Below the pieces are notes generated by a model. The model was not told the origin of the DNA. It ran no database searches and worked only from the letters and a program-made list of their open reading frames with translations. Below, one piece after another: positions 1-64,000 of a DNA stretch of 64,000 bases. Made by a program: the position numbers and the translations under genes. The DNA comes from Solibacteraceae bacterium (GTDB taxonomy: Bacteria > Acidobacteriota > Terriglobia > Bryobacterales > Bryobacteraceae), in assembly GCA_026984795.1 (NCBI GenBank), contig JALSRK010000073.1, forward strand, positions 124,001-188,000. Direction: 5' to 3'. Within the stretch, counting starts at the first letter, position 1. Each line of letters opens with the position of its first letter.

Positions 1-2641
<2,641 letters not shown>

Positions 2642-2648
2642 GCGTTCC

Positions 2649-2654
2649 ATTATC
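2649..2654 (-). promoter_or_regulatory. -10-like box of the cysteine hydrolase
   Basis: GATAAT with seven bases to the ATG at 2641 and no Shine-Dalgarno. It fits the leaderless arrangement seen elsewhere in the window. Confidence 0.4.
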
Positions 2655-2980
2655 CTTCCTGAAAGCGTTCCCCGGGCTCCCGCTCGGCCGCCGCCGGTTC
2701 CTCGCCCTCCTCGTTCCTCATCAACTCCCTGACGTGCTCTTCGTAACTCGCCCCGAGTCCCGCCTCACGATCGACCACATCGCCGCATTCGCTTCCAGCG
2801 TCGTCGCGTCTTCGATAGCGTCGAGTGACCCGGCGCCGCCTCCTCCCAGCTCAGTCCCAGAAACTCTCGTAGACTCAGCGAGTCCGAGACCCGGTAGGCG
2901 GTCCCGCAGTCCGAGCCGATCCCCTCGAAGTAGCCCACCAGAATGCACCGGAAGCAGACCCCCGGGGCGATCGCCCCATC
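2650..2980 (-). pseudogene. Remnant of an IS5/IS1182-like DDE transposase
   Basis: Pieces of one transposase lie in different frames on this strand. First comes IAPGVCFRCILVGYFEGIGS with a following DSLSLREFLGLSW segment (about 2980-2840). A second frame carries DATTLEANAAMWSIVRRDSG, the stretch around the first catalytic Asp in this family. A third frame gives GASYEEHVRELMRNEEGEE and a stop at 2652-2650. The order is right, but residues between HSTLS and DATTLE are missing and at least two frame changes are needed. The N-terminus and the C-terminal catalytic part are gone. No terminal inverted repeats or target duplication were found. This is a dead insertion-sequence fragment. Confidence 0.75.
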
Positions 2981-2982
2981 AG

Positions 2983-3111
2983 TTCGTGAAGTTCATCACC
3001 GGGAAGCCCTTCGACAGCCGGTTGGAGGAGACGGTCGCGGCGTACGGAGAAATGGTTTACGAGAAGTTCAGAAAGACGCGCATGGGAACGCCGGAGCCGC
3101 TATCGGCGTGA
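2983..3111 (+). pseudogene. Possible C-terminal coding fragment, unidentified
   Basis: Directly after the transposase homology ends, the plus strand reads a protein-like 42-residue tail (FVKFITGKPFDSRL, then EETVAAYGEMVYEKFRKTRM) ending at TGA 3109-3111. Upstream, the same frame runs into the antisense of the transposase remnant and is low-complexity Pro/Ser. It may be the end of a gene interrupted by the element. I do not recognise the family and it may be chance. Confidence 0.25.
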
Positions 3112-3530
3112 GTCCGGCGTCGTTGTCGGGCTGCCTCGCACCGCGTCTCCGGGACCTCTCACCCAGACCTATGTCGTCATCGGCCCTGTCTTGTCCTGAC
3201 GGCGGGCTGCCTTCGCGCCGGCCAAATTCCTTCTTGACAACTCGGCGCCGTTTGGGGTAGAGCCATTGCGAGGAGGGATATCGCCGCACCGCAGAATCCC
3301 ACGCACAAGACCAAAGGCTGATCCCTGTTTGTTCCGGCGCCGGCCGGCCGTCCCTGCTGGGGTTTCGCGTCCGGCCAGCGCCAACTCTCTGGCGACCTTC
3401 TGGGCAGGCCGATCGAGCGGTTACTTTCAGTCGCGGTGGCGCATCGCTCCATCTGCTTTACGGCGTGATTGGCCTTGCCCGTGTAAGGGAACGGCGCCCC
3501 TGGCGCCTGATACGAGAAAGGATTGTTGAA
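3112..3530. other. About 420 bases without a convincing gene
   Basis: No frame here looks like a conserved protein on either strand. TTGACA at 3234-3239 could be a -35 element, but no good -10 follows at the right distance. AAAGGA near 3517-3522 is the likely ribosome site of the next gene. Confidence 0.4.
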
Positions 3531-4238
3531 ATGACACAGACCGTTCTTCAGATCGCTAAAGCCAAGGCCTATAACCGAACCATACCAGCGCGAATCACAA
3601 GCGTCTCTCAACAGAAGCTTCACCAATGGAAGAAACCAGGTAACCTCAGCAAACTCGCCACTAACGTTGCCACCGCCTTCACGCCGCCCTTTGTCGGGAC
3701 GATCATCGGGTGGTCCGTGGAGGAACTGACGGAGAAATCGCAGCATCACCTCCGAACACGGCGCCTCAAGCTGACGTCCAATGACTACAAGATACTGAAA
3801 TTCTCGATCAAGACGCTGGACGCCGAACACCTGGACGCCAGCAGGCGCAAGGTCAAGAAATGCGCTGACGCGTTGCGCGAGGCCGCAAGCGAATGCTTGA
3901 GCCCGCGACAGCCCTGCAAGAAGGCTTATAAGCTTGCCTACCGCTACTATCGGCTCGAGAACAGACTCGCTAAGCTTTCCGCTGAGGCGGCAATGCTGGT
4001 GGAGCTCGGTCAAGAGGTACTCAAATGGACGCAGAGCATCGAAGACCAGCTCAAGGAAGCAGATATGCAGAAGTGCGTCGAGGACACGCTGAACCTGGAG
4101 CACCGCAGTTGTGGGCGGGCATGCTTCTTTGGCGAGAAGGCGCGGCTGATTCCTTCCGCTCCGGCGCCTCCGCCCGGAAGTTCTGGTCCCCTCCCAAACT
4201 TTGTCCACGAGCTTAAGCCACTCGAGGACGATGCATGA
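3531..4238 (+). CDS. Hypothetical protein, accessory region
   Basis: Codes for 235 residues of no family I recognise. The protein is Lys/Leu/Ala-rich and mostly helical in appearance. It has a short hydrophobic stretch near residue 50 (FTPPFVGTIIGWSVEELTEK), a middle part with long amphipathic helices (about 75-190, probably coiled), and a Pro-rich tail (PSAPAPPPGSSGPLP). There is no signal peptide. I chose the ATG preceded by AAAGGA rather than an in-frame upstream ATG whose leader reads like non-coding sequence. Codons such as AAG, AAA, ACA and AAT are commoner than in neighbouring genes. With the transposase scar next door, this suggests recent acquisition. Confidence 0.6.
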   Translation: MTQTVLQIAKAKAYNRTIPARITSVSQQKLHQWKKPGNLSKLATNVATAFTPPFVGTIIGWSVEELTEKSQHHLRTRRLKLTSNDYKILKFSIKTLDAEHLDASRRKVKKCADALREAASECLSPRQPCKKAYKLAYRYYRLENRLAKLSAEAAMLVELGQEVLKWTQSIEDQLKEADMQKCVEDTLNLEHRSCGRACFFGEKARLIPSAPAPPPGSSGPLPNFVHELKPLEDDA

Positions 4239-5429
4239 CTGGCGCGCGGGTCGCGATTGTACAACCTGGATGCTGCGGCGCCCTTCCCGGGATGGGTTGG
4301 CGTCCGCCGATGCCCGCCCTCGGAACGGGAACCTTTCCATAACAGGTTTCAGGATCGGAAAAGCGCTGGGCCGGGAACGCGAAGCCGCCGGCGAGAGCCC
4401 GCAGGGGGGAACATGGCCTTCGAAACGTTGCCCGCGCTCCTCACCCTGTCATCTTCTTCGGGTTCAGCCAGGCGGGGCAGGGCAGAAGGTGGCTCGATCC
4501 GCTGGAATACGTTCGCGCCGTCGTCTCTGGCGGGCTGCCTCGGATATTCCCTGCCCGTCACTGCGTAATTGTGTTGGCCGTAGGCTCGTGCTTATCCCCC
4601 ACTGAGGTTGCGCGTACTTGGCGCAGGTTTAGCCGGGATCCGGCGCGTTTCCAGACTCATCCAGCGCCTCGGGCCGGCTCAGCCTGGAGTCTCCTTCACT
4701 CTCTTCAAGAACGCCTCGCGCGGCGTCCGGCTGTCGGCCCGGTAGCTTTTACCGGGCCGCTCCAGATTCCAGAACGTCACCTGGTGATCTGAATCGCGTT
4801 TTGTCTGCCTCCGCCTGCGGCAGACGCTCGCAGAAGTTCTTTGCGGCGCACCCGCTGGAGTACGTCCCGAAGGTCGTATGGGGTTACAGGCAGGCCCCGT
4901 TTGGTTTCCAGACCGCCACCCGCCTGCGCGACCACACCTTCGCCCGGTCTTCGTCGCTTTGCCGAAATGGCGGTCACCGTCCGCTCGGGCCGCTGGAACG
5001 GGTTGAATCTCCACGGCTTCCCCGCGTGCGTTCGCGGCCCGTCGGCCGGCGCGTGGTAGAACCTGAGCCGGGAGGCCCCGTCTGGCCCTTCTCACCACAG
5101 GAATGGCGATGAAACCGCGAAGACCAGCCGCTGAAGGCGGGCCGCCCTGGGCTGTGATGGTCCGGCCCGGCCGGGCTGCCGCATTCTCTCTTTGTTCGCC
5201 CAGTCAGCCCTGCTCACCGGCGCCGGCGCGCCCAATCCAGCGCCGGAATCCTGTGACGGCATTTTCGCCCGAGGCGTCACACCCGCCTGCAACCAACAGA
5301 AAATACGGGAGATGTTCGTTTCACTCATTTCGGCGTCCAGCGTCGCGGCACGCGTCACGCCGCCGGCATCCGCCCCGGCGCGGCGGCCCGGAACGTGAGA
5401 TTCTGGAAAGGAGGCAGGAGTTGCTTCGG
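4239..5429. other. 1.2 kb without an intact gene; coding scars on the minus strand
   Basis: No complete gene was found. Two protein-like stretches lie on the minus strand in different frames. About 5085-4777 contains RFYHAPADGPRTHAG, KPWRFNPFQRPERTV and VTPYDLRDVLQRVRRKELL. About 4810-4679 contains VTFWNLERPGKSYRADSRTP and REAFLKRVKETPG. They could be one frameshifted gene of unknown family. The rest is GC-rich with no clear promoter. An AAAGGAGG site at 5407-5414 belongs to the kinase downstream. Confidence 0.35.
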
Positions 5430-7268
5430 ATGTCGCCGAAAACCCGGCTCACCGCTTCGGTAGTCGGTCTCACCGCCGCCGTCGCCGTCTCCCTGTCGGC
5501 GCTCTACCTGCACAGCCTCACCGACGTCCGTTTCCAGGAGGTAGCTGGCGTGGCCCGGATGTCGGCCCTGAGCGTCCGGACGTATCTGGTCCAGCGGCTG
5601 GCCGAGAAGGCACCGCCGCCGCCCGGGGCCACCGTCGAAGAGGCTGTGGCGGGCTGGCGGCGGGCGGTGCGCGAGGATGCCGGATTGCGGTCCTTCCTGG
5701 TGGCCACGCTGGCCGGCTCGCCCTCGCTGGTCGAGATCTTCGTGAGCGGTCCGGACGGCCGGGTACTTACCGGCTCGAATCCCGCCCGCGCCGGCGGCCC
5801 CAAGCCGGACCTGCCGGACCTGGAAGACTGGCTGCGCCTGCCGCTCGCCGACCGCCTCCGGCAGGTCTTCGCCCCGGCCCGGGATCTGGAGCTGTACACG
5901 CCGCTGGGAGTGGCTGGCTCCAGCCGGCCGGTCCTCGGCGTCCACGTGGTGGTCTCCACCGCCCTGGTCCGCCAGGCCGTCGCCCCGCAGATCCAGCGCC
6001 TGGGACTGCTCGCCCTCGTGGCGGTGGTCTTCTCCGGCCTGATCGCCGCCTTACTGGCGAACCTGGCCGCGCGGCCGCTCGAGCGCGTCTCGCAACTGAT
6101 CGATCTGATCGCCGAGGGCAAGTCGGCCGCCGAGCTGCCCCCGGAGCCGGAAGACCGGGAGCTGGCGGCGCTCAAATCCAAGCTCGCCCTGCTTGGGGAG
6201 AAGGTCCGGGCCGGCCGCGACGCCGGGCAACCCGAAGACGGCGGCGTCGCCCATCTGCTCGAGCGCCTCCAGGACGCCGTGCTCCTGTTCGACGCCCGGC
6301 GCCGCCTCGTCATCGCCTCCCAGGCCGCCGACCGCTACCTCTCAGCCCCCCGCTGGGAGCTGATCGGCCGCCCGCTCGAAGAAGTCTTCCCGGAAGATCA
6401 GCCCCTGGGGGCCCTGCTCGCCGCCTCGGCCCGGTTCCAGCGCTCTTTCCGGGACCGCCTCGTCGAGATCGACGGCCCCGAAGGCAAGCTCCGCGCCGCC
6501 GTCTCGCTCGAGATCCTCACCGACTTCCCGGACCGCCGCTTCCTCGGCGCCGCGGTGGTGCTCCGGGACGCCGAATCCCGCCGCCGGCTCGAGTCCCAGA
6601 TCGACTCCTCGCTGCGCCGCGAGGCCTTCGGCCGGCTGCTCCAGGGCGTGGCGCACGAGATCAAGAACCCGCTCAACTCCATCTACACCCATCTGCAAGT
6701 ACTGCAGCTCACTCTTGGGGACCGCGCCCCGGAAGCGCAGCGGGAGATGGAGGTGATCGCCCGGGAGATCAAGACGCTGGACCGCATGGTCGTCTCGCTG
6801 CTCGACCTCACCCGGCCCCTGGAGCTGCACCTCGCCGAAATGGACCTCTGCGCTCTGGCCCGCGAGATCGCCTCCCTGGAGGCCGCCGGGGCCGAGGCCA
6901 AGGACGTGCGGATCCACGTCGAGTGCCCGCCGGAGCCGGTGACCGTCTCCGCCGACCGCGACCTGTTCCGCCAGGCCGTGCTCAACGTCGTCAAGAACGC
7001 CGTCGAGTGCATGGAGGAGCCGGGCCAGGTGACGATCAAGGTGGAAGCCGGAGCCGGGGGACCGGCGCTCTCGGTAGCCGACCAGGGCCCGGGCATCCCC
7101 GAGGAGATCCGCGACAAGATCTTCCGCCTCTACTTCACCACCAAGGGCCGCCGCGGCTCGGGCATCGGGCTGGCCATGGCCTGGCGCATCGCCCAGCTCC
7201 ACAACGCCCGGCTCGACTTCACGACTTCGCCGGAGGGCGCCACCTTCCGGTTCGCGTTTCCGTCCTGA
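5430..7268 (+). CDS. Membrane-bound sensor histidine kinase (PAS, NtrB-like)
   Basis: A 612-residue kinase. Transmembrane helix 1 (about 9-28) and helix 2 (about 191-212) frame an extracytoplasmic sensor region. A HAMP-like linker (213-260) and a PAS-type domain (about 275-380) follow. The HisKA box is GVAHEIKNPLNS with the phospho-acceptor His409. The ATPase has its N-box at Asn523 (NVVKNAVECM), DQGPGIP at 551-557 and a GSGIGLAM glycine box (577-584). No response regulator gene lies within the flanks, so the partner is unknown. A TTG at 5421, three codons upstream and six bases after AAAGGAGG plus CAGGAG, is an alternative start. Confidence 0.9.
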   Translation: MSPKTRLTASVVGLTAAVAVSLSALYLHSLTDVRFQEVAGVARMSALSVRTYLVQRLAEKAPPPPGATVEEAVAGWRRAVREDAGLRSFLVATLAGSPSLVEIFVSGPDGRVLTGSNPARAGGPKPDLPDLEDWLRLPLADRLRQVFAPARDLELYTPLGVAGSSRPVLGVHVVVSTALVRQAVAPQIQRLGLLALVAVVFSGLIAALLANLAARPLERVSQLIDLIAEGKSAAELPPEPEDRELAALKSKLALLGEKVRAGRDAGQPEDGGVAHLLERLQDAVLLFDARRRLVIASQAADRYLSAPRWELIGRPLEEVFPEDQPLGALLAASARFQRSFRDRLVEIDGPEGKLRAAVSLEILTDFPDRRFLGAAVVLRDAESRRRLESQIDSSLRREAFGRLLQGVAHEIKNPLNSIYTHLQVLQLTLGDRAPEAQREMEVIAREIKTLDRMVVSLLDLTRPLELHLAEMDLCALAREIASLEAAGAEAKDVRIHVECPPEPVTVSADRDLFRQAVLNVVKNAVECMEEPGQVTIKVEAGAGGPALSVADQGPGIPEEIRDKIFRLYFTTKGRRGSGIGLAMAWRIAQLHNARLDFTTSPEGATFRFAFPS

Positions 7269-7354
7269 CCGGGCCCCCGGGACCCCTCGCCGCGGCAGCT
7301 CGGCGGAAGAAACCGTCCCCGGGCCTACACCTCCGGTCCGCCGGGGGCGGCTGT

Positions 7355-7360
7355 TATTCT
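7355..7360 (+). promoter_or_regulatory. -10-like box before metX
   Basis: TATTCT lies 13 bases before the GTG start of metX, which would leave a leader of only a few bases. No SAM or other known methionine riboswitch fold was apparent in the 105-base gap upstream. Confidence 0.3.
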
Positions 7361-7373
7361 GATAGGTAAACAG

Positions 7374-8489
7374 GTGATTACCGAGACGCAGCACGTTCAG
7401 TTCGACTCGTTGGGTCTGGACTCCGGCGCCACGCTGGAACCGGTGGACGTGGTCTACGAGACCTATGGCGAGCTGAACGCCGAGCGCTCGAACGCGATCC
7501 TGATCCTGCACGCCTTCACCGGCGACGCCCACGCCGCCGGCGTCAGCCGCAAGACCGGCAAACCCGGCTGGTGGGACAACATGATCGGCCCCGGCAAGGC
7601 CTTCGACACGGAGAAGTACTTCGTCATCTGCTCCAACGTGCTCGGCGGCTGCATGGGGACCACCGGCCCCAGCTCGACGAACCCGAAGACGGGCAAGCCT
7701 TACGCCATGGAGTTCCCCGTCATCACCATCGCCGACATGGTCCGGCTGCAGCGGATGCTGATCGACCATCTCGGCATTGACCGGCTGCTCGCGGTGGCCG
7801 GAGGATCGATGGGCGCGATGCAAGCGCTCCAGTGGACGGTGGATTACCCGGACCGCGTGGCGGCGGCGATCCCTATTGCCGGAACCTGGCGGCACAGCGC
7901 GCAGCAGATCGCTTTCAACGAAGTGGGCCGCCAGGCCATCATGGCCGATCCGGACTGGAACGGAGGCGATTACTACGGCGGGAAGGGCCCGGCCCGGGGC
8001 CTCGCCATCGCCCGCATGATCGGCCACATTACCTACATGAGCGACGAGTCGATGCGCGAGAAGTTCGGCCGCCGCCTGCGGGAGAAGGAGAAGTTCGGCT
8101 TCGACTTCGAGATCGACTTCGAGGTCGAGAGCTACCTGCGTTACCGCGGCACCCAGTTCGTCGGCCGCTTCGACGCCAACTCGTACCTCTATATCACCAA
8201 GGCGATGGACTACTTCGACATCACCAACGGCAGCGGCTCGCTGGCCGCGGCGCTGGAGCACACCCAGTCCCGGTTCCTGCTGATCAGCTTCACTTCGGAC
8301 TGGCTCTACCCGAGCTACCAGTCCCAGGAGATCGTCAACGCCCTCCGCGGGCGCAACAAGGACGTCGCCTATTGCGAGCTGTCGTCCAACTACGGCCACG
8401 ACGCCTTCCTCGTCGAGGTGGGTGAACAGACCGAGGTAGTGCGGGGCTTCCTGGCCAGCACTTACCGGATGCTCGGAGGCAACAAGTAG
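7374..8489 (+). CDS. metX: Homoserine O-acetyltransferase MetX
   Basis: Acylates homoserine from acetyl-CoA (or another acyl-CoA) in the first committed step of methionine synthesis. The 371-residue alpha/beta-hydrolase fold protein shows the family signatures [19 protein letters not shown] and [12 protein letters not shown]. The nucleophile elbow is [12 protein letters not shown] (Ser145), with Asp309 (SDWLYP) and His342 (YGHDAFLVE) completing the triad. The start is GTG. metW follows 15 bases downstream, the classical metX-metW pair. Acetyl versus succinyl specificity cannot be settled by eye. Confidence 0.95.
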
Positions 8490-8504
8490 AGGGGTGGAGG
8501 TGGG

Positions 8505-9134
8505 ATGCCGCTAGCCGCTGAGTTGTACCGCGGGCCTTTCGTCCGGCAACTGCTCGGCCGAAGCGACTACCGCATCATCAGCGAGCTCATCGAGCCCCGC
8601 GCCCGCGTGCTCGACCTCGGCTGCGGCGACGGCGAGCTGCTGGCCTGGCTGGCCGAGAACAAGAACGTGGACGCCCGCGGCATCGAGATCGACCGCACGA
8701 AAGTGCAGCGGGCCATCGCCCGCGGCGTCTCCGTCTACCAGGGCGACATCGACCAGGGCCTCACCGACTACCCTGACCGGGCCTTCGACTATGTGATCCT
8801 CAGCCAGACCTTGCAGGAGACCCGGCGCCCCCTCTGGGTGCTGCGCGAGATGCTCCGGGTCGGCCGCCGCGCCATCGTCGCTTTCCCGAACTTCGGCCAC
8901 TGGCAGGTCCGCCTGGCGCACCTCTTCAGCGGCCGGGCTCCGAAGACGAAGCTGTTCCCCCACAACTGGTACGAGTCGCCGAACGTCCACTTCCTGACAG
9001 TGAAGGATTTCGAAGAGCTGGTGGATCAGGAAGGCTGGAAGGTGGAGCGCCGCATCTGCCTGGCTGGCAGCCACACCATCTCGTTCCTGCACAACCTTTT
9101 CGCCGAGGTCGCCGTCTTCATGATCAGCAGTTGA
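8505..9134 (+). CDS. metW: Methionine biosynthesis protein MetW
   Basis: A 209-residue class I methyltransferase-fold protein that accompanies metX. The SAM-binding motif I is VLDLGCGDGELLAWL near residues 35-50, with an acidic end of strand 2 (GIEIDRTKV). It is reported to act together with MetX in homoserine acylation in several bacteria, although its own reaction is not firmly established. GGTGGAGGTGGG just upstream supplies a ribosome site. It ends six bases from the convergent propeller gene. Confidence 0.92.
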   Translation: MPLAAELYRGPFVRQLLGRSDYRIISELIEPRARVLDLGCGDGELLAWLAENKNVDARGIEIDRTKVQRAIARGVSVYQGDIDQGLTDYPDRAFDYVILSQTLQETRRPLWVLREMLRVGRRAIVAFPNFGHWQVRLAHLFSGRAPKTKLFPHNWYESPNVHFLTVKDFEELVDQEGWKVERRICLAGSHTISFLHNLFAEVAVFMISS

Positions 9135-9140
9135 GGTTCC

Positions 9141-10472
9141 TCAGGCCGAAACTCTCTTTTCCCGGCGTTCCGGCGCGGACGGATTCGGCTCGCCGCTCGA
9201 GCCGTGGCCGGCCACGATCCCGCTGATGTCGATCAGGTAGAGCTGGCGCCCGTGGCCGCCATGGGGCGAGTCGATCGAGACCTTCCGGCCGTCGGGGCTG
9301 AAGCGCGGGTGGGTGTCGCAGCGCCACTCGCCGCGGTACTCGGGCGGAGAATAGAAATCGCCGAGCGGGACTTTCCGCCTGGTGGCCACTTCGTAGAGGT
9401 AAACATGCTGCCGCCGCTCCCGGTCCGGATAGGTGTCGTTCAGGATCCAGCGGTTGCCGGGCAGGTAGGTGCAGTGGCCGTTGCGGGTCATCACGCCCAG
9501 TCCGACGGGCTCGACTTTGCGGGTTCCGTCGGTGTAAAGGTAGAAGGCCGAGCCGTGGGACGGATGCCAGGCCCAGGCCAGCACCGTCGAGGCATCCCGC
9601 CAGATGAAGTGCGACGTGTAGCCATACGGGTCGAGCACGTAGGGGTCGGAGCCGTCCGGGGCGATGGTGAACATCCGGGTCAGGTAGCGCCGGTCGCCCG
9701 GCGCGCGCCAGCGGTGCAGAAAGATGAGCCGCCGGCCGCCGGGGGCAACGAGGAGGTGGTTGAACCAGTGCTTGGCCCGTCTGAGATCGAGGCTGTTCTC
9801 GATTCCTCGCCGGGGCGCCCCCTCGGGCAGCTCGAACGCGATCCCGGCCGCCTGGGCCAGCGAGAAGATCAGCTGCTGGCGGCCGGTGGCCAGGTCCAGC
9901 CGCCAGATGCCGTCGTCCTCCGGCGCGAGAACGTCCCGGTTCTCGTCCGGAACCCCGGCGTAGCCATAGCCGGGCCGCGTGTCCTGAAGGCGGCTGAAGC
10001 TGGGGCGGACGGCCCACTTGCCGTCGGGTGACAGGGCGTAGATGGGCGCCGGGATCGTGCGGCGGCGGCCGGTCTTGACATTGAGGATATGAGCGATGAA
10101 GCGCCCCTCTGCCCGGTCGTTCCAGATCACCTCTTCGGCCGAGCCGGGCAGCCACTGCAGCATGCAGCCCTGCTGCCAGCACCAGGCCCGAGAGCGGCCC
10201 AGTTCGATCCACCGGTCGCCGCCGCCGGTGTCCACCATGCCGACGCGGATCTCGTCGCCGGAACGCGGCGAGCGGTGCTCGAAGTCCACTTCGTTGCTCA
10301 GCACGTAGCGGCACGATGGATCGAACTGGAGCTTGTCGTAGTAGCCGAACCAGTGGAACTTCGGCCCGCGGGTGATGGCCCGGACCGGCGGGAGATCGTG
10401 GCCTGCGGCGCGGGAAGGCAGACCGGCGGCGGCGAAGATCCCGAGCATCCGCCGGCGCGAGATCGGCGCCAT
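9141..10472 (-). CDS. Tat-exported beta-propeller protein (TolB/oligogalacturonate-lyase-like)
   Basis: A 443-residue protein with a Tat-type leader (SRRRMLGIFAAAGLPSRAAG). It then has repeated WD40/TolB-like blades: FHWFGYYDKLQFDPS, YALSPDGKWAV, HLLVAPGGRRLIFLHRW, MFTIAPDGSDP and HPRFSPDGRKVSIDS. The HWFGYYDK start and the repeated His-containing blades recall propeller proteins annotated near polysaccharide degradation, for example oligogalacturonate-lyase-like ones. No catalytic function can be assigned. Its start ATG lies six bases after TAGACT, so it may be leaderless. It is divergent from pduS. Confidence 0.75.
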   Translation of the reverse strand: MAPISRRRMLGIFAAAGLPSRAAGHDLPPVRAITRGPKFHWFGYYDKLQFDPSCRYVLSNEVDFEHRSPRSGDEIRVGMVDTGGGDRWIELGRSRAWCWQQGCMLQWLPGSAEEVIWNDRAEGRFIAHILNVKTGRRRTIPAPIYALSPDGKWAVRPSFSRLQDTRPGYGYAGVPDENRDVLAPEDDGIWRLDLATGRQQLIFSLAQAAGIAFELPEGAPRRGIENSLDLRRAKHWFNHLLVAPGGRRLIFLHRWRAPGDRRYLTRMFTIAPDGSDPYVLDPYGYTSHFIWRDASTVLAWAWHPSHGSAFYLYTDGTRKVEPVGLGVMTRNGHCTYLPGNRWILNDTYPDRERRQHVYLYEVATRRKVPLGDFYSPPEYRGEWRCDTHPRFSPDGRKVSIDSPHGGHGRQLYLIDISGIVAGHGSSGEPNPSAPERREKRVSA

Positions 10473-10478
10473 GCCGAT

Positions 10479-10484
10479 AGTCTA
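10479..10484 (-). promoter_or_regulatory. -10-like box of the propeller gene
   Basis: TAGACT on the minus strand, six bases before the ATG at 10472, with no Shine-Dalgarno. Confidence 0.35.
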
Positions 10485-10556
10485 CCGCAGCCCTGGTCCT
10501 TCTCCGGCGCAGAACGGGCGGCATGGTAACCTGGATCGTTTAAGAACCGGGATGTC

Positions 10557-11867
10557 ATGCTGAAAGAGCAGCTCAAACAGATGGGCGTGGTCGGCGCCGG
10601 CGGGGCGGGCTTCCCCACCTACGTGAAGGCCGGCTCGCAGGCCGAGATCATGCTGGCCAACGGCGCCGAGTGCGAGCCGCTGCTGCACAAGGACTTCGAG
10701 ATCATGCGCCACTTCCCGGCCCAGATCCTCGCCGGGATGGAAGCGATGATGGGGGCCGTCGGCGCCCGCCGGGGAATGTTCGGAATCAAGGAAAAGAACC
10801 GCCCGGCGATCGACGCCATCCGCCCGGAAGCCGAGAAGCGGGGCATCGAGCTGGTCTTCCTGGGAGACTTCTACCCCTCGGGCGACGAGTACGAGCTGGT
10901 CTATACGGCCACCGGACGGCTGATCCCCCCGGCGGGCATCCCCTTGCAGGTCGGCTGCGTGGTGAACAACGTCGAGACGCTCTACAACGTGCATGAGGCC
11001 GCCGAGGGCCGCCCGGTGACGCGCAAGTTCGTCTCGGTCAGCGGCGCGGTGCGGTCGCCGAAGTCCTTCTGGGTCCCGGTAGGTACGCCGCTGCGGGAAG
11101 TGCTGGGGCTCGCCGGTGGAGCGACGGCGCCCGAGTTTGGCGTCTTCGTCAGCGGCATCATGATGGGGACTTTGACCTTCGATCTGGAGCAGCCGGTGAC
11201 GAAGACCACCGCCGGGCTGATCGTTCTGCCGCGGGAGCACTATCTGGTCCAGCGCAAGAGCCGGCCGGCCAGGGCCATGGCCCACATCGGCAAGTCGGCC
11301 TGCGACCAGTGCAGCTACTGCACAGAATTCTGCCCCCGCTACCTGCTCGGCTACGAGGTGATGCCCCACCGGGTGATGCGCACCCTCGGCTTCACCCTGG
11401 CCGGGCACGACAACTGGAACCAGTGGGCGCAACTCTGCTGCGCCTGCGGGCTATGCACCCTGTACGCCTGCCCCGAGGACCTGTATCCAAAGGAAGCCTG
11501 CGACCAGGCCAAGGCGGACCTGAAGGCCGCTGGCATCAAGTTCGAGCAGCAGACGCCGGTCAAGGTACACCCGATGAAGGAGGCGCGCCGCGTGCCGCTC
11601 GCCATGCTGCGCAAGCGGTTGAAGATCGAAGAGTACGAGGGCGAGGCGCCGTTCGATGCTGTCGAGCACGAGCCTCAGCGGGTGCGGCTGCTGCTCTCGC
11701 AGCACGTCGGCAAGCCGGCCTCGCCGGTGGTCAGCGAGGGGGACGAGGTGCAGCCGGGGCAGGCGGTGGCCGAAGTCGGTGAGGACGATCTGGGCGTGAA
11801 CATCCACGCCTCGATCGGCGGCAGGGTGGCCGCCGTCACCGACAGCTACATCGAGATCGAACGCTAG
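10557..11867 (+). CDS. pduS: PduS-like cobalamin reductase / RnfC-family flavoprotein
   Basis: A 436-residue redox protein of the RnfC/NuoF-like family. The N-terminal nucleotide/FMN loop is VVGAGGAGFPTYVKA (11-25). An SLBB-like domain lies around 155-230. Two ferredoxin-type clusters follow: CDQCSYCTEFC (Cys249, 252, 255, 259) and CCACGLCTLYAC (within 294-305). A C-terminal lipoyl/RnfC-like barrel completes it (from about 355). In propanediol microcompartments PduS reduces cobalamin and binds the shell protein PduT. Here pduT follows eight bases downstream, which strongly supports PduS over RnfC. No diol dehydratase or other pdu/eut enzyme is in the window. Confidence 0.85.
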   Translation: MLKEQLKQMGVVGAGGAGFPTYVKAGSQAEIMLANGAECEPLLHKDFEIMRHFPAQILAGMEAMMGAVGARRGMFGIKEKNRPAIDAIRPEAEKRGIELVFLGDFYPSGDEYELVYTATGRLIPPAGIPLQVGCVVNNVETLYNVHEAAEGRPVTRKFVSVSGAVRSPKSFWVPVGTPLREVLGLAGGATAPEFGVFVSGIMMGTLTFDLEQPVTKTTAGLIVLPREHYLVQRKSRPARAMAHIGKSACDQCSYCTEFCPRYLLGYEVMPHRVMRTLGFTLAGHDNWNQWAQLCCACGLCTLYACPEDLYPKEACDQAKADLKAAGIKFEQQTPVKVHPMKEARRVPLAMLRKRLKIEEYEGEAPFDAVEHEPQRVRLLLSQHVGKPASPVVSEGDEVQPGQAVAEVGEDDLGVNIHASIGGRVAAVTDSYIEIER

Positions 11868-11875
11868 GAGCCGAG

Positions 11876-12430
11876 ATGGCGAACCGCAATTCCATTGGAC
11901 TGATCGAGCTGGGATCGATAGCCGCCGGATTCGAGGTGACCGACGCCATGCTGAAGGCGGCCGACGTGGAGCTGGTCGTGGCCCGGTCCATCTGCTCAGG
12001 GAAGTACATGGTGCTGGTGCGGGGCGACGTGGCGGGCGTCGAAGCAGCGGTGGCGGCCGGTTCGGAAGCCGGCGGCTTCTCGGTGATCGACACCTTCGTG
12101 ATCCCCAACGTGCACGCCTCGGTCTTCCCGGCGCTCTCCGGCGTGACCAAGGCCGAGCATCTGGAGGCGCTGGGCATCATCGAGAGCTTCTCGGTGGCTT
12201 CGCTGATCGAGGGCGCCGACGCCATGGCGAAGTCGGCCAACGTGCGGCTGGTGGAGGTCCGGCTGGCGATGGCCCTGGGCGGCAAGGCCTTCGCCTCCTG
12301 CACCGGCTCGGTGGCGGCGGTGCGGGCGGCGGTGGACAACGGCGCCGAAAAGATCGCCGCCAAGGGCCTGCTGGTGAACAAAGTGGTGATCCCCAACCCG
12401 CGGCCCGAGCTGCAGAACGAGATGATCTGA
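11876..12430 (+). CDS. pduT: PduT-like tandem BMC shell protein with Fe-S cysteine
   Basis: A 184-residue microcompartment shell protein with two BMC domains (about 5-85 and 98-178), each starting with an IGLIE/LGIIE-type strand. The loop SICSGKYMVLV carries Cys40, at the place where PduT trimers hold a [4Fe-4S] cluster in the central pore (compare TICPGKF in PduT). The C-terminal PNPRPEL also matches PduT. The spacing to pduS implies translational coupling. Together they would carry electrons across a shell. No pentameric vertex protein or other shell gene lies nearby. Confidence 0.88.
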   Translation: MANRNSIGLIELGSIAAGFEVTDAMLKAADVELVVARSICSGKYMVLVRGDVAGVEAAVAAGSEAGGFSVIDTFVIPNVHASVFPALSGVTKAEHLEALGIIESFSVASLIEGADAMAKSANVRLVEVRLAMALGGKAFASCTGSVAAVRAAVDNGAEKIAAKGLLVNKVVIPNPRPELQNEMI

Positions 12431-12513
12431 GCGGCCGGGGACGCACGGCCGCGGCTCCGAGCCGTGCCCGCCGGCGCGGCCGCCCCCGCTCCACATCGCC
12501 GGTTGCGGCGTGG

Positions 12514-12519
12514 TAATCT
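12514..12519 (+). promoter_or_regulatory. -10-like box before the rhomboid gene
   Basis: TAATCT, 12 bases before the ATG at 12532. The leader would be very short and there is no ribosome site. Confidence 0.25.
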
Positions 12520-12531
12520 ATCCAAACCGCC

Positions 12532-13260
12532 ATGTTCCCGGTCCGCGACAACATCCCGAGCCGGAACCCGCCCATCGCCACGTGGTTGCTGATCTTCGCC
12601 AACGCCCTGGTATTCCTGTTCGAGCTGGCGATGCCCGAGGCGACGCTCCAGCGCTTCTTCTACTACTTCGGCATCGTCCCGGCCCGGTACACCCATCCGG
12701 ATTGGGCTATGTGGGCGGGCCTGCCGGTAGATGACTACTGGCCGTTCCTGACCAGCATGTTCCTGCACGGCGGCTGGATGCACATCATCGGCAACATGTG
12801 GACGCTGTGGATCTTCGGCGACAACGTCGAGGACCGCATGGGGCCGGTCCGGTTCACCGTCTTCTACCTGCTGTGCGGCATCGCCGCGGGGATGGTTCAC
12901 TGGTTCACGAATCCCCACTCGACGATTCCCACGGTGGGCGCCTCCGGAGCCATCGCCGGCGTGCTGGGGGCTTACTTCTTCCTGTTCCCCACCGCCCGCG
13001 TGGTGGTGATGGTGCCGCTGCTGTTCCTCCCGTTCTTCTTCGAGTTGCCGGCGGTCGTCTACCTGGCCTTCTGGGCGCTGACGCAGGTCTTCAGCGGGAC
13101 GCTGGCGCTGGCCAGCCCGCAGAACGTGGGGGGAGTGGCGTGGTGGGCGCACGTCGGCGGGTTCCTGACCGGCGTCGTGCTCCATTTCCTCTTCGTGCGC
13201 CGGGGACGGTCGTACCGGCGGCCGGCCCGCGACGAGTTCGGCTGGGAGGCCGGCTGGTGA
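12532..13260 (+). CDS. Rhomboid-family intramembrane serine protease
   Basis: A 242-residue protein with about six transmembrane helices. It has the rhomboid HGGWMHIIGNMWTLWIFG segment after helix 1, the catalytic GASGA (Ser138) and AHVGGF (His207). It cleaves single-span membrane proteins within or near the bilayer; targets are unknown. It is followed 39 bases later by a ClpP-fold membrane-associated protease gene in the same direction, so the two may act together in membrane protein turnover. Confidence 0.93.
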   Translation: MFPVRDNIPSRNPPIATWLLIFANALVFLFELAMPEATLQRFFYYFGIVPARYTHPDWAMWAGLPVDDYWPFLTSMFLHGGWMHIIGNMWTLWIFGDNVEDRMGPVRFTVFYLLCGIAAGMVHWFTNPHSTIPTVGASGAIAGVLGAYFFLFPTARVVVMVPLLFLPFFFELPAVVYLAFWALTQVFSGTLALASPQNVGGVAWWAHVGGFLTGVVLHFLFVRRGRSYRRPARDEFGWEAGW

Positions 13261-13299
13261 GGTTTCCGCCGTTGATTTCCGATAGCTGGAGGGTGCAAC

Positions 13300-14133
13300 G
13301 TGACCCCGAGTGACGTCATTTGGTTCTTCTTCTTGTTCACGGCGCTGCAGCCGGTGCTGCGCCAGCGGTTTCTCGAAGCTTCCCGCCAGCGCATGATCGC
13401 CAAGATCGAGAAGGAGCGGGGCTCCCGCGTGATCCTGCTCGTCCACCGCCAGGAGACGATGAGCATCCTCGGCTTCCCCGTCTACCGCTACATCGACGTG
13501 AATGACTCCGAGGAGGTGCTCCGGGCGATCCATCTGACCGATCCGGACGTCCCGCTGGACATCGTGCTCCATACGCCTGGAGGGCTCGTCCTGGCGGCCC
13601 TGCAGATCGCCCGGGCGATCCGCAAGCACCAGGGGAAAGTGACGGCCTTCGTTCCCCACCACGCCATGTCCGGTGGAACGCTGATTGCCCTGGCCGCCGA
13701 CGAGATCGTCATGAGTGAGCACGCCGTCTTAGGGCCGGTCGATCCCCAGCTCGGACAACAGCCGGCGGCTTCGATCCTCAAGGTGCGTGCCATGAAGCCG
13801 ATCGAGCACATCCAGGACGAGACGCTGATCCTGGCCGACCAGGCTGAGAAAGCCATCGCCCAGGTGCGGGCGAGTGTCCGGGAGCTGCTCGAAGGCAAGT
13901 GCCCCGAGGGCAAGGCCGACGAGCTCGCCCGGCTGCTTTCCGAAGGCACCTGGACGCACGACCACCCCATCACATTCGACGACGCCAAGAGCTTCGGCCT
14001 GTGCGTGAGCGACCAGATGCCGCCGGAAGTGATGCAGTTGATGAACCTCTACCCGCAGCCGGTGCGGCGGCAACCCAGCGTGGAATACCTCCCGGTGCCG
14101 CGGCGCTCCGACCATCCGAATTCGAAAAGCTGA
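13300..14133 (+). CDS. Serine dehydrogenase proteinase family (ClpP/SppA-fold) membrane protease
   Basis: 277 residues. An N-terminal hydrophobic segment (VIWFFFLFTALQPVL) is followed by a ClpP-like fold: LDIVLHTPGGLVLAALQIA, then VPHHAMSGGTLIALAADEI with the putative nucleophile Ser124, then VMSEHAVLGPVDPQLG. This matches the SDH_sah family (Pfam PF01972), which is related to SppA signal-peptide peptidase. The name comes from an archaeal enzyme and does not imply serine dehydrogenase activity here. The N-terminal anchor would place the protease at the inner membrane, next to the rhomboid product. Confidence 0.85.
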   Translation: MTPSDVIWFFFLFTALQPVLRQRFLEASRQRMIAKIEKERGSRVILLVHRQETMSILGFPVYRYIDVNDSEEVLRAIHLTDPDVPLDIVLHTPGGLVLAALQIARAIRKHQGKVTAFVPHHAMSGGTLIALAADEIVMSEHAVLGPVDPQLGQQPAASILKVRAMKPIEHIQDETLILADQAEKAIAQVRASVRELLEGKCPEGKADELARLLSEGTWTHDHPITFDDAKSFGLCVSDQMPPEVMQLMNLYPQPVRRQPSVEYLPVPRRSDHPNSKS

Positions 14134-14146
14134 GGGCCCGGCACGG

Positions 14147-14170
14147 CTCGCGGGGGTCCGGACCCGCGAG
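14147..14170. terminator. GC hairpin between convergent genes
   Basis: CTCGCGGG (14147-14154) pairs with CCCGCGAG (14163-14170) around an eight-base loop that is itself partly self-complementary. It lies between the protease gene and recA. There is no U-tract on either strand, so it may be a two-way or 3'-end-protecting structure rather than a classical terminator. Confidence 0.45.
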
Positions 14171-14174
14171 GCGC

Positions 14175-15227
14175 CTACTTCTTGCCGCCGGCCGGCGCCG
14201 CCGCTGGAGCCGACGCGGGCGCTTCGGCGGGCGGACCCAGCCCGAGGGCCTTGCGCAGTTCGGTCTCCAGCCGGTCCGCCAGATCCGGGTTGTCCCTGAG
14301 GAAGCGCTTGGCGTTCTCCCGGCCCTGGCCGATGCGCTCGCCGCCGTAGCTGTACCAGGAGCCGCTTTTCTCCACCAGCCGGTGGGCGACGCCCAGATCG
14401 AGCAGATCGCCCTCGCGCGAGATGCCCTGGCCGTAGAGGATGTCGAACTCGGCGTCGCGGAACGGTGGGGCCACCTTGTTCTTCACGATCTTGACCCGGG
14501 TGCGGTTGCCGATGATCTTGTCGCCGTCCTTGATGGCGGCGATGCGCCGGATGTCGGCGCGAACGGTGGAGTAGAACTTCAACGCCCGGCCGCCGGTGGT
14601 CGTCTCGGGATTGCCGAACATCACGCCGATCTTCTCGCGGATCTGGTTGATGAAAATGAGGCAGGTCTTGGATTTCGAAACGATGCCGGTGAGCTTGCGC
14701 ATGGCCTGGGACATCAGGCGCGCCTGGACGCCCATGAACGAGTCGCCCATCTCGCCGTCCAGCTCGGCCTTGGGGACGAGGGCGGCCACCGAGTCCACCA
14801 CCAGCACGTCGATGGAGCCGGAGCTGATCAGGGCGCTGGTGATCTCCAAGGCCTGCTCGGCATAGTCGGGCTGGGAGACGAGCAGATTGTCCACGTCGAC
14901 GCCCAGGTTTCGGGCGTAGACCGGGTCGAGCGCGTGCTCGACGTCGATGAAGGCGGCCATGCCGCCGGCCTTCTGGGCCTGGGCGACCACCTGCAGGGCC
15001 ACTGTGGTCTTGCCCGAGGATTCCGGCCCGAAGATCTCGTTGATGCGGCCCCGGGGGAATCCACCCACGCCGAGGGCGGCGTCGAGGGACAGCGCCCCGG
15101 TGGAGATGGCCGGTACGGCGACGATCGCCTCCTTCGAGCCGAGGCGCACGATCGAGCCTTTGCCAAACTGCTTCTCGATCTGGCTGAGGGTGAGCCCGAG
15201 GGCACGGGCCCGTTCTTTATCGGTCAT
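14175..15227 (-). CDS. recA: Recombinase RecA
   Basis: 350 residues, usual length. It has Walker A GPESSGKT (67-74), the MAW motif region and [19 protein letters not shown] (loop L2 side), followed by [10 protein letters not shown]. The tail after about residue 330 is Pro/Ala-rich with a Lys end ([11 protein letters not shown]). It forms filaments on single-stranded DNA for homologous recombination and triggers LexA self-cleavage. No recX lies next to it, and I see no obvious LexA box in the short upstream gap. Confidence 0.98.
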
Positions 15228-15297
15228 GTCTCAAGTGAATCTTCGCACCGGGCGGCCTGCCGGGTCAATGGGCGGGCGCCGAAAGCCCTGAGGCCCA

Positions 15298-16248
15298 TTA
15301 CAGCAGGGGAGCGTAGTAGCCTTTCCTGGCGCGGACGACGAGGTTCTTCTGGTGTTTGACGCGGATCTTGATCGGGTGATATTGCCCGTCCGTCTGGAGC
15401 GGCTCGGGCCGGTAGAGGATGCTGTACTGGTGGCGCAGTTCGTTGGCGATGTTGGTGAACGACTGCATCAGATCTTCCACCTTGAACGGGAACAGCGCCA
15501 GCCCGCCGGTCTCACCGGCGAAGTACTTGAGCACCTTGTCGCCGGGAGTCTGCATTCGGGTGACATTGGTGGAGATCGTGTAGAGGACGGCGTCGGCCCG
15601 GTGCGCCATTTCCAGGGCCTGGTCCCGGGAGTACATGCTCTGGTTGTCCTCGCCGTCGCTCAAGATGACCAAGGCGCGGCGGAACTTGTGCCGGGGCTTG
15701 TCCCGCATCAGCGTGTCGCGGCAGGTAAAGAAGATCGCATCGTAGAGCGCCGTGCCGCCGCCGGGCCGCACCGCCCGGATGGCGTCGGTCAGCTCTTCGA
15801 GGTCGCTCGTCAGCTCGGTCTCCGCCTGCACATCCGTATCGAACGTAACGACCACCGCTTTGTCCACCTCGGGCCGCATGGCGCTGTTGAGGAACTCGAT
15901 GGCCGCTTCCTGGATGAACTTGAACCGGCCCCGGACGCTGTTGCTGGCATCGATCAGGATGCCGAGGCGCAGGGGCAGATCGGACTGCGACGAGAACTCG
16001 AGGATCTTCTGGGGCTTCTTGCGCTCCAGCACCTCGAAGTCGTCGGCGGTGAGGTTGGTGACGAACCGGCCTCGCTTGTCGGTTACCGTGAAGAGCACGT
16101 TCACGCGGGTGACGTCGAGGACGATCCGCGTCGCTTCGTCGAGTTCCTGAGGGCTGGGGGTGTCCGCCGCGGGCTTGGATTGCGGCGGCTGCGCGCGAAG
16201 CAGTCCTCCCAGTCCCCAGACCGCCAGCATGAGTTCCCGCCTGGTCAT
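15298..16248 (-). CDS. Exported VWFA-related protein of the acidobacterial type
   Basis: 316 residues. An N-terminal leader (MTRRELMLAVWGLGGLLRAQ) is followed by a short Ig-like stretch (VTRVNVLFTVTDKRGRFVTN) and a von Willebrand A domain from about residue 90. The metal site is ILIDASNS (Asp100, Ser102, Ser104), and later come TFDTDVQ and ILSDGEDNQS. This organisation matches the family described as VWFA-related Acidobacterial domain (TIGR03436), which is expanded in that phylum. The function is unknown; adhesion or protein interaction is likely. A TACAAT box (16269-16264) lies in the end of the upstream gene. Confidence 0.88.
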   Translation of the reverse strand: MTRRELMLAVWGLGGLLRAQPPQSKPAADTPSPQELDEATRIVLDVTRVNVLFTVTDKRGRFVTNLTADDFEVLERKKPQKILEFSSQSDLPLRLGILIDASNSVRGRFKFIQEAAIEFLNSAMRPEVDKAVVVTFDTDVQAETELTSDLEELTDAIRAVRPGGGTALYDAIFFTCRDTLMRDKPRHKFRRALVILSDGEDNQSMYSRDQALEMAHRADAVLYTISTNVTRMQTPGDKVLKYFAGETGGLALFPFKVEDLMQSFTNIANELRHQYSILYRPEPLQTDGQYHPIKIRVKHQKNLVVRARKGYYAPLL

Positions 16249-16261
16249 GGCGCCTCTACCT

Positions 16262-17179
16262 TCATTGTAGCCCGCCCAGCTTCTCCAGCCATTCGCCGAG
16301 CTCCGGGGCGAGGGGCGCTTCCACGGTCACTCGCTCGCCGGTGGCCGGGGTGCGGAACGCGATCCGGGAGGCGTGGAGAAAATAGCGGCCCAGCGGGGGC
16401 ATTCCGGCCACTTTGGCCGGGGCTCCGTAGAGGCGGTCGCCCACGACGGGGTAGCCGATAGAGGCCAGGTGCACCCGAATCTGGTGCGTGCGCCCGGTTC
16501 CCGGGCGCACCTCCAGCAGAGTGAAGCCGGGGAACCGTTGTTTGACACGGTAATGAGTGACTGCCGGACGGCCGCGGGCGAGGCGGGCGGTCATTCGGAC
16601 CCTCCGCCTCGGATCGCGAGCCACCGGTTTCTCGATCCGGCCTGTCTCCCTCTCCAGGCTCCCGTGCACCAGCGTCAGATAGACCTTCTCCACCTCGCGG
16701 GAAGCGAACTGCGCCGCCAGCTCCCGGTGCGCCTTGTCGTGGCGGGCGGCGAGGATCACGCCGCTGGTAAAGCGGTCCAGGCGGTGGACGATGCCCGGCC
16801 GCATCTCGCCGCCGACCGAGGAAAGCCGCTCGAAATGGTGCAGCAGGGCGTTCACCAGGGTGCCACGGTAAATGCCCGCGCCGGCGTGCACCACCATGCC
16901 GGCGGGCTTGTTGACGGCGATGACGGCCTCGTCCTCGTAGAGGATCTCGAGCGGCAGGTCCTCGGGCTCGGCCTTGAGCTCCGGCAGCTCGCCCGGTTCG
17001 ACCTCGATCACCTCCCCGCCCTTCAAGCGGCAGGAGGGTTTAGCGACCTTGCCGTCGATGCGGACCCGGCCTTCGCGGATCCAGGTCTGCAGGCGGGCTC
17101 GGCTGTAGTCGGGCAGGCGTTCGTGCAAAAAGCGGTCCAGGCGGTCCGCGACTTCGTCCACTTCCAGGCGAATGGGCAC
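16262..17179 (-). CDS. RluA-family 23S rRNA/tRNA pseudouridine synthase (RluD-like)
   Basis: 305 residues. An S4 RNA-binding domain (about 12-70, RLDRFLHERLPDYSRARLQ) is followed by the synthase domain. Motif II is HRLDRFTSGVIL with the catalytic Asp135, and later GRTHQIRVHLASIGYPVVGD. It isomerises uridines in structured RNA. The S4 domain and length fit the RluC/RluD subgroup, but the target site cannot be read from sequence. It is divergent from galU with a 41-base gap. Confidence 0.93.
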   Translation of the reverse strand: MPIRLEVDEVADRLDRFLHERLPDYSRARLQTWIREGRVRIDGKVAKPSCRLKGGEVIEVEPGELPELKAEPEDLPLEILYEDEAVIAVNKPAGMVVHAGAGIYRGTLVNALLHHFERLSSVGGEMRPGIVHRLDRFTSGVILAARHDKAHRELAAQFASREVEKVYLTLVHGSLERETGRIEKPVARDPRRRVRMTARLARGRPAVTHYRVKQRFPGFTLLEVRPGTGRTHQIRVHLASIGYPVVGDRLYGAPAKVAGMPPLGRYFLHASRIAFRTPATGERVTVEAPLAPELGEWLEKLGGLQ

Positions 17180-17208
17180 CGGTTCTCCGTTTCTCGCGCC
17201 GTCTCCGT

Positions 17209-17214
17209 TATATT
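17209..17214 (+). promoter_or_regulatory. -10-like box of galU (first copy)
   Basis: TATATT followed by six bases and the GTG start at 17221. AGGA sits directly against the start codon, too close for a Shine-Dalgarno, so a leaderless transcript is likely. Confidence 0.4.
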
Positions 17215-17220
17215 TTAGGA

Positions 17221-18105
17221 GTGATCACCAGCGCGATTGTTCCGGTGGCCGGGCACGGCACGCGGCTGCTGCCGGCCACGAAGTCCCAGCCCAAAGAGAT
17301 GCTTCCGGTGGCCCGGAAGCCGATCGTGCAGTACGTGATCGAGGAGCTGGTGGCCAACGGGATCGCGAACATCCTGCTGGTCACCGGCCGCAACAAGACC
17401 TCGATCGAGAACCACTTCGACAGCGACCCCTACCTGATCCAGACCCTGAACACGGCCAACAAGCAGGATCTGCTCAAGGAGCTTGAGTTCGAGGATCTCG
17501 GCGCGCATCTCTATTACACGCGCCAGTCCGAGCAACGCGGCCTGGGCGACGCGGTCCTGTGCGGCGAGAGCTATGCGGGCGAGCAGCCGTTCGTGGTGGC
17601 CCTGGGCGACTCGATTATCGGCCTGCACGCCGAGTCCCGTTGCGTGGCCGGGATGATGGAGCTGTTCGAGGCGCGGCGGGCGAGCTGCGTGATCGCGGTC
17701 GAAGAAGTGGCTCCGGAGCAGACCCGCCACTACGGCATCATCGAAGGCGTGGACGGCGACGCGACCTGGTGCCGGGTGAGGAACCTGGTGGAGAAGCCTG
17801 AGCCGGCCGAGGCCCCCAGCAACCTGGCCATCGCCGGCCGCTACATCTTCTCGCCGACGATCTTCGACATGATCCGCGACGTGGCGCCCGACGCCCGGGG
17901 CGAGATCCAGCTCACCGACGCCATCCAGCGGATGTGCGACGAGGGCCGGCGGGTGCTGGCCTACAAGCTTCCCCCGGGCGAGCGGCGCTACGACATCGGC
18001 AACTTCCCCAGCTACTTCGAAACCTTCGTCGAGTTCGCCCTCGCCGACCCCGACTACGGGCCCGGGCTGAGAGAGGCGATCCGGCGAATGCTGGAGAACT
18101 CCTGA
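17221..18105 (+). CDS. galU: UTP-glucose-1-phosphate uridylyltransferase (copy 1)
   Basis: A 294-residue nucleotidyltransferase making UDP-glucose for polysaccharides. It has the signature GTRLLPATKSQPKEMLPVA, then KPIVQYVIEELVANG, VTGRNKTSIENHFD and a nucleotide-sugar site near VVALGDSII. The C-terminus has GEIQLTDAIQRM and YDIGNFPSYFETFVEFAL. A GTG start is used. The membrane glycosyltransferase gene begins immediately after the stop (TGA-GTG), so the two are co-translated. A second copy lies at 36155-37039; this one reads VALGD where the other has VVLSDD. Confidence 0.92.
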   Translation: MITSAIVPVAGHGTRLLPATKSQPKEMLPVARKPIVQYVIEELVANGIANILLVTGRNKTSIENHFDSDPYLIQTLNTANKQDLLKELEFEDLGAHLYYTRQSEQRGLGDAVLCGESYAGEQPFVVALGDSIIGLHAESRCVAGMMELFEARRASCVIAVEEVAPEQTRHYGIIEGVDGDATWCRVRNLVEKPEPAEAPSNLAIAGRYIFSPTIFDMIRDVAPDARGEIQLTDAIQRMCDEGRRVLAYKLPPGERRYDIGNFPSYFETFVEFALADPDYGPGLREAIRRMLENS

Positions 18106-19575
18106 GTGCGCCCCCGCACGGCGTTCGTTCTGCTGTTCGGAGCCGTGCTGGCCGCGCGCCTCTGCCACCTGCGGATCCTGTGGATCGAGGAGTGCTACCC
18201 GGCCGCCGGGGCGATCCAGATCCTCTACGGTATGGTCCCCTACCGGGACTTCTGGTTCGACAAGCCCCCGCTGGCGCCGTTGCTCTACCTGCTGTGGGAC
18301 GCCCAGGCCGGCTTTCCGCTGCGTCTGGCGGGAGCCGTCTTCGTGACGCTGGCGGCGTGGCTCGCCTGGCGCTTCGCCTCCCAGAAGTGGGGGCCGGACG
18401 AGGGCCTGCTGGCCGCGGGCCTGGTGGCCTTCTTCCTCACCTTCGGCTTGCCGTCCTCCGTGATGGCGCTGGCCCCGGACCTGCTGATGATCGTCCCGCA
18501 CCTGGCGGCGGCGTGGCTGGCCTGGCGCGGGCGCCCGTTCTTAGCGGGACTGGCGGCGGGGGCGGCGCTGCTGGTGCACACCAAGGGCTTCTACGTCCTG
18601 GCGGTCTGCCTGCTGTGGCAATGGCGGGCGGCGCACCTGGTGCTGGCGGGGTTCCTGCTGCCGAACGCAGTCGCCCTGGCGGCGCTGGGCGCGGCCGGAG
18701 CTCTGCCCGGCTACTGGCAGCAGGTCTGGCAGTGGGGCTGGCTCTACGCGCGGGACACGTTCGTCGAGAACCCGCTCGGCGAGGGCATTCGCCGGACGCT
18801 GAACTGGGCGGGATTCCATGCGGCGGCGGTGCTGGCTGCGGCGTGGCACTGGCGGCGGGAGCGGGATCCGGATAGCCGGCGGCTGTTCGCCTGGGCCTTG
18901 ATCTCGCTGGCCGGCGTGGCGGCGGGTCTGCGCTTCTTCCCGCGCTACTACCTGCAGTTGTTGCCGGTCGTGGCGCTGGCCGGCGCCCGGGGCTTCACGC
19001 TGCTCGGCCGGCGGCGGGCGGCGATGGTTGGCCTGTTGCTGCTCGTCCCGCTCGTCCGCTTCGGCCCCCGGTACGCGATCCTGGCCGCGGACCTGGCCAC
19101 GGGCCATCCTCACCGGTGGCGCGATCTCGCCATGTACGAGGGAAGCCGGCAGGCGGCGGCCATTCTCAACGGGGCCGCCCCCGCAGAGGACACCCTGCTC
19201 GTCTGGGGGTACCGGCCGGACATCTGGGTGCTCACCCGGAGGCGGGCAGGTACGCCCTATCTGGATTCCCAACCGCTCACCGGTGTCATCGCCGACCGGC
19301 ACCTGTTCGATTCGCGCCCCTCGGCCCCCGAGCTGGCGGCGCGCAACCGCGCCGCTCTTACGCGCTACTTGCCAAACCTGATCGTGGACGGGCTGGGACC
19401 GTACAATCCCAGCCTCGCCATCACGCGCTTTCCGGATCTGGAGGTCTGGCTGCGGGGGAACTACCGCGAGATCGCCAGGACGCCGTCGGCGGTCATTTAT
19501 CGGCTCCGGAGCGGCGCCGGCCTTCGCTCCCCTCGATCCCCAGCGAGCGCCGGATCGCGTCCAGCACCCCGTTGA
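18106..19575 (+). CDS. Integral membrane glycosyltransferase (GT39/ArnT-like, GT-C fold)
   Basis: 489 residues with around ten hydrophobic helices. The N-terminal luminal loop has the GT-C acidic pattern WIEECYPAAGAIQILYGMV followed by PYRDFWFDKPPLAPLLYLL, as in dolichyl/undecaprenyl-phosphate-sugar dependent enzymes. The C-terminal third is a soluble domain (WGYRPDIWVLTRR onwards). It transfers a sugar from a lipid carrier to an acceptor outside the membrane; donor and acceptor are unknown. The GTG start abuts galU. The last 83 bases overlap the convergent nusB gene, so the Arg/Pro/Ser tail is probably not structured. Confidence 0.8.
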   Translation: MRPRTAFVLLFGAVLAARLCHLRILWIEECYPAAGAIQILYGMVPYRDFWFDKPPLAPLLYLLWDAQAGFPLRLAGAVFVTLAAWLAWRFASQKWGPDEGLLAAGLVAFFLTFGLPSSVMALAPDLLMIVPHLAAAWLAWRGRPFLAGLAAGAALLVHTKGFYVLAVCLLWQWRAAHLVLAGFLLPNAVALAALGAAGALPGYWQQVWQWGWLYARDTFVENPLGEGIRRTLNWAGFHAAAVLAAAWHWRRERDPDSRRLFAWALISLAGVAAGLRFFPRYYLQLLPVVALAGARGFTLLGRRRAAMVGLLLLVPLVRFGPRYAILAADLATGHPHRWRDLAMYEGSRQAAAILNGAAPAEDTLLVWGYRPDIWVLTRRRAGTPYLDSQPLTGVIADRHLFDSRPSAPELAARNRAALTRYLPNLIVDGLGPYNPSLAITRFPDLEVWLRGNYREIARTPSAVIYRLRSGAGLRSPRSPASAGSRPAPR

Positions 19576-20026
19576 TGAAGGCGACGGCCTTCTCGCCCGA
19601 GTAGCGTTCGGCCAGCTTCAGGGCCTCGTCGAGCACGATGGGGGCCGGCGTGGGGGTGTGCATCATCTCGTAGGCGGCCAGGCGCAGGATGTTGCGGTCC
19701 ACCGCCGACATCCGCTCCAGCCGCCAATGCGAGGAGTGGCTGGCGATCAGCTCGTCGAGTTCCCGGCGGTGGGCGGCGACGCCTTCCACGAGCTCCTCGG
19801 CGAAGGGGTCGCGGGCCGTCTCGGCAACATCGTCCTCGGAGCCGAGCGAACGATAGTAGGCCTCGGCGGCGTCGGCCACAGTGAAGGATTTCGGGGCCGG
19901 GGCGGCTTCCGGATCCCCGGGAGCTCCCCGGCGGCGCTCCTCGAAGGACTCCTCGAGCCGCCGCCGCAGCTCCCACTGATAAAGAATCTGCAGCGCCCTT
20001 TCGCGGGAACGGTGCCGGGAGGCCAT
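19493..20026 (-). CDS. nusB: Transcription antitermination factor NusB
   Basis: A 177-residue all-helical protein that joins NusE (S10) on boxA of rRNA leaders. It starts with the family pattern SRERALQILYQWE. It continues with EELVEGVAAHRRELDELIAS, ERMSAVDRNILRLAAYEMMH and APIVLDEALKLAERYS, and ends in FINGVLDAIRRSLG. The middle (around 25-60) contains a Pro/Ala insert compared with E. coli NusB. I chose the ATG after the ribH stop rather than one overlapping ribH. It is probably co-transcribed with ribH, a common pairing. Confidence 0.93.
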   Translation of the reverse strand: MASRHRSRERALQILYQWELRRRLEESFEERRRGAPGDPEAAPAPKSFTVADAAEAYYRSLGSEDDVAETARDPFAEELVEGVAAHRRELDELIASHSSHWRLERMSAVDRNILRLAAYEMMHTPTPAPIVLDEALKLAERYSGEKAVAFINGVLDAIRRSLGIEGSEGRRRSGADK

Positions 20027-20048
20027 GGTTCGAGAGCGCCTGCGCCCG

Positions 20049-20528
20049 TCAAGAGCCGCTGCGGAGCGCACGCATCAGGTTGCCCATCTCGACGGCGCTC
20101 ATGGCGGCGTCGAAGCCCTTGTTGCCCTGCTTGGCGCCGGCCCGGTCGATGGCCTGTTCGAGGGTGTTGGTGGTGAGGACGCCGAAGGCGATGGGCACGC
20201 CGGTCTCGAGCGAGGTCTGGGCCAGGCCTTTGGCGGCTTCCGAAGCGATGAAGTCGTAGTGGGGCGTCTCGCCGCGGATCACCGCACTCAGGCAGATGAC
20301 GGCGTCGTGGCGCCGGGCCCGGGCGATCTCGGCGGCGACGACGGGCATCTCCCAGGAGCCGGGCACGCGCACGATCTCGATGTCTTCCTGGGCGGCGCCG
20401 GCCCGCGAGAGGGCGTCCAGCGCCCCGGTGAGCAGCCGTTCGGTGACGAAACTGTTGAAGCGGCTCACCAGGATGGCGAACTTGAGTCCCTTGGCGTTGA
20501 GATGACCTTCGGTGACCTTGTGTGACAT
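20049..20528 (-). CDS. ribH: 6,7-dimethyl-8-ribityllumazine synthase
   Basis: 159 residues. It condenses 5-amino-6-ribitylamino-uracil with dihydroxybutanone phosphate, the penultimate riboflavin step. Signatures are [38 protein letters not shown] (with the catalytic His) and [17 protein letters not shown]. Length and motifs fit the icosahedral or pentameric enzyme. nusB follows 22 bases downstream. No other rib gene is in the window and no FMN riboswitch was seen upstream. Confidence 0.96.
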
Positions 20529-20589
20529 AGCTCTACTCGACCTCGCCGCCCGCGGGCGGCCGTACCCGCGCGGAGCAGGCCGCCAAATG

Positions 20590-20595
20590 GGATAA
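20590..20595 (+). promoter_or_regulatory. -10-like box before lepA
   Basis: GATAAT lies 26 bases before the lepA ATG in the 93-base divergent gap with ribH. Confidence 0.3.
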
Positions 20596-20621
20596 TTGTA
20601 GTCTGAGCTTCATCTTACCGC

Positions 20622-22427
<1,806 letters not shown>

Positions 22428-22434
22428 GTGACTC

Positions 22435-22794
22435 TTACCGTTCTCGTGCGGGGATGTACCGGCAACGTCTCCTCGCGGCGATCCAGCGGTAGGCGCGGCG
22501 GCCGTAGCGGCGGAGGGGCGGGGTCGCGAGCAGCGGGGCGATCCAGAAGGTTAGGGGCAGGGCGCGCAGAATCTCCACGATAGCGTCGTAGCCGCCCCAG
22601 AGGCGTCCTCGGGCGGCGAGCTTCAATTCCCGGGAGGCTTCTTCGGCGGTGACACCGGCGCGCTGGAGCGCTTCCGGGTCGCTCGAGCCACGGTAAGCAT
22701 GGCGCCGGGTCACGTCGAGCAGGCGCAGCAGGCGCACCGCATGGCGGCAGAAACCGCAGCGGTCGTCGTAGACGACGAGGCGCTCGGCGGCGAT
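22435..22794 (-). CDS. DCC-family (DUF393) thiol-disulfide oxidoreductase-like protein, apparent ATC start
   Basis: 119 residues with the DCC pattern near the N-terminus (RLVVYDDRCGFCRHAVRLL), then RLWGGYDAIVEILRALP and a C-terminal hydrophobic stretch, as in DUF393 proteins. The first ATG in frame lies after the CxxC motif, so it cannot be the true start. No ATG, GTG or TTG occurs in frame for at least 90 bases upstream. A perfect AAAGGAGG (22809-22802 on this strand) stands seven bases before ATC at 22794, with a second ATC one codon earlier. Initiation at ATC or a sequence error at the start codon are the two readings. Confidence 0.7.
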   Translation of the reverse strand: MAAERLVVYDDRCGFCRHAVRLLRLLDVTRRHAYRGSSDPEALQRAGVTAEEASRELKLAARGRLWGGYDAIVEILRALPLTFWIAPLLATPPLRRYGRRAYRWIAARRRCRYIPARER

Positions 22795-22801
22795 GATCCG
22801 G

Positions 22802-22809
22802 CCTCCTTT
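22802..22809 (-). promoter_or_regulatory. Strong Shine-Dalgarno that decides the start of the DCC gene
   Basis: AAAGGAGG on the minus strand, seven bases before ATC 22794 and four before ATC 22797. No conventional start codon is at a usable distance in the DCC frame. Confidence 0.6.
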
Positions 22810-22894
22810 CCAGGACCGCGCCGGGCGGCCGACCCTACCGAAAGTGTCGCACCTTCTGCCGCCGGCCTCGCCCGCCCTGCACGGCCGCGGCGGC

Positions 22895-25303
22895 TCAGTT
22901 CACCCAGACGGGGCTGGACCAGGCCTTGTTGGTATCGAGCTGCTCGACGCGCAGGTAGTAGAAATCGCCGGGCTCGAGCGGCTCGCGGTCCTCGTAGTCG
23001 AACTCGGCGTCCATGGGCGCGTCCGGGTTGACGAGCTCAAACTCGACCCGGTAGGCCGGCTCCAGCCCCATCTTCTTCATGTACGAGTGCTTCACCTTGG
23101 TGGACGGGATGCGCTGGACGTAGAAGCCGTCGCGCTCGAGCGCCGCCAGTGGCACGGTGAAGTCGATCGAGCCGAAGGCCGGCGGGTCGTCGGCGTGGAA
23201 GCGCAGCTCGCCCTCGGCCTCGGAGATGTCGAGGAGCACGCCGTCGCGGTCGCCCGAAGGAGCGGCGGTGTTCCAGACGATCGTCCGCTCGTCCTGCTGG
23301 CGCACCCATTCGAAGGCCTGGTCGCGGTGGATGACGCGGACGAGCTTCAGCCGCCCGCCGGCGGCCTCGAGGCGCCCCGGCACGCGGCCGACGGCCGCCC
23401 GGCGCTGGTAGATGTTGTCGCCCCAGGTGACGCGCAGCAGGCGGGCGCCGGTGCGGGCGGGCTTCACCCGGTGGATCACCTCGTTGTTCTTCACCAGCTC
23501 GATGCTCACCAGCGGCGCGGTGCCGGAGATGCGCGCGTGTACGCGGGCGTTCCGGTTGAGCTTCGACGAGATCTCGCCGCCCATCAGCTCGCCGTTGACC
23601 TCGAAGCGCAGCAAGATGCGCTGGGCGCCGGTGGCGGCGAAGGTCCGGCGCTGGTACATGCCGTTCCAGATGTCTTCGCGGTTCTTGCCGTAGGCGTAGA
23701 CGCCGGCCAGCGCGTTGCTCATCGTGTAGATCAGCCCGGGGTAGGCGATGCCCATCGAGGTGGTATGGGTGTCGCCGGCCCCGATGACGCCCTGGCGCAG
23801 GCCGGCCTCCAGGTGTTTCCGCCAGGACTCCTCGAAGACGCCGTGGACGCTGGCCACTTCGAAGAGCCGCTCGATGCGCGGATCGGGCGGGTGGGTCCAG
23901 TCCGGCGGGCCGCCGCCGATGTGCGGGATCACCAGGGTCGGCACCTTGGCGAACTTGAGCGTCCGGAGCATCTTGCCGATGGGCGCGCGGGGATTCTTGG
24001 TGTCCAGCTCCATGGTGGTCTTGGCCTGGTCGGCCTTGAAGTAGACGTTGTGGTGGCCGCCGAGGCGCGTACCCACGCTGTACTCGTAGCCGAGGATGGA
24101 GACGAGCCCCTCCCAGCCGTTCATGATCTTGGTGACGCGCTGAAGCTCGGGCCACTGGTTGGTCGGCCACTGTTGGCCTTTCAGGCGGAGCAACGGGCCG
24201 CTGAGGGTGAGGGGGATGTGGTGCGGGCTCAGGGCGGCGAAGTCGAGCAGGCCGACGCGGCGGCCGTAGAGGTAGAGTTCCTGGAAGACGCCGCGTCCGT
24301 CGGCGAGATAGGTGTGCTGGTGCATCTCGCCGTAGTAGACCCGCCAGATGGGGTTCCGGATCACCCAGATGGGATTGCTGACGCCCTTGTAGCGGCCGTC
24401 GGCGGTTTCGATGGCGATGCGGAACGTACCCTCTTTGTGGGCCACGAAGTCGCGGGCGATGTAGTGCTCGAGCTTCTCGTCATAGCGGAAAGCGCCCGGG
24501 ACGAGGCCCTGCGAGGTGACCCGGAAGGAAAGGCCGGTGTGGTTCTTCGCCAGCGAGACCCAGGCGTCGGTCGGGACGATCTCGACCGGGAAACGCTCGC
24601 CGACGTTGACGATGGAGGGGGCCTGGACGCGAAGCTTGGCCAGGGGGCCGCCGGTGACGGTCATCATGGCGTCGCCGCCGTAGGCGACCGGCAGTCCCTC
24701 TTTTGTGATGGCGACGCGGAAGTTGAACAGATTCTCGGCGTACTGCTGCATGCGCACACCCTTCGGACCGCCGAGGTCGAAGGTGACCTTGTCGCCCTCT
24801 TCGAGGCGCCCTTGCTCGACGACGAGGGCCACGCACTTGCGGTAGGGGAAGACGGCGGGCGAGTTGCGCTGCACCCAGTTGGTGAACTTCACCCGCTTCA
24901 CCTGGACGTCAGCGGCGGTGACGTCGGCCCCGAACCAGGCCGGGGCATTGGGATCCTCGATCTGAAACTCCTCGACGTCGCTGGTGAAGTGCTTCCAGAT
25001 CTCGATGGCCATGCCGGCCTCGACCGGAACGTCGCCGACGGTGTACTCGATGCGGATCCGCTCCCGCTTACCGGCCTCGACCACGGGGGCGGTGAGCAGG
25101 CGCACCTTGCCGTGGAGCGGGAAACCCTCGGGGAAGTAGGCGGTGGGGCGATACTCGATGCGCTGCGAGGCGGGGTCTTGCGTTTTGGGGGCGGGCGGCT
25201 TGGATTCGGTCCTCAGGGCGAGGAATCCGGCCGCCGCGGCCAGCGCCGCCGCCAGGATCTGGGCGCGGCGGTCCCGCACGGGACGAGACACGATGCCAGA
25301 CAT
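22895..25303 (-). CDS. Exported DUF3604-domain protein (PHP-like metal-dependent fold)
   Basis: 802 residues. An N-terminal signal or anchor segment (AQILAAALAAAAGFLALRT) and beta-rich Ig-like regions (about 45-330) are followed by the DUF3604 core. The core opens with VYYGEMHQHTYLADGRG, a metal-binding His pattern like that of PHP hydrolases. It continues with FAALSPHHIPL, LVSILGYEYSVG, GGHHNVYF, VIPHIGGG and GVIGAGDTHTTSMG. Some DUF3604 members sit near sulfatases or degradative genes. The substrate is unknown. The ATG lies six bases after TAGAAT, suggesting a leaderless mRNA. Confidence 0.83.
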   Translation of the reverse strand: MSGIVSRPVRDRRAQILAAALAAAAGFLALRTESKPPAPKTQDPASQRIEYRPTAYFPEGFPLHGKVRLLTAPVVEAGKRERIRIEYTVGDVPVEAGMAIEIWKHFTSDVEEFQIEDPNAPAWFGADVTAADVQVKRVKFTNWVQRNSPAVFPYRKCVALVVEQGRLEEGDKVTFDLGGPKGVRMQQYAENLFNFRVAITKEGLPVAYGGDAMMTVTGGPLAKLRVQAPSIVNVGERFPVEIVPTDAWVSLAKNHTGLSFRVTSQGLVPGAFRYDEKLEHYIARDFVAHKEGTFRIAIETADGRYKGVSNPIWVIRNPIWRVYYGEMHQHTYLADGRGVFQELYLYGRRVGLLDFAALSPHHIPLTLSGPLLRLKGQQWPTNQWPELQRVTKIMNGWEGLVSILGYEYSVGTRLGGHHNVYFKADQAKTTMELDTKNPRAPIGKMLRTLKFAKVPTLVIPHIGGGPPDWTHPPDPRIERLFEVASVHGVFEESWRKHLEAGLRQGVIGAGDTHTTSMGIAYPGLIYTMSNALAGVYAYGKNREDIWNGMYQRRTFAATGAQRILLRFEVNGELMGGEISSKLNRNARVHARISGTAPLVSIELVKNNEVIHRVKPARTGARLLRVTWGDNIYQRRAAVGRVPGRLEAAGGRLKLVRVIHRDQAFEWVRQQDERTIVWNTAAPSGDRDGVLLDISEAEGELRFHADDPPAFGSIDFTVPLAALERDGFYVQRIPSTKVKHSYMKKMGLEPAYRVEFELVNPDAPMDAEFDYEDREPLEPGDFYYLRVEQLDTNKAWSSPVWVN

Positions 25304-25309
25304 GCCGAC

Positions 25310-25315
25310 ATTCTA
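25310..25315 (-). promoter_or_regulatory. -10-like box of the DUF3604 gene
   Basis: TAGAAT on the minus strand, six bases before the ATG at 25303; no ribosome site. Confidence 0.4.
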
Positions 25316-25373
25316 CGCCAATGCCTTTGCGGGCGGGCGGAGCGAGATGGCGGACGATCGGATGGGCATGAGC

Positions 25374-25606
25374 ATGAAACAGAAGGTGGTCGCTGCGTCC
25401 GAGTTCCGAGCCAAATGCTCGCAGTTCATCAGAGAAGTCCGGCAGGCAGCGGGGAGATCGTAATCATGAAACGCGGCGGGCCGGCGGCGCGATTGGTTCC
25501 CGTTGGGGAGAAGACGGGCCCGCTGTCCGGCCGGCGGCGGGGCACGCTGAAGATCCTGGGCGACATTGTCGCGCCGACGGGCGAGAAATGGAATGCGGCG
25601 GAGTAG
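25374..25606 (+). pseudogene. Phd/YefM-type antitoxin, frameshifted
   Basis: The reading begins MKQKVVAASEFRAKCSQFI, continues REVRQA and then stops early in this frame (25461-25463). The next frame continues the same antitoxin without a break in sense: GEIVIMKRGGPAARLVPVG, then a tail ending in GDIVAPTGEKWNAAE and TAG 25604-25606. A single missing base near 25448-25454, around CAGCGGGGAG, explains the break. ATGs at 25347, 25362 and 25368 are alternative starts. An intact protein would be about 78 residues, normal for the family. The last bases overlap the toxin gene. Confidence 0.75.
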
Positions 25607-26038
25607 GAACGGGCGCTACGGACCCCTGCTCACGGACACACACGTGTGGCTCTGGCTTGCGTTAGACGGCACGTCACGATTCCCTCCCCGCACCCGCCTG
25701 GAGTTGGAACGCGCAAGTGGAGCGAATCAGTTGTGGGTTTCGGCGATTTCCATCTGGGAAATCGCCATGTTCGAGGCAAAGGGACGGATCGAACTCACCC
25801 AGGACCTACGAGAGTGGATCATGCCGGAGTTGGCCGCGCCAGGGATGAACCTCATCGGTCTGCGGCCGGCAATCGCTATGGAAAGCGTTCGTCTCCCCGG
25901 TGAGTTCCACGGCGACCGGCAGATCGGATCCTGATTGCCTCGGCCCGGCATCTGGGGGCAACACTGGTGACCGCAGACAAACAGATGATTTCGTATGGGA
26001 GGACCGGTCATGTAAAGATCCTCCCTGCCGGGCGTTAA
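25593..26038 (+). pseudogene. VapC-like PIN-domain toxin, frameshifted
   Basis: The PIN-domain ribonuclease starts PLLTDTHVWLWLALDG (first acidic residue) and goes on VSAISIWEIAMFEAKGRIEL (second). After LPGEFHGD the frame breaks near 25917. The following frame gives PADRILIASARHLGATLVTA and DKQMISYGRTGHVKILPAGR to TAA 26036-26038, which is the correct C-terminal half with the third acidic cluster. Adding one C in GACCGGCAG restores it. Overlap with the antitoxin end is normal for the operon. As read, the toxin is truncated before part of its active site. Confidence 0.75.
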
Positions 26039-26058
26039 AGTGCAGCGCTGCCGCCGCC

Positions 26059-28278
26059 CTACCGCACCACCACTTTGGCCACTCCCTGGTTGTCGAAAGC
26101 GTCGGTGACGCGGACGGCCAGGGTGTGCTCGCCCGGCTCGATCTCCTCGAGCTTCAACTCGTAGTCCAGTTCGCGGGAGTCCGAGAGCCGGGTGAGGGGC
26201 TCGACGATGGTCCACTCGCCGCCGTCGAGCGAGTACTCGGCGCGGCGGATCACCGTGCGGGCGTCGGCGGCCTTCCAGCGGGCGGTGAGGACGCCGCCGG
26301 AGAACGTGGCGGCGAGGGCGCGGATCTCGGGAGGCGTGTTGTCGATCAGGAACGGCTCGCTCACCAGCGTCGCTTCGAGGGCCTGGTGCGGCGGGTTGTC
26401 CGGCGCGTCGGTGGCAGTGACGCGGACGCGGTATTCCCCGTCGGCGTAAGCGGTGGAGTCCCAGCTCAGGTACGCCTTGTCGAGCTCTTCCTCGAGCAGC
26501 TTCCATTCAGTCTCGCCCTCGCCGCGGATCTCGACGCGGTAGCGCAGCTTGTCGCCGTTCGGGTCCTCGGCCAGCCAGCGCACACCGACATAACCCTTGG
26601 CGTGCCGCATCGTCTGGCTGGAGGAGGTAGTGAGCGTCTTGGCGCTGGGCCGCGGAGAACCGGTGAGCGGCGGCAAGGTGATGTTTCTGGACTGGGTAAG
26701 TTTCAGCGTTTGGGGCAGGAAGCGGTAGTTGGGCGGCGTGGCGGCGATCTTCTTCACCTCCGGAGCCACGTTCTTGTTCAGATAGGCCGCCTCCACCTCG
26801 GCCACCTCGGGCGACGCGCCGTCCCGGGAGGCCTTCAGCGTTACTCTGTACTGCAGGAAGCGTGCCGGAGGGGCTTCGGCGCGGCCGCCATCGCTTTCCA
26901 GACGGACGGGCTTCCACGGGCTCCAGTTTTGCTGCGGGCGGTCGAGATTGCCGCTGCGGGCGGCCAGCTCGATCGAGCCGCCGTTGGCGCGGCCGCGGAA
27001 GCGGATGCGGCCCCAGTAGGAGAACTGTTCCGCGTCGAGCACCTCGCTCACGTAGGAACCCTCGGAGGCCAGTCCGGGTCCGATGTGGTAGAGCTTTCCG
27101 ATGTTGCTGGTGGCGGCGTAGAGGCCGCCCTCGCGGCAGGGGAGCAGCGCCGTCACCTGGGTGGGCGGCAGGTCGAGGAGCATCGTATACAGGGGATGAT
27201 TCTCGAGACGGTAGATGCGTCCCTTGTTGCCGGCGCCGAAGATGGGCCGGCCTTGATCGTCCAGGGCGATCGAGTAGACGATGGCTTCCTTGTCGCTCCA
27301 GACGACCCGCGGATAGCCGTCGGGTTCGATCACGATGAGTTCGGAGCCGCCGCTGACGCCGGTGCGCAGCCCGGGGATGGCGGCCATGAGGCGGCGCGTG
27401 GTTTGAGCAGCCGCGCTGGAGCTTGGCGCCTGGGGCGACAGTGAAGGTCCGGCCGCAGGCTGCTGCCGAACCGGCGTCACGGTGGGCGTCAGGGTCGGTC
27501 TCGGGACGGCCCGTTTCTTCGCCCCCACGGCGGCGGCGTAGATCGTCCCGTCCTCGGACGCCGCCAGGGCGGTGACTTCCCGCTTGGCGGACTGGTAGAG
27601 CACGAAACCCTCGCCGGCCGGAGTGATCCGGAAGATCAGCCCGCCCGGGTCGGTGCCGGCGATCAGGTTGCCCTCGGCGTCGAAGATCAGCGAACGCACG
27701 TGCGTCTCGCCGGTCCGGAAGAAGACCTCGCCGGAGCCGTCCGGTGCGACGCGGTGGATTTCGCCCTTGTCGCCGGTGGCCACGTAGAGGGAGCCGTCGC
27801 GGGCGGCCACGAGCGCCCAGATATATTTCGTCTTCGGGTCGTAGAATTCGGCCGGCTTGGCGCCGGGGGCGATCCGGTACACCTTGCCGTCGGGCGCCGT
27901 GGCGGCGAAGACCTCATCCTTGGAATTGATGGCCAAGGCCTGGACCTGCAAGCCGTCCAGTTCGGCCACGGTTTCGGCGGAACCGTCCGGGCGGATCCGG
28001 AAGACCTTGGCCGAGCGGGCGCCCGGCCCTCCGCCTCCGGCATAGATGTTGCCCTGGGAGTCCTCCGCCAGCGCCCAGATGGCGGCGGTGGAGGAATCGA
28101 AGACTTCGCGGTTCGCCGGGGCCAGCGACAGGACGCCGTCGCTGCGCAGCGAAAGGTTCTCCAGCCTGCCTTTGGCGAAGTCCTGCCGGGTAGCGTGCAA
28201 CCAGGTCTCGGTCTTGACGGCGCCGGCCGGCACGCCGAGCGACACGAGGGCGATGATCGTGAGTGAAAAACGCTTCAT
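26059..28278 (-). CDS. Exported beta-propeller protein with C-terminal Ig/fibronectin-like domain
   Basis: 739 residues. A signal peptide (MKRFSLTIIALVSLGVPAGA) precedes NHL/SMP-30-like blades with repeats such as IWALAEDSQGNIYAGGGG, VQALAINSKDEVFAATAPDG, IWALVAARDGSLYVATGDKG and VTALAASEDGTIYAAAVG. A Pro/Ser/Thr-rich linker (about 265-300) interrupts the propeller. The last 200 residues are Ig/FN3-like (WLAEDPNGDKLRYRVEIRG, IDNTPPEIRALAATF). It may be a surface or periplasmic binding protein. It follows the S55 gene after 16 bases and is probably in the same operon. Confidence 0.75.
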   Translation of the reverse strand: MKRFSLTIIALVSLGVPAGAVKTETWLHATRQDFAKGRLENLSLRSDGVLSLAPANREVFDSSTAAIWALAEDSQGNIYAGGGGPGARSAKVFRIRPDGSAETVAELDGLQVQALAINSKDEVFAATAPDGKVYRIAPGAKPAEFYDPKTKYIWALVAARDGSLYVATGDKGEIHRVAPDGSGEVFFRTGETHVRSLIFDAEGNLIAGTDPGGLIFRITPAGEGFVLYQSAKREVTALAASEDGTIYAAAVGAKKRAVPRPTLTPTVTPVRQQPAAGPSLSPQAPSSSAAAQTTRRLMAAIPGLRTGVSGGSELIVIEPDGYPRVVWSDKEAIVYSIALDDQGRPIFGAGNKGRIYRLENHPLYTMLLDLPPTQVTALLPCREGGLYAATSNIGKLYHIGPGLASEGSYVSEVLDAEQFSYWGRIRFRGRANGGSIELAARSGNLDRPQQNWSPWKPVRLESDGGRAEAPPARFLQYRVTLKASRDGASPEVAEVEAAYLNKNVAPEVKKIAATPPNYRFLPQTLKLTQSRNITLPPLTGSPRPSAKTLTTSSSQTMRHAKGYVGVRWLAEDPNGDKLRYRVEIRGEGETEWKLLEEELDKAYLSWDSTAYADGEYRVRVTATDAPDNPPHQALEATLVSEPFLIDNTPPEIRALAATFSGGVLTARWKAADARTVIRRAEYSLDGGEWTIVEPLTRLSDSRELDYELKLEEIEPGEHTLAVRVTDAFDNQGVAKVVVR

Positions 28279-28294
28279 GGCGGGTTGAATTCGC

Positions 28295-30160
28295 TTATTT
28301 GACCTTGATTCGAAGTGCGTAGCTGCCGTTGATGACCAGATCGAAGGGGATGGCGGCTTGCTCGATGGCGCTCTCGCCCCAGACCAGGTAGCGGCGGTTG
28401 CCGTTGCGCCCGCTCTGAATCACGTTGGCCACCGAGGCGGGCAAGCTGGGCAGCATCTTGTCTTCGAAGTAGAGGGTGGGCCGAGATTCAACCAGGGAGA
28501 CGTAGAGCCGGTTGTTGGCCCGCTCCTGGTTGAGTAGCGAGACGGTTTGCGGCAGGTCCAGGAAACGGTTCATGGCCCCGGCGACGGTCTGCATCCGGTT
28601 CAGCGTGGCGGCGTCGCTCAGCAGGATCTTGTGAGTTCCTTTCGGGAATCCTGTGGGGATCCGCACTTTGATGTTCTTTTCGATCCGCTCGCCGCGCCAG
28701 GGCTGCAGAAAGACCTTGAGGGAGACTTCGCTGCCCGGTTCGACCTCGTCGTTCTCGATCCATGCAGTCTCGATGGTGGCCACGCGGCGCTCGGGGAGCA
28801 GGTCGATGGTGGCGTCCACCCGCCGCAGCCGGGGCGTATCCACGGGGTTGCCGAACAGGCGGTTGAACTTGTCGCCCCACCAGCCGGCGAGCAGCATCGG
28901 GGCCGGAACCGGCATGTCGGTATTCGTGAGCATTGTCGAGAGAGAGACCTGGCCTTGGCCGTCGAGCTCCACCTTGCCGCTGAGCCGGTAGGTGGCCTCC
29001 TCGGCGAAGTCGTTCAGTCCGGCGATGGAGTTGAACAGAGTGATCATCATCAGGTACGGGGTCCATTTCTGGTGGACGAAGACGTTGAAGCGGAATTCCT
29101 TCTCCTTGTGGATGTGGTCGTCCAGACCGAAAGAGCGGACCTTCAGGTGGACAGGAATGGTGGCCGCCTGGGCCCCGAGCACGCCCATGATGCCGCTGTG
29201 GCGGTCCTGCCGCAGCGCTCCGACGATCTCGGTGGCGTTGGCGAATTTATTGGGCTGGTACTTGGATGACAGCACCATGAGCACTTCCCCTTTGCTCATA
29301 GGCATCTCGACGGGCCCAAGGTTGAAGAACGGGTGGCCGAAGGCGAGCACCCGCTTGCCGTCGTTGTAGGTGACCGTGCCCAGGCCGCTCACGGTCATGT
29401 CGCCGGAGACGAGGACGCCGGCCACCGCGTCGCCCGGCTGCAGGGCGTTCTGCCAGCCGGGAGCCGGGGCGGTGGACCCGGCGTTGCCCGCCGCGCCGCC
29501 CTGAACCACGGCTGCGCCGAGCTGCTCGAACAGCGGGCCGAAAGTCTTGAGCGTTACCGGGTGGAATCCTGAGAAGGTGAGCGGCGTCTCGATCGGGACC
29601 ATCACCGGGCGCCGTTCGAGCCAGTTCCCGCCCGCGCCTGCGGCAACCGCCTGAGCGAGCAGGTTCCCCGGAACGGGAATCCGCGCCTGGGCGGCCTTCA
29701 CCTTATCCGGCGTCAAGGCGTCAGGCGGCACGGATTTGTCGAAGTCGGCTACTTCGAGCATGAGCTCGATCGGCGTGATGCCGCAGATGGCGTCCGGGGA
29801 GAAGACGCTGAGGCGCAGCGCGATGGCCCCAATGAGCTTGCCATCGACGTAGACCGGCGTGCCGCTCATGCCGCCGGCCACGTTCGTCCGTTCGGCCTTG
29901 CCGCCGAGCTTGGCTAGAATGATGTCCTGCTTGGGCCCCCAAGCGTTCTTCAGCAGGCCGATGATCTCGACAGGGATTGGCTCGGGCTCGGTGCCGGCGA
30001 AGACGGTCCACGCTACGCCCTTCATCCCCGGCTTGATTTCCGAGGACTTCATGATCTCCACCGGCCCCGCTTTGGGCCGCTGCAACTCGGCAGCGGCCGC
30101 CGGACCAGCGGCCAGGTACACCGCCGCCAGCAGAACCGGGACGGCGAATCGCTTGTTCAT
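28295..30160 (-). CDS. Exported SpoIVB-like S55 peptidase domain protein
   Basis: 621 residues with a signal peptide (MNKRFAVPVLLAAVYLAAGP). The S55 region has GMKGVAWTVFAGTEPEPIPV, the catalytic-type RTNVAGGMSGTPVYVDGKL (Ser99), SPDAICGITPIE and VLAFGHPFFNLG. In spore formers SpoIVB cleaves SpoIVFA across the forespore membrane. Proteins of this form are common in acidobacteria, which do not sporulate, so the role is different and unknown. There is no PDZ domain between the leader and the S55 part, and the C-terminal half has no named domain. AAGGA nine bases before the ATG supports the start. Confidence 0.82.
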   Translation of the reverse strand: MNKRFAVPVLLAAVYLAAGPAAAAELQRPKAGPVEIMKSSEIKPGMKGVAWTVFAGTEPEPIPVEIIGLLKNAWGPKQDIILAKLGGKAERTNVAGGMSGTPVYVDGKLIGAIALRLSVFSPDAICGITPIELMLEVADFDKSVPPDALTPDKVKAAQARIPVPGNLLAQAVAAGAGGNWLERRPVMVPIETPLTFSGFHPVTLKTFGPLFEQLGAAVVQGGAAGNAGSTAPAPGWQNALQPGDAVAGVLVSGDMTVSGLGTVTYNDGKRVLAFGHPFFNLGPVEMPMSKGEVLMVLSSKYQPNKFANATEIVGALRQDRHSGIMGVLGAQAATIPVHLKVRSFGLDDHIHKEKEFRFNVFVHQKWTPYLMMITLFNSIAGLNDFAEEATYRLSGKVELDGQGQVSLSTMLTNTDMPVPAPMLLAGWWGDKFNRLFGNPVDTPRLRRVDATIDLLPERRVATIETAWIENDEVEPGSEVSLKVFLQPWRGERIEKNIKVRIPTGFPKGTHKILLSDAATLNRMQTVAGAMNRFLDLPQTVSLLNQERANNRLYVSLVESRPTLYFEDKMLPSLPASVANVIQSGRNGNRRYLVWGESAIEQAAIPFDLVINGSYALRIKVK

Positions 30161-30405
30161 TGATTTCAGTCCTTCGCGGCGACCCCCTCTCGTTGCCGGC
30201 CCCCTCCCGCAGGCGCCGGCGGCGGTCGCGTCTTACTTTCATTATCGTCGAAGCGCATGAGGGTCTCCAACCCCGACGGCTGGCGACGGGGCGGAATCCG
30301 TACCGCCGGGCCGGCCCGCAGCGCACTCCAGGTATCTGGACCTTTAGGTCCGCTATAATGAAAAGTCTGGGCGTCACGTCCTGATTTCAGCTCCAAGGAG
30401 ACACC
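30161..30405. other. 245-base divergent promoter region
   Basis: It lies between the S55 gene and the Nfn fusion. The right half carries the palindrome and TATAAT box listed separately. No small gene is evident. Confidence 0.5.
30338..30359 (+). promoter_or_regulatory. TATAAT promoter with palindromic operator-like site before the Nfn gene
   Basis: A perfect inverted repeat, GGACC-TTTA-GGTCC (30338-30351), ends two bases before a consensus TATAAT (30354-30359). The repeat occupies the spacer where RNA polymerase would bind, the usual place for a repressor operator or a MerR-type activator site. A conventional -35 is not obvious. AAGGAG (30395-30400) then precedes the ATG at 30406 by five bases. 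Confidence 0.55.
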
Positions 30406-32733
30406 ATGGAGGCAGAGCGCACGCAAACCGTAGCCAAACCCAAGATCAAGCGCACTCCGAAAGCGCCGCGGCAGAAGATGCCGTTGCTGGACCTCGAACG
30501 CCGGTGTTCGACGCCGGAGGAAGTGGCCCTGGGGTTCAACCTGGAACAGGCCAAGGCCGAGGCGCTGCGGTGCCTGTACTGCAAGGATCCCAAATGCATC
30601 GATGCGTGCCCGATCCACACCGACATCAAGGGGTTCATCGAGCGGATCGTCTATGACGATTTCGCCGGGGCCTACGATCTACTGGAAAGCACGAACCCGT
30701 TCCCCGGCATTTGCGGGCGCGTCTGCCAGCATGAGTTGTTTTGCGAGAAAGCATGCCTGTTGGGGGTGAAGCTGGAGCCGGTGGCCATCGGATCTCTGGA
30801 GAGATGGGTCGCCGACCACCACCGCAGCCAAGGCGATCCGGACCCGGCTCCGGAGATCCGGCCGAACGGGCTGAAGGTCGGCATGGTGGGCAGCGGCCCG
30901 GCGTCGCTGATCTGCGCCAACGATCTGGTGCGCAAGGGCTACCAGGTGACTGTCTTCGAGGCCCTGCACGAGTTGGGCGGCGTGCTCGCCTACGGCATCC
31001 CGCCCTTCCGGCTGCCGCGCAACATCATCGCCGGCGAGATCGATCGGCTGCGGGCGCTGGGCGTCGAGTTCAAGACCGACTTCATCGTCGGCAAGACGGC
31101 TACCCTCGACGAGCTGTTCGCCGAGGGCTACGCGGCGATCTTCCTGGGCACCGGCGCCGGCCTGCCGTGGATGCTGGGCATTCCGGGGGAGAACCTGATC
31201 GGCGTCTACACGGCCAACGAGTTCCTGACGCGCATCAACCTGATGCACGCCTACGACGAGAACGCTGACACGCCCGTGCATGTGGGCAAGCACACGGTGG
31301 TGGTGGGCGGCGGCAACTCGGCGATGGACGCCGCGCGGTGGGCCAAGCGCCTGGGCAGCGAGGTGACGATCCTCTACCGCCGCGGCCGCAAGGAGCTGAA
31401 GGCCCGGGCCGAGGAGATCGTCCACGCCGAGGAGGAAGGCGTCGTCTTCCACTTCCTGGCCGCCCCGGTGGCGCTCTACGGCGACGAGAAGGGATTCGTG
31501 CGGGAGATGGAGTGCATCCGGATGGAGCTGGGCGAGCCGGACGAGTCCGGCCGCAGGCGGCCCGTGCCGGTGGAAGGCTCCAACTTCCGCATCCCCGCCG
31601 ACACGGTGGTGGCGGCCATCGGCCAGGGCCCGAACCCGACCCTGCAGCGGGAGACGCCGCAACTGATCACCCAGCGGGGCAAGATCCAGATCGACACCAA
31701 GGCCAAGACGAGCATCGACGGCGTCTATGCCGGCGGCGATGTGGTTCGCGGCGGCTCCACGGTGATCCTGGCCATGCAGGACGGCCGCCGGGCGGCCCAG
31801 GCGATCGACGAGGCGCTGCGGGAGAAGTTCCCGGAGCATTTCCGCGGCGAGGCCCGGCCGCTTCCCGTGCAAGCGCCGAAGTCCGAGCCGCGGTTCCGCA
31901 TCCTGCGCCGGCGGGAGCTTTCGCCGGAGATCGTGCTGCTCGAGGTCCACGCGCCGGAGATCCAGAAGCACTGGAAACCCGGGCAGTTCGTCATCCTCCG
32001 GCCCAGAGCCGACAGCGAGCGCATCCCGCTCACCTTGGTGGGCGACAACGCCGAGCGCGGCTCGATCACCCTCATCGTCCAGGCCATCGGGGCCACCACG
32101 ATCGAGCTGGCGGCGATGCGCGAGGGCGAGTGCCTGGCGGACCTGTTGGGGCCCCTCGGAAAGGCCGGTCACATAGAAAACGTAGGAAATGTGATGTGCA
32201 TCGGCGGGGGCGTGGGCATCGCCGAGCTGCTGCCCGTAGCCCGGGCCTTCAAGAAGGCGGGCAACTACGTGGTCGCCATGTGCGGAGCCCGGTCGAAGGG
32301 GCAGATGATCCTCGACAAAGAGCTGCGCGAGTCGGTGGACGAAGTCCACTGGGCCACCGACGACGGCTCCTACGGCTTCCACGGCAACGTGGTCGAGTTG
32401 ATGCGCGACTGGAGGGAGAAAAACGGCCGGGAAATCAACGCTGCGCACGTCATCGGGCCGATTCCGATGATGCGCTTCGCCAGCGAGCTGACCCGGGAAT
32501 GGGGCGTGCCCACGGTGGCCAGCGTCAACCCGATCATGGTGGACGGCACCGGCATGTGCGGCGGCTGCCGCGTGACGGTGGGCGGCGAGGTGGTCTTCGC
32601 CTGCGTGGACGGTCCGGAGTTCGACGCCCACCAGGTCGATTTCGAGGAGCTGGCCCGCCGGACCCGAGCCTACGTGGACAAGGAACGGCGCGCTCTCGAA
32701 CGGCACGAGTGTATGATCGGGCTGGGACGGTGA
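30406..32733 (+). CDS. Fused NfnB-NfnA (SudA-SudB) ferredoxin:NAD(P)H oxidoreductase
   Basis: 775 residues joining two usually separate subunits. Residues 1 to about 485 are the GltD-like large subunit: Cys56, 59, 64, 68 and Cys103, 107, 113, 117 for two [4Fe-4S] clusters, VGMVGSGPASLICANDL (FAD), VVVGGGNSAMDAARWAKR (NADPH) and the final YAGGDVVRGG. From about 495 follows the ferredoxin-NADP reductase-like small subunit: WKPGQFVILRP, MCIGGGVGIAELLPVARAF, and the [2Fe-2S] motif with Asp713, Cys718, 721 and 733. NfnAB balances NADH, NADPH and ferredoxin by electron bifurcation; the sulfide dehydrogenase/glutamate synthase labels are alternatives. No catalytic GltB subunit is adjacent, which favours Nfn. 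Confidence 0.85.
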   Translation: MEAERTQTVAKPKIKRTPKAPRQKMPLLDLERRCSTPEEVALGFNLEQAKAEALRCLYCKDPKCIDACPIHTDIKGFIERIVYDDFAGAYDLLESTNPFPGICGRVCQHELFCEKACLLGVKLEPVAIGSLERWVADHHRSQGDPDPAPEIRPNGLKVGMVGSGPASLICANDLVRKGYQVTVFEALHELGGVLAYGIPPFRLPRNIIAGEIDRLRALGVEFKTDFIVGKTATLDELFAEGYAAIFLGTGAGLPWMLGIPGENLIGVYTANEFLTRINLMHAYDENADTPVHVGKHTVVVGGGNSAMDAARWAKRLGSEVTILYRRGRKELKARAEEIVHAEEEGVVFHFLAAPVALYGDEKGFVREMECIRMELGEPDESGRRRPVPVEGSNFRIPADTVVAAIGQGPNPTLQRETPQLITQRGKIQIDTKAKTSIDGVYAGGDVVRGGSTVILAMQDGRRAAQAIDEALREKFPEHFRGEARPLPVQAPKSEPRFRILRRRELSPEIVLLEVHAPEIQKHWKPGQFVILRPRADSERIPLTLVGDNAERGSITLIVQAIGATTIELAAMREGECLADLLGPLGKAGHIENVGNVMCIGGGVGIAELLPVARAFKKAGNYVVAMCGARSKGQMILDKELRESVDEVHWATDDGSYGFHGNVVELMRDWREKNGREINAAHVIGPIPMMRFASELTREWGVPTVASVNPIMVDGTGMCGGCRVTVGGEVVFACVDGPEFDAHQVDFEELARRTRAYVDKERRALERHECMIGLGR

Positions 32734-32814
32734 TCCCGGCCGCGGCGCGCTGATCCAGGACCGCTCGGCTCCTGGAGCCGCCGCATAGCCACGAAGATAT
32801 GGGATGGTCTTTCG

Positions 32815-32851
32815 GCCCTGGCGGCCTCGCGGCCGCTGGGGCTTTTTTCTT
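32815..32851 (+). terminator. Intrinsic terminator after the Nfn gene
   Basis: GCCCTGGCGGCC (32815-32826) pairs with GGCCGCTGGGGC (32831-32842), fully if two G-U pairs are allowed, around a TCGC loop. TTTTTTCTTT follows. It lies 80 bases after the Nfn stop and inside the only in-frame N-terminal extension of the next gene, supporting that gene's later start. Confidence 0.88.
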
Positions 32852-32891
32852 TCCAGCGCTGTTCTCCCGCCTGAAACTGGAGACGAGTTTC

Positions 32892-35153
32892 ATGAACACC
32901 GTGTCGATCGAGATCGGAGGCCGCCGCATCCCGGTTGGCGGCGGACACCTGGGCAAGCTCTACCGCGGCACCCGCTCGCCGGCCTTCGTGCTGGGCCGGA
33001 CGCTGCTGGCGCTCGAGGCCGGCGCGCCGGTGGGCAAGCTGCCGGCCTACCTTCCCCGGACGGCGGTCGCCGCCGCCCACGACATGGAGTTCGCCCCGCG
33101 GGCGATCCCGGGCCTGCGGCTGGTGGTGAAGGCCGGAGCGGCGGGCCGGCTCGAAGTTCGCCGCGCCGGCCGGACGCTGCCGGGCATCCCGGTCCGAAAC
33201 GGCGAGGCTGTCCGCGTGCCGGAGGGCTATGCCGCGGTGAGCGTTTCCCTCGAAGCCGCGGCGCGCTCGGCGTCCCGCATCCGGGGGGCCCTGGGGCCGG
33301 TGACGGCCGGTGAGCGGGCTGAGGGTACGGCCAGGGTCGTCGTCACGAATCACAAGCTGTTCCCTGAGACCGCTCCGGCCGAGGAAGCGCTGGCGGCGGC
33401 CTTTGCGCGCTTCATACTGCCCTTCGACATCGAAGGGATCGAGGGTTTGCAGGAGGGTGAGGCGTTCGCCTACGAGTTCCTTGGCTCGCTGGCGCTGGGC
33501 GCGGAAGGAGCGTGGGGGCTGTCGGGCATCCGGCTGGGAGCGGGGTCGCCGGCGGAGCTGGTGCGGGCCGTTTCTTCGGAGCTGGGCTCGGCGGTGGTGC
33601 GGCTCGAGCAAGGAGTCGAGCTGGGCGTCCGGGCTTCGGCCTCGTTCCGGCTGGCGGGAGCCTTCCGGATCGCCGTCCGCTGCCCGCTGCGCGGCGAAGC
33701 CTTCGGTGGCAAGCTGCTCATCAGCGTTGAGCGGGCGCGGCGCCGCGAGTGGAACGTCGCGGCTTCCGCGCGAGCGAAGCTGGGTCGCGTCCAGGCGCGC
33801 GTGGATGCAGATCCGGAGCAGTTGGCCGGCGCCGTGCTCGAACGGCTCGCCGCCCAAGCGCCACTCGCCGGGGAAGCGGCGGCCTGGATCCCGCCGGAGC
33901 TTCAGACGCGCATGAAACGGGCGGCGGAACGGTTCCTCCGCGAGACGAACCGGAGGCTCGAAGAGGCGGCCTCGCGGGCCAGCGGCACCCACGGGATCGC
34001 CTTCGCCACTGGGCGGCGCCGGGCCTCGCGGCTGTTGGCCGAATACGCCATCGACCCGGCCGTCTCCGGCGCCGTAGAAGAGGGCTACGCGCTGGCCGCC
34101 AAGGGCGACTTCTTCGGGGCGGCGCGGGCGCCGGGCGTCGAGCTGCTGCCCGGCTCGTTCCTCGAACGGGAGACGGCGAAGCACACGTGGCTGTCGCTGC
34201 GCCTGTTCGGGTTGGAGCGCCACAGCGCCCGGGAGTTCTTCCGGCGCTCGATCGTCAAGTATGCAGGCGGCGGGGAGTTCTCGATCCGCGACCGGCAAGG
34301 CCTGCGGCGTATTTCGGGGAAGAAGCGCAGCGTGGAGATCTTCTTTACGACGGCGGCGCGGCGCCGGAAGCGCGGGGAGCTCTCCGGCGCGGACGCGGAG
34401 CTTCATTTTGTTCTTACGGAGCGGACCCGGAAGGGCATCCGCCAGCTTGCGGCCTGCCTGGAGCTGCTGCTCGCCGGAGAGAGGGGTCGGGAGGTCGCGG
34501 CGCGGTTACGGCGGTTGGCGGAGCCCAAGTCCCGGCCGCCGGTGACGCTCGAGGCGGTCTTCCCGAGCGACGCCTGGCGGCGGCTCGAGGCCGATGACCC
34601 GGACTCGCGATCCCGCCGCCGCGACCGCCGCAACTGGGAGGCGTTCGTGCGCGCAGTGGACCGCATTCACCAAAGGGCGGGGTTCCGGGCCGAAGGGTTT
34701 CCGGACGCCGCCCAGTCCTACGATGCGTGGGCGCTGCACAATTTGGGAGCGCGGGGGGCGCGGGCCGGCTCGTTGCCGGACCGGCGCGACCGGGGCAACC
34801 CCAGCGTGGCGGCCGCCTGGCGCGGTCCGCTGGCGGCGATCCCCCGGGGCCTGCGTCCGCTGGCGGGGCTCTATCTGGACGCCGGCCGGCGGTTCCTGAA
34901 CCTGTGCGCCGAACTCCGGGAGCTGGCCGAAGCGGCGGACGAGACGGCCACCGAAGCCGGCTACGCCCGCCTGCAGGAGACGATCGGGGGCATCCTGCGC
35001 CGGGACGTGGCCGTGGCCTTCACCAAGTCGGCCGTGGCGGCGCTGTTCGAACTCGCCGGCGGCGCGTCCGCGGTTCTCGAAGCGGCCGACTGGGAAGAAG
35101 AAAGCGTGCGGATCCGCGTCGCCGCCCGCAGCGGGAAAGAACGGAACGCCTGA
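32892..35153 (+). CDS. Large uncharacterised protein
   Basis: 753 residues of no family I recognise. There is no signal peptide and no transmembrane helix. It is rich in Ala, Arg, Glu and Leu. The N-terminal 100 residues look beta-rich (TVSIEIGGRRIPVGGGHLG). The middle alternates helices and strands, with two basic stretches (FFTTAARRRKRGEL, DDPDSRSRRRDRRNWEAFVR). The C-terminal 150 residues are helical. GGAG nine bases upstream of the ATG supports the start, and the terminator at 32815-32851 excludes the longer in-frame extension. It stands alone between the Nfn gene and a convergent thioredoxin gene. Confidence 0.65.
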   Translation: MNTVSIEIGGRRIPVGGGHLGKLYRGTRSPAFVLGRTLLALEAGAPVGKLPAYLPRTAVAAAHDMEFAPRAIPGLRLVVKAGAAGRLEVRRAGRTLPGIPVRNGEAVRVPEGYAAVSVSLEAAARSASRIRGALGPVTAGERAEGTARVVVTNHKLFPETAPAEEALAAAFARFILPFDIEGIEGLQEGEAFAYEFLGSLALGAEGAWGLSGIRLGAGSPAELVRAVSSELGSAVVRLEQGVELGVRASASFRLAGAFRIAVRCPLRGEAFGGKLLISVERARRREWNVAASARAKLGRVQARVDADPEQLAGAVLERLAAQAPLAGEAAAWIPPELQTRMKRAAERFLRETNRRLEEAASRASGTHGIAFATGRRRASRLLAEYAIDPAVSGAVEEGYALAAKGDFFGAARAPGVELLPGSFLERETAKHTWLSLRLFGLERHSAREFFRRSIVKYAGGGEFSIRDRQGLRRISGKKRSVEIFFTTAARRRKRGELSGADAELHFVLTERTRKGIRQLAACLELLLAGERGREVAARLRRLAEPKSRPPVTLEAVFPSDAWRRLEADDPDSRSRRRDRRNWEAFVRAVDRIHQRAGFRAEGFPDAAQSYDAWALHNLGARGARAGSLPDRRDRGNPSVAAAWRGPLAAIPRGLRPLAGLYLDAGRRFLNLCAELRELAEAADETATEAGYARLQETIGGILRRDVAVAFTKSAVAALFELAGGASAVLEAADWEEESVRIRVAARSGKERNA

Positions 35154-35160
35154 TTGCGCC

Positions 35161-35180
35161 GGGCGCCCGCCCCGGCGCCC
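35161..35180. terminator. GC hairpin between convergent genes
   Basis: GGGCGCC (35161-35167) and GGCGCCC (35174-35180) form a perfect seven-base stem with a six-base loop, filling the gap between two convergent stops. No U-tract. Confidence 0.4.
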
Positions 35181-36092
35181 TTACAGCAGCGCCTTCACTT
35201 TCGGGGCCAGCTCTTCGTAGGAGAGGTTGCCCGGATGGTAGAGCCGCACCACGCCTTCCCGGTCCACCAGCACCAGCGTCGGCGTCGTCGAGGAGCCGTA
35301 GCGGACGAAGTTCTCGCGGCTCACCGGCACCGGAGCGTCGCCCAGCTCGGCGTAGTGCCGGCGGCGGACTTCGTCGATGTAGGCGAGTTCCTCTTCCGGC
35401 CCGGCGTCGCGGCCCCCGGCGACGTAGCCGTAGCGCCGGGTCGGCGCGATGATGACGAGGCCTTGCGGGCCGAACTCCCGCTTCAGGCGGGCGAGCGCCG
35501 GCACTTCGTCTTTGCAGTCCGGGCACCAGTGGGCCCAGAAGAACAGCAGCAACACTTTGCCTTTGAGCTTCTCGAGGGGCATCGGCGGCGGGCCGACGTA
35601 TTCGTCGAGGGCCAGAGGCGGGGCCGGCTTGCCCTCGAGGGTAAGCAGATTGAAGTTCTTCCGAATGCGGGTCTCGATGGGCGTGCCGCGCCAGCGTTCC
35701 AGCTCCTCGGTGAGGAACGCCACCGCTTCAGAACGTTCGTCCCGCGCCGCCATCACGTGGGCCTGCACTTCGATGGAAGCGCCCAGGGCGGTGCGCAGAT
35801 TGCGGTCGTCTTTGAGACTGCGGCCTTCGAGCAGCCGCAAGGCGAGCTCCCGGGCTTCCCGGGCGGCCGTCTCGGCGAGGGCGTAGTCCTTCGTCTTCAG
35901 CGCGCCGCGGGCCAGCCAGGAGACGGCGGCGGCCAGCTCCGGCGTCTCGCCTTCCTTGTTCTTGTACTGCTCGATCAACTGCCGGGCCCGAGTGAAGCCG
36001 CCCCCGTCCAGCGCCGCGCGTACGTCTCTGACGATGGCTCCATACGCCGTCACGGTGGCCAACAGGCCGGCCGCCACCAGCCGAATCCTCAT
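35181..36092 (-). CDS. TlpA/ResA-like thioredoxin-domain protein, exported
   Basis: 303 residues. A signal peptide (MRIRLVAAGLLATVTAYGA) and a helical region of about 120 residues with TPR-like character precede a thioredoxin fold. The redox site is WAHWCPDCKDEVPAL (Cys190 and Cys193), with the cis-proline loop YGSSTTPTLVLVD. It probably reduces or oxidises extracytoplasmic disulfides. AGGAGG with nine bases to this ATG picks the start; two ATGs further upstream are too close to or before that site. Confidence 0.85.
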   Translation of the reverse strand: MRIRLVAAGLLATVTAYGAIVRDVRAALDGGGFTRARQLIEQYKNKEGETPELAAAVSWLARGALKTKDYALAETAAREARELALRLLEGRSLKDDRNLRTALGASIEVQAHVMAARDERSEAVAFLTEELERWRGTPIETRIRKNFNLLTLEGKPAPPLALDEYVGPPPMPLEKLKGKVLLLFFWAHWCPDCKDEVPALARLKREFGPQGLVIIAPTRRYGYVAGGRDAGPEEELAYIDEVRRRHYAELGDAPVPVSRENFVRYGSSTTPTLVLVDREGVVRLYHPGNLSYEELAPKVKALL

Positions 36093-36154
36093 CGGTCGCA
36101 TCCCTCCTGTCATTGCGATCTGCATCCCCGCAGGCTGATTCGAGCTTCCCCGGC

Positions 36155-37039
36155 CTACGGATCGATCCCCTTCAGGTATTCGCGGAACGAGGCGCCGAGG
36201 TCATCCCGCTTCAAGGCGAACTCCACCGTCGCCTTCAGGAAGCCGAGCTTGTCGCCGGCGTCGTAACGCTTGCCCTCGAAGCGGTAGCCGTAGATCGGAC
36301 GGTTGCGTAGCAGGTGGCGCAAGGCGTCGGTGAGCTGGATCTCGCCGCCGGCCCCGGGTCCGATGCTCTCGATCGATTCGAAGATCTCCGGCGTGAGCAC
36401 GTAGCGGCCGATGATGGCCAGCCGGGACGGAGCTTTCGATGGCTCGGGCTTCTCCACCAGGTTCCGGATCCGGTAAAGGCGGTCGCTCGTGCCGTGGTGT
36501 TCCACGGGCTCCGCATCGACGATGCCGTAAGCCGGGACCTGCTCCTCGGGCACCTCCATCAAGGCTACTACGGAAGCCCCATAGAACTCATAGACGTCGA
36601 GCAACTGGCGCAGGCAGGGCGTTTCGGCGTCGATGACGTCGTCGGAAAGCACCACCGCGAAGGGCTCGTTGCCCACCAGCTCCCGCGCCCGCAGCACGGC
36701 GTGGCCCAGTCCCAGGGCCTCCTTCTGCCGCACGTAGGCGACGTTGATCATGTCGGAGATGGCCCGGACGATGGCCAGCAGGTCGTCCTTGCCCTTCTGT
36801 TCCAGGGTGTGCTCCAGCTCAAAGCTGACGTCGAAGTGGTCTTCGATGCTGCTCTTGTTCCGGCCGGTGACGATCAGGATGTTCTGGACGCCGGAGTGGA
36901 TAGCCTCCTCGACGCCGTACTGGATCAAGGGCTTGTCCACCAGCGGGAGCATCTCCTTGGGCTGGGCCTTGGTGGCCGGCAGAAACCGCGTGCCGAGCCC
37001 CGCCGCCGGGAAGACGGCCTTGCGCACTTTGGGGATCAT
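36155..37039 (-). CDS. galU: UTP-glucose-1-phosphate uridylyltransferase (copy 2)
   Basis: 294 residues with AVFPAAGLGTRFLPATKAQP, KEMLPLVDKPLIQYGVEEA, VTGRNKSSIEDHFDVSFELE and VVLSDDVID. The C-terminus has GGEIQLTDALRHLL and RYDAGDKLGFLKATVEFALK. This is closer to the classical bacterial GalU than copy 1. An ATG three codons upstream exists, but TACAAT (37052-37047) ends seven bases before the chosen ATG and overlaps the upstream one, so I prefer the shorter form. Both copies would make UDP-glucose. Confidence 0.94.
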   Translation of the reverse strand: MIPKVRKAVFPAAGLGTRFLPATKAQPKEMLPLVDKPLIQYGVEEAIHSGVQNILIVTGRNKSSIEDHFDVSFELEHTLEQKGKDDLLAIVRAISDMINVAYVRQKEALGLGHAVLRARELVGNEPFAVVLSDDVIDAETPCLRQLLDVYEFYGASVVALMEVPEEQVPAYGIVDAEPVEHHGTSDRLYRIRNLVEKPEPSKAPSRLAIIGRYVLTPEIFESIESIGPGAGGEIQLTDALRHLLRNRPIYGYRFEGKRYDAGDKLGFLKATVEFALKRDDLGASFREYLKGIDP

Positions 37040-37046
37040 CTTTTTC

Positions 37047-37052
37047 ATTGTA
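37047..37052 (-). promoter_or_regulatory. -10-like box of galU copy 2
   Basis: TACAAT, seven bases before the ATG at 37039; no ribosome site. Divergent from the sulfatase promoter. Confidence 0.4.
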
Positions 37053-37123
37053 GTGGCTGCGCCCCGCTCGCCATGCGTTTCCAAGAGCTGCTCCGGGTTG
37101 TAGCCGCTCCGGCGGCGCCGTCA

Positions 37124-37129
37124 TACAAT
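37124..37129 (+). promoter_or_regulatory. -10-like box of the sulfatase gene
   Basis: TACAAT, nine bases before the ATG at 37139; no ribosome site. Confidence 0.4.
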
Positions 37130-37138
37130 GGCATCACG

Positions 37139-38536
37139 ATGACGCGCATGACCCGCCGCACCTTCCTTGCCGGCGCGGCCGCCCCGGCGATCCTCCGGGG
37201 TAAGCGCCGCACCAACGTCGTCTTCATCATGACCGACGATCACGGGGCCTGGGCTACGGGCGCCTACGGCTGCCCCGAGATCCAGACGCCGAACATCGAC
37301 CGCCTGGCCGCGGGCGGCGCCCGCTTTACCCGCGCCTACGCCTGTACGCCGGTATGCTCGCCTTCGCGCATGACCTACATGACCGGGCGGCTGCCTTCGC
37401 ACCACCACGTACAGGACTGGCTGCGGCCGGTGGACAGCTACGGCGAGCGGTCGCGCTTCTGGCTCGCCGGCCATCCGACGTGGTCAGAACCTCTCGCGCG
37501 GGCCGGCTACGTGCTGGGAATGAGCGGCAAGTGGCACATGGGCCACGACGAGCAGGCCCAGGCCGGCTTCACTTGGTGGAACACCGTGCCTGGGGGCGGC
37601 GGCACGTACAAGAATCCGGTCTTCGTGAAGAATGGACGGCGCACACCCACGAGGGGCTACAAGACCGACCTGGTCGGCGACGGCGCTCTCGAGTTCCTGG
37701 CCCGCGCCGCCGGCCGGCCGTTCGTCCTCTACGTGCCTTTTTACGCACCCCACACGCCGTACAACTACCAGCCGGAGCGTTACCGGCGGCCCTATGAGAA
37801 TGGCCGGTTCCCCTGCTTTCCCGACGAGCCGAGGCACCCGTGGCAGAACCCCTCGCTCAACCGGCTCTTCCACAGCCGCGACGCCAAGCAGGCCTATTCG
37901 GCTCTGATCACCGGCATGGACCACAACGTGGGCCGCATCGTCCGGTTCCTGGAGCAGACCGGCCAGCGCGACAACACGCTGATCGTCTTCACCGCCGACC
38001 AGGGCTGGAACGCCGGACATCACGGCGTCTGGGGCAAGGGCAACGGAACGATTCCTTTCAACATGTTCGAGGAGTCGATCCGGGTGCCGATGATCTGGAA
38101 CCATCCCGGCGAGATCGCCCCGGGGCAGACGCTCGATCCCCTCGTCTCGAACTACGACTTCCTGCCGACGATCCTCGACTATCTGGGCGTACCGGCGCCC
38201 GAAGACCCGAAGCGCGTGGGCCGGAGCTACGCGGCCTGGCTGCGGGGCGAGAGGCCGGAATGGCGCCGGAGGCTCTACTTCGAGTACTGCTACGTCCGGG
38301 CGGTGCGGACGGAGAACCTGAAATACATCGAGCGCACCCGCGAGTGGCCGAGCGAACTCTACGACCTGGAAGCCGATCCGGGCGAAAAGGTCAACCGGAT
38401 CGACGACCCCGCCTACGCCCGGCGGCTGGCGGCGCTCCGCAAGGACCTGGAAGGCTTCTTCCGCCGGGCGGGCGCTCCGCCTCTGGAAGAATGGAAGTCG
38501 ACGACCACCCAGCACTTGACCGTCTACCGCCGCTGA
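37139..38536 (+). CDS. Tat-exported sulfatase
   Basis: 465 residues. A Tat-type leader (MTRRTFLAGAAAPAIL) is followed by the type I sulfatase core. NVVFIMTDDHGAWATG supplies calcium ligands. TPVCSPSRMTYMTGRLPSHH has Cys73 in the CxPSR motif that is converted to formylglycine. Later come GKWHMGHD, LIVFTADQGWNAGHHG and a C-terminal ELYDLEADPGEKVN strand. It removes sulfate esters from an unknown substrate, often a polysaccharide. No sulfatase-modifying enzyme lies nearby. Confidence 0.93.
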   Translation: MTRMTRRTFLAGAAAPAILRGKRRTNVVFIMTDDHGAWATGAYGCPEIQTPNIDRLAAGGARFTRAYACTPVCSPSRMTYMTGRLPSHHHVQDWLRPVDSYGERSRFWLAGHPTWSEPLARAGYVLGMSGKWHMGHDEQAQAGFTWWNTVPGGGGTYKNPVFVKNGRRTPTRGYKTDLVGDGALEFLARAAGRPFVLYVPFYAPHTPYNYQPERYRRPYENGRFPCFPDEPRHPWQNPSLNRLFHSRDAKQAYSALITGMDHNVGRIVRFLEQTGQRDNTLIVFTADQGWNAGHHGVWGKGNGTIPFNMFEESIRVPMIWNHPGEIAPGQTLDPLVSNYDFLPTILDYLGVPAPEDPKRVGRSYAAWLRGERPEWRRRLYFEYCYVRAVRTENLKYIERTREWPSELYDLEADPGEKVNRIDDPAYARRLAALRKDLEGFFRRAGAPPLEEWKSTTTQHLTVYRR

Positions 38537-38555
38537 GGTTCTACGATAGTCGTTT

Positions 38556-39194
38556 ATGCGCCTGCGCTTGATGGCCGCCGTGGGGATCCTCGCGTTCCCT
38601 CTCAGTGCCGCTGATTTCCTTGCCGAAGGCGCAACCGTGCTCCACTTGCGGCCGGCGCCCCGCTGGGAGGCGACCTTGTACACCCGCGGCCGGTACAACT
38701 TCGAGAGACAACGCTGGGCCGACCTGAGCGTCTCGCCAGGAGTGAGTTACCGGATCCACCCGGCGGTCTCGCTCAAGGGGGCCTTTTATTTCACCTCATA
38801 TGAGTTTTTTCCTGGTAAACGGACGATGATCTATCGCCCGTTCGCCGCTGTAGAACCCGAAGTGCGGATGGCGGCGCTGACCCTGGCGGCGCGCACGCGG
38901 GTAGAACGCTTTTTCATTGCCGGAGGGTTGCCCGATTTCAACCGTTTCCGCCAACGCTTCCGGGTTTCGGGACATGGCGCGTGGGCGCCTTACGCGTTCG
39001 TCGAAGTGTATTTCACCGCCCATGGGTTCACCCGGACGCGCTATGCCGCCGGTGTGGTGCACAGGCTTTACGGCGCCCACGAGATCGAGTTCAGCTATTA
39101 CTACGAGCGCTCCCGTTTCACCGGACAGGGGCTGCGCCATATCGTCCGCACGGTCGTGCACTTGCACTTCGGCGGGCCGCAGGAGGGCGATTGA
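38556..39194 (+). CDS. DUF2490-like outer-membrane beta-barrel protein
   Basis: 212 residues. A signal peptide (MRLRLMAAVGILAFPLSAAD) precedes alternating beta-strands with aromatic girdles typical of a small barrel. Examples are WEATLYTRGRYNFERQRWAD, PGVSYRIHPAVSLKGAFYF, WAPYAFVEVYF, RTRYAAGVVHRL and EIEFSYYYERSRF. DUF2490 proteins have this strand order and size. TACGAT eight bases before the ATG suggests its own promoter despite the short gap after the sulfatase. The function is unknown. Confidence 0.65.
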   Translation: MRLRLMAAVGILAFPLSAADFLAEGATVLHLRPAPRWEATLYTRGRYNFERQRWADLSVSPGVSYRIHPAVSLKGAFYFTSYEFFPGKRTMIYRPFAAVEPEVRMAALTLAARTRVERFFIAGGLPDFNRFRQRFRVSGHGAWAPYAFVEVYFTAHGFTRTRYAAGVVHRLYGAHEIEFSYYYERSRFTGQGLRHIVRTVVHLHFGGPQEGD

Positions 39195-39228
39195 CGGCGC
39201 CCGAGCCGGGGCGGCGAATTGCGGGCGA

Positions 39229-39234
39229 TATAAT
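39229..39234 (+). promoter_or_regulatory. Consensus -10 box of the aminotransferase gene
   Basis: TATAAT, nine bases before the ATG at 39244, placing transcription start at or next to the start codon. No Shine-Dalgarno is present. Confidence 0.5.
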
Positions 39235-39243
39235 GGCACAGTT

Positions 39244-40638
39244 ATGAGCTACGCAGTGGACCTCACTCCCCGGCCGGTGCCCCGCGTCGAGACCCGGCAC
39301 CGCCGGATCGTCACCCAGATTCCGGTGCCGGAATCGATCCCGATCCTGAAGGGGCTCTACGACCGGGAGCCGCGGGCGCTGCAGGGCCAGCCCCCGGTGG
39401 TCTGGGATCGGGCCGAGGGTTTTCAGGTTTACGACCGTTGGGGCAACTGCTGGATCGACTGGTCGAGTGGGGTGCTCATCACCAACGCCGGGCACGGGCG
39501 CCGCGAGATCGTGGAAGCCATCCGCGAGATGATCGACAAACCCCTGCTGGCCACCTTCGCCTTCGCCACCGAGATCCGCGCGAAGCTCGTCGAAAAGCTG
39601 GTCTCCCTCTACCCGGATCCGCTCAACAAGGCGCTGGTGCTTTCCACCGGTTCGGAGGCGGTAGAGAACGCCATCAAGTTCGCCCGGACCTACGGCGTCA
39701 AGGTCGGGGGGCGGGCCAAGCACGTGATCGTCTCCTTCACCGGGGCCTTCCACGGGCGTACCCTGGGGGCGCAGCTCGCCGGGGGCATCCCGCAGCTCAA
39801 GGAGTGGATCATCAACCTGGACCCGGGCTTCGTACAGGTGCCGTTCCCCGACGGTTATTACTGCGAGAACACCTCGTTCGACTATTTCCTGGAGTCGCTC
39901 GAGCAGCAGGGCGTGGATCCGCGGAACGTCGCCGCGGTGATGCTCGAGACCTACCAGGGCGGCAGCGCCGCCTTCGCGCCGGTGGACTACATCCGCACGC
40001 TGAGGGAGTGGTGCACCGGCCACGACGCGCTGTTGATCTTCGACGAGGTCCAGGCGGGTTTCGGGCGCACCGGCAAGTTCCACGCCTTCGAGCACTACGG
40101 CGTGGTGCCGGACCTGTGCACGGGCGGCAAGGGGCTCTCCGGGTCGCTGCCGCAGTCGGCGCTGGTGGGCCGGGCCGACGTGCTGGATCTGCACCCGCCG
40201 CTGAGCTTGACCATCACTCACGCCGGCAGTCCGGTGCCGTCGGCCGCTACGCTCGCCTCCATCGAGCTGTTGCTGAAAGAGAACCTCACCGAAAACTCCG
40301 CGCGTCTTGGGCGGCTCCTCGACCAGCGGCTGCGGGGCATGCAGGAGCGCTACGAAGAGATTGGTTTCGTGGCCGCGGGGCGAGGTCTGGTGGCGGGGGT
40401 CGCCTGCGTGAAGCCGGGCACCAAGACTCCGGACGGAGATCTCGCCAAGGACGTCGTCTGGCGGTGCATGGAAAAGGGCGTGCTGATGTTCGCTCCGGTG
40501 GGGCCGGGCCTGGGCACGATCAAGATCTGCCCGCCGTTGATGATCAACGACGAGGCGCTGAACGAAAGCCTCGATGTGCTCGACGAAGCCTTCGGCGAGG
40601 CGGTGGAGGCGCGCCGGAAGGAGGCGGTGACGGCGTGA
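39244..40638 (+). CDS. Class III (ornithine/GABA-type) PLP aminotransferase
   Basis: 464 residues. PLP-binding features are STGSEAVENAIKFAR, FTGAFHGRTLGAQ, LIFDEVQAGFGRTG (Asp267) and TGGKGLSGSLPQ with the Schiff-base Lys296. Homologues include 4-aminobutyrate and other omega-amino-acid aminotransferases. The exact amino donor cannot be told. The GTG of the next oxidoreductase overlaps the stop (GTGA), so the pair is translationally coupled and may serve one catabolic or amino-sugar pathway. Confidence 0.9.
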   Translation: MSYAVDLTPRPVPRVETRHRRIVTQIPVPESIPILKGLYDREPRALQGQPPVVWDRAEGFQVYDRWGNCWIDWSSGVLITNAGHGRREIVEAIREMIDKPLLATFAFATEIRAKLVEKLVSLYPDPLNKALVLSTGSEAVENAIKFARTYGVKVGGRAKHVIVSFTGAFHGRTLGAQLAGGIPQLKEWIINLDPGFVQVPFPDGYYCENTSFDYFLESLEQQGVDPRNVAAVMLETYQGGSAAFAPVDYIRTLREWCTGHDALLIFDEVQAGFGRTGKFHAFEHYGVVPDLCTGGKGLSGSLPQSALVGRADVLDLHPPLSLTITHAGSPVPSAATLASIELLLKENLTENSARLGRLLDQRLRGMQERYEEIGFVAAGRGLVAGVACVKPGTKTPDGDLAKDVVWRCMEKGVLMFAPVGPGLGTIKICPPLMINDEALNESLDVLDEAFGEAVEARRKEAVTA

Positions 40639-41873
40639 GCGCCCCGCAGGTGACCATCGTCGGCGGTGGGATGATCACCAACGATCAGATCCTGCCGTCG
40701 CTCTATCATCTGCAGCGCCAGGGCGTGGTCGGCGAGATCGCTATCTGCGCCCTCACCGCGCGGCCGCTCAAAGCCCTGGCCGAATCCGAGCTGTTCGCCC
40801 GCGCTTTCCCAGGGCAGTCGTTTCAACCCTATCCCAGCCTCGACGGCGACCTGGACGCGCCGGCGCCGGATCTCTACCGGGAAGTGATCGCCGGGATGCC
40901 GCCGCGCAACATCGTCGTCGTCGCCGTGCCGGACCAGCTCCACTACGACGTGATCATGGCCGCCCTGCGCGCCGATCAGCACGTGATGAGCGTGAAGCCC
41001 CTGGTACTCAAAGAGGCCCAGGCGGCCGAGATCGCCCGGGAGGCGAAGCGGCGGAACCTGGTGGTGGGCGTGGAGTACCACAAGAGGTTCGACGACCGCA
41101 GCCTGCTGGCGCGGCGGCGCTACCGCGAAGGGCTCTTCGGTGAGTTCAAGCTGGGCACCGCCTGGCTGCTCGAGAAGTGGTACTACCGCGAGTCGAACTT
41201 CCAGAACTGGTGCACCAAGGAGAACTCCGACGCCTTCACCTACATCGGCTGCCACTACGTGGACCTGGTGCACTTCATCACCGGCCTGTTGCCGGTCTCG
41301 GTGAGCGTCTACGGCGTGGCGGACCGTTACCCGAACGGCAACGAGGGCTACCTGTGGACCGACGCCCGCGTCGTCTGGAACAACGGCGCCTGCCTGAACG
41401 TCCAGAACGCCCTGGGCTTCCCGGACGCCGCCCCCGGAACCAACTCGCAGGGCATGACGATGTACTGCTCGGACGGCAAGGTGGGCGCCTGGCTCGAGCA
41501 CGACGACCAGTTTCGGGGCATCCAGCACTCCTACACGAGGGCCCCCGCGCCGCCCAGCGTGAACGCCTACGCGGAGCCGAGCACCGACTATTTCCAGTAC
41601 TTGGACCTCGGCGGCCCGGGCTTGGTGCCGGTGGGCTACGGGTACCGCTCGATCGACTTCATCATCCGGACGATGCTGCGGGTCGAAGCGGCCCCGGCCG
41701 AAGAGCGGCCGAGGCTGCTCGAGGAGATCGACCGGGCCGGCATCATGGCCACGCCGGAGAACAGCCGCTACAACGAGCTGGTGATCGAGGCCGGGCGGTT
41801 GTCGATCACCAACGGCGGGCGCGAGGCGGTGATCGAATACGAGCCCGAACCGCGGGTCTACCTGCGGGGGTGA
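40635..41873 (+). CDS. Gfo/Idh/MocA-family NAD(P)-dependent oxidoreductase
   Basis: 412 residues, GTG start overlapping the aminotransferase stop by four bases. The Rossmann part has VTIVGGGMITNDQILPSL, NIVVVAVPDQLHYDVIMAAL and HVMSVKPLVLKEAQAAEIA; the last is the family's EKP-like motif, here VKP. The C-terminal part (from about 140) includes VGVEYHKRFDDRS and FTYIGCHYVDLVHFITGL, with the catalytic-type His. These enzymes oxidise or reduce sugars, inositols or related compounds. Coupling with an aminotransferase suggests an amino compound as a shared intermediate. Confidence 0.88.
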   Translation: MSAPQVTIVGGGMITNDQILPSLYHLQRQGVVGEIAICALTARPLKALAESELFARAFPGQSFQPYPSLDGDLDAPAPDLYREVIAGMPPRNIVVVAVPDQLHYDVIMAALRADQHVMSVKPLVLKEAQAAEIAREAKRRNLVVGVEYHKRFDDRSLLARRRYREGLFGEFKLGTAWLLEKWYYRESNFQNWCTKENSDAFTYIGCHYVDLVHFITGLLPVSVSVYGVADRYPNGNEGYLWTDARVVWNNGACLNVQNALGFPDAAPGTNSQGMTMYCSDGKVGAWLEHDDQFRGIQHSYTRAPAPPSVNAYAEPSTDYFQYLDLGGPGLVPVGYGYRSIDFIIRTMLRVEAAPAEERPRLLEEIDRAGIMATPENSRYNELVIEAGRLSITNGGREAVIEYEPEPRVYLRG

Positions 41874-41899
41874 ACCAGCTCCGGGACGCGCCGCCCAGC

Positions 41900-42388
41900 T
41901 CAGCCGCCGGGGCGGTAGGGCCGCATCTCCTGATCCAGCACGTCTTCCAGCAGCTCGCCGATCGTCCGGCCGAGCACCGGGTGCCGCAGCCCGGAAACCA
42001 GCTCGGCCAGCGGCTCCAGCACGAACCGGCGCCGGTGCATGCGCGGATGGGGGATGGTGAGGCCGGGTTCGTCGAGGACGAGGCGGTCATAGAGCAACAG
42101 GTCGATGTCGATGGTCCGGGGCCCCCGGGGTTCGGCGCGGACCCGGCCCAACGCGCGCTCGACGCCCAGGCAGCGCTCGAGCAGCGCCCGGGGCTCGAGC
42201 AGCGTCTCGACCTCCGCCGCCAGGTTCAGGAACCACGGCTGGTCCGTCCTCTCCTGCGGGGCCGTCTCGTAGATGGCGGAGACGCGCCGGACGCCCACCC
42301 CGGCGCCGTCGAGGCGGCTCAGCGCCTCCCTCAAGTGGCCGTCGCGGTCACCCAGATTCGAGCCGAGGGAAAGGTAGGCGACGGCCAT
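41900..42388 (-). CDS. folK: 6-hydroxymethyl-7,8-dihydropterin pyrophosphokinase
   Basis: 162 residues. It transfers pyrophosphate from ATP to hydroxymethyl-dihydropterin in folate synthesis. Motifs are AYLSLGSNLGDRDGHLREAL, SAIYETAPQ, WFLNLAAEVET, GPRTIDIDLLLYD (metal-binding Asp pair) and IPHPRMHRRRFVLEPLAEL. The start ATG overlaps the ruvB stop by one base (TGATG), so it is translationally coupled. Confidence 0.95.
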   Translation of the reverse strand: MAVAYLSLGSNLGDRDGHLREALSRLDGAGVGVRRVSAIYETAPQERTDQPWFLNLAAEVETLLEPRALLERCLGVERALGRVRAEPRGPRTIDIDLLLYDRLVLDEPGLTIPHPRMHRRRFVLEPLAELVSGLRHPVLGRTIGELLEDVLDQEMRPYRPGG

Positions 42389-43419
42389 CAGAACAGGGTG
42401 GGCTGGTTGCCGGAGCGCCGTCCCCGGGGCTGGATGCCGAAGTATTCCCAGGCGCTCTGGGTGGCCACACGGCCCCGGGGCGTGCGGTCGATGAAGCCGA
42501 GCTGCAGCAGGTAGGGCTCGTAGACCTCTTCGATGGTGGCCGCCTCCTCGTCGATGGAGGCGGCGATCGTATTGATGCCCACCGGGCCGCCGTTGTACTT
42601 CTCGAGGATCGTGAGCATGATCTTCTGGTCGATCTCGTCGAGGCCGTAGCGGTCCACTTCGAGCAGGTCGAGGGCGGTCTGAGCCACCGGCCGGGTGATG
42701 ACGCCGTCGGCGCGCACCTGGGCGTAGTCGCGCACCCGGCGCAGCAGGCGATTGGCGATGCGGGGCGTGCCGCGGCTGCGGCGGGCGATCTCCTCGGCGC
42801 CCTCGTCGTCGATGGCGACGTCGAGGATACGGGCCGAGCGCTTGATGATCTGCGTCAGTTCCGGCCACTCGTAGTGCTTGAGCCGGAGTACCAGGCCGAA
42901 GCGGCCCCTCAGAGGCGCGCTTACGAGGCCCTGGCGCGTGGTGGCCCCGATGGCGGTGAAGCGCGGAATCGGCAGCGAGTGCGTGCGGGCGCCCGGCCCG
43001 GTGCCCACCAGGATGTCCACCCGGAAGTCCTCGAGGGCGGCGTAGAGCATCTCCTCGACGTCGGGCAGCAGGCGATGGATCTCGTCGATGAAGAAGACCT
43101 GCTGGGGCTGGATGCTGGAGAGGATGCCGGTGAGGTCGAGCTTCTTCTGCAGGATCGGCCCGGAGGTCTGCTCAAAGGGCACGTCGAGCTCCTGAGCGAT
43201 GATCGTGGCCAAGGTCGTCTTGCCCAGCCCCGGCGGGCCGTAGAGCAGGACGTGGTCCATCGCTTCGCCGCGCCGGCGGGCCGCCTCGATCGAAATCGAG
43301 AGGATCTCCTTGAGCTTGGCCTGGCCGGTGAACTCCTCGAGGCGTTTCGGGCGGAGGGTGGCTTCGAACTGCCGCTCCCCTTCCTGCAGGGCCGGGGAGA
43401 TGATGCCCTTCTCCCTCAT
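42388..43419 (-). CDS. ruvB: Holliday junction branch migration ATPase RuvB
   Basis: A 343-residue AAA+ motor of the RuvABC resolvasome. It has RPKRLEEFTGQAKLKE, Walker A YGPPGLGKTTLA (61-68), Walker B FFIDEIHRL, the sensor GATTRQGLVSAPLRGRFGL and the C-terminal winged-helix ending (IQPRGRRSGNQPTLF). It lies 44 bases downstream of ruvA; ruvC is not in the window. Confidence 0.97.
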   Translation of the reverse strand: MREKGIISPALQEGERQFEATLRPKRLEEFTGQAKLKEILSISIEAARRRGEAMDHVLLYGPPGLGKTTLATIIAQELDVPFEQTSGPILQKKLDLTGILSSIQPQQVFFIDEIHRLLPDVEEMLYAALEDFRVDILVGTGPGARTHSLPIPRFTAIGATTRQGLVSAPLRGRFGLVLRLKHYEWPELTQIIKRSARILDVAIDDEGAEEIARRSRGTPRIANRLLRRVRDYAQVRADGVITRPVAQTALDLLEVDRYGLDEIDQKIMLTILEKYNGGPVGINTIAASIDEEAATIEEVYEPYLLQLGFIDRTPRGRVATQSAWEYFGIQPRGRRSGNQPTLF

Positions 43420-43463
43420 GAACCTATCAGGTTACCGCAGACCGCCTCGCCCCGACGCAGGCG

Positions 43464-44063
43464 TCAGCGCACGTACTCCATCGCCTTGCGGAACAGGAGC
43501 TCGAACTCCTCCGGCGCCCCGGCGGCCCTGGCCTTACGGATGGCCTTGCCGGCGGCGGCGCGATTGCAGCCCAGGTTGATGAGCGCCGAGAGCACGTCCT
43601 GTTCGACCTCCGACAGCGCCGCTGGAGCTTTCTCTTCCTCGATCGCCGCTCCCGGGGCGATGTCGTCGAGCTTGTCGCGCAGCTCCACCACCATCCTTTC
43701 GGCGGTCTTCTTTCCGACGCCGGGAATTCGCGTCAGGTGGGCCACGGTGCCGCCGCGGATCGCCGCCACCAGATCCGGTGTCTGCAAGCCCGAGAGAATG
43801 GAGACCGCCAGCCGCGGGCCGATGCCGCTCACCGTGATCAGCCGCTCGAAGACGGCCTTCTCCTCCTTGGTGAGAAAGCCGTAGAGGGCGAAGGCGGCGT
43901 CGCTGTGGTGGGTGTAGATGTGCAACCGTACCTCGCTGCCGCCGTCCGGCAACCTGGCGAAGGTGGAGACCGGGACGGTGACGTCGTAGCCCACCCCACC
44001 GGCCTCGACGATCACCTGATTCGGAGACTTGCTGAGGATGGCGCCCCGCAGGTAGGCGATCAT
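43464..44063 (-). CDS. ruvA: Holliday junction DNA helicase subunit RuvA
   Basis: 199 residues. The N-terminal OB domain (MIAYLRGAILSKSPNQVIVE) leads to the helix-hairpin-helix pair (VSGIGPRLAVSILS, IPGVGKKTAERMVVELRDKL) and the flexible linker. The C-terminal domain III (about 150-199) contacts RuvB. The rsmE gene starts 20 bases away in the opposite direction, with overlapping -10 boxes. Confidence 0.96.
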   Translation of the reverse strand: MIAYLRGAILSKSPNQVIVEAGGVGYDVTVPVSTFARLPDGGSEVRLHIYTHHSDAAFALYGFLTKEEKAVFERLITVSGIGPRLAVSILSGLQTPDLVAAIRGGTVAHLTRIPGVGKKTAERMVVELRDKLDDIAPGAAIEEEKAPAALSEVEQDVLSALINLGCNRAAAGKAIRKARAAGAPEEFELLFRKAMEYVR

Positions 44064-44070
44064 AGAACGT

Positions 44071-44079
44071 TACATTATC
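44071..44079. promoter_or_regulatory. Overlapping divergent -10 boxes of ruvA and rsmE
   Basis: On the plus strand TACATT (44071-44076) ends seven bases before the rsmE ATG. On the minus strand GATAAT (44079-44074) ends ten bases before the ruvA ATG. The two promoters share bases, so they probably compete. Confidence 0.4.
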
Positions 44080-44083
44080 CTAT

Positions 44084-44848
44084 ATGGCGCGCCGCAGGTT
44101 TTTCGTCAATGGGATCCGTGACGGCCGGGCGGAGCTCACCGGCGACCAGGCGCATCATCTGAGGCGCGTGCTGCGGGTGGAGGCGGGCCGGCGCTACGAG
44201 ATCTCCGACACCCGCCGCGTCTATCTCGCCGAGGTGAGCCTCTCCACCGCCAAGCGCATCGTCTTCGACGTCCTCGAGGAGCTGCCTGCCCGCGAACCGC
44301 CCGTGGCGCTGGACCTCTACCTGGCGCTCATCAAGTTCGACCGCATGGAGCTGGCCATCGAGAAGACCACCGAACTCGGCGTGCGCCGCATCGTGCCGGT
44401 GATCGCCTCCCGCAGCGAGAAAGGGCTCGAGCGGGCGGCGGGGAAACGGGCCGAGCGGTGGCGGAGGATCGCCCGGGAAGCGGGCCAGCAGGCGCGGCGA
44501 CTGCGCCCGCCGGAGATCGGCCCAGCCGTCGGGTTCGGGATGGCCCTCGAAGCCGAAGCCGGACAGCGTTACATCCTTGATGAAGAAGCCGGCGCCCCGC
44601 CGTTGCTCGGCGTACTCAGCCGGGCCGGCAGCGACTTCCGCGATGCCGCGCTGTTGGTCGGCCCGGAAGGAGGTTGGACCGAGGGGGAACGCCGGGAAGC
44701 CTTGGCCGCCGGCTGGGTGCGGGTCAGCCTGGGCGGCAACATCCTGCGGGCCGAGACAGCAGCCATCGCGGCGACGGCAGTCCTGTCGGCCTGCTGGGAG
44801 GCGGCCGGCCGGCGGGGAAGGAGCCCGGCGGACGATCCCGGATCTTAG
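44084..44848 (+). CDS. rsmE: 16S rRNA m3U1498 methyltransferase RsmE
   Basis: A 254-residue SPOUT-fold methyltransferase. A PUA-like N-terminal domain (RRFFVNGIRDGRAELTGDQA) is followed by IKFDRMELAIEKTTELGVRR, IVPVIASRSEKG and the knot motifs LLVGPEGGWTEGER and VSLGGNILRAETAAIAA. It methylates U1498 in the ribosomal decoding region. Its last four bases overlap the convergent M28-like gene. Confidence 0.94.
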   Translation: MARRRFFVNGIRDGRAELTGDQAHHLRRVLRVEAGRRYEISDTRRVYLAEVSLSTAKRIVFDVLEELPAREPPVALDLYLALIKFDRMELAIEKTTELGVRRIVPVIASRSEKGLERAAGKRAERWRRIAREAGQQARRLRPPEIGPAVGFGMALEAEAGQRYILDEEAGAPPLLGVLSRAGSDFRDAALLVGPEGGWTEGERREALAAGWVRVSLGGNILRAETAAIAATAVLSACWEAAGRRGRSPADDPGS

Positions 44849-45672
44849 TCGAGTTTGATGTCCATGAAGGCGAGCGTGGCCGCCGTCAGCGAGTAAGTGT
44901 TGTAGTATTCGTTCCGGTCCACCGCGTCGAGCGTATCCTGCTCCGTCTGGCAGATCTTGTGGTTCTCGGTGTCCAGCGAATGGACCACCAGGGTCGGGAT
45001 CTTCCTCTCGTTGAATGGAATCGCGTCGCCTTGGCCGACGTCCTCGACGTTGACGCCGGTGACCGGCACCTTGATGGCTTTCGCTACGCCGGCGATGAAG
45101 CTCGTCAGGTGAGCATTGTTCTCGGTCACCCAAACCTTGGTGGGCGACAGGCCCAGCGAATCGAGGTTCACCATGGCCTTGACGTTCTTGCCCATTTTCT
45201 TGGCGAACTGCTTGGAGCCCTTCATCCCCTGATCGTGGGCGGCGAAAGCGACGAAAACGAAGGTATGATTCCGCTGGTTCTTGCTGAGGCTCTGGTACAG
45301 ACTGGGCAGCAGGGCAGCGCCGGTCCAATTGTCCACCACGGCATGGGCCGGTTCGGCGGCGTCGTAGTGGGCGCCGACGACCACGGCGGACTTGGTCTTG
45401 CCCGGCAGCGTGCAGATGAGGTTCGGGAGCTTCGAGCCCTTCACTTTCTGTTCGGTGAGCTGGTCGCCGGTACAACCGGCCTGGGCGAACATCTTCTTGA
45501 GCGCCTCGAGGCGCGCGGCATTGTCGGTGGCGACGGCTTTCAGTCTGTTCTCGATGATCGGCCTGCCGATCCGCGAAAAGCTGATGCTTTGGGCCACTGC
45601 GGGAAGGCTCGCGGCGAGCGACAGAACGGCGCCGGCGGCGAGCGAGGGACGGAAAGTACTTCTGAGAAACAT
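44845..45672 (-). CDS. M28-family peptidase-fold protein lacking catalytic residues
   Basis: 275 residues, signal peptide (about 1-28, ending in LPAVAQ). The zinc-aminopeptidase fold is clear: AVVVGAHYDA (His102), VVDNWTGAALLPSLY (Asp114) and MVNLDSLGL (Asp171) keep three metal-ligand positions. The usual Glu-Glu (general base and ligand, as in FxAEEQGLxGS) is replaced by His146-Asp147 in FAAHDQGMKGS. The usual final ligand His before TxxDT is Gln242 in CQTEQDT. It is probably not a normal aminopeptidase and may be a binding pseudoenzyme. A GTG one codon upstream is an alternative start. Confidence 0.82.
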   Translation of the reverse strand: MFLRSTFRPSLAAGAVLSLAASLPAVAQSISFSRIGRPIIENRLKAVATDNAARLEALKKMFAQAGCTGDQLTEQKVKGSKLPNLICTLPGKTKSAVVVGAHYDAAEPAHAVVDNWTGAALLPSLYQSLSKNQRNHTFVFVAFAAHDQGMKGSKQFAKKMGKNVKAMVNLDSLGLSPTKVWVTENNAHLTSFIAGVAKAIKVPVTGVNVEDVGQGDAIPFNERKIPTLVVHSLDTENHKICQTEQDTLDAVDRNEYYNTYSLTAATLAFMDIKLD

Positions 45673-45678
45673 CACTTC

Positions 45679-45684
45679 AGTCTA
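45679..45684 (-). promoter_or_regulatory. -10-like box of the M28-like gene
   Basis: TAGACT, six bases before the ATG at 45672; no ribosome site. The same hexamer and spacing occur before the propeller gene at 10472. Confidence 0.4.
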
Positions 45685-45837
45685 CGACAGACGGGGCCGT
45701 TCGAGCAGCTGCCCTGCTCACGCGAGCGCTCCGCCGGACCGTAGCGCCCCACCTGCCGGTGCGCATGCCCATGCAGCGGAAGGTAAAGCTGAGGCCCGGT
45801 ACGGGAGACAGAAGGAATGAGGTGAAGGCGAGAGGAC

Positions 45838-46704
45838 TCAGAAGAAGCCTTTCATCGGGCCGAACTCGCGTTCGAAGTCCTCCAGAAGGGTGGTCGGATC
45901 CAGACACAGCCCGGCCTCCTTCAGGATCTCAGCCGGCTCAGCCTCGCTCTCCGGGGGGGGCACGAAGATGTAGGCGCCGCGAGCCTCGGCCAGATTGCTG
46001 GCGGCGCGCACCAACCAGCTCAGTGGAATCTCGTCGTTGCGCATGTGCTGTTCCTGGAACTGGTAGCGGACCGCCGTCTGGATGGAGACAGGCAGGTTCC
46101 AACGGCTGAGGGCGGCGGCCGAGACATCGGCGTGATCGATGCCGATGACGGCGCGCTCGGCCTCTTCGAGCGCCCGGCCCTCCTCGACGTGCAAGCGCCG
46201 AATCTCAGTGAACTCCTGGGGCAGCGATGTGGCGATCAGCAACAGGCCGATGTCGTGCAACAAGCCGGCGACGAACCCTCCTTCCGGAAACTCCGCCGGC
46301 AGGCGCTGGGCGAGCAGGTCGGTCATCACCGCCGTGGCCACTCCGTGGAGGTTGAACCGGGCGGCGGGCCACCCTTTGGGTGAGCGGGAATAGGCCCAGA
46401 GCCGGGAGACGCTCAGCGTCATGACGGTGTTGCGCAGCTTGGCCAGGCCGATGAGGGACACGGCGTGGCGGACGGAGCTGATCGTCCCCCGCCGTCCGTA
46501 CAGAGCGGAATTGACCAGCCGCAAGACGTTGCCCGCCAGGACGGTGTCTTTCTCGATCAACTCGGCCAACTGACCGAACGAGACATCGTCGGAGGCCAGG
46601 GTAGCCATGAGTTTGTTCAAGATCGGGGAAAAAGGCGGCAGATCCCCCAGACTCCGCAGAGCCTTCTGGCGGCAGACCACCGGGTCCGTCACAGTCCCGC
46701 TCAC
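45838..46704 (-). CDS. HDOD-domain signalling protein
   Basis: 288 residues. The HDOD domain (about 15-210) reads LPPFSPILNKLMATLASDD, VSFGQLAELIEKDTVLAGNV, RLVNSALYG, HAVSLIGLAKLRNTVMTLSV and GFVAGLLHDIGLLLIATSLP. HDOD proteins are HD-GYP relatives without hydrolase activity and act in output of two-component or cyclic-dinucleotide signalling. No receiver or GGDEF domain is attached. I chose the GTG six bases after GATAGA (46716-46711), in line with other genes here; an ATG much further upstream overlaps the divergent ABC gene. Confidence 0.85.
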   Translation of the reverse strand: MSGTVTDPVVCRQKALRSLGDLPPFSPILNKLMATLASDDVSFGQLAELIEKDTVLAGNVLRLVNSALYGRRGTISSVRHAVSLIGLAKLRNTVMTLSVSRLWAYSRSPKGWPAARFNLHGVATAVMTDLLAQRLPAEFPEGGFVAGLLHDIGLLLIATSLPQEFTEIRRLHVEEGRALEEAERAVIGIDHADVSAAALSRWNLPVSIQTAVRYQFQEQHMRNDEIPLSWLVRAASNLAEARGAYIFVPPPESEAEPAEILKEAGLCLDPTTLLEDFEREFGPMKGFF

Positions 46705-46710
46705 GCCCCT

Positions 46711-46716
46711 TCTATC
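46711..46716 (-). promoter_or_regulatory. -10-like box of the HDOD gene
   Basis: GATAGA, six bases before the GTG at 46704. Confidence 0.3.
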
Positions 46717-46770
46717 GGCACCTCCAGGGTTTCTCTGTACCCTGTGGAGGGCGAGAAAACGGTCCGATGG

Positions 46771-46776
46771 GATAAT
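46771..46776 (+). promoter_or_regulatory. -10-like box of the ABC operon
   Basis: GATAAT, seven bases before the ATG at 46784. It sets the start of the ATPase gene. Confidence 0.4.
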
Positions 46777-46783
46777 GAGGGCA

Positions 46784-47542
46784 ATGGTGGAAGCGCCCCC
46801 CGCCATCGAAACGCGCGCCCTGCGGAAGGTGTACGGCGAGAAGGCAGCCGTTGACGGTCTGGAACTGGCAGTGCCGGCGGGCTGCTTCTACGGCTTTCTG
46901 GGGCCGAATGGAGCCGGCAAGACCACCACCATCCGGATGCTCGTCGGGGCGATACCGCCCACTTCGGGTTCGATCCGGGTCCTGGGCCTTCCCGTGCCCG
47001 GCAAGGAGGTGGAGGTCAAGCGGCAGATCGGGATCGTTCCCGACGAGAGCACCCTGTTCGACCACTTGACCGGCCCCGAGTTTCTGGAATTCGCCGGGCG
47101 CATGTATGGACTGGAGCCGGCCCTCGCGCGCCGGCGCGCCGCGGAGCTGTGCGAGCTGTTCGAGTTAGCGGCCCAGAGCCGGAAACTGATCGCCGACTAT
47201 TCCCGCGGGATGCGGAAACGCCTGGCGATGGCCGCCGCCCTGATCCACGGTCCGCGACTGTTTCTGTTGGACGAGCCCTTCGAAGGTGTGGACGCTGTGG
47301 GGGCGCGGTTGATGAAGGATCTACTGCTGGGCCAGGTCCGGCGGGGAGCTACGATCTTTCTCACCTCCCACGTCCTCGAAGTCGTGGAGCGGCTCTGCGA
47401 CCGGGTAGGGATCATCCATCGGGGCCGGCTGGTGATGGAAGCGGACACGGCCGACTTCCGGGGGGCGGCCGAGAGCCTGGAAGAGGTCTTCGTCCGCGTG
47501 GTGGGCGGGGCGCGCCCGCGGGAAACCCTGGATTGGCTCTGA
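46784..47542 (+). CDS. ABC transporter ATP-binding protein (ABC-2 exporter type)
   Basis: A 252-residue ATPase. Walker A is GFLGPNGAGKTTTIRML (about 38-54), the Q-loop region is IVPDESTLFDHLTG, the signature is YSRGMRKRLAMA, Walker B is LFLLDEPFEGVD, and the switch His is in TIFLTSHVLEVVERLC. It resembles the ATPases of drug, lipid or Na+ exporters. The permease gene starts four bases after its stop. Cargo is unknown. Confidence 0.9.
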   Translation: MVEAPPAIETRALRKVYGEKAAVDGLELAVPAGCFYGFLGPNGAGKTTTIRMLVGAIPPTSGSIRVLGLPVPGKEVEVKRQIGIVPDESTLFDHLTGPEFLEFAGRMYGLEPALARRRAAELCELFELAAQSRKLIADYSRGMRKRLAMAAALIHGPRLFLLDEPFEGVDAVGARLMKDLLLGQVRRGATIFLTSHVLEVVERLCDRVGIIHRGRLVMEADTADFRGAAESLEEVFVRVVGGARPRETLDWL

Positions 47543-47546
47543 CGCC

Positions 47547-49145
47547 GTGGGACATCAAGTACGCGCCATATTGTGGGCTCAGCTCCACCTGGTGAGGAAC
47601 CTCTACGTGCGGGGCCGCGGCGCCCGCACCACGATCGCCGTCTCCCTGGGAACCGTCTGGTACGGGCTGTGGGCCTTCGGCTCCATTCTGGCCGCCCTGC
47701 TGCTCGCCGGCGCTCCGGCGGACGAACGTCTCGAACGCCTGCTGGCCCACGGCCTGCTCGGAGTCTGCCTTTACTGGCAACTCATCCCGATCCTGACGGC
47801 TTCCAGCGGGGCCTCGCTCGATCTGCGGCTGCTGCTGCCCTATCCGGTCCCGCGGCGGCGGCTCTTCGCTTTCGAAGTGCTGCTCCGGACTACCGGTTCG
47901 ATGGAGATGCTGCTCGTGCTCGCTGGGGGCGCGGTGGGACTGCTGGCGAACCCGAGCCTGGCGTGGTGGGGCGCGGCGGCCCTGCTTCCGTTTGCGGCGA
48001 TGAACCTTTTCGCCGCGGTCGGTTTGCTTCAACTCCTGTCACGCCTGCTCGCCCGGCGGTATGCCAGAGAGGCCGTCTTTCTGGCCCTGGTGATTCTGGC
48101 CGCCCTGCCACAACTGTTCTTGTTCTTCGGCACGCCGGGACCGTTGCTTGCCTATCTGGAATCAGTCCCCGCACCGTGGCTGCCTTGGAGCGCGGCCGCA
48201 GGAGCCATCACGGGCGGCGGAGCGACCCCGTGGGCGGTGCTGGGGGCATGGCTCGCACTGGCCTTGGTATTCGGCCGCCGCCAATTCGAGAGGAGTCTTC
48301 GCTTCGACTTCGCCGCCGCCGGAGGGCGGGCAGGGAGCCGTTTTCTGGCCGCCCGTCTCGACCGTCTGAGCCGATTCCCGAGCCTGGTGTTCAGCGATCC
48401 CCTCGCGGCCTTGCTGGAAAAGGAACTTCGCTCTCTGGCGCGCTCGCCCCGGTTCCGAGTGGTAGCGATCATGGGCTTCACCTTCGGGCTGATCATCTGG
48501 CTCCCTCTGGCGGTGCAAGGACCGGACCGGGCTGGTTTCTTCGCCAGGCACTATTTGACTTTCGTGAGCCTCTACGCATTGCTGCTTCTCGGGGAAGTAA
48601 GCTTTTGGAACTCCTTCGGTTTCGATCGGGCAGCGGCGCGGTGGTACTACCTGCTGCCGGCAGAGCTGGCGCCGGTGCTGGCGGCCAAGAACATCGCGGC
48701 AGTCGCCGCCGTGTGCGCCGAGTTGGCGGCGATCGCGACGGTATGCACCCTATTGCGAATGCCGCTCTCTGCGGACCGCGTGCTGGAGGCGTATGCAGTC
48801 ACCTTGGTGCTGTCGCTCTACGTACTCGCCGGGGGAAATCTTGCTTCCAGCCGATACCCCCGGCCGGTGAATCCCCGGCAGGCGTGGCGGAACGCATCGG
48901 GCGGACGGTTTCAGGCCATGTTGCTGTTTCTCTATCCGGTGCTCGCGGCGCCGGTCGGCCTGGCGTTCCTGGGCCGCTATCTCTTCGACAGCGAGGCTGT
49001 CTTTTGGGCGGCGCTGGCAGCGGCGGCGGTGCTTGGGGGCGTCGCTTATCGGGCGAGTCTGCAGTCGGCTTCCGCGATGCTGGTCCGCGAGCGCGAGCGC
49101 TTCTTGGAAGCCCTGGCGGCGGGGACAGGCCCGATCAGGACGTGA
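47547..49145 (+). CDS. ABC transporter permease (ABC-2 exporter type)
   Basis: 532 residues, GTG start, partner of the preceding ATPase. About twelve hydrophobic segments are arranged in two halves, split by a soluble stretch (about 230-300) with SDPLAALLEKELRSLARSPR. That motif is typical of exporter permeases with duplicated ABC-2 units. The substrate is unknown. A strong hairpin follows its stop. Confidence 0.8.
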   Translation: MGHQVRAILWAQLHLVRNLYVRGRGARTTIAVSLGTVWYGLWAFGSILAALLLAGAPADERLERLLAHGLLGVCLYWQLIPILTASSGASLDLRLLLPYPVPRRRLFAFEVLLRTTGSMEMLLVLAGGAVGLLANPSLAWWGAAALLPFAAMNLFAAVGLLQLLSRLLARRYAREAVFLALVILAALPQLFLFFGTPGPLLAYLESVPAPWLPWSAAAGAITGGGATPWAVLGAWLALALVFGRRQFERSLRFDFAAAGGRAGSRFLAARLDRLSRFPSLVFSDPLAALLEKELRSLARSPRFRVVAIMGFTFGLIIWLPLAVQGPDRAGFFARHYLTFVSLYALLLLGEVSFWNSFGFDRAAARWYYLLPAELAPVLAAKNIAAVAAVCAELAAIATVCTLLRMPLSADRVLEAYAVTLVLSLYVLAGGNLASSRYPRPVNPRQAWRNASGGRFQAMLLFLYPVLAAPVGLAFLGRYLFDSEAVFWAALAAAAVLGGVAYRASLQSASAMLVRERERFLEALAAGTGPIRT

Positions 49146-49177
49146 GCGCCCCCGGCCGGCGGCGCCGGCGGGCGCTC
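49144..49177. terminator. Long GC hairpin between convergent genes
   Basis: GAGCGCCC (49144-49151) pairs with GGGCGCTC (49170-49177), continued inside by CCGGC/GCCGG. It exactly fills the space between the permease stop and the stop of the next gene. No U-tract on either strand. Confidence 0.5.
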
Positions 49178-49993
49178 TTACCAGAGGTGGTAGTACCCGT
49201 CCTTGCGCACGACTTCGAACCGGCCGCCGAACAGACGGGACAGCGTCTCCGAGGTCAGCAGTTCGTCTTTCGGCCCGTCGGCGTAGACCCTGCCGCTGCT
49301 GAGCAAGATTACGCGCTCGATTTCCGGGATGATGTCGGCGAGGTCGTGGGTCACCATGATGATGCCGGTGCCGGCGGCTGCGATTCTCCGGAGGATACGG
49401 CGCAGCTCGTAGGTGGCGTGGAGATCGAGGCTGGTGGTCGGTTCGTCGAAGACCAGGGACTTGGGATCGTGCACCAGCGCCCGGGCAATGAGGATGCGCC
49501 GCGCTTCGCCGCTCGAGAGCTGGCTCATCCGGCGGTCCGCCAGGTGCAAGACGTCGAGCGCCGCCATGGCCCGGTGTGCCTTGGCTCCCATTTCCGGCGT
49601 CACCCGGTGATGCGGCCAGATGCCGACGCTGGAGAAGAAGCCGGAGACGACGATCTCCCGGCCGGAGAAGTCGCGGGTGCAGCGCGCCAGCAGATCATTG
49701 GTGACGATGCCGAGCAAGGAGCGGAGGGCGAAAATGTTCCAATGCTGCCGCCCCAGAATCTTCAGGTAGGAACCGGGGATCAGTTTCGGGTAGCACTCCC
49801 GGGTGATGGTCTTGATCAAGGTGGACTTGCCCGACCCGTTCGGGCCGAGGATCGCCACGTGTTCGCCGATGCCGATCGACAGGCTGAGGTTGTCCAGAGC
49901 GACCCTTTCCCCCCGGCAGACGGTGACATTACGGTACTCGATCAGTGGCGTGCCGGGAGGTGAGGATTCCATCGAGCCGTTCTTTGAATCCAT
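49178..49993 (-). CDS. Lone ABC ATPase (ModF/iron-complex-like)
   Basis: 271 residues. Motifs are HVAILGPNGSGKSTLIKTI (Walker A), the signature variant MSQLSSGEARRILIARAL, Walker B PKSLVFDEPTTSLD and the switch region GIIMVTHDLADIIPEIERV. The LIKTITRECYPKL and sequence around the second half resemble the cytoplasmic ATPases annotated as ModF-like or iron-complex import. There is no permease or binding protein next to it. Upstream alternatives (GTG 50044) and a downstream ATG (49972) exist; the start is uncertain. Confidence 0.8.
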   Translation of the reverse strand: MDSKNGSMESSPPGTPLIEYRNVTVCRGERVALDNLSLSIGIGEHVAILGPNGSGKSTLIKTITRECYPKLIPGSYLKILGRQHWNIFALRSLLGIVTNDLLARCTRDFSGREIVVSGFFSSVGIWPHHRVTPEMGAKAHRAMAALDVLHLADRRMSQLSSGEARRILIARALVHDPKSLVFDEPTTSLDLHATYELRRILRRIAAAGTGIIMVTHDLADIIPEIERVILLSSGRVYADGPKDELLTSETLSRLFGGRFEVVRKDGYYHLW

Positions 49994-50256
49994 ACCGGAA
50001 GCCGCCTCGGCCGGCCGAGGGCGCACCGAATCGGTAAGGCCCACGCAAGCAAGGCGTAAGTTACCTAGTGTCAGCCATTTCGCCCGAGAGGGTCAAATGC
50101 AGACACTGACCCTGGGTAGGACGTCACGCCGGCGAATCGGCGTCCCGGCGGGCAAGAGACACTAGCCCGGCGCCAAGCAGTAACGTTCCTCAGCCCGACG
50201 AGCCCCCCTGAGTGACGAACGCCGCCCACGGCGGAAAGGAATACGGATCCAGATCC

Positions 50257-50511
50257 TTACAGACCGTAGTAGGCCGCGTTCTTCTCGATGAACTCCTGCT
50301 TGTCTTCGGGAAGCTCTTCCAGGGGGTAGATCGACTCGGTCGGGCACACGGGGACGCAAGCTCCGCAGTCGATGCACTCCTCGGGATGGATGAAGAGTTG
50401 AGGAGCCTCTTCGTAGCCTTCCTCATCCTCTTTCGGATGGATGCAGTCTACGGGGCACGCCTCGACGCAGAGGTTGTCCTTGGTGCACGTGTCGACAATA
50501 ACGTAAGCCAT
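50257..50511 (-). CDS. Ferredoxin with two cluster motifs
   Basis: 84 residues, small acidic electron carrier. Cluster ligands are Cys9, 15, 19 and 23 (CTKDNLCVEACPVDCIHP) and Cys46, 49, 52 and 56 (CIDCGACVPVCP). The acidic linker EDEEGYEEAPQLFIHPEE lies between them, and the tail is PEDKQEFIEKNAAYYGL. It resembles FdxA-type ferredoxins. It could serve the Nfn or PduS enzymes, but it is not linked to them. It stands as a single-gene unit. Confidence 0.92.
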   Translation of the reverse strand: MAYVIVDTCTKDNLCVEACPVDCIHPKEDEEGYEEAPQLFIHPEECIDCGACVPVCPTESIYPLEELPEDKQEFIEKNAAYYGL

Positions 50512-50687
50512 AGTGTTTCACTTCTAGCTTGGCAATTCTGTTGCCAGATCACCGTCACGTACAACCCATTGAAAACAAAGAACTTTCCTCGTCAGTGGCC
50601 GCGGCCTCTCGGGTGGCGGTCCGCGTTTTCCGCACCAGGTGGGGCATTCCGCCCACTTGGGGGGAGGCCGAAACGCTGTTTCCGGGC

Positions 50688-51299
50688 TCAGCGCAGGAGG
50701 GCGAAAACCAATTGGGTTCCGCGGAAAGCCCAATCGCTGAGCACATAGCCCAGCCGCGTAAGGGAAAATGCCGCAATGAGCAGCAGGAACCCGAACCGCG
50801 CCAGTTCCATGTAGATCACCGACGGGAGCCGCGCTGCAAGGAGCAGCTTGGAGCCGTCGAGCGGCGGCACAGGCAGCAGGTTGAAGAGGGCGAGGTACAG
50901 GCTGAGGAAGACGCCGTGGGCCAGGTATTCGGCCAGGGGCGGAAGCAACGGAACCGCAGCCAAGGCGGCGCCTGCCAAGATCACAGCGAAAAGGATATTG
51001 CTTGCCGGGCCGGCCAGCGCGACCAGGGCCAAACCCCGCAGGCCCCCGCGGAGGCGGAACGGGTTTGTATTGACGGGCTTGCCCCAGCCGAGGAAGCCGG
51101 CGCCCGTAAGCGACGTCAGCGCCGGCAACAGCACTGTCCCGAGCCAATCGACGTGGGCCAGGGGATGGAGCGTCAGCCGCCCCTCCCGGCGCGGCGTCTC
51201 GTCTCCCAAGCGGACGGCAGCCCAAGCGTGGGCGAACTCGTGGGGCGTCGTCAACAGCCACAACAAGCTGACATTGACGATCGCTGCCTCGAGGTCCAT
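50688..51299 (-). CDS. Site-2 protease (M50) family membrane metalloprotease
   Basis: 203 residues with about five transmembrane helices. The zinc motif is TTPHEFAHAWAA (His20, Glu21, His24) and the second site is LFNLLPVPPLDGSKLL with the ligand Asp. The compact form without PDZ or CBS domains matches the small S2P-like proteases common in bacteria. Targets are unknown. It is divergent from the hydrolase gene, with a 214-base gap. Confidence 0.9.
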   Translation of the reverse strand: MDLEAAIVNVSLLWLLTTPHEFAHAWAAVRLGDETPRREGRLTLHPLAHVDWLGTVLLPALTSLTGAGFLGWGKPVNTNPFRLRGGLRGLALVALAGPASNILFAVILAGAALAAVPLLPPLAEYLAHGVFLSLYLALFNLLPVPPLDGSKLLLAARLPSVIYMELARFGFLLLIAAFSLTRLGYVLSDWAFRGTQLVFALLR

Positions 51300-51387
51300 G
51301 CCCCATTGTGACACGCAGCCCCGCCGGCGCCGGCGCTCCCGCGGCCGGCGCTTCGGTTCCCCGCACCCGCAGCACGATGTCAACCCT

Positions 51388-51418
51388 CCGAAGCCGAGAT
51401 CAGCGGTTCCGGCTTCGG
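51388..51418. promoter_or_regulatory. Inverted repeat in the divergent gap
   Basis: CCGAAGCCG (51388-51396) and CGGCTTCGG (51410-51418) form a perfect nine-base inverted repeat with a 13-base spacer between the M50 and hydrolase genes. It may be an operator or an RNA hairpin. Confidence 0.35.
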
Positions 51419-51513
51419 TCGGTTTCCAGGCTTTTGCGATACACTGGACCACGTTTCGTGGCCGGGGCGGACGTCGGGTCCGCGGGCCGCGGAACAGTGG
51501 AGGACGATCGACG

Positions 51514-52632
51514 ATGCAGACGCGCCGCGCTTGGATGGGCGCCGCCGTCGGCGGATTGCTGGCGGGAAAGGCGGCTGCAGGAGCGCCGCCGGACCGCGAG
51601 GGTCCTGTCCCAACCGTCCATGAACAGATCCGCCAAGAGGCTGCGCACGCCCCTTTACGCATGAAGTTCACCGGCTCCACGGAGACCGAGTGCCGCCGCT
51701 GGCAACAAGCTTTCGGGCAGAAACTGCGGGAGCTCCTCGGCCCGCACACGCCTCCGCAGCGATGGAAGACCGTCACCGAGCGGGTAGTGGAACTGCCGGA
51801 GCACCAGCGCCACGAGCTTGTCCTTGAAGCGCCCGGCGTTCCCTCTCTGCCGGTCTACTTGCTCGTGCCGAAGGCAAGAGGACCGGCGCCGCGGCCGGGC
51901 ATCGTGGCACTGCACGGCCACGGCCCGTACGGCTACGACGCGGTCGCCGGCATCGCCACCACCGAGGAGCGCCGCCAGAACATCGCCAGGTCCAACTACG
52001 ACTACGGCCTGCAGTTGGTGCGCCGCGGCTACGTCGTCGCCGCCCCGTGCTTCACCCCCTTCGGCCGCCGCCTCGACGACCGCGAAGCCTACGGCGGCGA
52101 CGATCCCTGCGCCGTCACTTTCGTCCGCATGCAACTGCTCGGCAAGGTCCTCATGGCCGAGAACTTGCGCGACGCCCTCTGGGCGCTCGAGCTGTTAGCC
52201 CGCCGGCCCGATGTAGACCCGGAGCGGCTCGGCTGCGTCGGCCTCTCTTACGGCGGCCGGATGACGATGCTCACCACGGCCCTGGAGCCGCGCATCCGGG
52301 TGGCGGTGATCGCCGGGGCTCTGAACGTCATGCAGGAGCGAATCCTGCACCGCTACAGTTGCGGCGCCCAGGTGATTCCCGGGCTGCTCCAGTACGGCGA
52401 CGTGCCGGAGATCTCCGGACTCATCGCCCCGCGGCCCTGCCTCTGGGTGGTCGGACGCCGGGATCCGCTCATGGTCCGCGACTGGATCCCCCGGGCGTGG
52501 GAACGGATCCAACGGGCCTACCGGGCCTTCGGCGCTGAAGACAAGCTGCAGATGGACTCCTTCGACGGCGGCCACCGGTGGAACGGGCGGCTGGCTTATC
52601 CACTGCTCGAGAAGATGCTGCGGCCGGCCTGA
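51514..52632 (+). CDS. Exported alpha/beta hydrolase (acetyl-xylan-esterase-like)
   Basis: 372 residues. A Tat-like leader (MQTRRAWMGAAVGGLLAG) precedes an esterase fold with PGIVALHGHGPYGYDAVAG (oxyanion region), GLSYGGRMTML (nucleophile Ser245), APRPCLWVVGRRDPL (acid) and SFDGGHRWNG (His). Similar proteins are annotated as acetyl xylan esterases or dienelactone-hydrolase-like enzymes (Abhydrolase_7). Specificity is not known. GGAGGA nine bases upstream supports the start. Confidence 0.85.
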   Translation: MQTRRAWMGAAVGGLLAGKAAAGAPPDREGPVPTVHEQIRQEAAHAPLRMKFTGSTETECRRWQQAFGQKLRELLGPHTPPQRWKTVTERVVELPEHQRHELVLEAPGVPSLPVYLLVPKARGPAPRPGIVALHGHGPYGYDAVAGIATTEERRQNIARSNYDYGLQLVRRGYVVAAPCFTPFGRRLDDREAYGGDDPCAVTFVRMQLLGKVLMAENLRDALWALELLARRPDVDPERLGCVGLSYGGRMTMLTTALEPRIRVAVIAGALNVMQERILHRYSCGAQVIPGLLQYGDVPEISGLIAPRPCLWVVGRRDPLMVRDWIPRAWERIQRAYRAFGAEDKLQMDSFDGGHRWNGRLAYPLLEKMLRPA

Positions 52633-52652
52633 TCCGCGACGGGGCGGGGAAC

Positions 52653-53621
52653 TCACAGTTCTCCGGCCCGGCGGAGCCGTTCGGCGCACCATTCGGCGGT
52701 CATGCGGATTCCGTCCTCGAGCCGCGTCCCGGGGCGGTAACCCAACAGCGACTGCGCCTTCGAGATGTCGGCCCACGTGAGGGGCACATCGCCGGGCTGC
52801 TCCGGCAGCCGCTCGATGCGGGCCCGCTTCCCAAGGCACTTCTCGATCGTCTCGATCAGCTCCGAGAGCCGGACCGGGTGCGAGTTGCCGAGGTTGAAGA
52901 CGTCCCAGCCGGCGCCGCTGTACTCCAACGCTCCCAGAACACCGGCCACCGTGTCGGCCACGAACGTGTAGTCGCGCCCGCTCGATCCGCCGCCGAAAAC
53001 GGGGATGGGCTCGTCCCGCAGGATGCGCTCGATGAACTTCCGGATGGCCAGGTCGGGCCGCTGCCGGGGGCCGTAGACGGTGAACAGCCGGAGGCAGGTG
53101 ACTTCGAGGCCCCACAGGTGTGAGTAGGTGTAGCAGATCTTCTCGCCGGCGATTTTGGTGGCCGCGTAAGGCGAGATCGGGCGCAGCTCGGCGACCTCCT
53201 CACGGAACGGGACCCGCTTCTCGGCCCCGTAGACCGAACTCGACGAGGCGAACACGAACTTCCGGACCCCGTGCCTGCGGCAGGCTTCGAGCAGCACCAT
53301 CGTGCCGTGGACGTTCACGCGTTCGTAGAGCAGGGGGTCCTGCAGCGATGGCCGCACGCCCGCCCGCGCCGCGAGGTGGATCACCGCATCCGGCGCGGCG
53401 GGCCGAAAGGCCTTCTCCACGGCTTCTACATCGCAGATGTCGCCTTCGACGAGCTGGGCCGGGCCGGCCGCCCGCACCTGCTCGACGTTCCGGCGCTTGA
53501 ACTCCGGCGGGTAGTAGTCGTTGAAATCGTCCAGGATGGTGACCGTGTCGCCCCGCGCGAGCAGCGCCTCGGCGACGTGCGAACCGATGAATCCGGCTCC
53601 GCCGGTGATGAGAACGTTCAT
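52653..53621 (-). CDS. NAD-dependent nucleotide-sugar epimerase (UDP-glucuronate 4-epimerase-like)
   Basis: 322-residue extended SDR. The Rossmann motif is MNVLITGGAGFIGSHVAEAL, then AVIHLAARAGVR, FASSSSVYG and the catalytic PYAATK (Tyr152, Lys156). It closes with VYGPRQRPDLAIRKFI and FGGGSSGRDYTFVADT. The RAGVRPSLQDP segment is typical of UDP-glucuronate epimerases. It opens the polysaccharide cluster and lies just downstream of the amidotransferase gene. Confidence 0.88.
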   Translation of the reverse strand: MNVLITGGAGFIGSHVAEALLARGDTVTILDDFNDYYPPEFKRRNVEQVRAAGPAQLVEGDICDVEAVEKAFRPAAPDAVIHLAARAGVRPSLQDPLLYERVNVHGTMVLLEACRRHGVRKFVFASSSSVYGAEKRVPFREEVAELRPISPYAATKIAGEKICYTYSHLWGLEVTCLRLFTVYGPRQRPDLAIRKFIERILRDEPIPVFGGGSSGRDYTFVADTVAGVLGALEYSGAGWDVFNLGNSHPVRLSELIETIEKCLGKRARIERLPEQPGDVPLTWADISKAQSLLGYRPGTRLEDGIRMTAEWCAERLRRAGEL

Positions 53622-53648
53622 TTCTTGGGTGGCCTCCAGCGCGGGCCT

Positions 53649-55487
53649 TCAGTCCGCCCGGCTGATGTAGCGCCGGCGCCAGAGCGCGAACACCAGCAGG
53701 GCGTAGATCTCATTGCTGCGGTCCCGCGTTTCGTGCTGCCGCAGTATCTCTTCTACCACGCGGCGGCGGAAGTGGTCGTGAATGCCGCTGCCGGCCGAGA
53801 AGAGCACCTCGCGCGCGTAGCCGGCCAGGCGGCCGCGGAACCAGCTCTCGAGCGGCACCGGGAAGCCCTTCTTGGCCCGGTGGATGATGCGCCGGGGCAG
53901 GCGGCCTTCCATCGCCTTCTTCAAGAGGTATTTCGCCCGCGGCCCGCGGACCTTCAAGCCCGGCGGCAGCGAGTAGACGAACTCGACCACTTTGTGATCC
54001 AGGAACGGCACCCTCAGCTCCAGCGAGTTGGCCATGCTCATGCGGTCGGCTTTCACCAGCAGGTCGTCGGCCAGCCAGGTGTTCATGTCCACGTAAGTCA
54101 TGCGGTGGAGCAGCGGCGCTCCTCGGGCTTCCCGGTACAACTGCGCCACTGCCTCCTCGCCGCCCGCAAAATGGTCCCCGGCGAGCAGTTCCGGGATCTC
54201 GTCGTCGGCGAAGGCCACGCTGACGCCGCCGTAGCGCTGCTCGATCGGGCGGCCGAGCATCCGGCCGTACTTGCGGAGCTTGCCGCCGGCGAAGCGGTCG
54301 AACAGGCGGCCGGCCGCTCCGGCCAGCGGGACGCGGTTCAGCGCCTCGATCGTCGTCATCGTCCGGTAGATCGGATACCCGCCGAAGATCTCGTCGCTGC
54401 CCTCGCCGGACAGGGCGACGGTGACGGTCCGGCGGGCCAGGCGGGCCACGTGAAACAGCGGCAGGGCCGCCTCGTCGGCCACCGGCTCGTCCATCATCGA
54501 GACGATGTGCGGGAGTTCGCCGGCGAACTCCTCGGGCGAAAGGACCAGTTCGTGATGGTCCGTGCCGAAGCGCCGGCTCACCAGGCGGGCGTAGGGAAGC
54601 TCGCTTTCCGGGCTGTCGTAGCCGATGGAGAACGTCTTGATGTCGGCCACGCCGAGCTTCGCCATCCACGCCACGACGGCGCTGGAATCGAGCCCTCCCG
54701 AAAGAAACGCCCCCAGCGGCACGTCGGCGATCAGGTGCCGGCGCAGGGTTTCCTCCATGAGCGCCTCGAACCGCTCCAGAGCTTCGTTCTCGCCGATACG
54801 GCGGACGCCGTCCAGGGGCAGGCGCCAGTAGCGGCGCAACGACACACGGCCGTCCCGCACCGTGATGCACTCGCCCGGCAGGAGTTTGCGCACGCCTTTG
54901 AGCATCGTCCGCGGGCCGATCACGTAGCGGTGGCGCAGGTAGCCGGGCAGGGCTTCGGCGTCGATCTCCCGGGGCGTCTCCTCCAGCTCCGCCAGGCTCT
55001 TCAACTCCGAAGCGAAGGCAAGGAAATCCCGTCCGTGGAAATAGTAGAAGGGTTTGATGCCGAGCCGGTCCCTGGCGCCGAAGAGCAGCCGCCGGCGCGC
55101 GTCCCAGACGACGAAGGCGAACATGCCCCTCAGGTGGTCCACGCAGTTCTCGCCGAACTCTTCCCAGGCATGGACGATGGTCTCGGTGTCGGACCGGGTG
55201 GCGAAGCGGTGGCCGCGGTTCTGCAAGTCCGCCCGCAACTCCTGGAAGTTATAGATCTCGCCGTTGAAGACCACCCAGACGCCACCGTCCTCGTTGCTCA
55301 TCGGCTGATGGCCGCCGGCCAGATCGATGATGCTCAAGCGGTTGAAGCCCAGACCCAGGTTGGCGTCGAGGTGGATGCCATGGTCGTCAGGGCCCCGGTG
55401 CCGGGTGGCGGCGCACATCCGCTCGATGGCCTCCCGCGAGACCGGTTTCTCGAGATCGAAGTTCAGGACTCCCGCGATGCCGCACAT
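53649..55487 (-). CDS. AsnB-type amidotransferase (exopolysaccharide-cluster, copy 1)
   Basis: 612 residues. Cys2 of the N-terminal MCGIAGVLNF is the glutaminase nucleophile, with HRGPDDHGIH and VVFNGEIYNFQEL. The synthetase part has AFLSGGLDSSAVVAWMA (ATP pyrophosphatase loop), ALSGEGSDEIFGGYP and DDLLVKADRMSMANSLELR. The sequence resembles the exosortase-A-associated amidotransferases (TIGR03108 type) rather than the housekeeping asparagine synthetase. It probably amidates a sugar acid or peptide in the polymer. Four bases separate it from the upstream glycosyltransferase. Confidence 0.88.
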   Translation of the reverse strand: MCGIAGVLNFDLEKPVSREAIERMCAATRHRGPDDHGIHLDANLGLGFNRLSIIDLAGGHQPMSNEDGGVWVVFNGEIYNFQELRADLQNRGHRFATRSDTETIVHAWEEFGENCVDHLRGMFAFVVWDARRRLLFGARDRLGIKPFYYFHGRDFLAFASELKSLAELEETPREIDAEALPGYLRHRYVIGPRTMLKGVRKLLPGECITVRDGRVSLRRYWRLPLDGVRRIGENEALERFEALMEETLRRHLIADVPLGAFLSGGLDSSAVVAWMAKLGVADIKTFSIGYDSPESELPYARLVSRRFGTDHHELVLSPEEFAGELPHIVSMMDEPVADEAALPLFHVARLARRTVTVALSGEGSDEIFGGYPIYRTMTTIEALNRVPLAGAAGRLFDRFAGGKLRKYGRMLGRPIEQRYGGVSVAFADDEIPELLAGDHFAGGEEAVAQLYREARGAPLLHRMTYVDMNTWLADDLLVKADRMSMANSLELRVPFLDHKVVEFVYSLPPGLKVRGPRAKYLLKKAMEGRLPRRIIHRAKKGFPVPLESWFRGRLAGYAREVLFSAGSGIHDHFRRRVVEEILRQHETRDRSNEIYALLVFALWRRRYISRAD

Positions 55488-55491
55488 CCGC

Positions 55492-56772
55492 TCACTCCGC
55501 CCCGGCGCCCGCCGTCCCGGAAAGCACCTCGAAAACTTCTTTGGCCACTTGATCCCAAGACCGCGCCCGGCCATAGCGGGAGATCGCCTCGCGGTCCCAG
55601 TCCCGGCTCAGGGCCTTCTCGAGGGCCGCCTCCAGCTCGCCTTGCGATCCGGGCGCAACGACGAAGCCGTAGTCGCCGCCGGGGATCATGTCGGGCACCG
55701 CCCCCACGCCCGTGGCCACCACCGGGGTACCGCACGCCAAGGCTTCATGCACGACGTTCGGCCAGCCCTCGGCGCTGCTCGCCAGACAGAGCACGTCGGC
55801 GGCGCTCATGGCCGCGACCAACTCCTCGTGGTTCAAGAAACCCAGGAAACGGACCCTCCGCGCCATGCCCGTTTCTTCCACCGTCCGGCGGATCTGCTTT
55901 TCGAACCGCCCGTCGCGGTTCTCTTCGCCGGCGATCAGCAGGGTGGCCTCCACGCCGCGCCGCGCCAGCGCCCCCAGCGCCCTCACCACGAAGTGATGTC
56001 CTTTGCGCGGAATCAGCGCCCCGGCGGAGATCACCACTCTCTCGTCAGGCCCGAGCGAGAAACGCTCGCGCGACGCCTGGCGCTCCCGCGGGTAGAAGAC
56101 GGAAGTGTCCACGCCGTTGGGCACCGTGCGCACCCGGGCCGCCGGAACTCCCAGCGAGATGGCAAAGCGGCGCAGCTCCTCAGAGACGGTGATCAGAGCC
56201 GCCGCCCGGACGGCGGCCCACCGCATCAGCCGGCGGCGCAGCGGATGCTCGGCGTTGGCCAGCTCGTTGCCCCGCAGCGTGACCACGCACGGGAGGCCGG
56301 CCGCCCGGGCCAGCCGGACCGCCGCGACCCCGTCCGGGTACAGGAAGTGCGAATCGATCACATCCACACCGGCGCGCCGGCGGAAGCGCCGCACCAATCC
56401 AATGAGCCGGGCGTACAGGCACGCCACGTTCGCCGGCGTTCCTCCCGGCGGATACGCCCATTTCGGATGCAGCACCTCGATGGGGCCGTCGCGGCGCCGC
56501 CGGGGAATCAAGAAGCTCTGCCAGAAGCGGCCCCTCGGGTTGCCCCAATCGATGAGCGGCACCGGCGCGATTACGCGGACTTCGGCCAGCCCGGCCAGAT
56601 GCTGCAGGCGCGCCCGGACGAACGGCGAGTGTCCCGGCTCGCACGGGTTCGGATAGGAGCAGGTGATCGTGAGCACACGCAGGCGCCGGGACGCCGGGCC
56701 GCGGGCATCGCGCGGCGCCGGACCGACCCTCGCGCCTTCGAGCGTGCTTCTCTGGTGGCCGTTTCGGGGCAC
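55492..56772 (-). CDS. Glycosyltransferase family 4 (copy 1)
   Basis: A 426-residue GT-B enzyme. The N-terminal domain starts at VLTITCSYPNPCEPGHSPFV and includes VVTLRGNELANAEHPLRRR. The C-terminal domain has VRTVPNGVDTSVFYP, VISAGALIPRKGHH, RVRFLGFLNHEELVAAM, LASSAEGWPNVVHEALACG and TPVVATGVGAVPDMI. It adds a sugar from a nucleotide donor with retention. A GTG at 56676 would start at the first strand and is an alternative start; the long Arg/Pro-rich N-terminus before it looks non-homologous. Confidence 0.88.
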   Translation of the reverse strand: MPRNGHQRSTLEGARVGPAPRDARGPASRRLRVLTITCSYPNPCEPGHSPFVRARLQHLAGLAEVRVIAPVPLIDWGNPRGRFWQSFLIPRRRRDGPIEVLHPKWAYPPGGTPANVACLYARLIGLVRRFRRRAGVDVIDSHFLYPDGVAAVRLARAAGLPCVVTLRGNELANAEHPLRRRLMRWAAVRAAALITVSEELRRFAISLGVPAARVRTVPNGVDTSVFYPRERQASRERFSLGPDERVVISAGALIPRKGHHFVVRALGALARRGVEATLLIAGEENRDGRFEKQIRRTVEETGMARRVRFLGFLNHEELVAAMSAADVLCLASSAEGWPNVVHEALACGTPVVATGVGAVPDMIPGGDYGFVVAPGSQGELEAALEKALSRDWDREAISRYGRARSWDQVAKEVFEVLSGTAGAGAE

Positions 56773-56886
56773 TGCCGCAACAGGTAACCGGCCGCCACCG
56801 AAGGATTCACCCGATCCGTCCCACGCGGCCGGCCATTACTCAAGGTTACCCTGTTGCCGCCAGGAAGATGGACCTGCCGCAAGTCT

Positions 56887-58080
56887 TCAACGAATCCCCG
56901 CCGAACGGGTTTTCCCGAGCACCCGGTCATAGACGGCGGCATAGGCGCGGGCCATCTGGTCGAGACTGAACGTTTCCGCCCGCTCTCTGCCCGCCGCGCC
57001 ATGGCGCCGCCGGAGCGCGGCGTCGTCCAGGTAACGCGAAATCGCGACCGCCAGATCCTCGGCTTCGGGCTTTGGGATGAGCAGGCCGGTCTCTCCATCG
57101 CGCACGAGCTCCGCGTTTCCGCCGGTGTTTACGGCCACTACGGGCAGCCCGGTCGCCATCGCCTCGAGGATCGCGTTCGAAGTTCCCTCGGTGTGGGACG
57201 GCAGGACAAAGATGTCCATGCCGCGCAGCAGCTCCGGAACGTCCGAACGCCCGCCCGCAAGCCACACGCGGTCGCCGATCCCCAGATGCCGCACCAGGTC
57301 CGCGCACTCGCCCCGCCGCGGTCCGTCGCCGATCAGCGCCAGCCGAAGGCGCTCACCGTCCGTCCCGCGGGAGCCGCAGACGATTGCAAATGCCCGAATG
57401 AGGCCCTCGGGGTTCTTCACCGGCCGCAGGTTGCCCACTGTCCCAATGATCACCGCTCCTGGATCCCGGAACCGAGGCGGATACGGCTTCCGGCTGCGGG
57501 CCGGGGACGGGTGGAAGCGCCGCGTATCGACGCCGTTGTAAATCCGGGTGATGCGCTCCTTCTTTACTCCGAGGTGGCGCTGGAGGCAGGCGGCGATGTC
57601 GTCGCTTACGGCGATGTAATGGTCGATGATCCGGTCGGTCAGCCGCCGTACCAACCGCCGCCGGCGGGGTTCCCGGGCCCAATCGTCCCGATCCCGGCCG
57701 TGCTCGCCGTGTACCCGCGCCTTCACTCCCGCCGCCGCGGCGACCCACAGCGAATCCAGGGCGGCGAAAGTCCGGGTGTGCATGATCCGCGGCCGCAGCC
57801 GGCGCAAGAGCGCCCATAGCCGGCGATAGTAACCGGGATCGTGCCCTGGCCGCTTTCCCAGCGCGAACACGGGCGTTTCGGGACGCCGGATCTCGTGGCG
57901 GAAGTCGTCGAACTCAGTGATGCAGATCACCGCGTGGCGGTAGTGGTCGGACGGCATCGAGTTGATCAGATTGACCAATCCGTTCTCCAGACCGCCCCGC
58001 GTGAGGTGATAGATGAGGTGAGCCACCAAAGGTGGCGCTCCACCGGCCGGCTCCTTTTGGATTTCCTCCCGATGAGGCAT
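56887..58080 (-). CDS. Glycosyltransferase family 4 (PEP-CTERM/EpsH-associated type)
   Basis: 397 residues. The opening VAHLIYHLTRGGLENGLVNL, then YRHAVICITEFDDF, matches the sugar transferases described with PEP-CTERM/EpsH1 systems (TIGR03088 type). Later come RVHGEHGRDRDDW, ITRIYNGVDTRRF, IIGTVGNLRPVKNPEGLIRA, LALIGDGPRRGE and LPSHTEGTSNAILEAMATGL. An upstream in-frame ATG (58122) exists; I chose the one nearer the conserved start. No exosortase gene is in the window. Confidence 0.88.
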   Translation of the reverse strand: MPHREEIQKEPAGGAPPLVAHLIYHLTRGGLENGLVNLINSMPSDHYRHAVICITEFDDFRHEIRRPETPVFALGKRPGHDPGYYRRLWALLRRLRPRIMHTRTFAALDSLWVAAAAGVKARVHGEHGRDRDDWAREPRRRRLVRRLTDRIIDHYIAVSDDIAACLQRHLGVKKERITRIYNGVDTRRFHPSPARSRKPYPPRFRDPGAVIIGTVGNLRPVKNPEGLIRAFAIVCGSRGTDGERLRLALIGDGPRRGECADLVRHLGIGDRVWLAGGRSDVPELLRGMDIFVLPSHTEGTSNAILEAMATGLPVVAVNTGGNAELVRDGETGLLIPKPEAEDLAVAISRYLDDAALRRRHGAAGRERAETFSLDQMARAYAAVYDRVLGKTRSAGIR

Positions 58081-58282
58081 GGAACAGATGCCTGCCCGGA
58101 CCAGCGGCCGCCGGCGGCCCATGTATCCCCGCTCTCGGCGTTCCCGGCCGCTTTCCCGGAGCCGCCGTCCCCTTCCCCTTCATTACAGCACAGCGACTCC
58201 GGAGATCCCCGCGGCATTGGAGACCCGGTGCTACACTGGCAGCAACGGCCGAGCCCGCCCGGGTCGGCTGCAGATTCGTTCT
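58081..58282. other. Divergent gap between glycosyltransferase and second amidotransferase
   Basis: About 200 GC-rich bases. No clear -10 or -35, no small gene seen. It should hold promoters for both directions of the polysaccharide cluster. Confidence 0.4.
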
Positions 58283-60226
58283 ATGTGCGGCATCGCCGGA
58301 TATCTGAGGAGGGAAAAGCCCGCCGCTCACACTGAGATCGCACTGATGTGCCGGCAGATGGTCCACCGCGGACCTGACGACGAAGGTATCCACACCGACG
58401 GAACCTGCGGCATCGGGATGCGGCGTCTGAGCATCATCGACCTCCAGACCGGCCATCAGCCCGTCGCCAACGAGCAGGGCGACGTCTGGGTGGTCTTCAA
58501 CGGTGAGATCTACAACTACCGGGAGCTGCGGGAACGGCTCGCCGCCCGCGGCCACCGGTTTCGGACCCGCAGCGATACGGAAGTCATCGTCCACCTTTAC
58601 GAAGATCATGGCGCGGACTGCTTCGAGCATCTCGACGGGATGTTCGCCATCGCCATCTGGGATGCGCGGCGGCGGCAACTGGCGCTGGCCCGGGACCGCT
58701 TCGGCAAAAAGCCGCTCTACTACGGCGTCTTCCCGGACGGGTTGTACTTCGCCAGTGAACTCTCTTGCTTCCGGCCCCTCCGCCTGCCGTTGAGCCTGGA
58801 TCGGACGGCCCTTCGGCTCTATCTGCACTTCGGATACATACCCGATCCTTACTCGGCTTTCCGTGAGCTGCGGAAATTGCCGCCCGCAACCTGGCTTCTC
58901 TGCGACCGCGAAGGCCGGACGCGCCAGGGGCGTTATTGGGATCTGCCGCCGCCGGTGCTCGAACCCGACGGTCGCCTCCGGGAGGAGGCCGTCTGCGAGG
59001 ATCTGCGGGAGAAGTTCGACCAGGCCGTCCGGCGCCGCCTCGTGGCTGATGTCCCGCTCGGGGCGCTACTCAGCGGTGGGCTGGACTCGAGCTCGGTGGT
59101 CGCTTCGATGGCCCGGCAGACCGAGGAGCCGGTCCACACTTTTTCGGTCGGCTTCTACGAGCGGGAGTTCTCCGAACTCGGGCTGGCCCGCCTCGTGGCC
59201 CGCAAGTACGGGACGAACCACCGGGAGGTCGTCCTCGAGGCCGACTCCGTGAACCTCGTGCCGCTCCTCGTCAAGCACTTTGGGGAACCATTCGCCGACA
59301 GTTCGGCGATTCCCACCTGGATGGTTTCCGAGTTCGCATCACAGCACGTCAAGGTGGTGCTTACCGGCGACGGGGGCGACGAGCTGTTTGGCGGCTACCG
59401 GTCCTTGCAACGCGTGCTGAGGCTGGCCTGGCTCGACCGCGTTCCGCGCGCGCTCCGCCGTGCGGCCGGGCGCCTCGCAGACACGCTCCCTTACGCCGCC
59501 TACGGCAAGAACCTCTTGCATCTTTGCAGCCGCGCCAACGGGCTCCAACGCTATTTCGAGGACACCATCCTGCTGCACTACGTCAAGGAGAACCTCATCC
59601 CGGCCGACTGGCGGTTGCCGGCAGACCCGGAGGCGCTCGAAGGGCTGCTCCCGGACGGTTTTCTGCCGGGGTTGGCCGAACCGCTCCTGGCCGCCTGCTA
59701 TTTCGAAGCCAAAGTGCAACTCAGCGGCGACATGCTCACCAAGGTGGACCGGATGTCCATGGCTCACTCGCTGGAAGTGCGGTGTCCGATGCTCGACCAC
59801 CGGCTCGCCGAGTTCGCCATGTCGATCCCGATGCGGTGGAAGATCAAACCCGGCGCAGGCAAGCTGATCGTCCGCAAGGCGCTCGGCGACCGGCTTCCGG
59901 ACGAACTGTTGCAGGCGCCGAAGAAGGGTTTCAGTGTCCCTTTGGCCCAGTGGTTCCGCGGACCGCTGCGCGAAATGCTGTGGGATTTGCTTACGAGCCG
60001 GCGGTTTGCTGAGAGGGGAATTGTGAGGCCGGACTTTCTCCGGCGGCTGCTGGCCGAGCACCAATCGGGCCGCCGCGATCACCGGGTCGTGTTCTGGGCG
60101 CTACTGGTGCTCGAGTTGTGGTTCCGCGAGATGGAAGACCGGGGAAGTGAAGCCGGCTGTGGACCCGCTCCCGCCGGGATCGCTGTCACCGGGGCTGGTG
60201 CGGATTCACCCGAAGCGCCGTCTTGA
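58283..60226 (+). CDS. AsnB-type amidotransferase (exopolysaccharide-cluster, copy 2)
   Basis: 647 residues. Cys2 in MCGIAGYLRREK, then HRGPDDEGIHTDGT, VVFNGEIYNYREL and ARDRFGKKPLYYG. The synthetase domain has ALLSGGLDSSSVVASMA, VLTGDGGDELFGGYRSLQR and DMLTKVDRMSMAHSLEVRCP. It is clearly diverged from copy 1 (for example FGKKP versus LGIKP). Two such genes are also a hallmark of exosortase-A-type EPS loci. The last about 25 residues, beyond the conserved end, overlap the convergent ligase gene by 41 bases. Confidence 0.87.
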   Translation: MCGIAGYLRREKPAAHTEIALMCRQMVHRGPDDEGIHTDGTCGIGMRRLSIIDLQTGHQPVANEQGDVWVVFNGEIYNYRELRERLAARGHRFRTRSDTEVIVHLYEDHGADCFEHLDGMFAIAIWDARRRQLALARDRFGKKPLYYGVFPDGLYFASELSCFRPLRLPLSLDRTALRLYLHFGYIPDPYSAFRELRKLPPATWLLCDREGRTRQGRYWDLPPPVLEPDGRLREEAVCEDLREKFDQAVRRRLVADVPLGALLSGGLDSSSVVASMARQTEEPVHTFSVGFYEREFSELGLARLVARKYGTNHREVVLEADSVNLVPLLVKHFGEPFADSSAIPTWMVSEFASQHVKVVLTGDGGDELFGGYRSLQRVLRLAWLDRVPRALRRAAGRLADTLPYAAYGKNLLHLCSRANGLQRYFEDTILLHYVKENLIPADWRLPADPEALEGLLPDGFLPGLAEPLLAACYFEAKVQLSGDMLTKVDRMSMAHSLEVRCPMLDHRLAEFAMSIPMRWKIKPGAGKLIVRKALGDRLPDELLQAPKKGFSVPLAQWFRGPLREMLWDLLTSRRFAERGIVRPDFLRRLLAEHQSGRRDHRVVFWALLVLELWFREMEDRGSEAGCGPAPAGIAVTGAGADSPEAPS

Positions 60227-61619
60227 GACGGGTGGCGATTCCCGTGGTGGGCAATCGGGGACTCCCGGCCTTGGACAGGCGCGCGGCATGCACGATTTGT
60301 CTCGCGGCTTGGAGGCGGCTGGCGAGACCCACCGGCGCCAGAGCCTGAGTGGAAGCCGGCGCAGCCTGCTCGGAGGCGGTTTCGGTGGCCAGCTCCTCGG
60401 CAACTGCCTTCGAGAAGCGGTACCAGGCTACCGTCGAAAGCAGCAGGACATAGGAAAGCTCCATCCGGTGGAACGAATGGAAGGTGGCGTCAATGGCGAA
60501 CGCCATCAGCCCGGCCTGGAGCATATAGGGCAGCGGGAGCAGATCCGGCCTCAGGCGCCGGATGCTGCGGACTGAGAGGCTCAGCCACGCTATCTGGCCG
60601 AACACGAGAATGAGATAGAAGACGCCGGCAAAGGTGCCCGAGTCGGCAAAGACCTGCAGCCAACTGTTGTGAGCGTTGTGAATGATCTGGCGCCCGGCGT
60701 AATTGGAGGCGAGAGCAATGAAGTTCCGGCCTCCGAAACCGACACCGAGGACGGGGTGATCCTTCCACATCTCAATGGCGATCCGCGCCAGGGTAAGGCG
60801 GCTCATGGCCGACGCCTCGGCCGCAGAACTCGTTACTCGGGCCAGCACCTGGTCCTGCACCAAGTAGATGCCGGGGCCCATCCCGAGCAGAATCAGGAGG
60901 ACCACGGCGACTTTTTGCCGCGAGCGGAGCATGATGTAGCCGACCGACGCCATCAGGGACAGCGCCGCCCCCCGGGAAGTCGTCATCACCGCCGCCATGC
61001 CCGAGAGAAACGACATGGCGACGAAGCCCAGCTTGAAATAGTGCTGGCGCATCGCCGACGCCGTGTACCAGCACAGCGGGGTGGCGATGGCGAAAGCGAG
61101 GCCGAGGGTGTTGTTGTCATACTGCCGGCTGTAGCCGGTAAGGAAGGTCGCCCCACCGTGGATCAGACTCCAGGCGCCGAACTTGGCTCCGACGAACCCC
61201 ATCGCCCCGGCGACCACCGCCAGGAAGACTTTTAGTTCCTCCACCGTCTCGATCGCCAGCGGAATCAGCAGCGCCATCAGCGCCAGGCGCAAGAAAGCGC
61301 CGAAGCGGTCCGGCGAGAGCATGGGACCCACGGTGAAGAAACCGGACAGGATCACCGGAACCATGTAGGCCACGAAAACCCACAGCCACGGATTCCGCAA
61401 CTTGGAAAGAAAGTTCGAAAGGACCCGTGGCAGGGTGGTCACCAGAACAACGGCGCCAAGGACTTTCGCAACCGGATATTTCCCCTCACTCCAGGCCAGG
61501 GCGTCCGGCCGCATCACCGAGAACCAGAACCAGCCGCACAACCCCCAGAAGGGCTTGGCAAAAGACACCACCACCAGACCCACGGAAATGGCGATCAGCA
61601 GTAATTCTCGTAGCGGCAT
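60186..61619 (-). CDS. O-antigen-ligase-like membrane protein (exosortase-locus O-glycosylation ligase type)
   Basis: 477 residues with about eleven transmembrane helices. WGLCGWFWFSVMRPDALAW near the start, YSRQYDNNTLGLAFAIATPL, VMTTSRGAALSLMASVGYI and the large periplasmic loop with DHPVLGVGFGGRNFIALAS and HNAHNSWLQVFAD (catalytic-type His) fit the Wzy_C/WaaL superfamily. The details match the probable O-glycosylation ligase of exosortase loci (TIGR03097 type). It would polymerise or ligate the exopolysaccharide. A GTP/ATP-independent mechanism is the family norm. An in-frame ATG 11 codons upstream is an alternative start. Confidence 0.83.
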   Translation of the reverse strand: MPLRELLLIAISVGLVVVSFAKPFWGLCGWFWFSVMRPDALAWSEGKYPVAKVLGAVVLVTTLPRVLSNFLSKLRNPWLWVFVAYMVPVILSGFFTVGPMLSPDRFGAFLRLALMALLIPLAIETVEELKVFLAVVAGAMGFVGAKFGAWSLIHGGATFLTGYSRQYDNNTLGLAFAIATPLCWYTASAMRQHYFKLGFVAMSFLSGMAAVMTTSRGAALSLMASVGYIMLRSRQKVAVVLLILLGMGPGIYLVQDQVLARVTSSAAEASAMSRLTLARIAIEMWKDHPVLGVGFGGRNFIALASNYAGRQIIHNAHNSWLQVFADSGTFAGVFYLILVFGQIAWLSLSVRSIRRLRPDLLPLPYMLQAGLMAFAIDATFHSFHRMELSYVLLLSTVAWYRFSKAVAEELATETASEQAAPASTQALAPVGLASRLQAARQIVHAARLSKAGSPRLPTTGIATRLKTALRVNPHQPR

Positions 61620-61939
61620 CCTTTTCCGGACCGCTCCTCCACACTCCAGCACCTGTGGACGGGACCCGTTCCCCCTCGAGCGGGGCGAAGCCCCGCATCC
61701 GGCAGCCCGGCCCCGTAGCCGGCGAAAGCCAGAGGATTTTTCCTCAGTCTGCCATAGGTGTTTGCCCGGCGCAATTGGAGGGGGGCCAGCGGCGGCGGAC
61801 TGGAAGTACCAGCGCCGGAAGGCCTTGGAGGTGGGGGAATTACGATCCCCCGGTACCTGGCCGCGGGGGTTCTCCGCCGAGTGCGCTCGGCGATCGACTT
61901 CTCAGGTTTCGAACAGCAGCTGCTCTTAGAGCGGCCGAC

Positions 61940-61969
61940 AGCGAAATTTAGCGAAATGAAGCGAATTCG
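61940..61969. repeat. Three tandem 10-base repeats
   Basis: AGCGAAATTT, AGCGAAATGA and AGCGAATTCG follow each other without gaps. The AGCGAA core recurs every ten bases, about one helical turn. This local AT-rich patch stands out in GC-rich surroundings and may bind a regulator. Confidence 0.6.
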
Positions 61970-62269
61970 CCTTGTGTTGCGCTCAGAGGCAGGTTAATCT
62001 TGCAGGTGATCATTGGTTTGTCACTCCTTTCTCCTGCGGCCGGATCGGTTCCGTTGCCGGCCACAGGCCAAGAGAGGGTGCGCGGGCCCGGGCGCGGCCG
62101 CGGGAACATGAGACGAAATCGTGCTGCCGCCTCTCGCGGCTGCTCCCGGGCTGTTTTGACCGGGGGCGACGGAATTTGCCGGTACTCGTAGTGTCCAGGC
62201 CGGGGCGTCGAGACCCGGCCGCCGGGCCGCCAGCGCCCGCCTCCGGAGCCGCCTGACGGAACCGCCGTA

Positions 62270-62285
62270 GTCCCCGGCCGGGGAC
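62270..62285. promoter_or_regulatory. 16-base perfect palindrome upstream of the TPR gene
   Basis: GTCCCCGGCCGGGGAC, 75 bases before the TPR gene start. It could be an operator or simply a GC-rich palindrome expected in this composition. Confidence 0.3.
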
Positions 62286-62359
62286 CCGATCGCAGCCTGA
62301 AGCGTCTTATAGTATGCTGTAGATGTAGCATCTCAAACAGCACACGGAGGTCTCTTTTC

Positions 62360-63526
62360 ATGACGGCAGTGGCCCGCAAGCTGGCTGTCGCGGCTGGCTT
62401 TACGATCCTTTACTTTTTTGTGTTCGCCGCTGCGGCGGCGGCGCAAACGTCCGCCATCGAGGGCGAGGTGATCGGCGAGGACGGCCAGCCGGTCAAAGGC
62501 GCACTGATCCTCATCGAGCGGCAGGATATCCGTGGCACGTACAAGGTCAAGACCAACAAGAAAGGCCACTTCTTCCATGCGGGCCTCCCGCTGGGGATCT
62601 ACGTGGTGAAGTGCCTGATCAACGATAAGGTGGTTGACCAGGTCCGGGGGGTGCGCACTACCCTTGGCGAGAACACGAAGGTCGATTTCGATCTCCAGGC
62701 CCTGGCGCGCAAGCGGCAGGCTCTGCAACAGGCCGCAGCTACCGGACAGCTTACCGAGGAGCAGATGCGGGGGCTGACCCCGGAGCAACGGGAGGCGCTC
62801 AAACGGCAGATGGAAGCCCGCGCCAAGGCGATGCGCAAGAACAAGGCGCTCAACGACGCCTACAACGCGGCCATGCAAGCCAAGCAGGCCCGGCAATGGG
62901 ATGTGGCGATCCAGAACTTCTTGAAAGCGACGGAGATCGATCCGAAGCAGCACGTCGTCTGGGCGCAGCTCGCCGATACCTACGTGAACAAGGCAAACTC
63001 TCTGGCCGGCCCGGCGCGGCAGGAGGCCCTCAACAAAGCGATCGAAGCCTACCAGAAGGTACTCGAACTGATGCCTGAAGACGCTGCGTACCACAACAAC
63101 TTCGGGCTCGTGCTCGCCCGTGCGGGGCGCCTCGACGAAGCTCAGGCCGAGCTGAAGAAGGCCGCCGAGCTGAACCCGGCTGATGCCGGCAAATACTACT
63201 ACAACCTGGGCGCCGTTCTCGTGAACACCGGCAAGCAGGACGAAGCCATGCAGGCCTTCAAGATGGCCATCGACGCCGATCCGACGTACGCCAACGCCTG
63301 GTTCCAGTACGGCATGGCCCTGCTGGCGAAGGCCACGATCGGCAAGGACGGGTCCATCATCCCGCCGGAAGGCACGAAGGAGGCTCTGCAGAAATACCTG
63401 GAACTGGCCCCGAACGGGCCCTTCGCCGCGTCTGCCCAGGGAGCGCTGCAATCACTACAAGGCAAAGTCCAGACCGAGTACACCAATCCGGAAGCGCAAA
63501 AGAAGAAGCGCCGCAAGAAGAAGTGA
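62360..63526 (+). CDS. Exported TPR protein with carboxypeptidase-regulatory-like N-terminal domain
   Basis: 388 residues. A signal peptide (about 1-29, ending AAAAAAQ) is followed by a beta-sandwich of the carboxypeptidase-regulatory kind (about 32-112: IEGEVIGEDGQPVKGALILI, GHFFHAGLPLGIYVVKCL). A Gln/Arg-rich coiled segment comes next, then about five TPR units (WDVAIQNFLKATEIDPKQHV, AIEAYQKVLELMPEDAAYHN, AQAELKKAAELNPADAGKYY, AMQAFKMAIDADPTYANAWF). The tail is very basic (KKKRRKKK). It is a likely periplasmic scaffold. GGAGG ten bases upstream supports the start. Confidence 0.85.
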   Translation: MTAVARKLAVAAGFTILYFFVFAAAAAAQTSAIEGEVIGEDGQPVKGALILIERQDIRGTYKVKTNKKGHFFHAGLPLGIYVVKCLINDKVVDQVRGVRTTLGENTKVDFDLQALARKRQALQQAAATGQLTEEQMRGLTPEQREALKRQMEARAKAMRKNKALNDAYNAAMQAKQARQWDVAIQNFLKATEIDPKQHVVWAQLADTYVNKANSLAGPARQEALNKAIEAYQKVLELMPEDAAYHNNFGLVLARAGRLDEAQAELKKAAELNPADAGKYYYNLGAVLVNTGKQDEAMQAFKMAIDADPTYANAWFQYGMALLAKATIGKDGSIIPPEGTKEALQKYLELAPNGPFAASAQGALQSLQGKVQTEYTNPEAQKKKRRKKK

Positions 63527-63589
63527 GCCGCGCCGCTGGTGGGGTGAGAAGCACTGGTTGATCCGGTGATGCAGTTCCGAATGAGGAGT

Positions 63590-63613
63590 GGGCGCCCCCG
63601 GGGGCGCCCTTTT
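63590..63613 (+). terminator. Intrinsic terminator after the TPR gene
   Basis: GGGCGCCC (63590-63597) and GGGCGCCC (63602-63609) pair as a perfect self-complementary stem with a CCGG loop, followed by TTTTGCTT. It lies 63 bases after the stop and only nine bases before the next start codon. Confidence 0.85.
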
Positions 63614-63621
63614 GCTTGCTT

Positions 63622-63888
63622 ATGCTCCGGTTTCTGCTCGGTCTGATCCTTGCGATCTTCCTGATCACCCTCATTCGGGCGGTCGTCGGATTCGTGGGCA
63701 GGGCGGTGGCACAACTCTTCGAGCCGGAATCCGGCCGTTCCCGCCCGCGCACGCCTTCTGGGGGGGAACTGGTCCAGGATCCGGTGTGCGGCATTTACGT
63801 CTCGAACCGGACGAGCGTGCGCAAGACGGTAAAAGGCAAGACCTACTACTTCTGCTCGGAAGCCTGCCGGGACAAGTTCCACGGCTGA
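63622..63888 (+). CDS. Membrane-anchored YHS/TRASH-like metal-site protein
   Basis: 88 residues. One transmembrane helix (LRFLLGLILAIFLITLIRAVV), a short linker, then a YHS-type domain (DPVCGIYVSNRTSVRKTVKG, then TYYFCSEACRDKFHG). The three Cys at PVC, FCSEAC could bind a metal. A TTG two codons upstream is possible. There is no ribosome site, and the terminator of the previous gene lies directly upstream, so it may depend on read-through or use a leaderless promoter hidden near the hairpin. Confidence 0.78.
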   Translation: MLRFLLGLILAIFLITLIRAVVGFVGRAVAQLFEPESGRSRPRTPSGGELVQDPVCGIYVSNRTSVRKTVKGKTYYFCSEACRDKFHG

Positions 63889-63902
63889 CGCTGCTGCGGC
63901 CC

Positions 63903-64000
63903 TCAGACCCGCCAGCAGATCAACTTGGGCTCGGTCATCTCCTCGATGGCGTACTTGGGCCCTTCCCGGCCCGTTCCGCTCATCTTCACGCCGCCGTACG
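63903..64000 (-). CDS. Aldehyde dehydrogenase, C-terminal end only
   Basis: The last 31 codons and a stop of a gene entering from outside the window. [20 protein letters not shown], then [11 protein letters not shown], is the oligomerisation tail of NAD(P)-dependent aldehyde dehydrogenases. The YAIEEMTE form is common in the lactaldehyde/non-phosphorylating GAPDH subgroup. The subgroup is a guess. Confidence 0.85.

What the first reader, a model, noticed from the sequence alone, without database searches (positions are those of the whole stretch)
10557..12430. Isolated pduS-pduT pair outside any microcompartment operon
PduS carries the nucleotide loop and two ferredoxin-type clusters, and PduT keeps the pore cysteine (Cys40 in SICSGKY) that binds a [4Fe-4S] cluster in known PduT. 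They are eight bases apart. No signature enzyme, vertex protein, other hexamer shell gene or B12 gene is in the surrounding 10 kb; neighbours are propeller, rhomboid and protease genes. It is either a satellite locus serving a shell encoded elsewhere, or a stand-alone redox device in which PduT trimers hold a cluster without a full shell.
Basis: partly seen in the sequence, partly recalled or inferred. Interest (0 to 1): 0.6.

Follow-up and report, generated by a model that had tools for sequence, protein, structure and literature searches.

The report
Satellite redox genes of split microcompartment
This two-gene pair most likely makes an electron outlet for a protein-shelled compartment whose other genes sit elsewhere in the same soil-bacterium genome; the parts are known but this scattered arrangement is little described.

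Summary
The pduS-pduT pair is real, intact and isolated, but not a stand-alone device. The same genome encodes a shell at two other places: aldolase, BMC-H and three BMC-P on contig C74, and BMC-H plus acylating aldehyde dehydrogenase 106 kb away on the window's contig. No second pduST and no PduL were found. In 61 genomes PduS and PduT orthologues occur in the same 24, always adjacent. Of 74 genomes with this PduT, 70 have BMC-P, 3 more another BMC-H, and 1 (81% complete) neither. Isolation is the rule: of 47 named loci with fair flanks, 46 hold no other BMC gene. Cys40 is kept in 100 of 100 loci (89 distinct sequences). So it is a conserved satellite locus of a scattered class II aldolase metabolosome in Bryobacterales, seen also in Ignavibacteria. 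Inferred mechanism: PduS oxidises lumenal NADH and PduT's pore cluster passes electrons out. Eight of 14 PduST genomes tested have neither radical diol enzyme family tested, so those are not its general client; the window's genome does hold a lone B12 diol dehydratase. New variant of a known kind.

The parts
10557..11867 (+). pduS, 436 aa, NADH-dehydrogenase-like flavo/Fe-S protein
   Evidence: Pfam PF01512, SLBB, Fer4_17, RnfC_N; AlphaFold model (mean pLDDT 76.7, Fe-S region under 50) best matches RnfC, then NuoF-type chains
10584..10616 (+). glycine-rich loop GVVGAGGAGFP of PduS
   Evidence: direct reading; seven positions checked, identical in 96 of 99 PduS, gaps in the other 3
11301..11471 (+). 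two tetracysteine motifs of PduS (C249/252/255/259 and C294/297/300/305)
   Evidence: seven cysteines 99 of 99, C305 98 of 99 with one gap; each 15 below the C. freundii motif positions given in PMC2982820
11670..11849 (+). RnfC_N barrel-sandwich domain at the C-terminus (N-terminal in RnfC, so permuted)
   Evidence: Pfam PF13375; RnfC 33-83 aligns to PduS 376-427
11876..12430 (+). pduT, 184 aa, tandem-domain BMC-T shell protein
   Evidence: two PF00936 matches; phmmer to PduT structures
11891..12112 (+). first BMC domain of PduT
   Evidence: PF00936 at C73:135891-136112
12167..12400 (+). second BMC domain of PduT
   Evidence: PF00936 at C73:136167-136400
11993..11995 (+). codon of the pore cysteine Cys40 of PduT
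   Evidence: direct reading; Cys in 100 of 100 PduT loci, 89 distinct sequences

Best explanation
pduS-pduT is a conserved satellite locus of a metabolosome whose genes are scattered over three places: (A) class II aldolase, BMC-H and three BMC-P; (B) BMC-H and CoA-acylating aldehyde dehydrogenase; (C) pduS-pduT. The three make one compartment in trans. Shown: presence, intactness, co-occurrence with the shell, separate location. Inferred: the aldolase cleaves a sugar phosphate inside the shell to an aldehyde (lactaldehyde by analogy with PVM and GRM5), the dehydrogenase turns it into acyl-CoA plus NADH, and PduS, docked on PduT, oxidises that NADH through FMN and two [4Fe-4S] clusters and passes the electrons out through the [4Fe-4S] cluster in the PduT pore, so that NAD+ is renewed in the lumen without an alcohol dehydrogenase. 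I put the satellite claim at about 0.9 and the electron-export role at about 0.5.
For: Shell genes elsewhere in the same genome, one block on the same 288-kb contig. PduS and PduT orthologues in the identical 24 of 61 genomes, adjacent in all; 21 of the 24 also have the block B AldDH. BMC-P in 22 of those 24, against 25 of 37 without PduST (Fisher p 0.03); inside the window's family 21 of 22 against 6 of 15, p 0.0003; neither corrected for kinship. BMC-P in 48 of 50 further genomes with this PduT; the two others have another BMC-H. PduS and PduT distances agree with those of AldDH and RecJ (Spearman 0.30-0.53 over 21 genomes, permutation p 0.005 or less): mostly vertical inheritance beside the shell. 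Redox residues kept. PduS model resembles RnfC/NuoF. C. freundii PduS is an NADH-oxidising FMN/[4Fe-4S] protein that co-purifies with PduT; potentials -262/-150 mV (PduS) and +99 mV (PduT) (PMC2982820, passages) run downhill from NADH (-320 mV, recalled). No PduL in the genome; no alcohol dehydrogenase recognised on reading the ORFs of blocks A and B of this genome.
Against: 25 of 61 genomes have BMC-P without PduST, so export through PduST is not indispensable. Alcohol dehydrogenases elsewhere in the genome were not searched for. No expression, localisation or biochemistry. That these PduT trimers join this shell is assumed. The genome has a lone B12 diol dehydratase that could be a client. 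PduST presence follows kinship (0 of 18 in family f3), so the counts are not independent.
Confidence: 0.6

Rival explanations
1. Corrin reductase: PduS serves the B12-dependent diol dehydratase encoded alone at C24, as in classical pdu systems.
For: The own genome has a complete diol dehydratase, a fused large+medium subunit (PF02286, PF02288) and small subunit (PF02287), with no BMC gene on that contig. C. freundii PduS reduces cobalamin (PMC2982820).
Against: Only 3 of 14 PduST genomes among the 41 searched have PF02286, and G021 has the enzyme without PduST (Fisher p 0.11). No reactivase large subunit over the PF08841 cut-off in 41 genomes, none at all in the own one.
Confidence: 0.12
2. 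PduS reduces lactaldehyde to 1,2-propanediol in the lumen, as was proposed for the PduS-like protein of the C. phytofermentans fucose/rhamnose compartment; in this genome the diol would go on to the diol dehydratase.
For: Class II aldolase in the shell block; the proposal is in print (PMC3557285, passages); own genome has a diol dehydratase.
Against: PduS has NADH-dehydrogenase and Fe-S domains and an RnfC/NuoF-like model, no alcohol dehydrogenase domain; 11 of 14 PduST genomes lack the diol dehydratase.
Confidence: 0.1
3. Electron supply to a glycyl-radical activating enzyme.
For: Hypothesis printed for GRM compartments (PMC6325248); PF02901 over its cut-off in 4 of 41 genomes, all four with PduST (Fisher p 0.0099, uncorrected for kinship); one sub-cut-off match (G013) has no PduST.
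Against: No PF02901 match in the own genome; 10 of 14 PduST genomes lack it.
Confidence: 0.04
4. Stand-alone redox device: PduT trimers hold a cluster without any shell.
For: No shell gene near the pair; G037 shows no shell gene besides PduT.
Against: 73 of 74 genomes with this PduT have another shell gene; G037 is 81% complete in 1030 contigs.
Confidence: 0.04

Closest known systems
pduS-pduT of PDU and GRM compartments
   Same: Same two proteins, same order and adjacency, same cluster cysteines (PMC2982820 and PMC6325248, passages)
   Different: Here outside any compartment operon, and in 8 of 14 tested genomes without B12 diol dehydratase or glycyl-radical enzyme; PduT scores 121 bits on TIGR02526, under its 250-bit cut-off
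ACI compartments of Acidobacteria subdivisions 4 and 6 (PMC8217296, section 8 read)
   Same: Class II aldolase with a C-terminal extension, BMC-P triplet, BMC-H, AldDh on a separate locus
   Different: No hydroxyacid dehydrogenase recognised in the own aldolase block; relatives here are mainly Bryobacterales; the paper's main text has no mention of PduS (find)
FRAG compartments (PMC8217296, section 8 read)
   Same: Shell genes at several places with a BMC-P triplet; reported from Ignavibacteriae, where this pduST pair is also isolated
   Different: FRAG is defined by shell-protein composition, which was not tested here
PVM-like loci of Candidatus Solibacter usitatus and Melioribacter roseus (PMC4207490, passages)
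   Different: The passages seen do not mention an isolated pduST
GRM5-like fucose/rhamnose compartment of C. phytofermentans (PMC3557285, passages)
   Same: Class II aldolase, acylating AldDH, PduS and PduT together
   Different: It has the B12-independent dehydratase, alcohol dehydrogenase and PduL in one locus; no PF02901 or PF06130 match in this genome

Membership tests
PduS | PF01512, SLBB, Fer4_17 and C-terminal RnfC_N | tested here: met
   all four over the Pfam cut-off, in that order
PduS | two tetracysteine motifs and GxGxxG | tested here: met
   against positions given in PMC2982820
PduS | FMN, NADH oxidation, binding to PduT | not testable with these tools
   needs protein
PduT | tandem PF00936, standard (not permuted) order | tested here: met
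   two full-length matches, profile 1-75 each
PduT | pore cysteine of the [4Fe-4S] cluster | tested here: met
   Cys40, aligned with 3nwg and 3pac; 100 of 100 loci
PduT | NCBIfam TIGR02526 eut_PduT cut-off | tested here: not met
   121.1 bits against 250.3; so PduT-type BMC-T, not the narrow equivalog
BMC satellite locus | insufficient shell set, contiguous shell genes, another locus with BMC-H and BMC-P in the genome | tested here: met
   definition from PMC4207490 (passage)
ACI compartment | class II aldolase, BMC-P triplet, BMC-H, AldDh on a satellite | tested here: met
ACI compartment | hydroxyacid dehydrogenase PF00389/PF02826 in the main locus | tested here: inconclusive
   not recognised among the ORFs of the 6.6-kb contig C74, which is too short to exclude it; no genome search done
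ACI/FRAG compartment | shell-protein subclades of the catalog | not tested
   catalog HMMs not on hand
PDU compartment | B12 diol dehydratase inside the BMC locus | tested here: not met
   dehydratase exists but alone on C24

The most novel reading that the evidence does not exclude
PduST is an autonomous trans-shell electron-export cassette: it renews NAD+ in a compartment that has neither PduL nor an encapsulated alcohol dehydrogenase, sends the electrons to respiration, is kept as its own transcription unit, and has moved between phyla as a two-gene unit onto already existing shells (L088/L091).
Probability: 0.3. Interest if true: 0.62.

Novelty: new variant of a known kind. Interest (0 to 1): 0.42.

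Why it matters
The function of PduS and PduT homologues in compartments without B12 chemistry is called an open question in PMC6325248 (passages). Here is a natural test set: 8 of 14 PduST genomes searched have neither PF02286 nor PF02901, yet the pair keeps its redox cysteines. If PduST still joins the shell there, electron export or NAD+ renewal becomes the leading role, testable with three small gene blocks.

Tried and rejected
Promoter and terminator scan of 10400-12600 gave nothing above shuffles. A shared genomic neighbourhood for pduST was sought: 8 of 231 pairs of 22 loci share a flanking gene within four genes; but block B without its own C5/RecJ gives 4 of 210, so this is background rearrangement, not a sign that pduST is unusually mobile. 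The window's propeller, rhomboid and protease genes gave no tblastn match (E 1e-20, half length) in the other loci compared; metX-metW recurs once (most of that output was warnings and was cut). Structure of protein C5: no convincing fold match (highest Foldseek probability among the 50 rows shown 0.28; best VIA Z 6.0 at 11.8 A rmsd). 'Stand-alone device' rejected by co-occurrence. Not seen in print: the listings of seven searches (the best 3 to 20 papers of each) and the passages read showed no paper on an isolated pduS-pduT locus; supplementary data of PMC8217296 and PMC4207490 could not be read and may list these genes. The PF02286 search had no positive among its 14 control genomes; the hit itself was checked by Pfam.

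Full report
Observation. pduS (10557-11867) and pduT (11876-12430) are intact, on the plus strand, 8 bases apart. PduS has the four Pfam domains listed for PduS in PMC6325248, with the RnfC_N domain at the C-terminus. In the solved RnfC proteins this domain is N-terminal, so PduS is a permuted relative. Its AlphaFold model matches RnfC best, then NuoF-type proteins; the cluster region itself is predicted poorly (pLDDT under 50). PduT has two PF00936 domains and aligns with PduT structures. It fails the narrow TIGR02526 cut-off, so I call it PduT-type.

The rest of the genome. The window is C73:124001-188000 of a 77-contig assembly, 97% complete. PF00936 gives PduT, one BMC-H on C74 and one on C73 at 242 kb; PF03319 gives three BMC-P, all on C74. 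C74 is only 6.6 kb and carries, on one strand, a class II aldolase (PF00596), BMC-H and three BMC-P. The 265-aa aldolase is longer than the 215-aa FucA chains of the PDB, and its tail resembles an encapsulation peptide (my reading). At C73:242 kb, 106 kb from pduT, a BMC-H is followed by a 627-aa aldehyde dehydrogenase related to acylating BMC enzymes (TIGR02518 561.7 bits, under its cut-off of 620; best PDB match 3k9d). There is no other full PduS or PduT match and no PduL. So three blocks, A (aldolase and shell), B (BMC-H and AldDH) and C (pduST), add up to one metabolosome.

Co-occurrence. In 61 genomes, orthologues of PduS (E below 1e-100) and of PduT (160 bits or more) occur in the same 24, on the same contig and adjacent. 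BMC-P is present in 22 of these 24. G025 lacks BMC-P but has another BMC-H and the AldDH; G037 shows only PduT. Without PduST, 25 of 37 have BMC-P and 12 do not. In 50 more genomes reached from named PduT loci, 48 have BMC-P; G066 and G079 have another BMC-H. In total 73 of 74 have some other shell gene. The completeness of the 50 is not told.

Isolation is the rule. By the coordinates, PduST shares a contig with another shell gene in 3 of the 24 genomes: here (106 kb apart), G027 (31 kb) and G028, where PduST (45-51% identical) sits in a compact locus. The scan of named genomes gave 80 loci (the best 80 of 478 confirmed): mostly Bryobacterales and other Acidobacteriota, then Ignavibacteria and Melioribacteraceae, and a few others. 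PduS lies beside PduT in 79 of 80 (in L087 within 1.8 kb by frame calls, in the rest next to it); L092 has PduT after a KdpD-like gene instead. Flanks are often cut by contig ends: 47 of 80 have at least 3.5 kb upstream and 4.5 kb downstream, and of these only L161 (Desulfuromusa kysingii) holds other BMC genes by my own profiles. L088 has one weak AldDH match of 27 bits at its contig end, not counted.

Evolution. Block B keeps the order AldDH-C5-RecJ in 21 of 21 loci, while pduST flanks are shared by 8 of 231 pairs; block B without C5/RecJ is equally scrambled, 4 of 210. PduS, PduT, AldDH and RecJ distances agree, so inheritance is mainly vertical. PduST of two Ignavibacteria-labelled assemblies (L088, L091) nests in the Acidobacteriota-majority clade (nearest nodes 0.84 and 0.87, one deeper node only 0.44, the whole clade 0.94-0.95), although their BMC-P genes lie two plus one on separate contigs, as in several other Ignavibacteria. 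That suggests transfer of the pair alone, if the labels are right.

Conservation. Cys40 of PduT is present in 100 of 100 loci, 89 distinct sequences; eight cluster cysteines of PduS in 99 of 99 apart from one gap at C305. They are exactly 15 positions below the C. freundii motif cysteines.

Client. The own genome has a complete B12 diol dehydratase, large and medium subunits fused, small subunit next to it, alone at C24. Of 14 PduST genomes in the 41 searched, 3 have it, 4 have a glycyl-radical enzyme (G017 both), 8 have neither. Six of these eight are at least 95% complete. Corrin reduction or activase reduction therefore cannot be the general task. NADH oxidation with electron export is what remains, and the published potentials allow it. 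Against: 25 genomes have the shell without PduST. The link with radical enzymes (6 of 14 against 1 of 27, p 0.004, uncorrected for kinship) may mean only that PduST carriers live with less oxygen, since PduS clusters are oxygen-labile.

Known or new. Satellite loci, ACI and FRAG compartments, and PduS-PduT as an electron outlet are all in print. What I did not see in the seven literature searches is the isolated pduST pair as a conserved satellite in Bryobacterales and Ignavibacteria. Supplementary tables were not readable, so it may be listed there. Verdict: new variant of a known kind, moderately interesting.

Noticed in passing
L162:8573-11186 (G000:C24): Lone B12 diol dehydratase with fused large and medium subunits (749 aa) and small subunit (PF02287), no BMC gene on its contig; PF02286 also in G010, G017, G021 (4 of 41 genomes); no reactivase over the PF08841 cut-off in the 41.
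   Followed up: partly
L009:12334-12834: C5, a 166-aa protein with an acidic tail between AldDH and RecJ in 21 of 21 block B loci; no Pfam or NCBIfam match; model of mean pLDDT 86.6 without a convincing PDB match.
   Followed up: partly
L009:11816-12334: AldDH carries a roughly 170-aa C-terminal tail: a linker with helix-like stretches, then a conserved block like DFVCExDVRxAI...IGPKTIVTPAAREL in 15 aligned proteins; it recalls the EutT N-terminus (recalled, not tested).
   Followed up: no
L088, L091: Ignavibacteria-labelled PduST nested among Acidobacteriota PduST: possible transfer of the pair between phyla (one deeper node weak).
   Followed up: partly
L092:8500-10555: pduT without pduS beside it, downstream of a KdpD-like gene (name from my reading); its genome (G071) has BMC-P.
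   Followed up: no
window 7374-9134 and L166:3027-4756: metX-metW lies near pduST in the window and near block B in G025, the only such recurrence seen; may be chance.
   Followed up: no
L207 (G015:C30): G015 has a second compartment fragment with a BMC-T, BMC-P genes and the only PduL found in 41 genomes.
   Followed up: no
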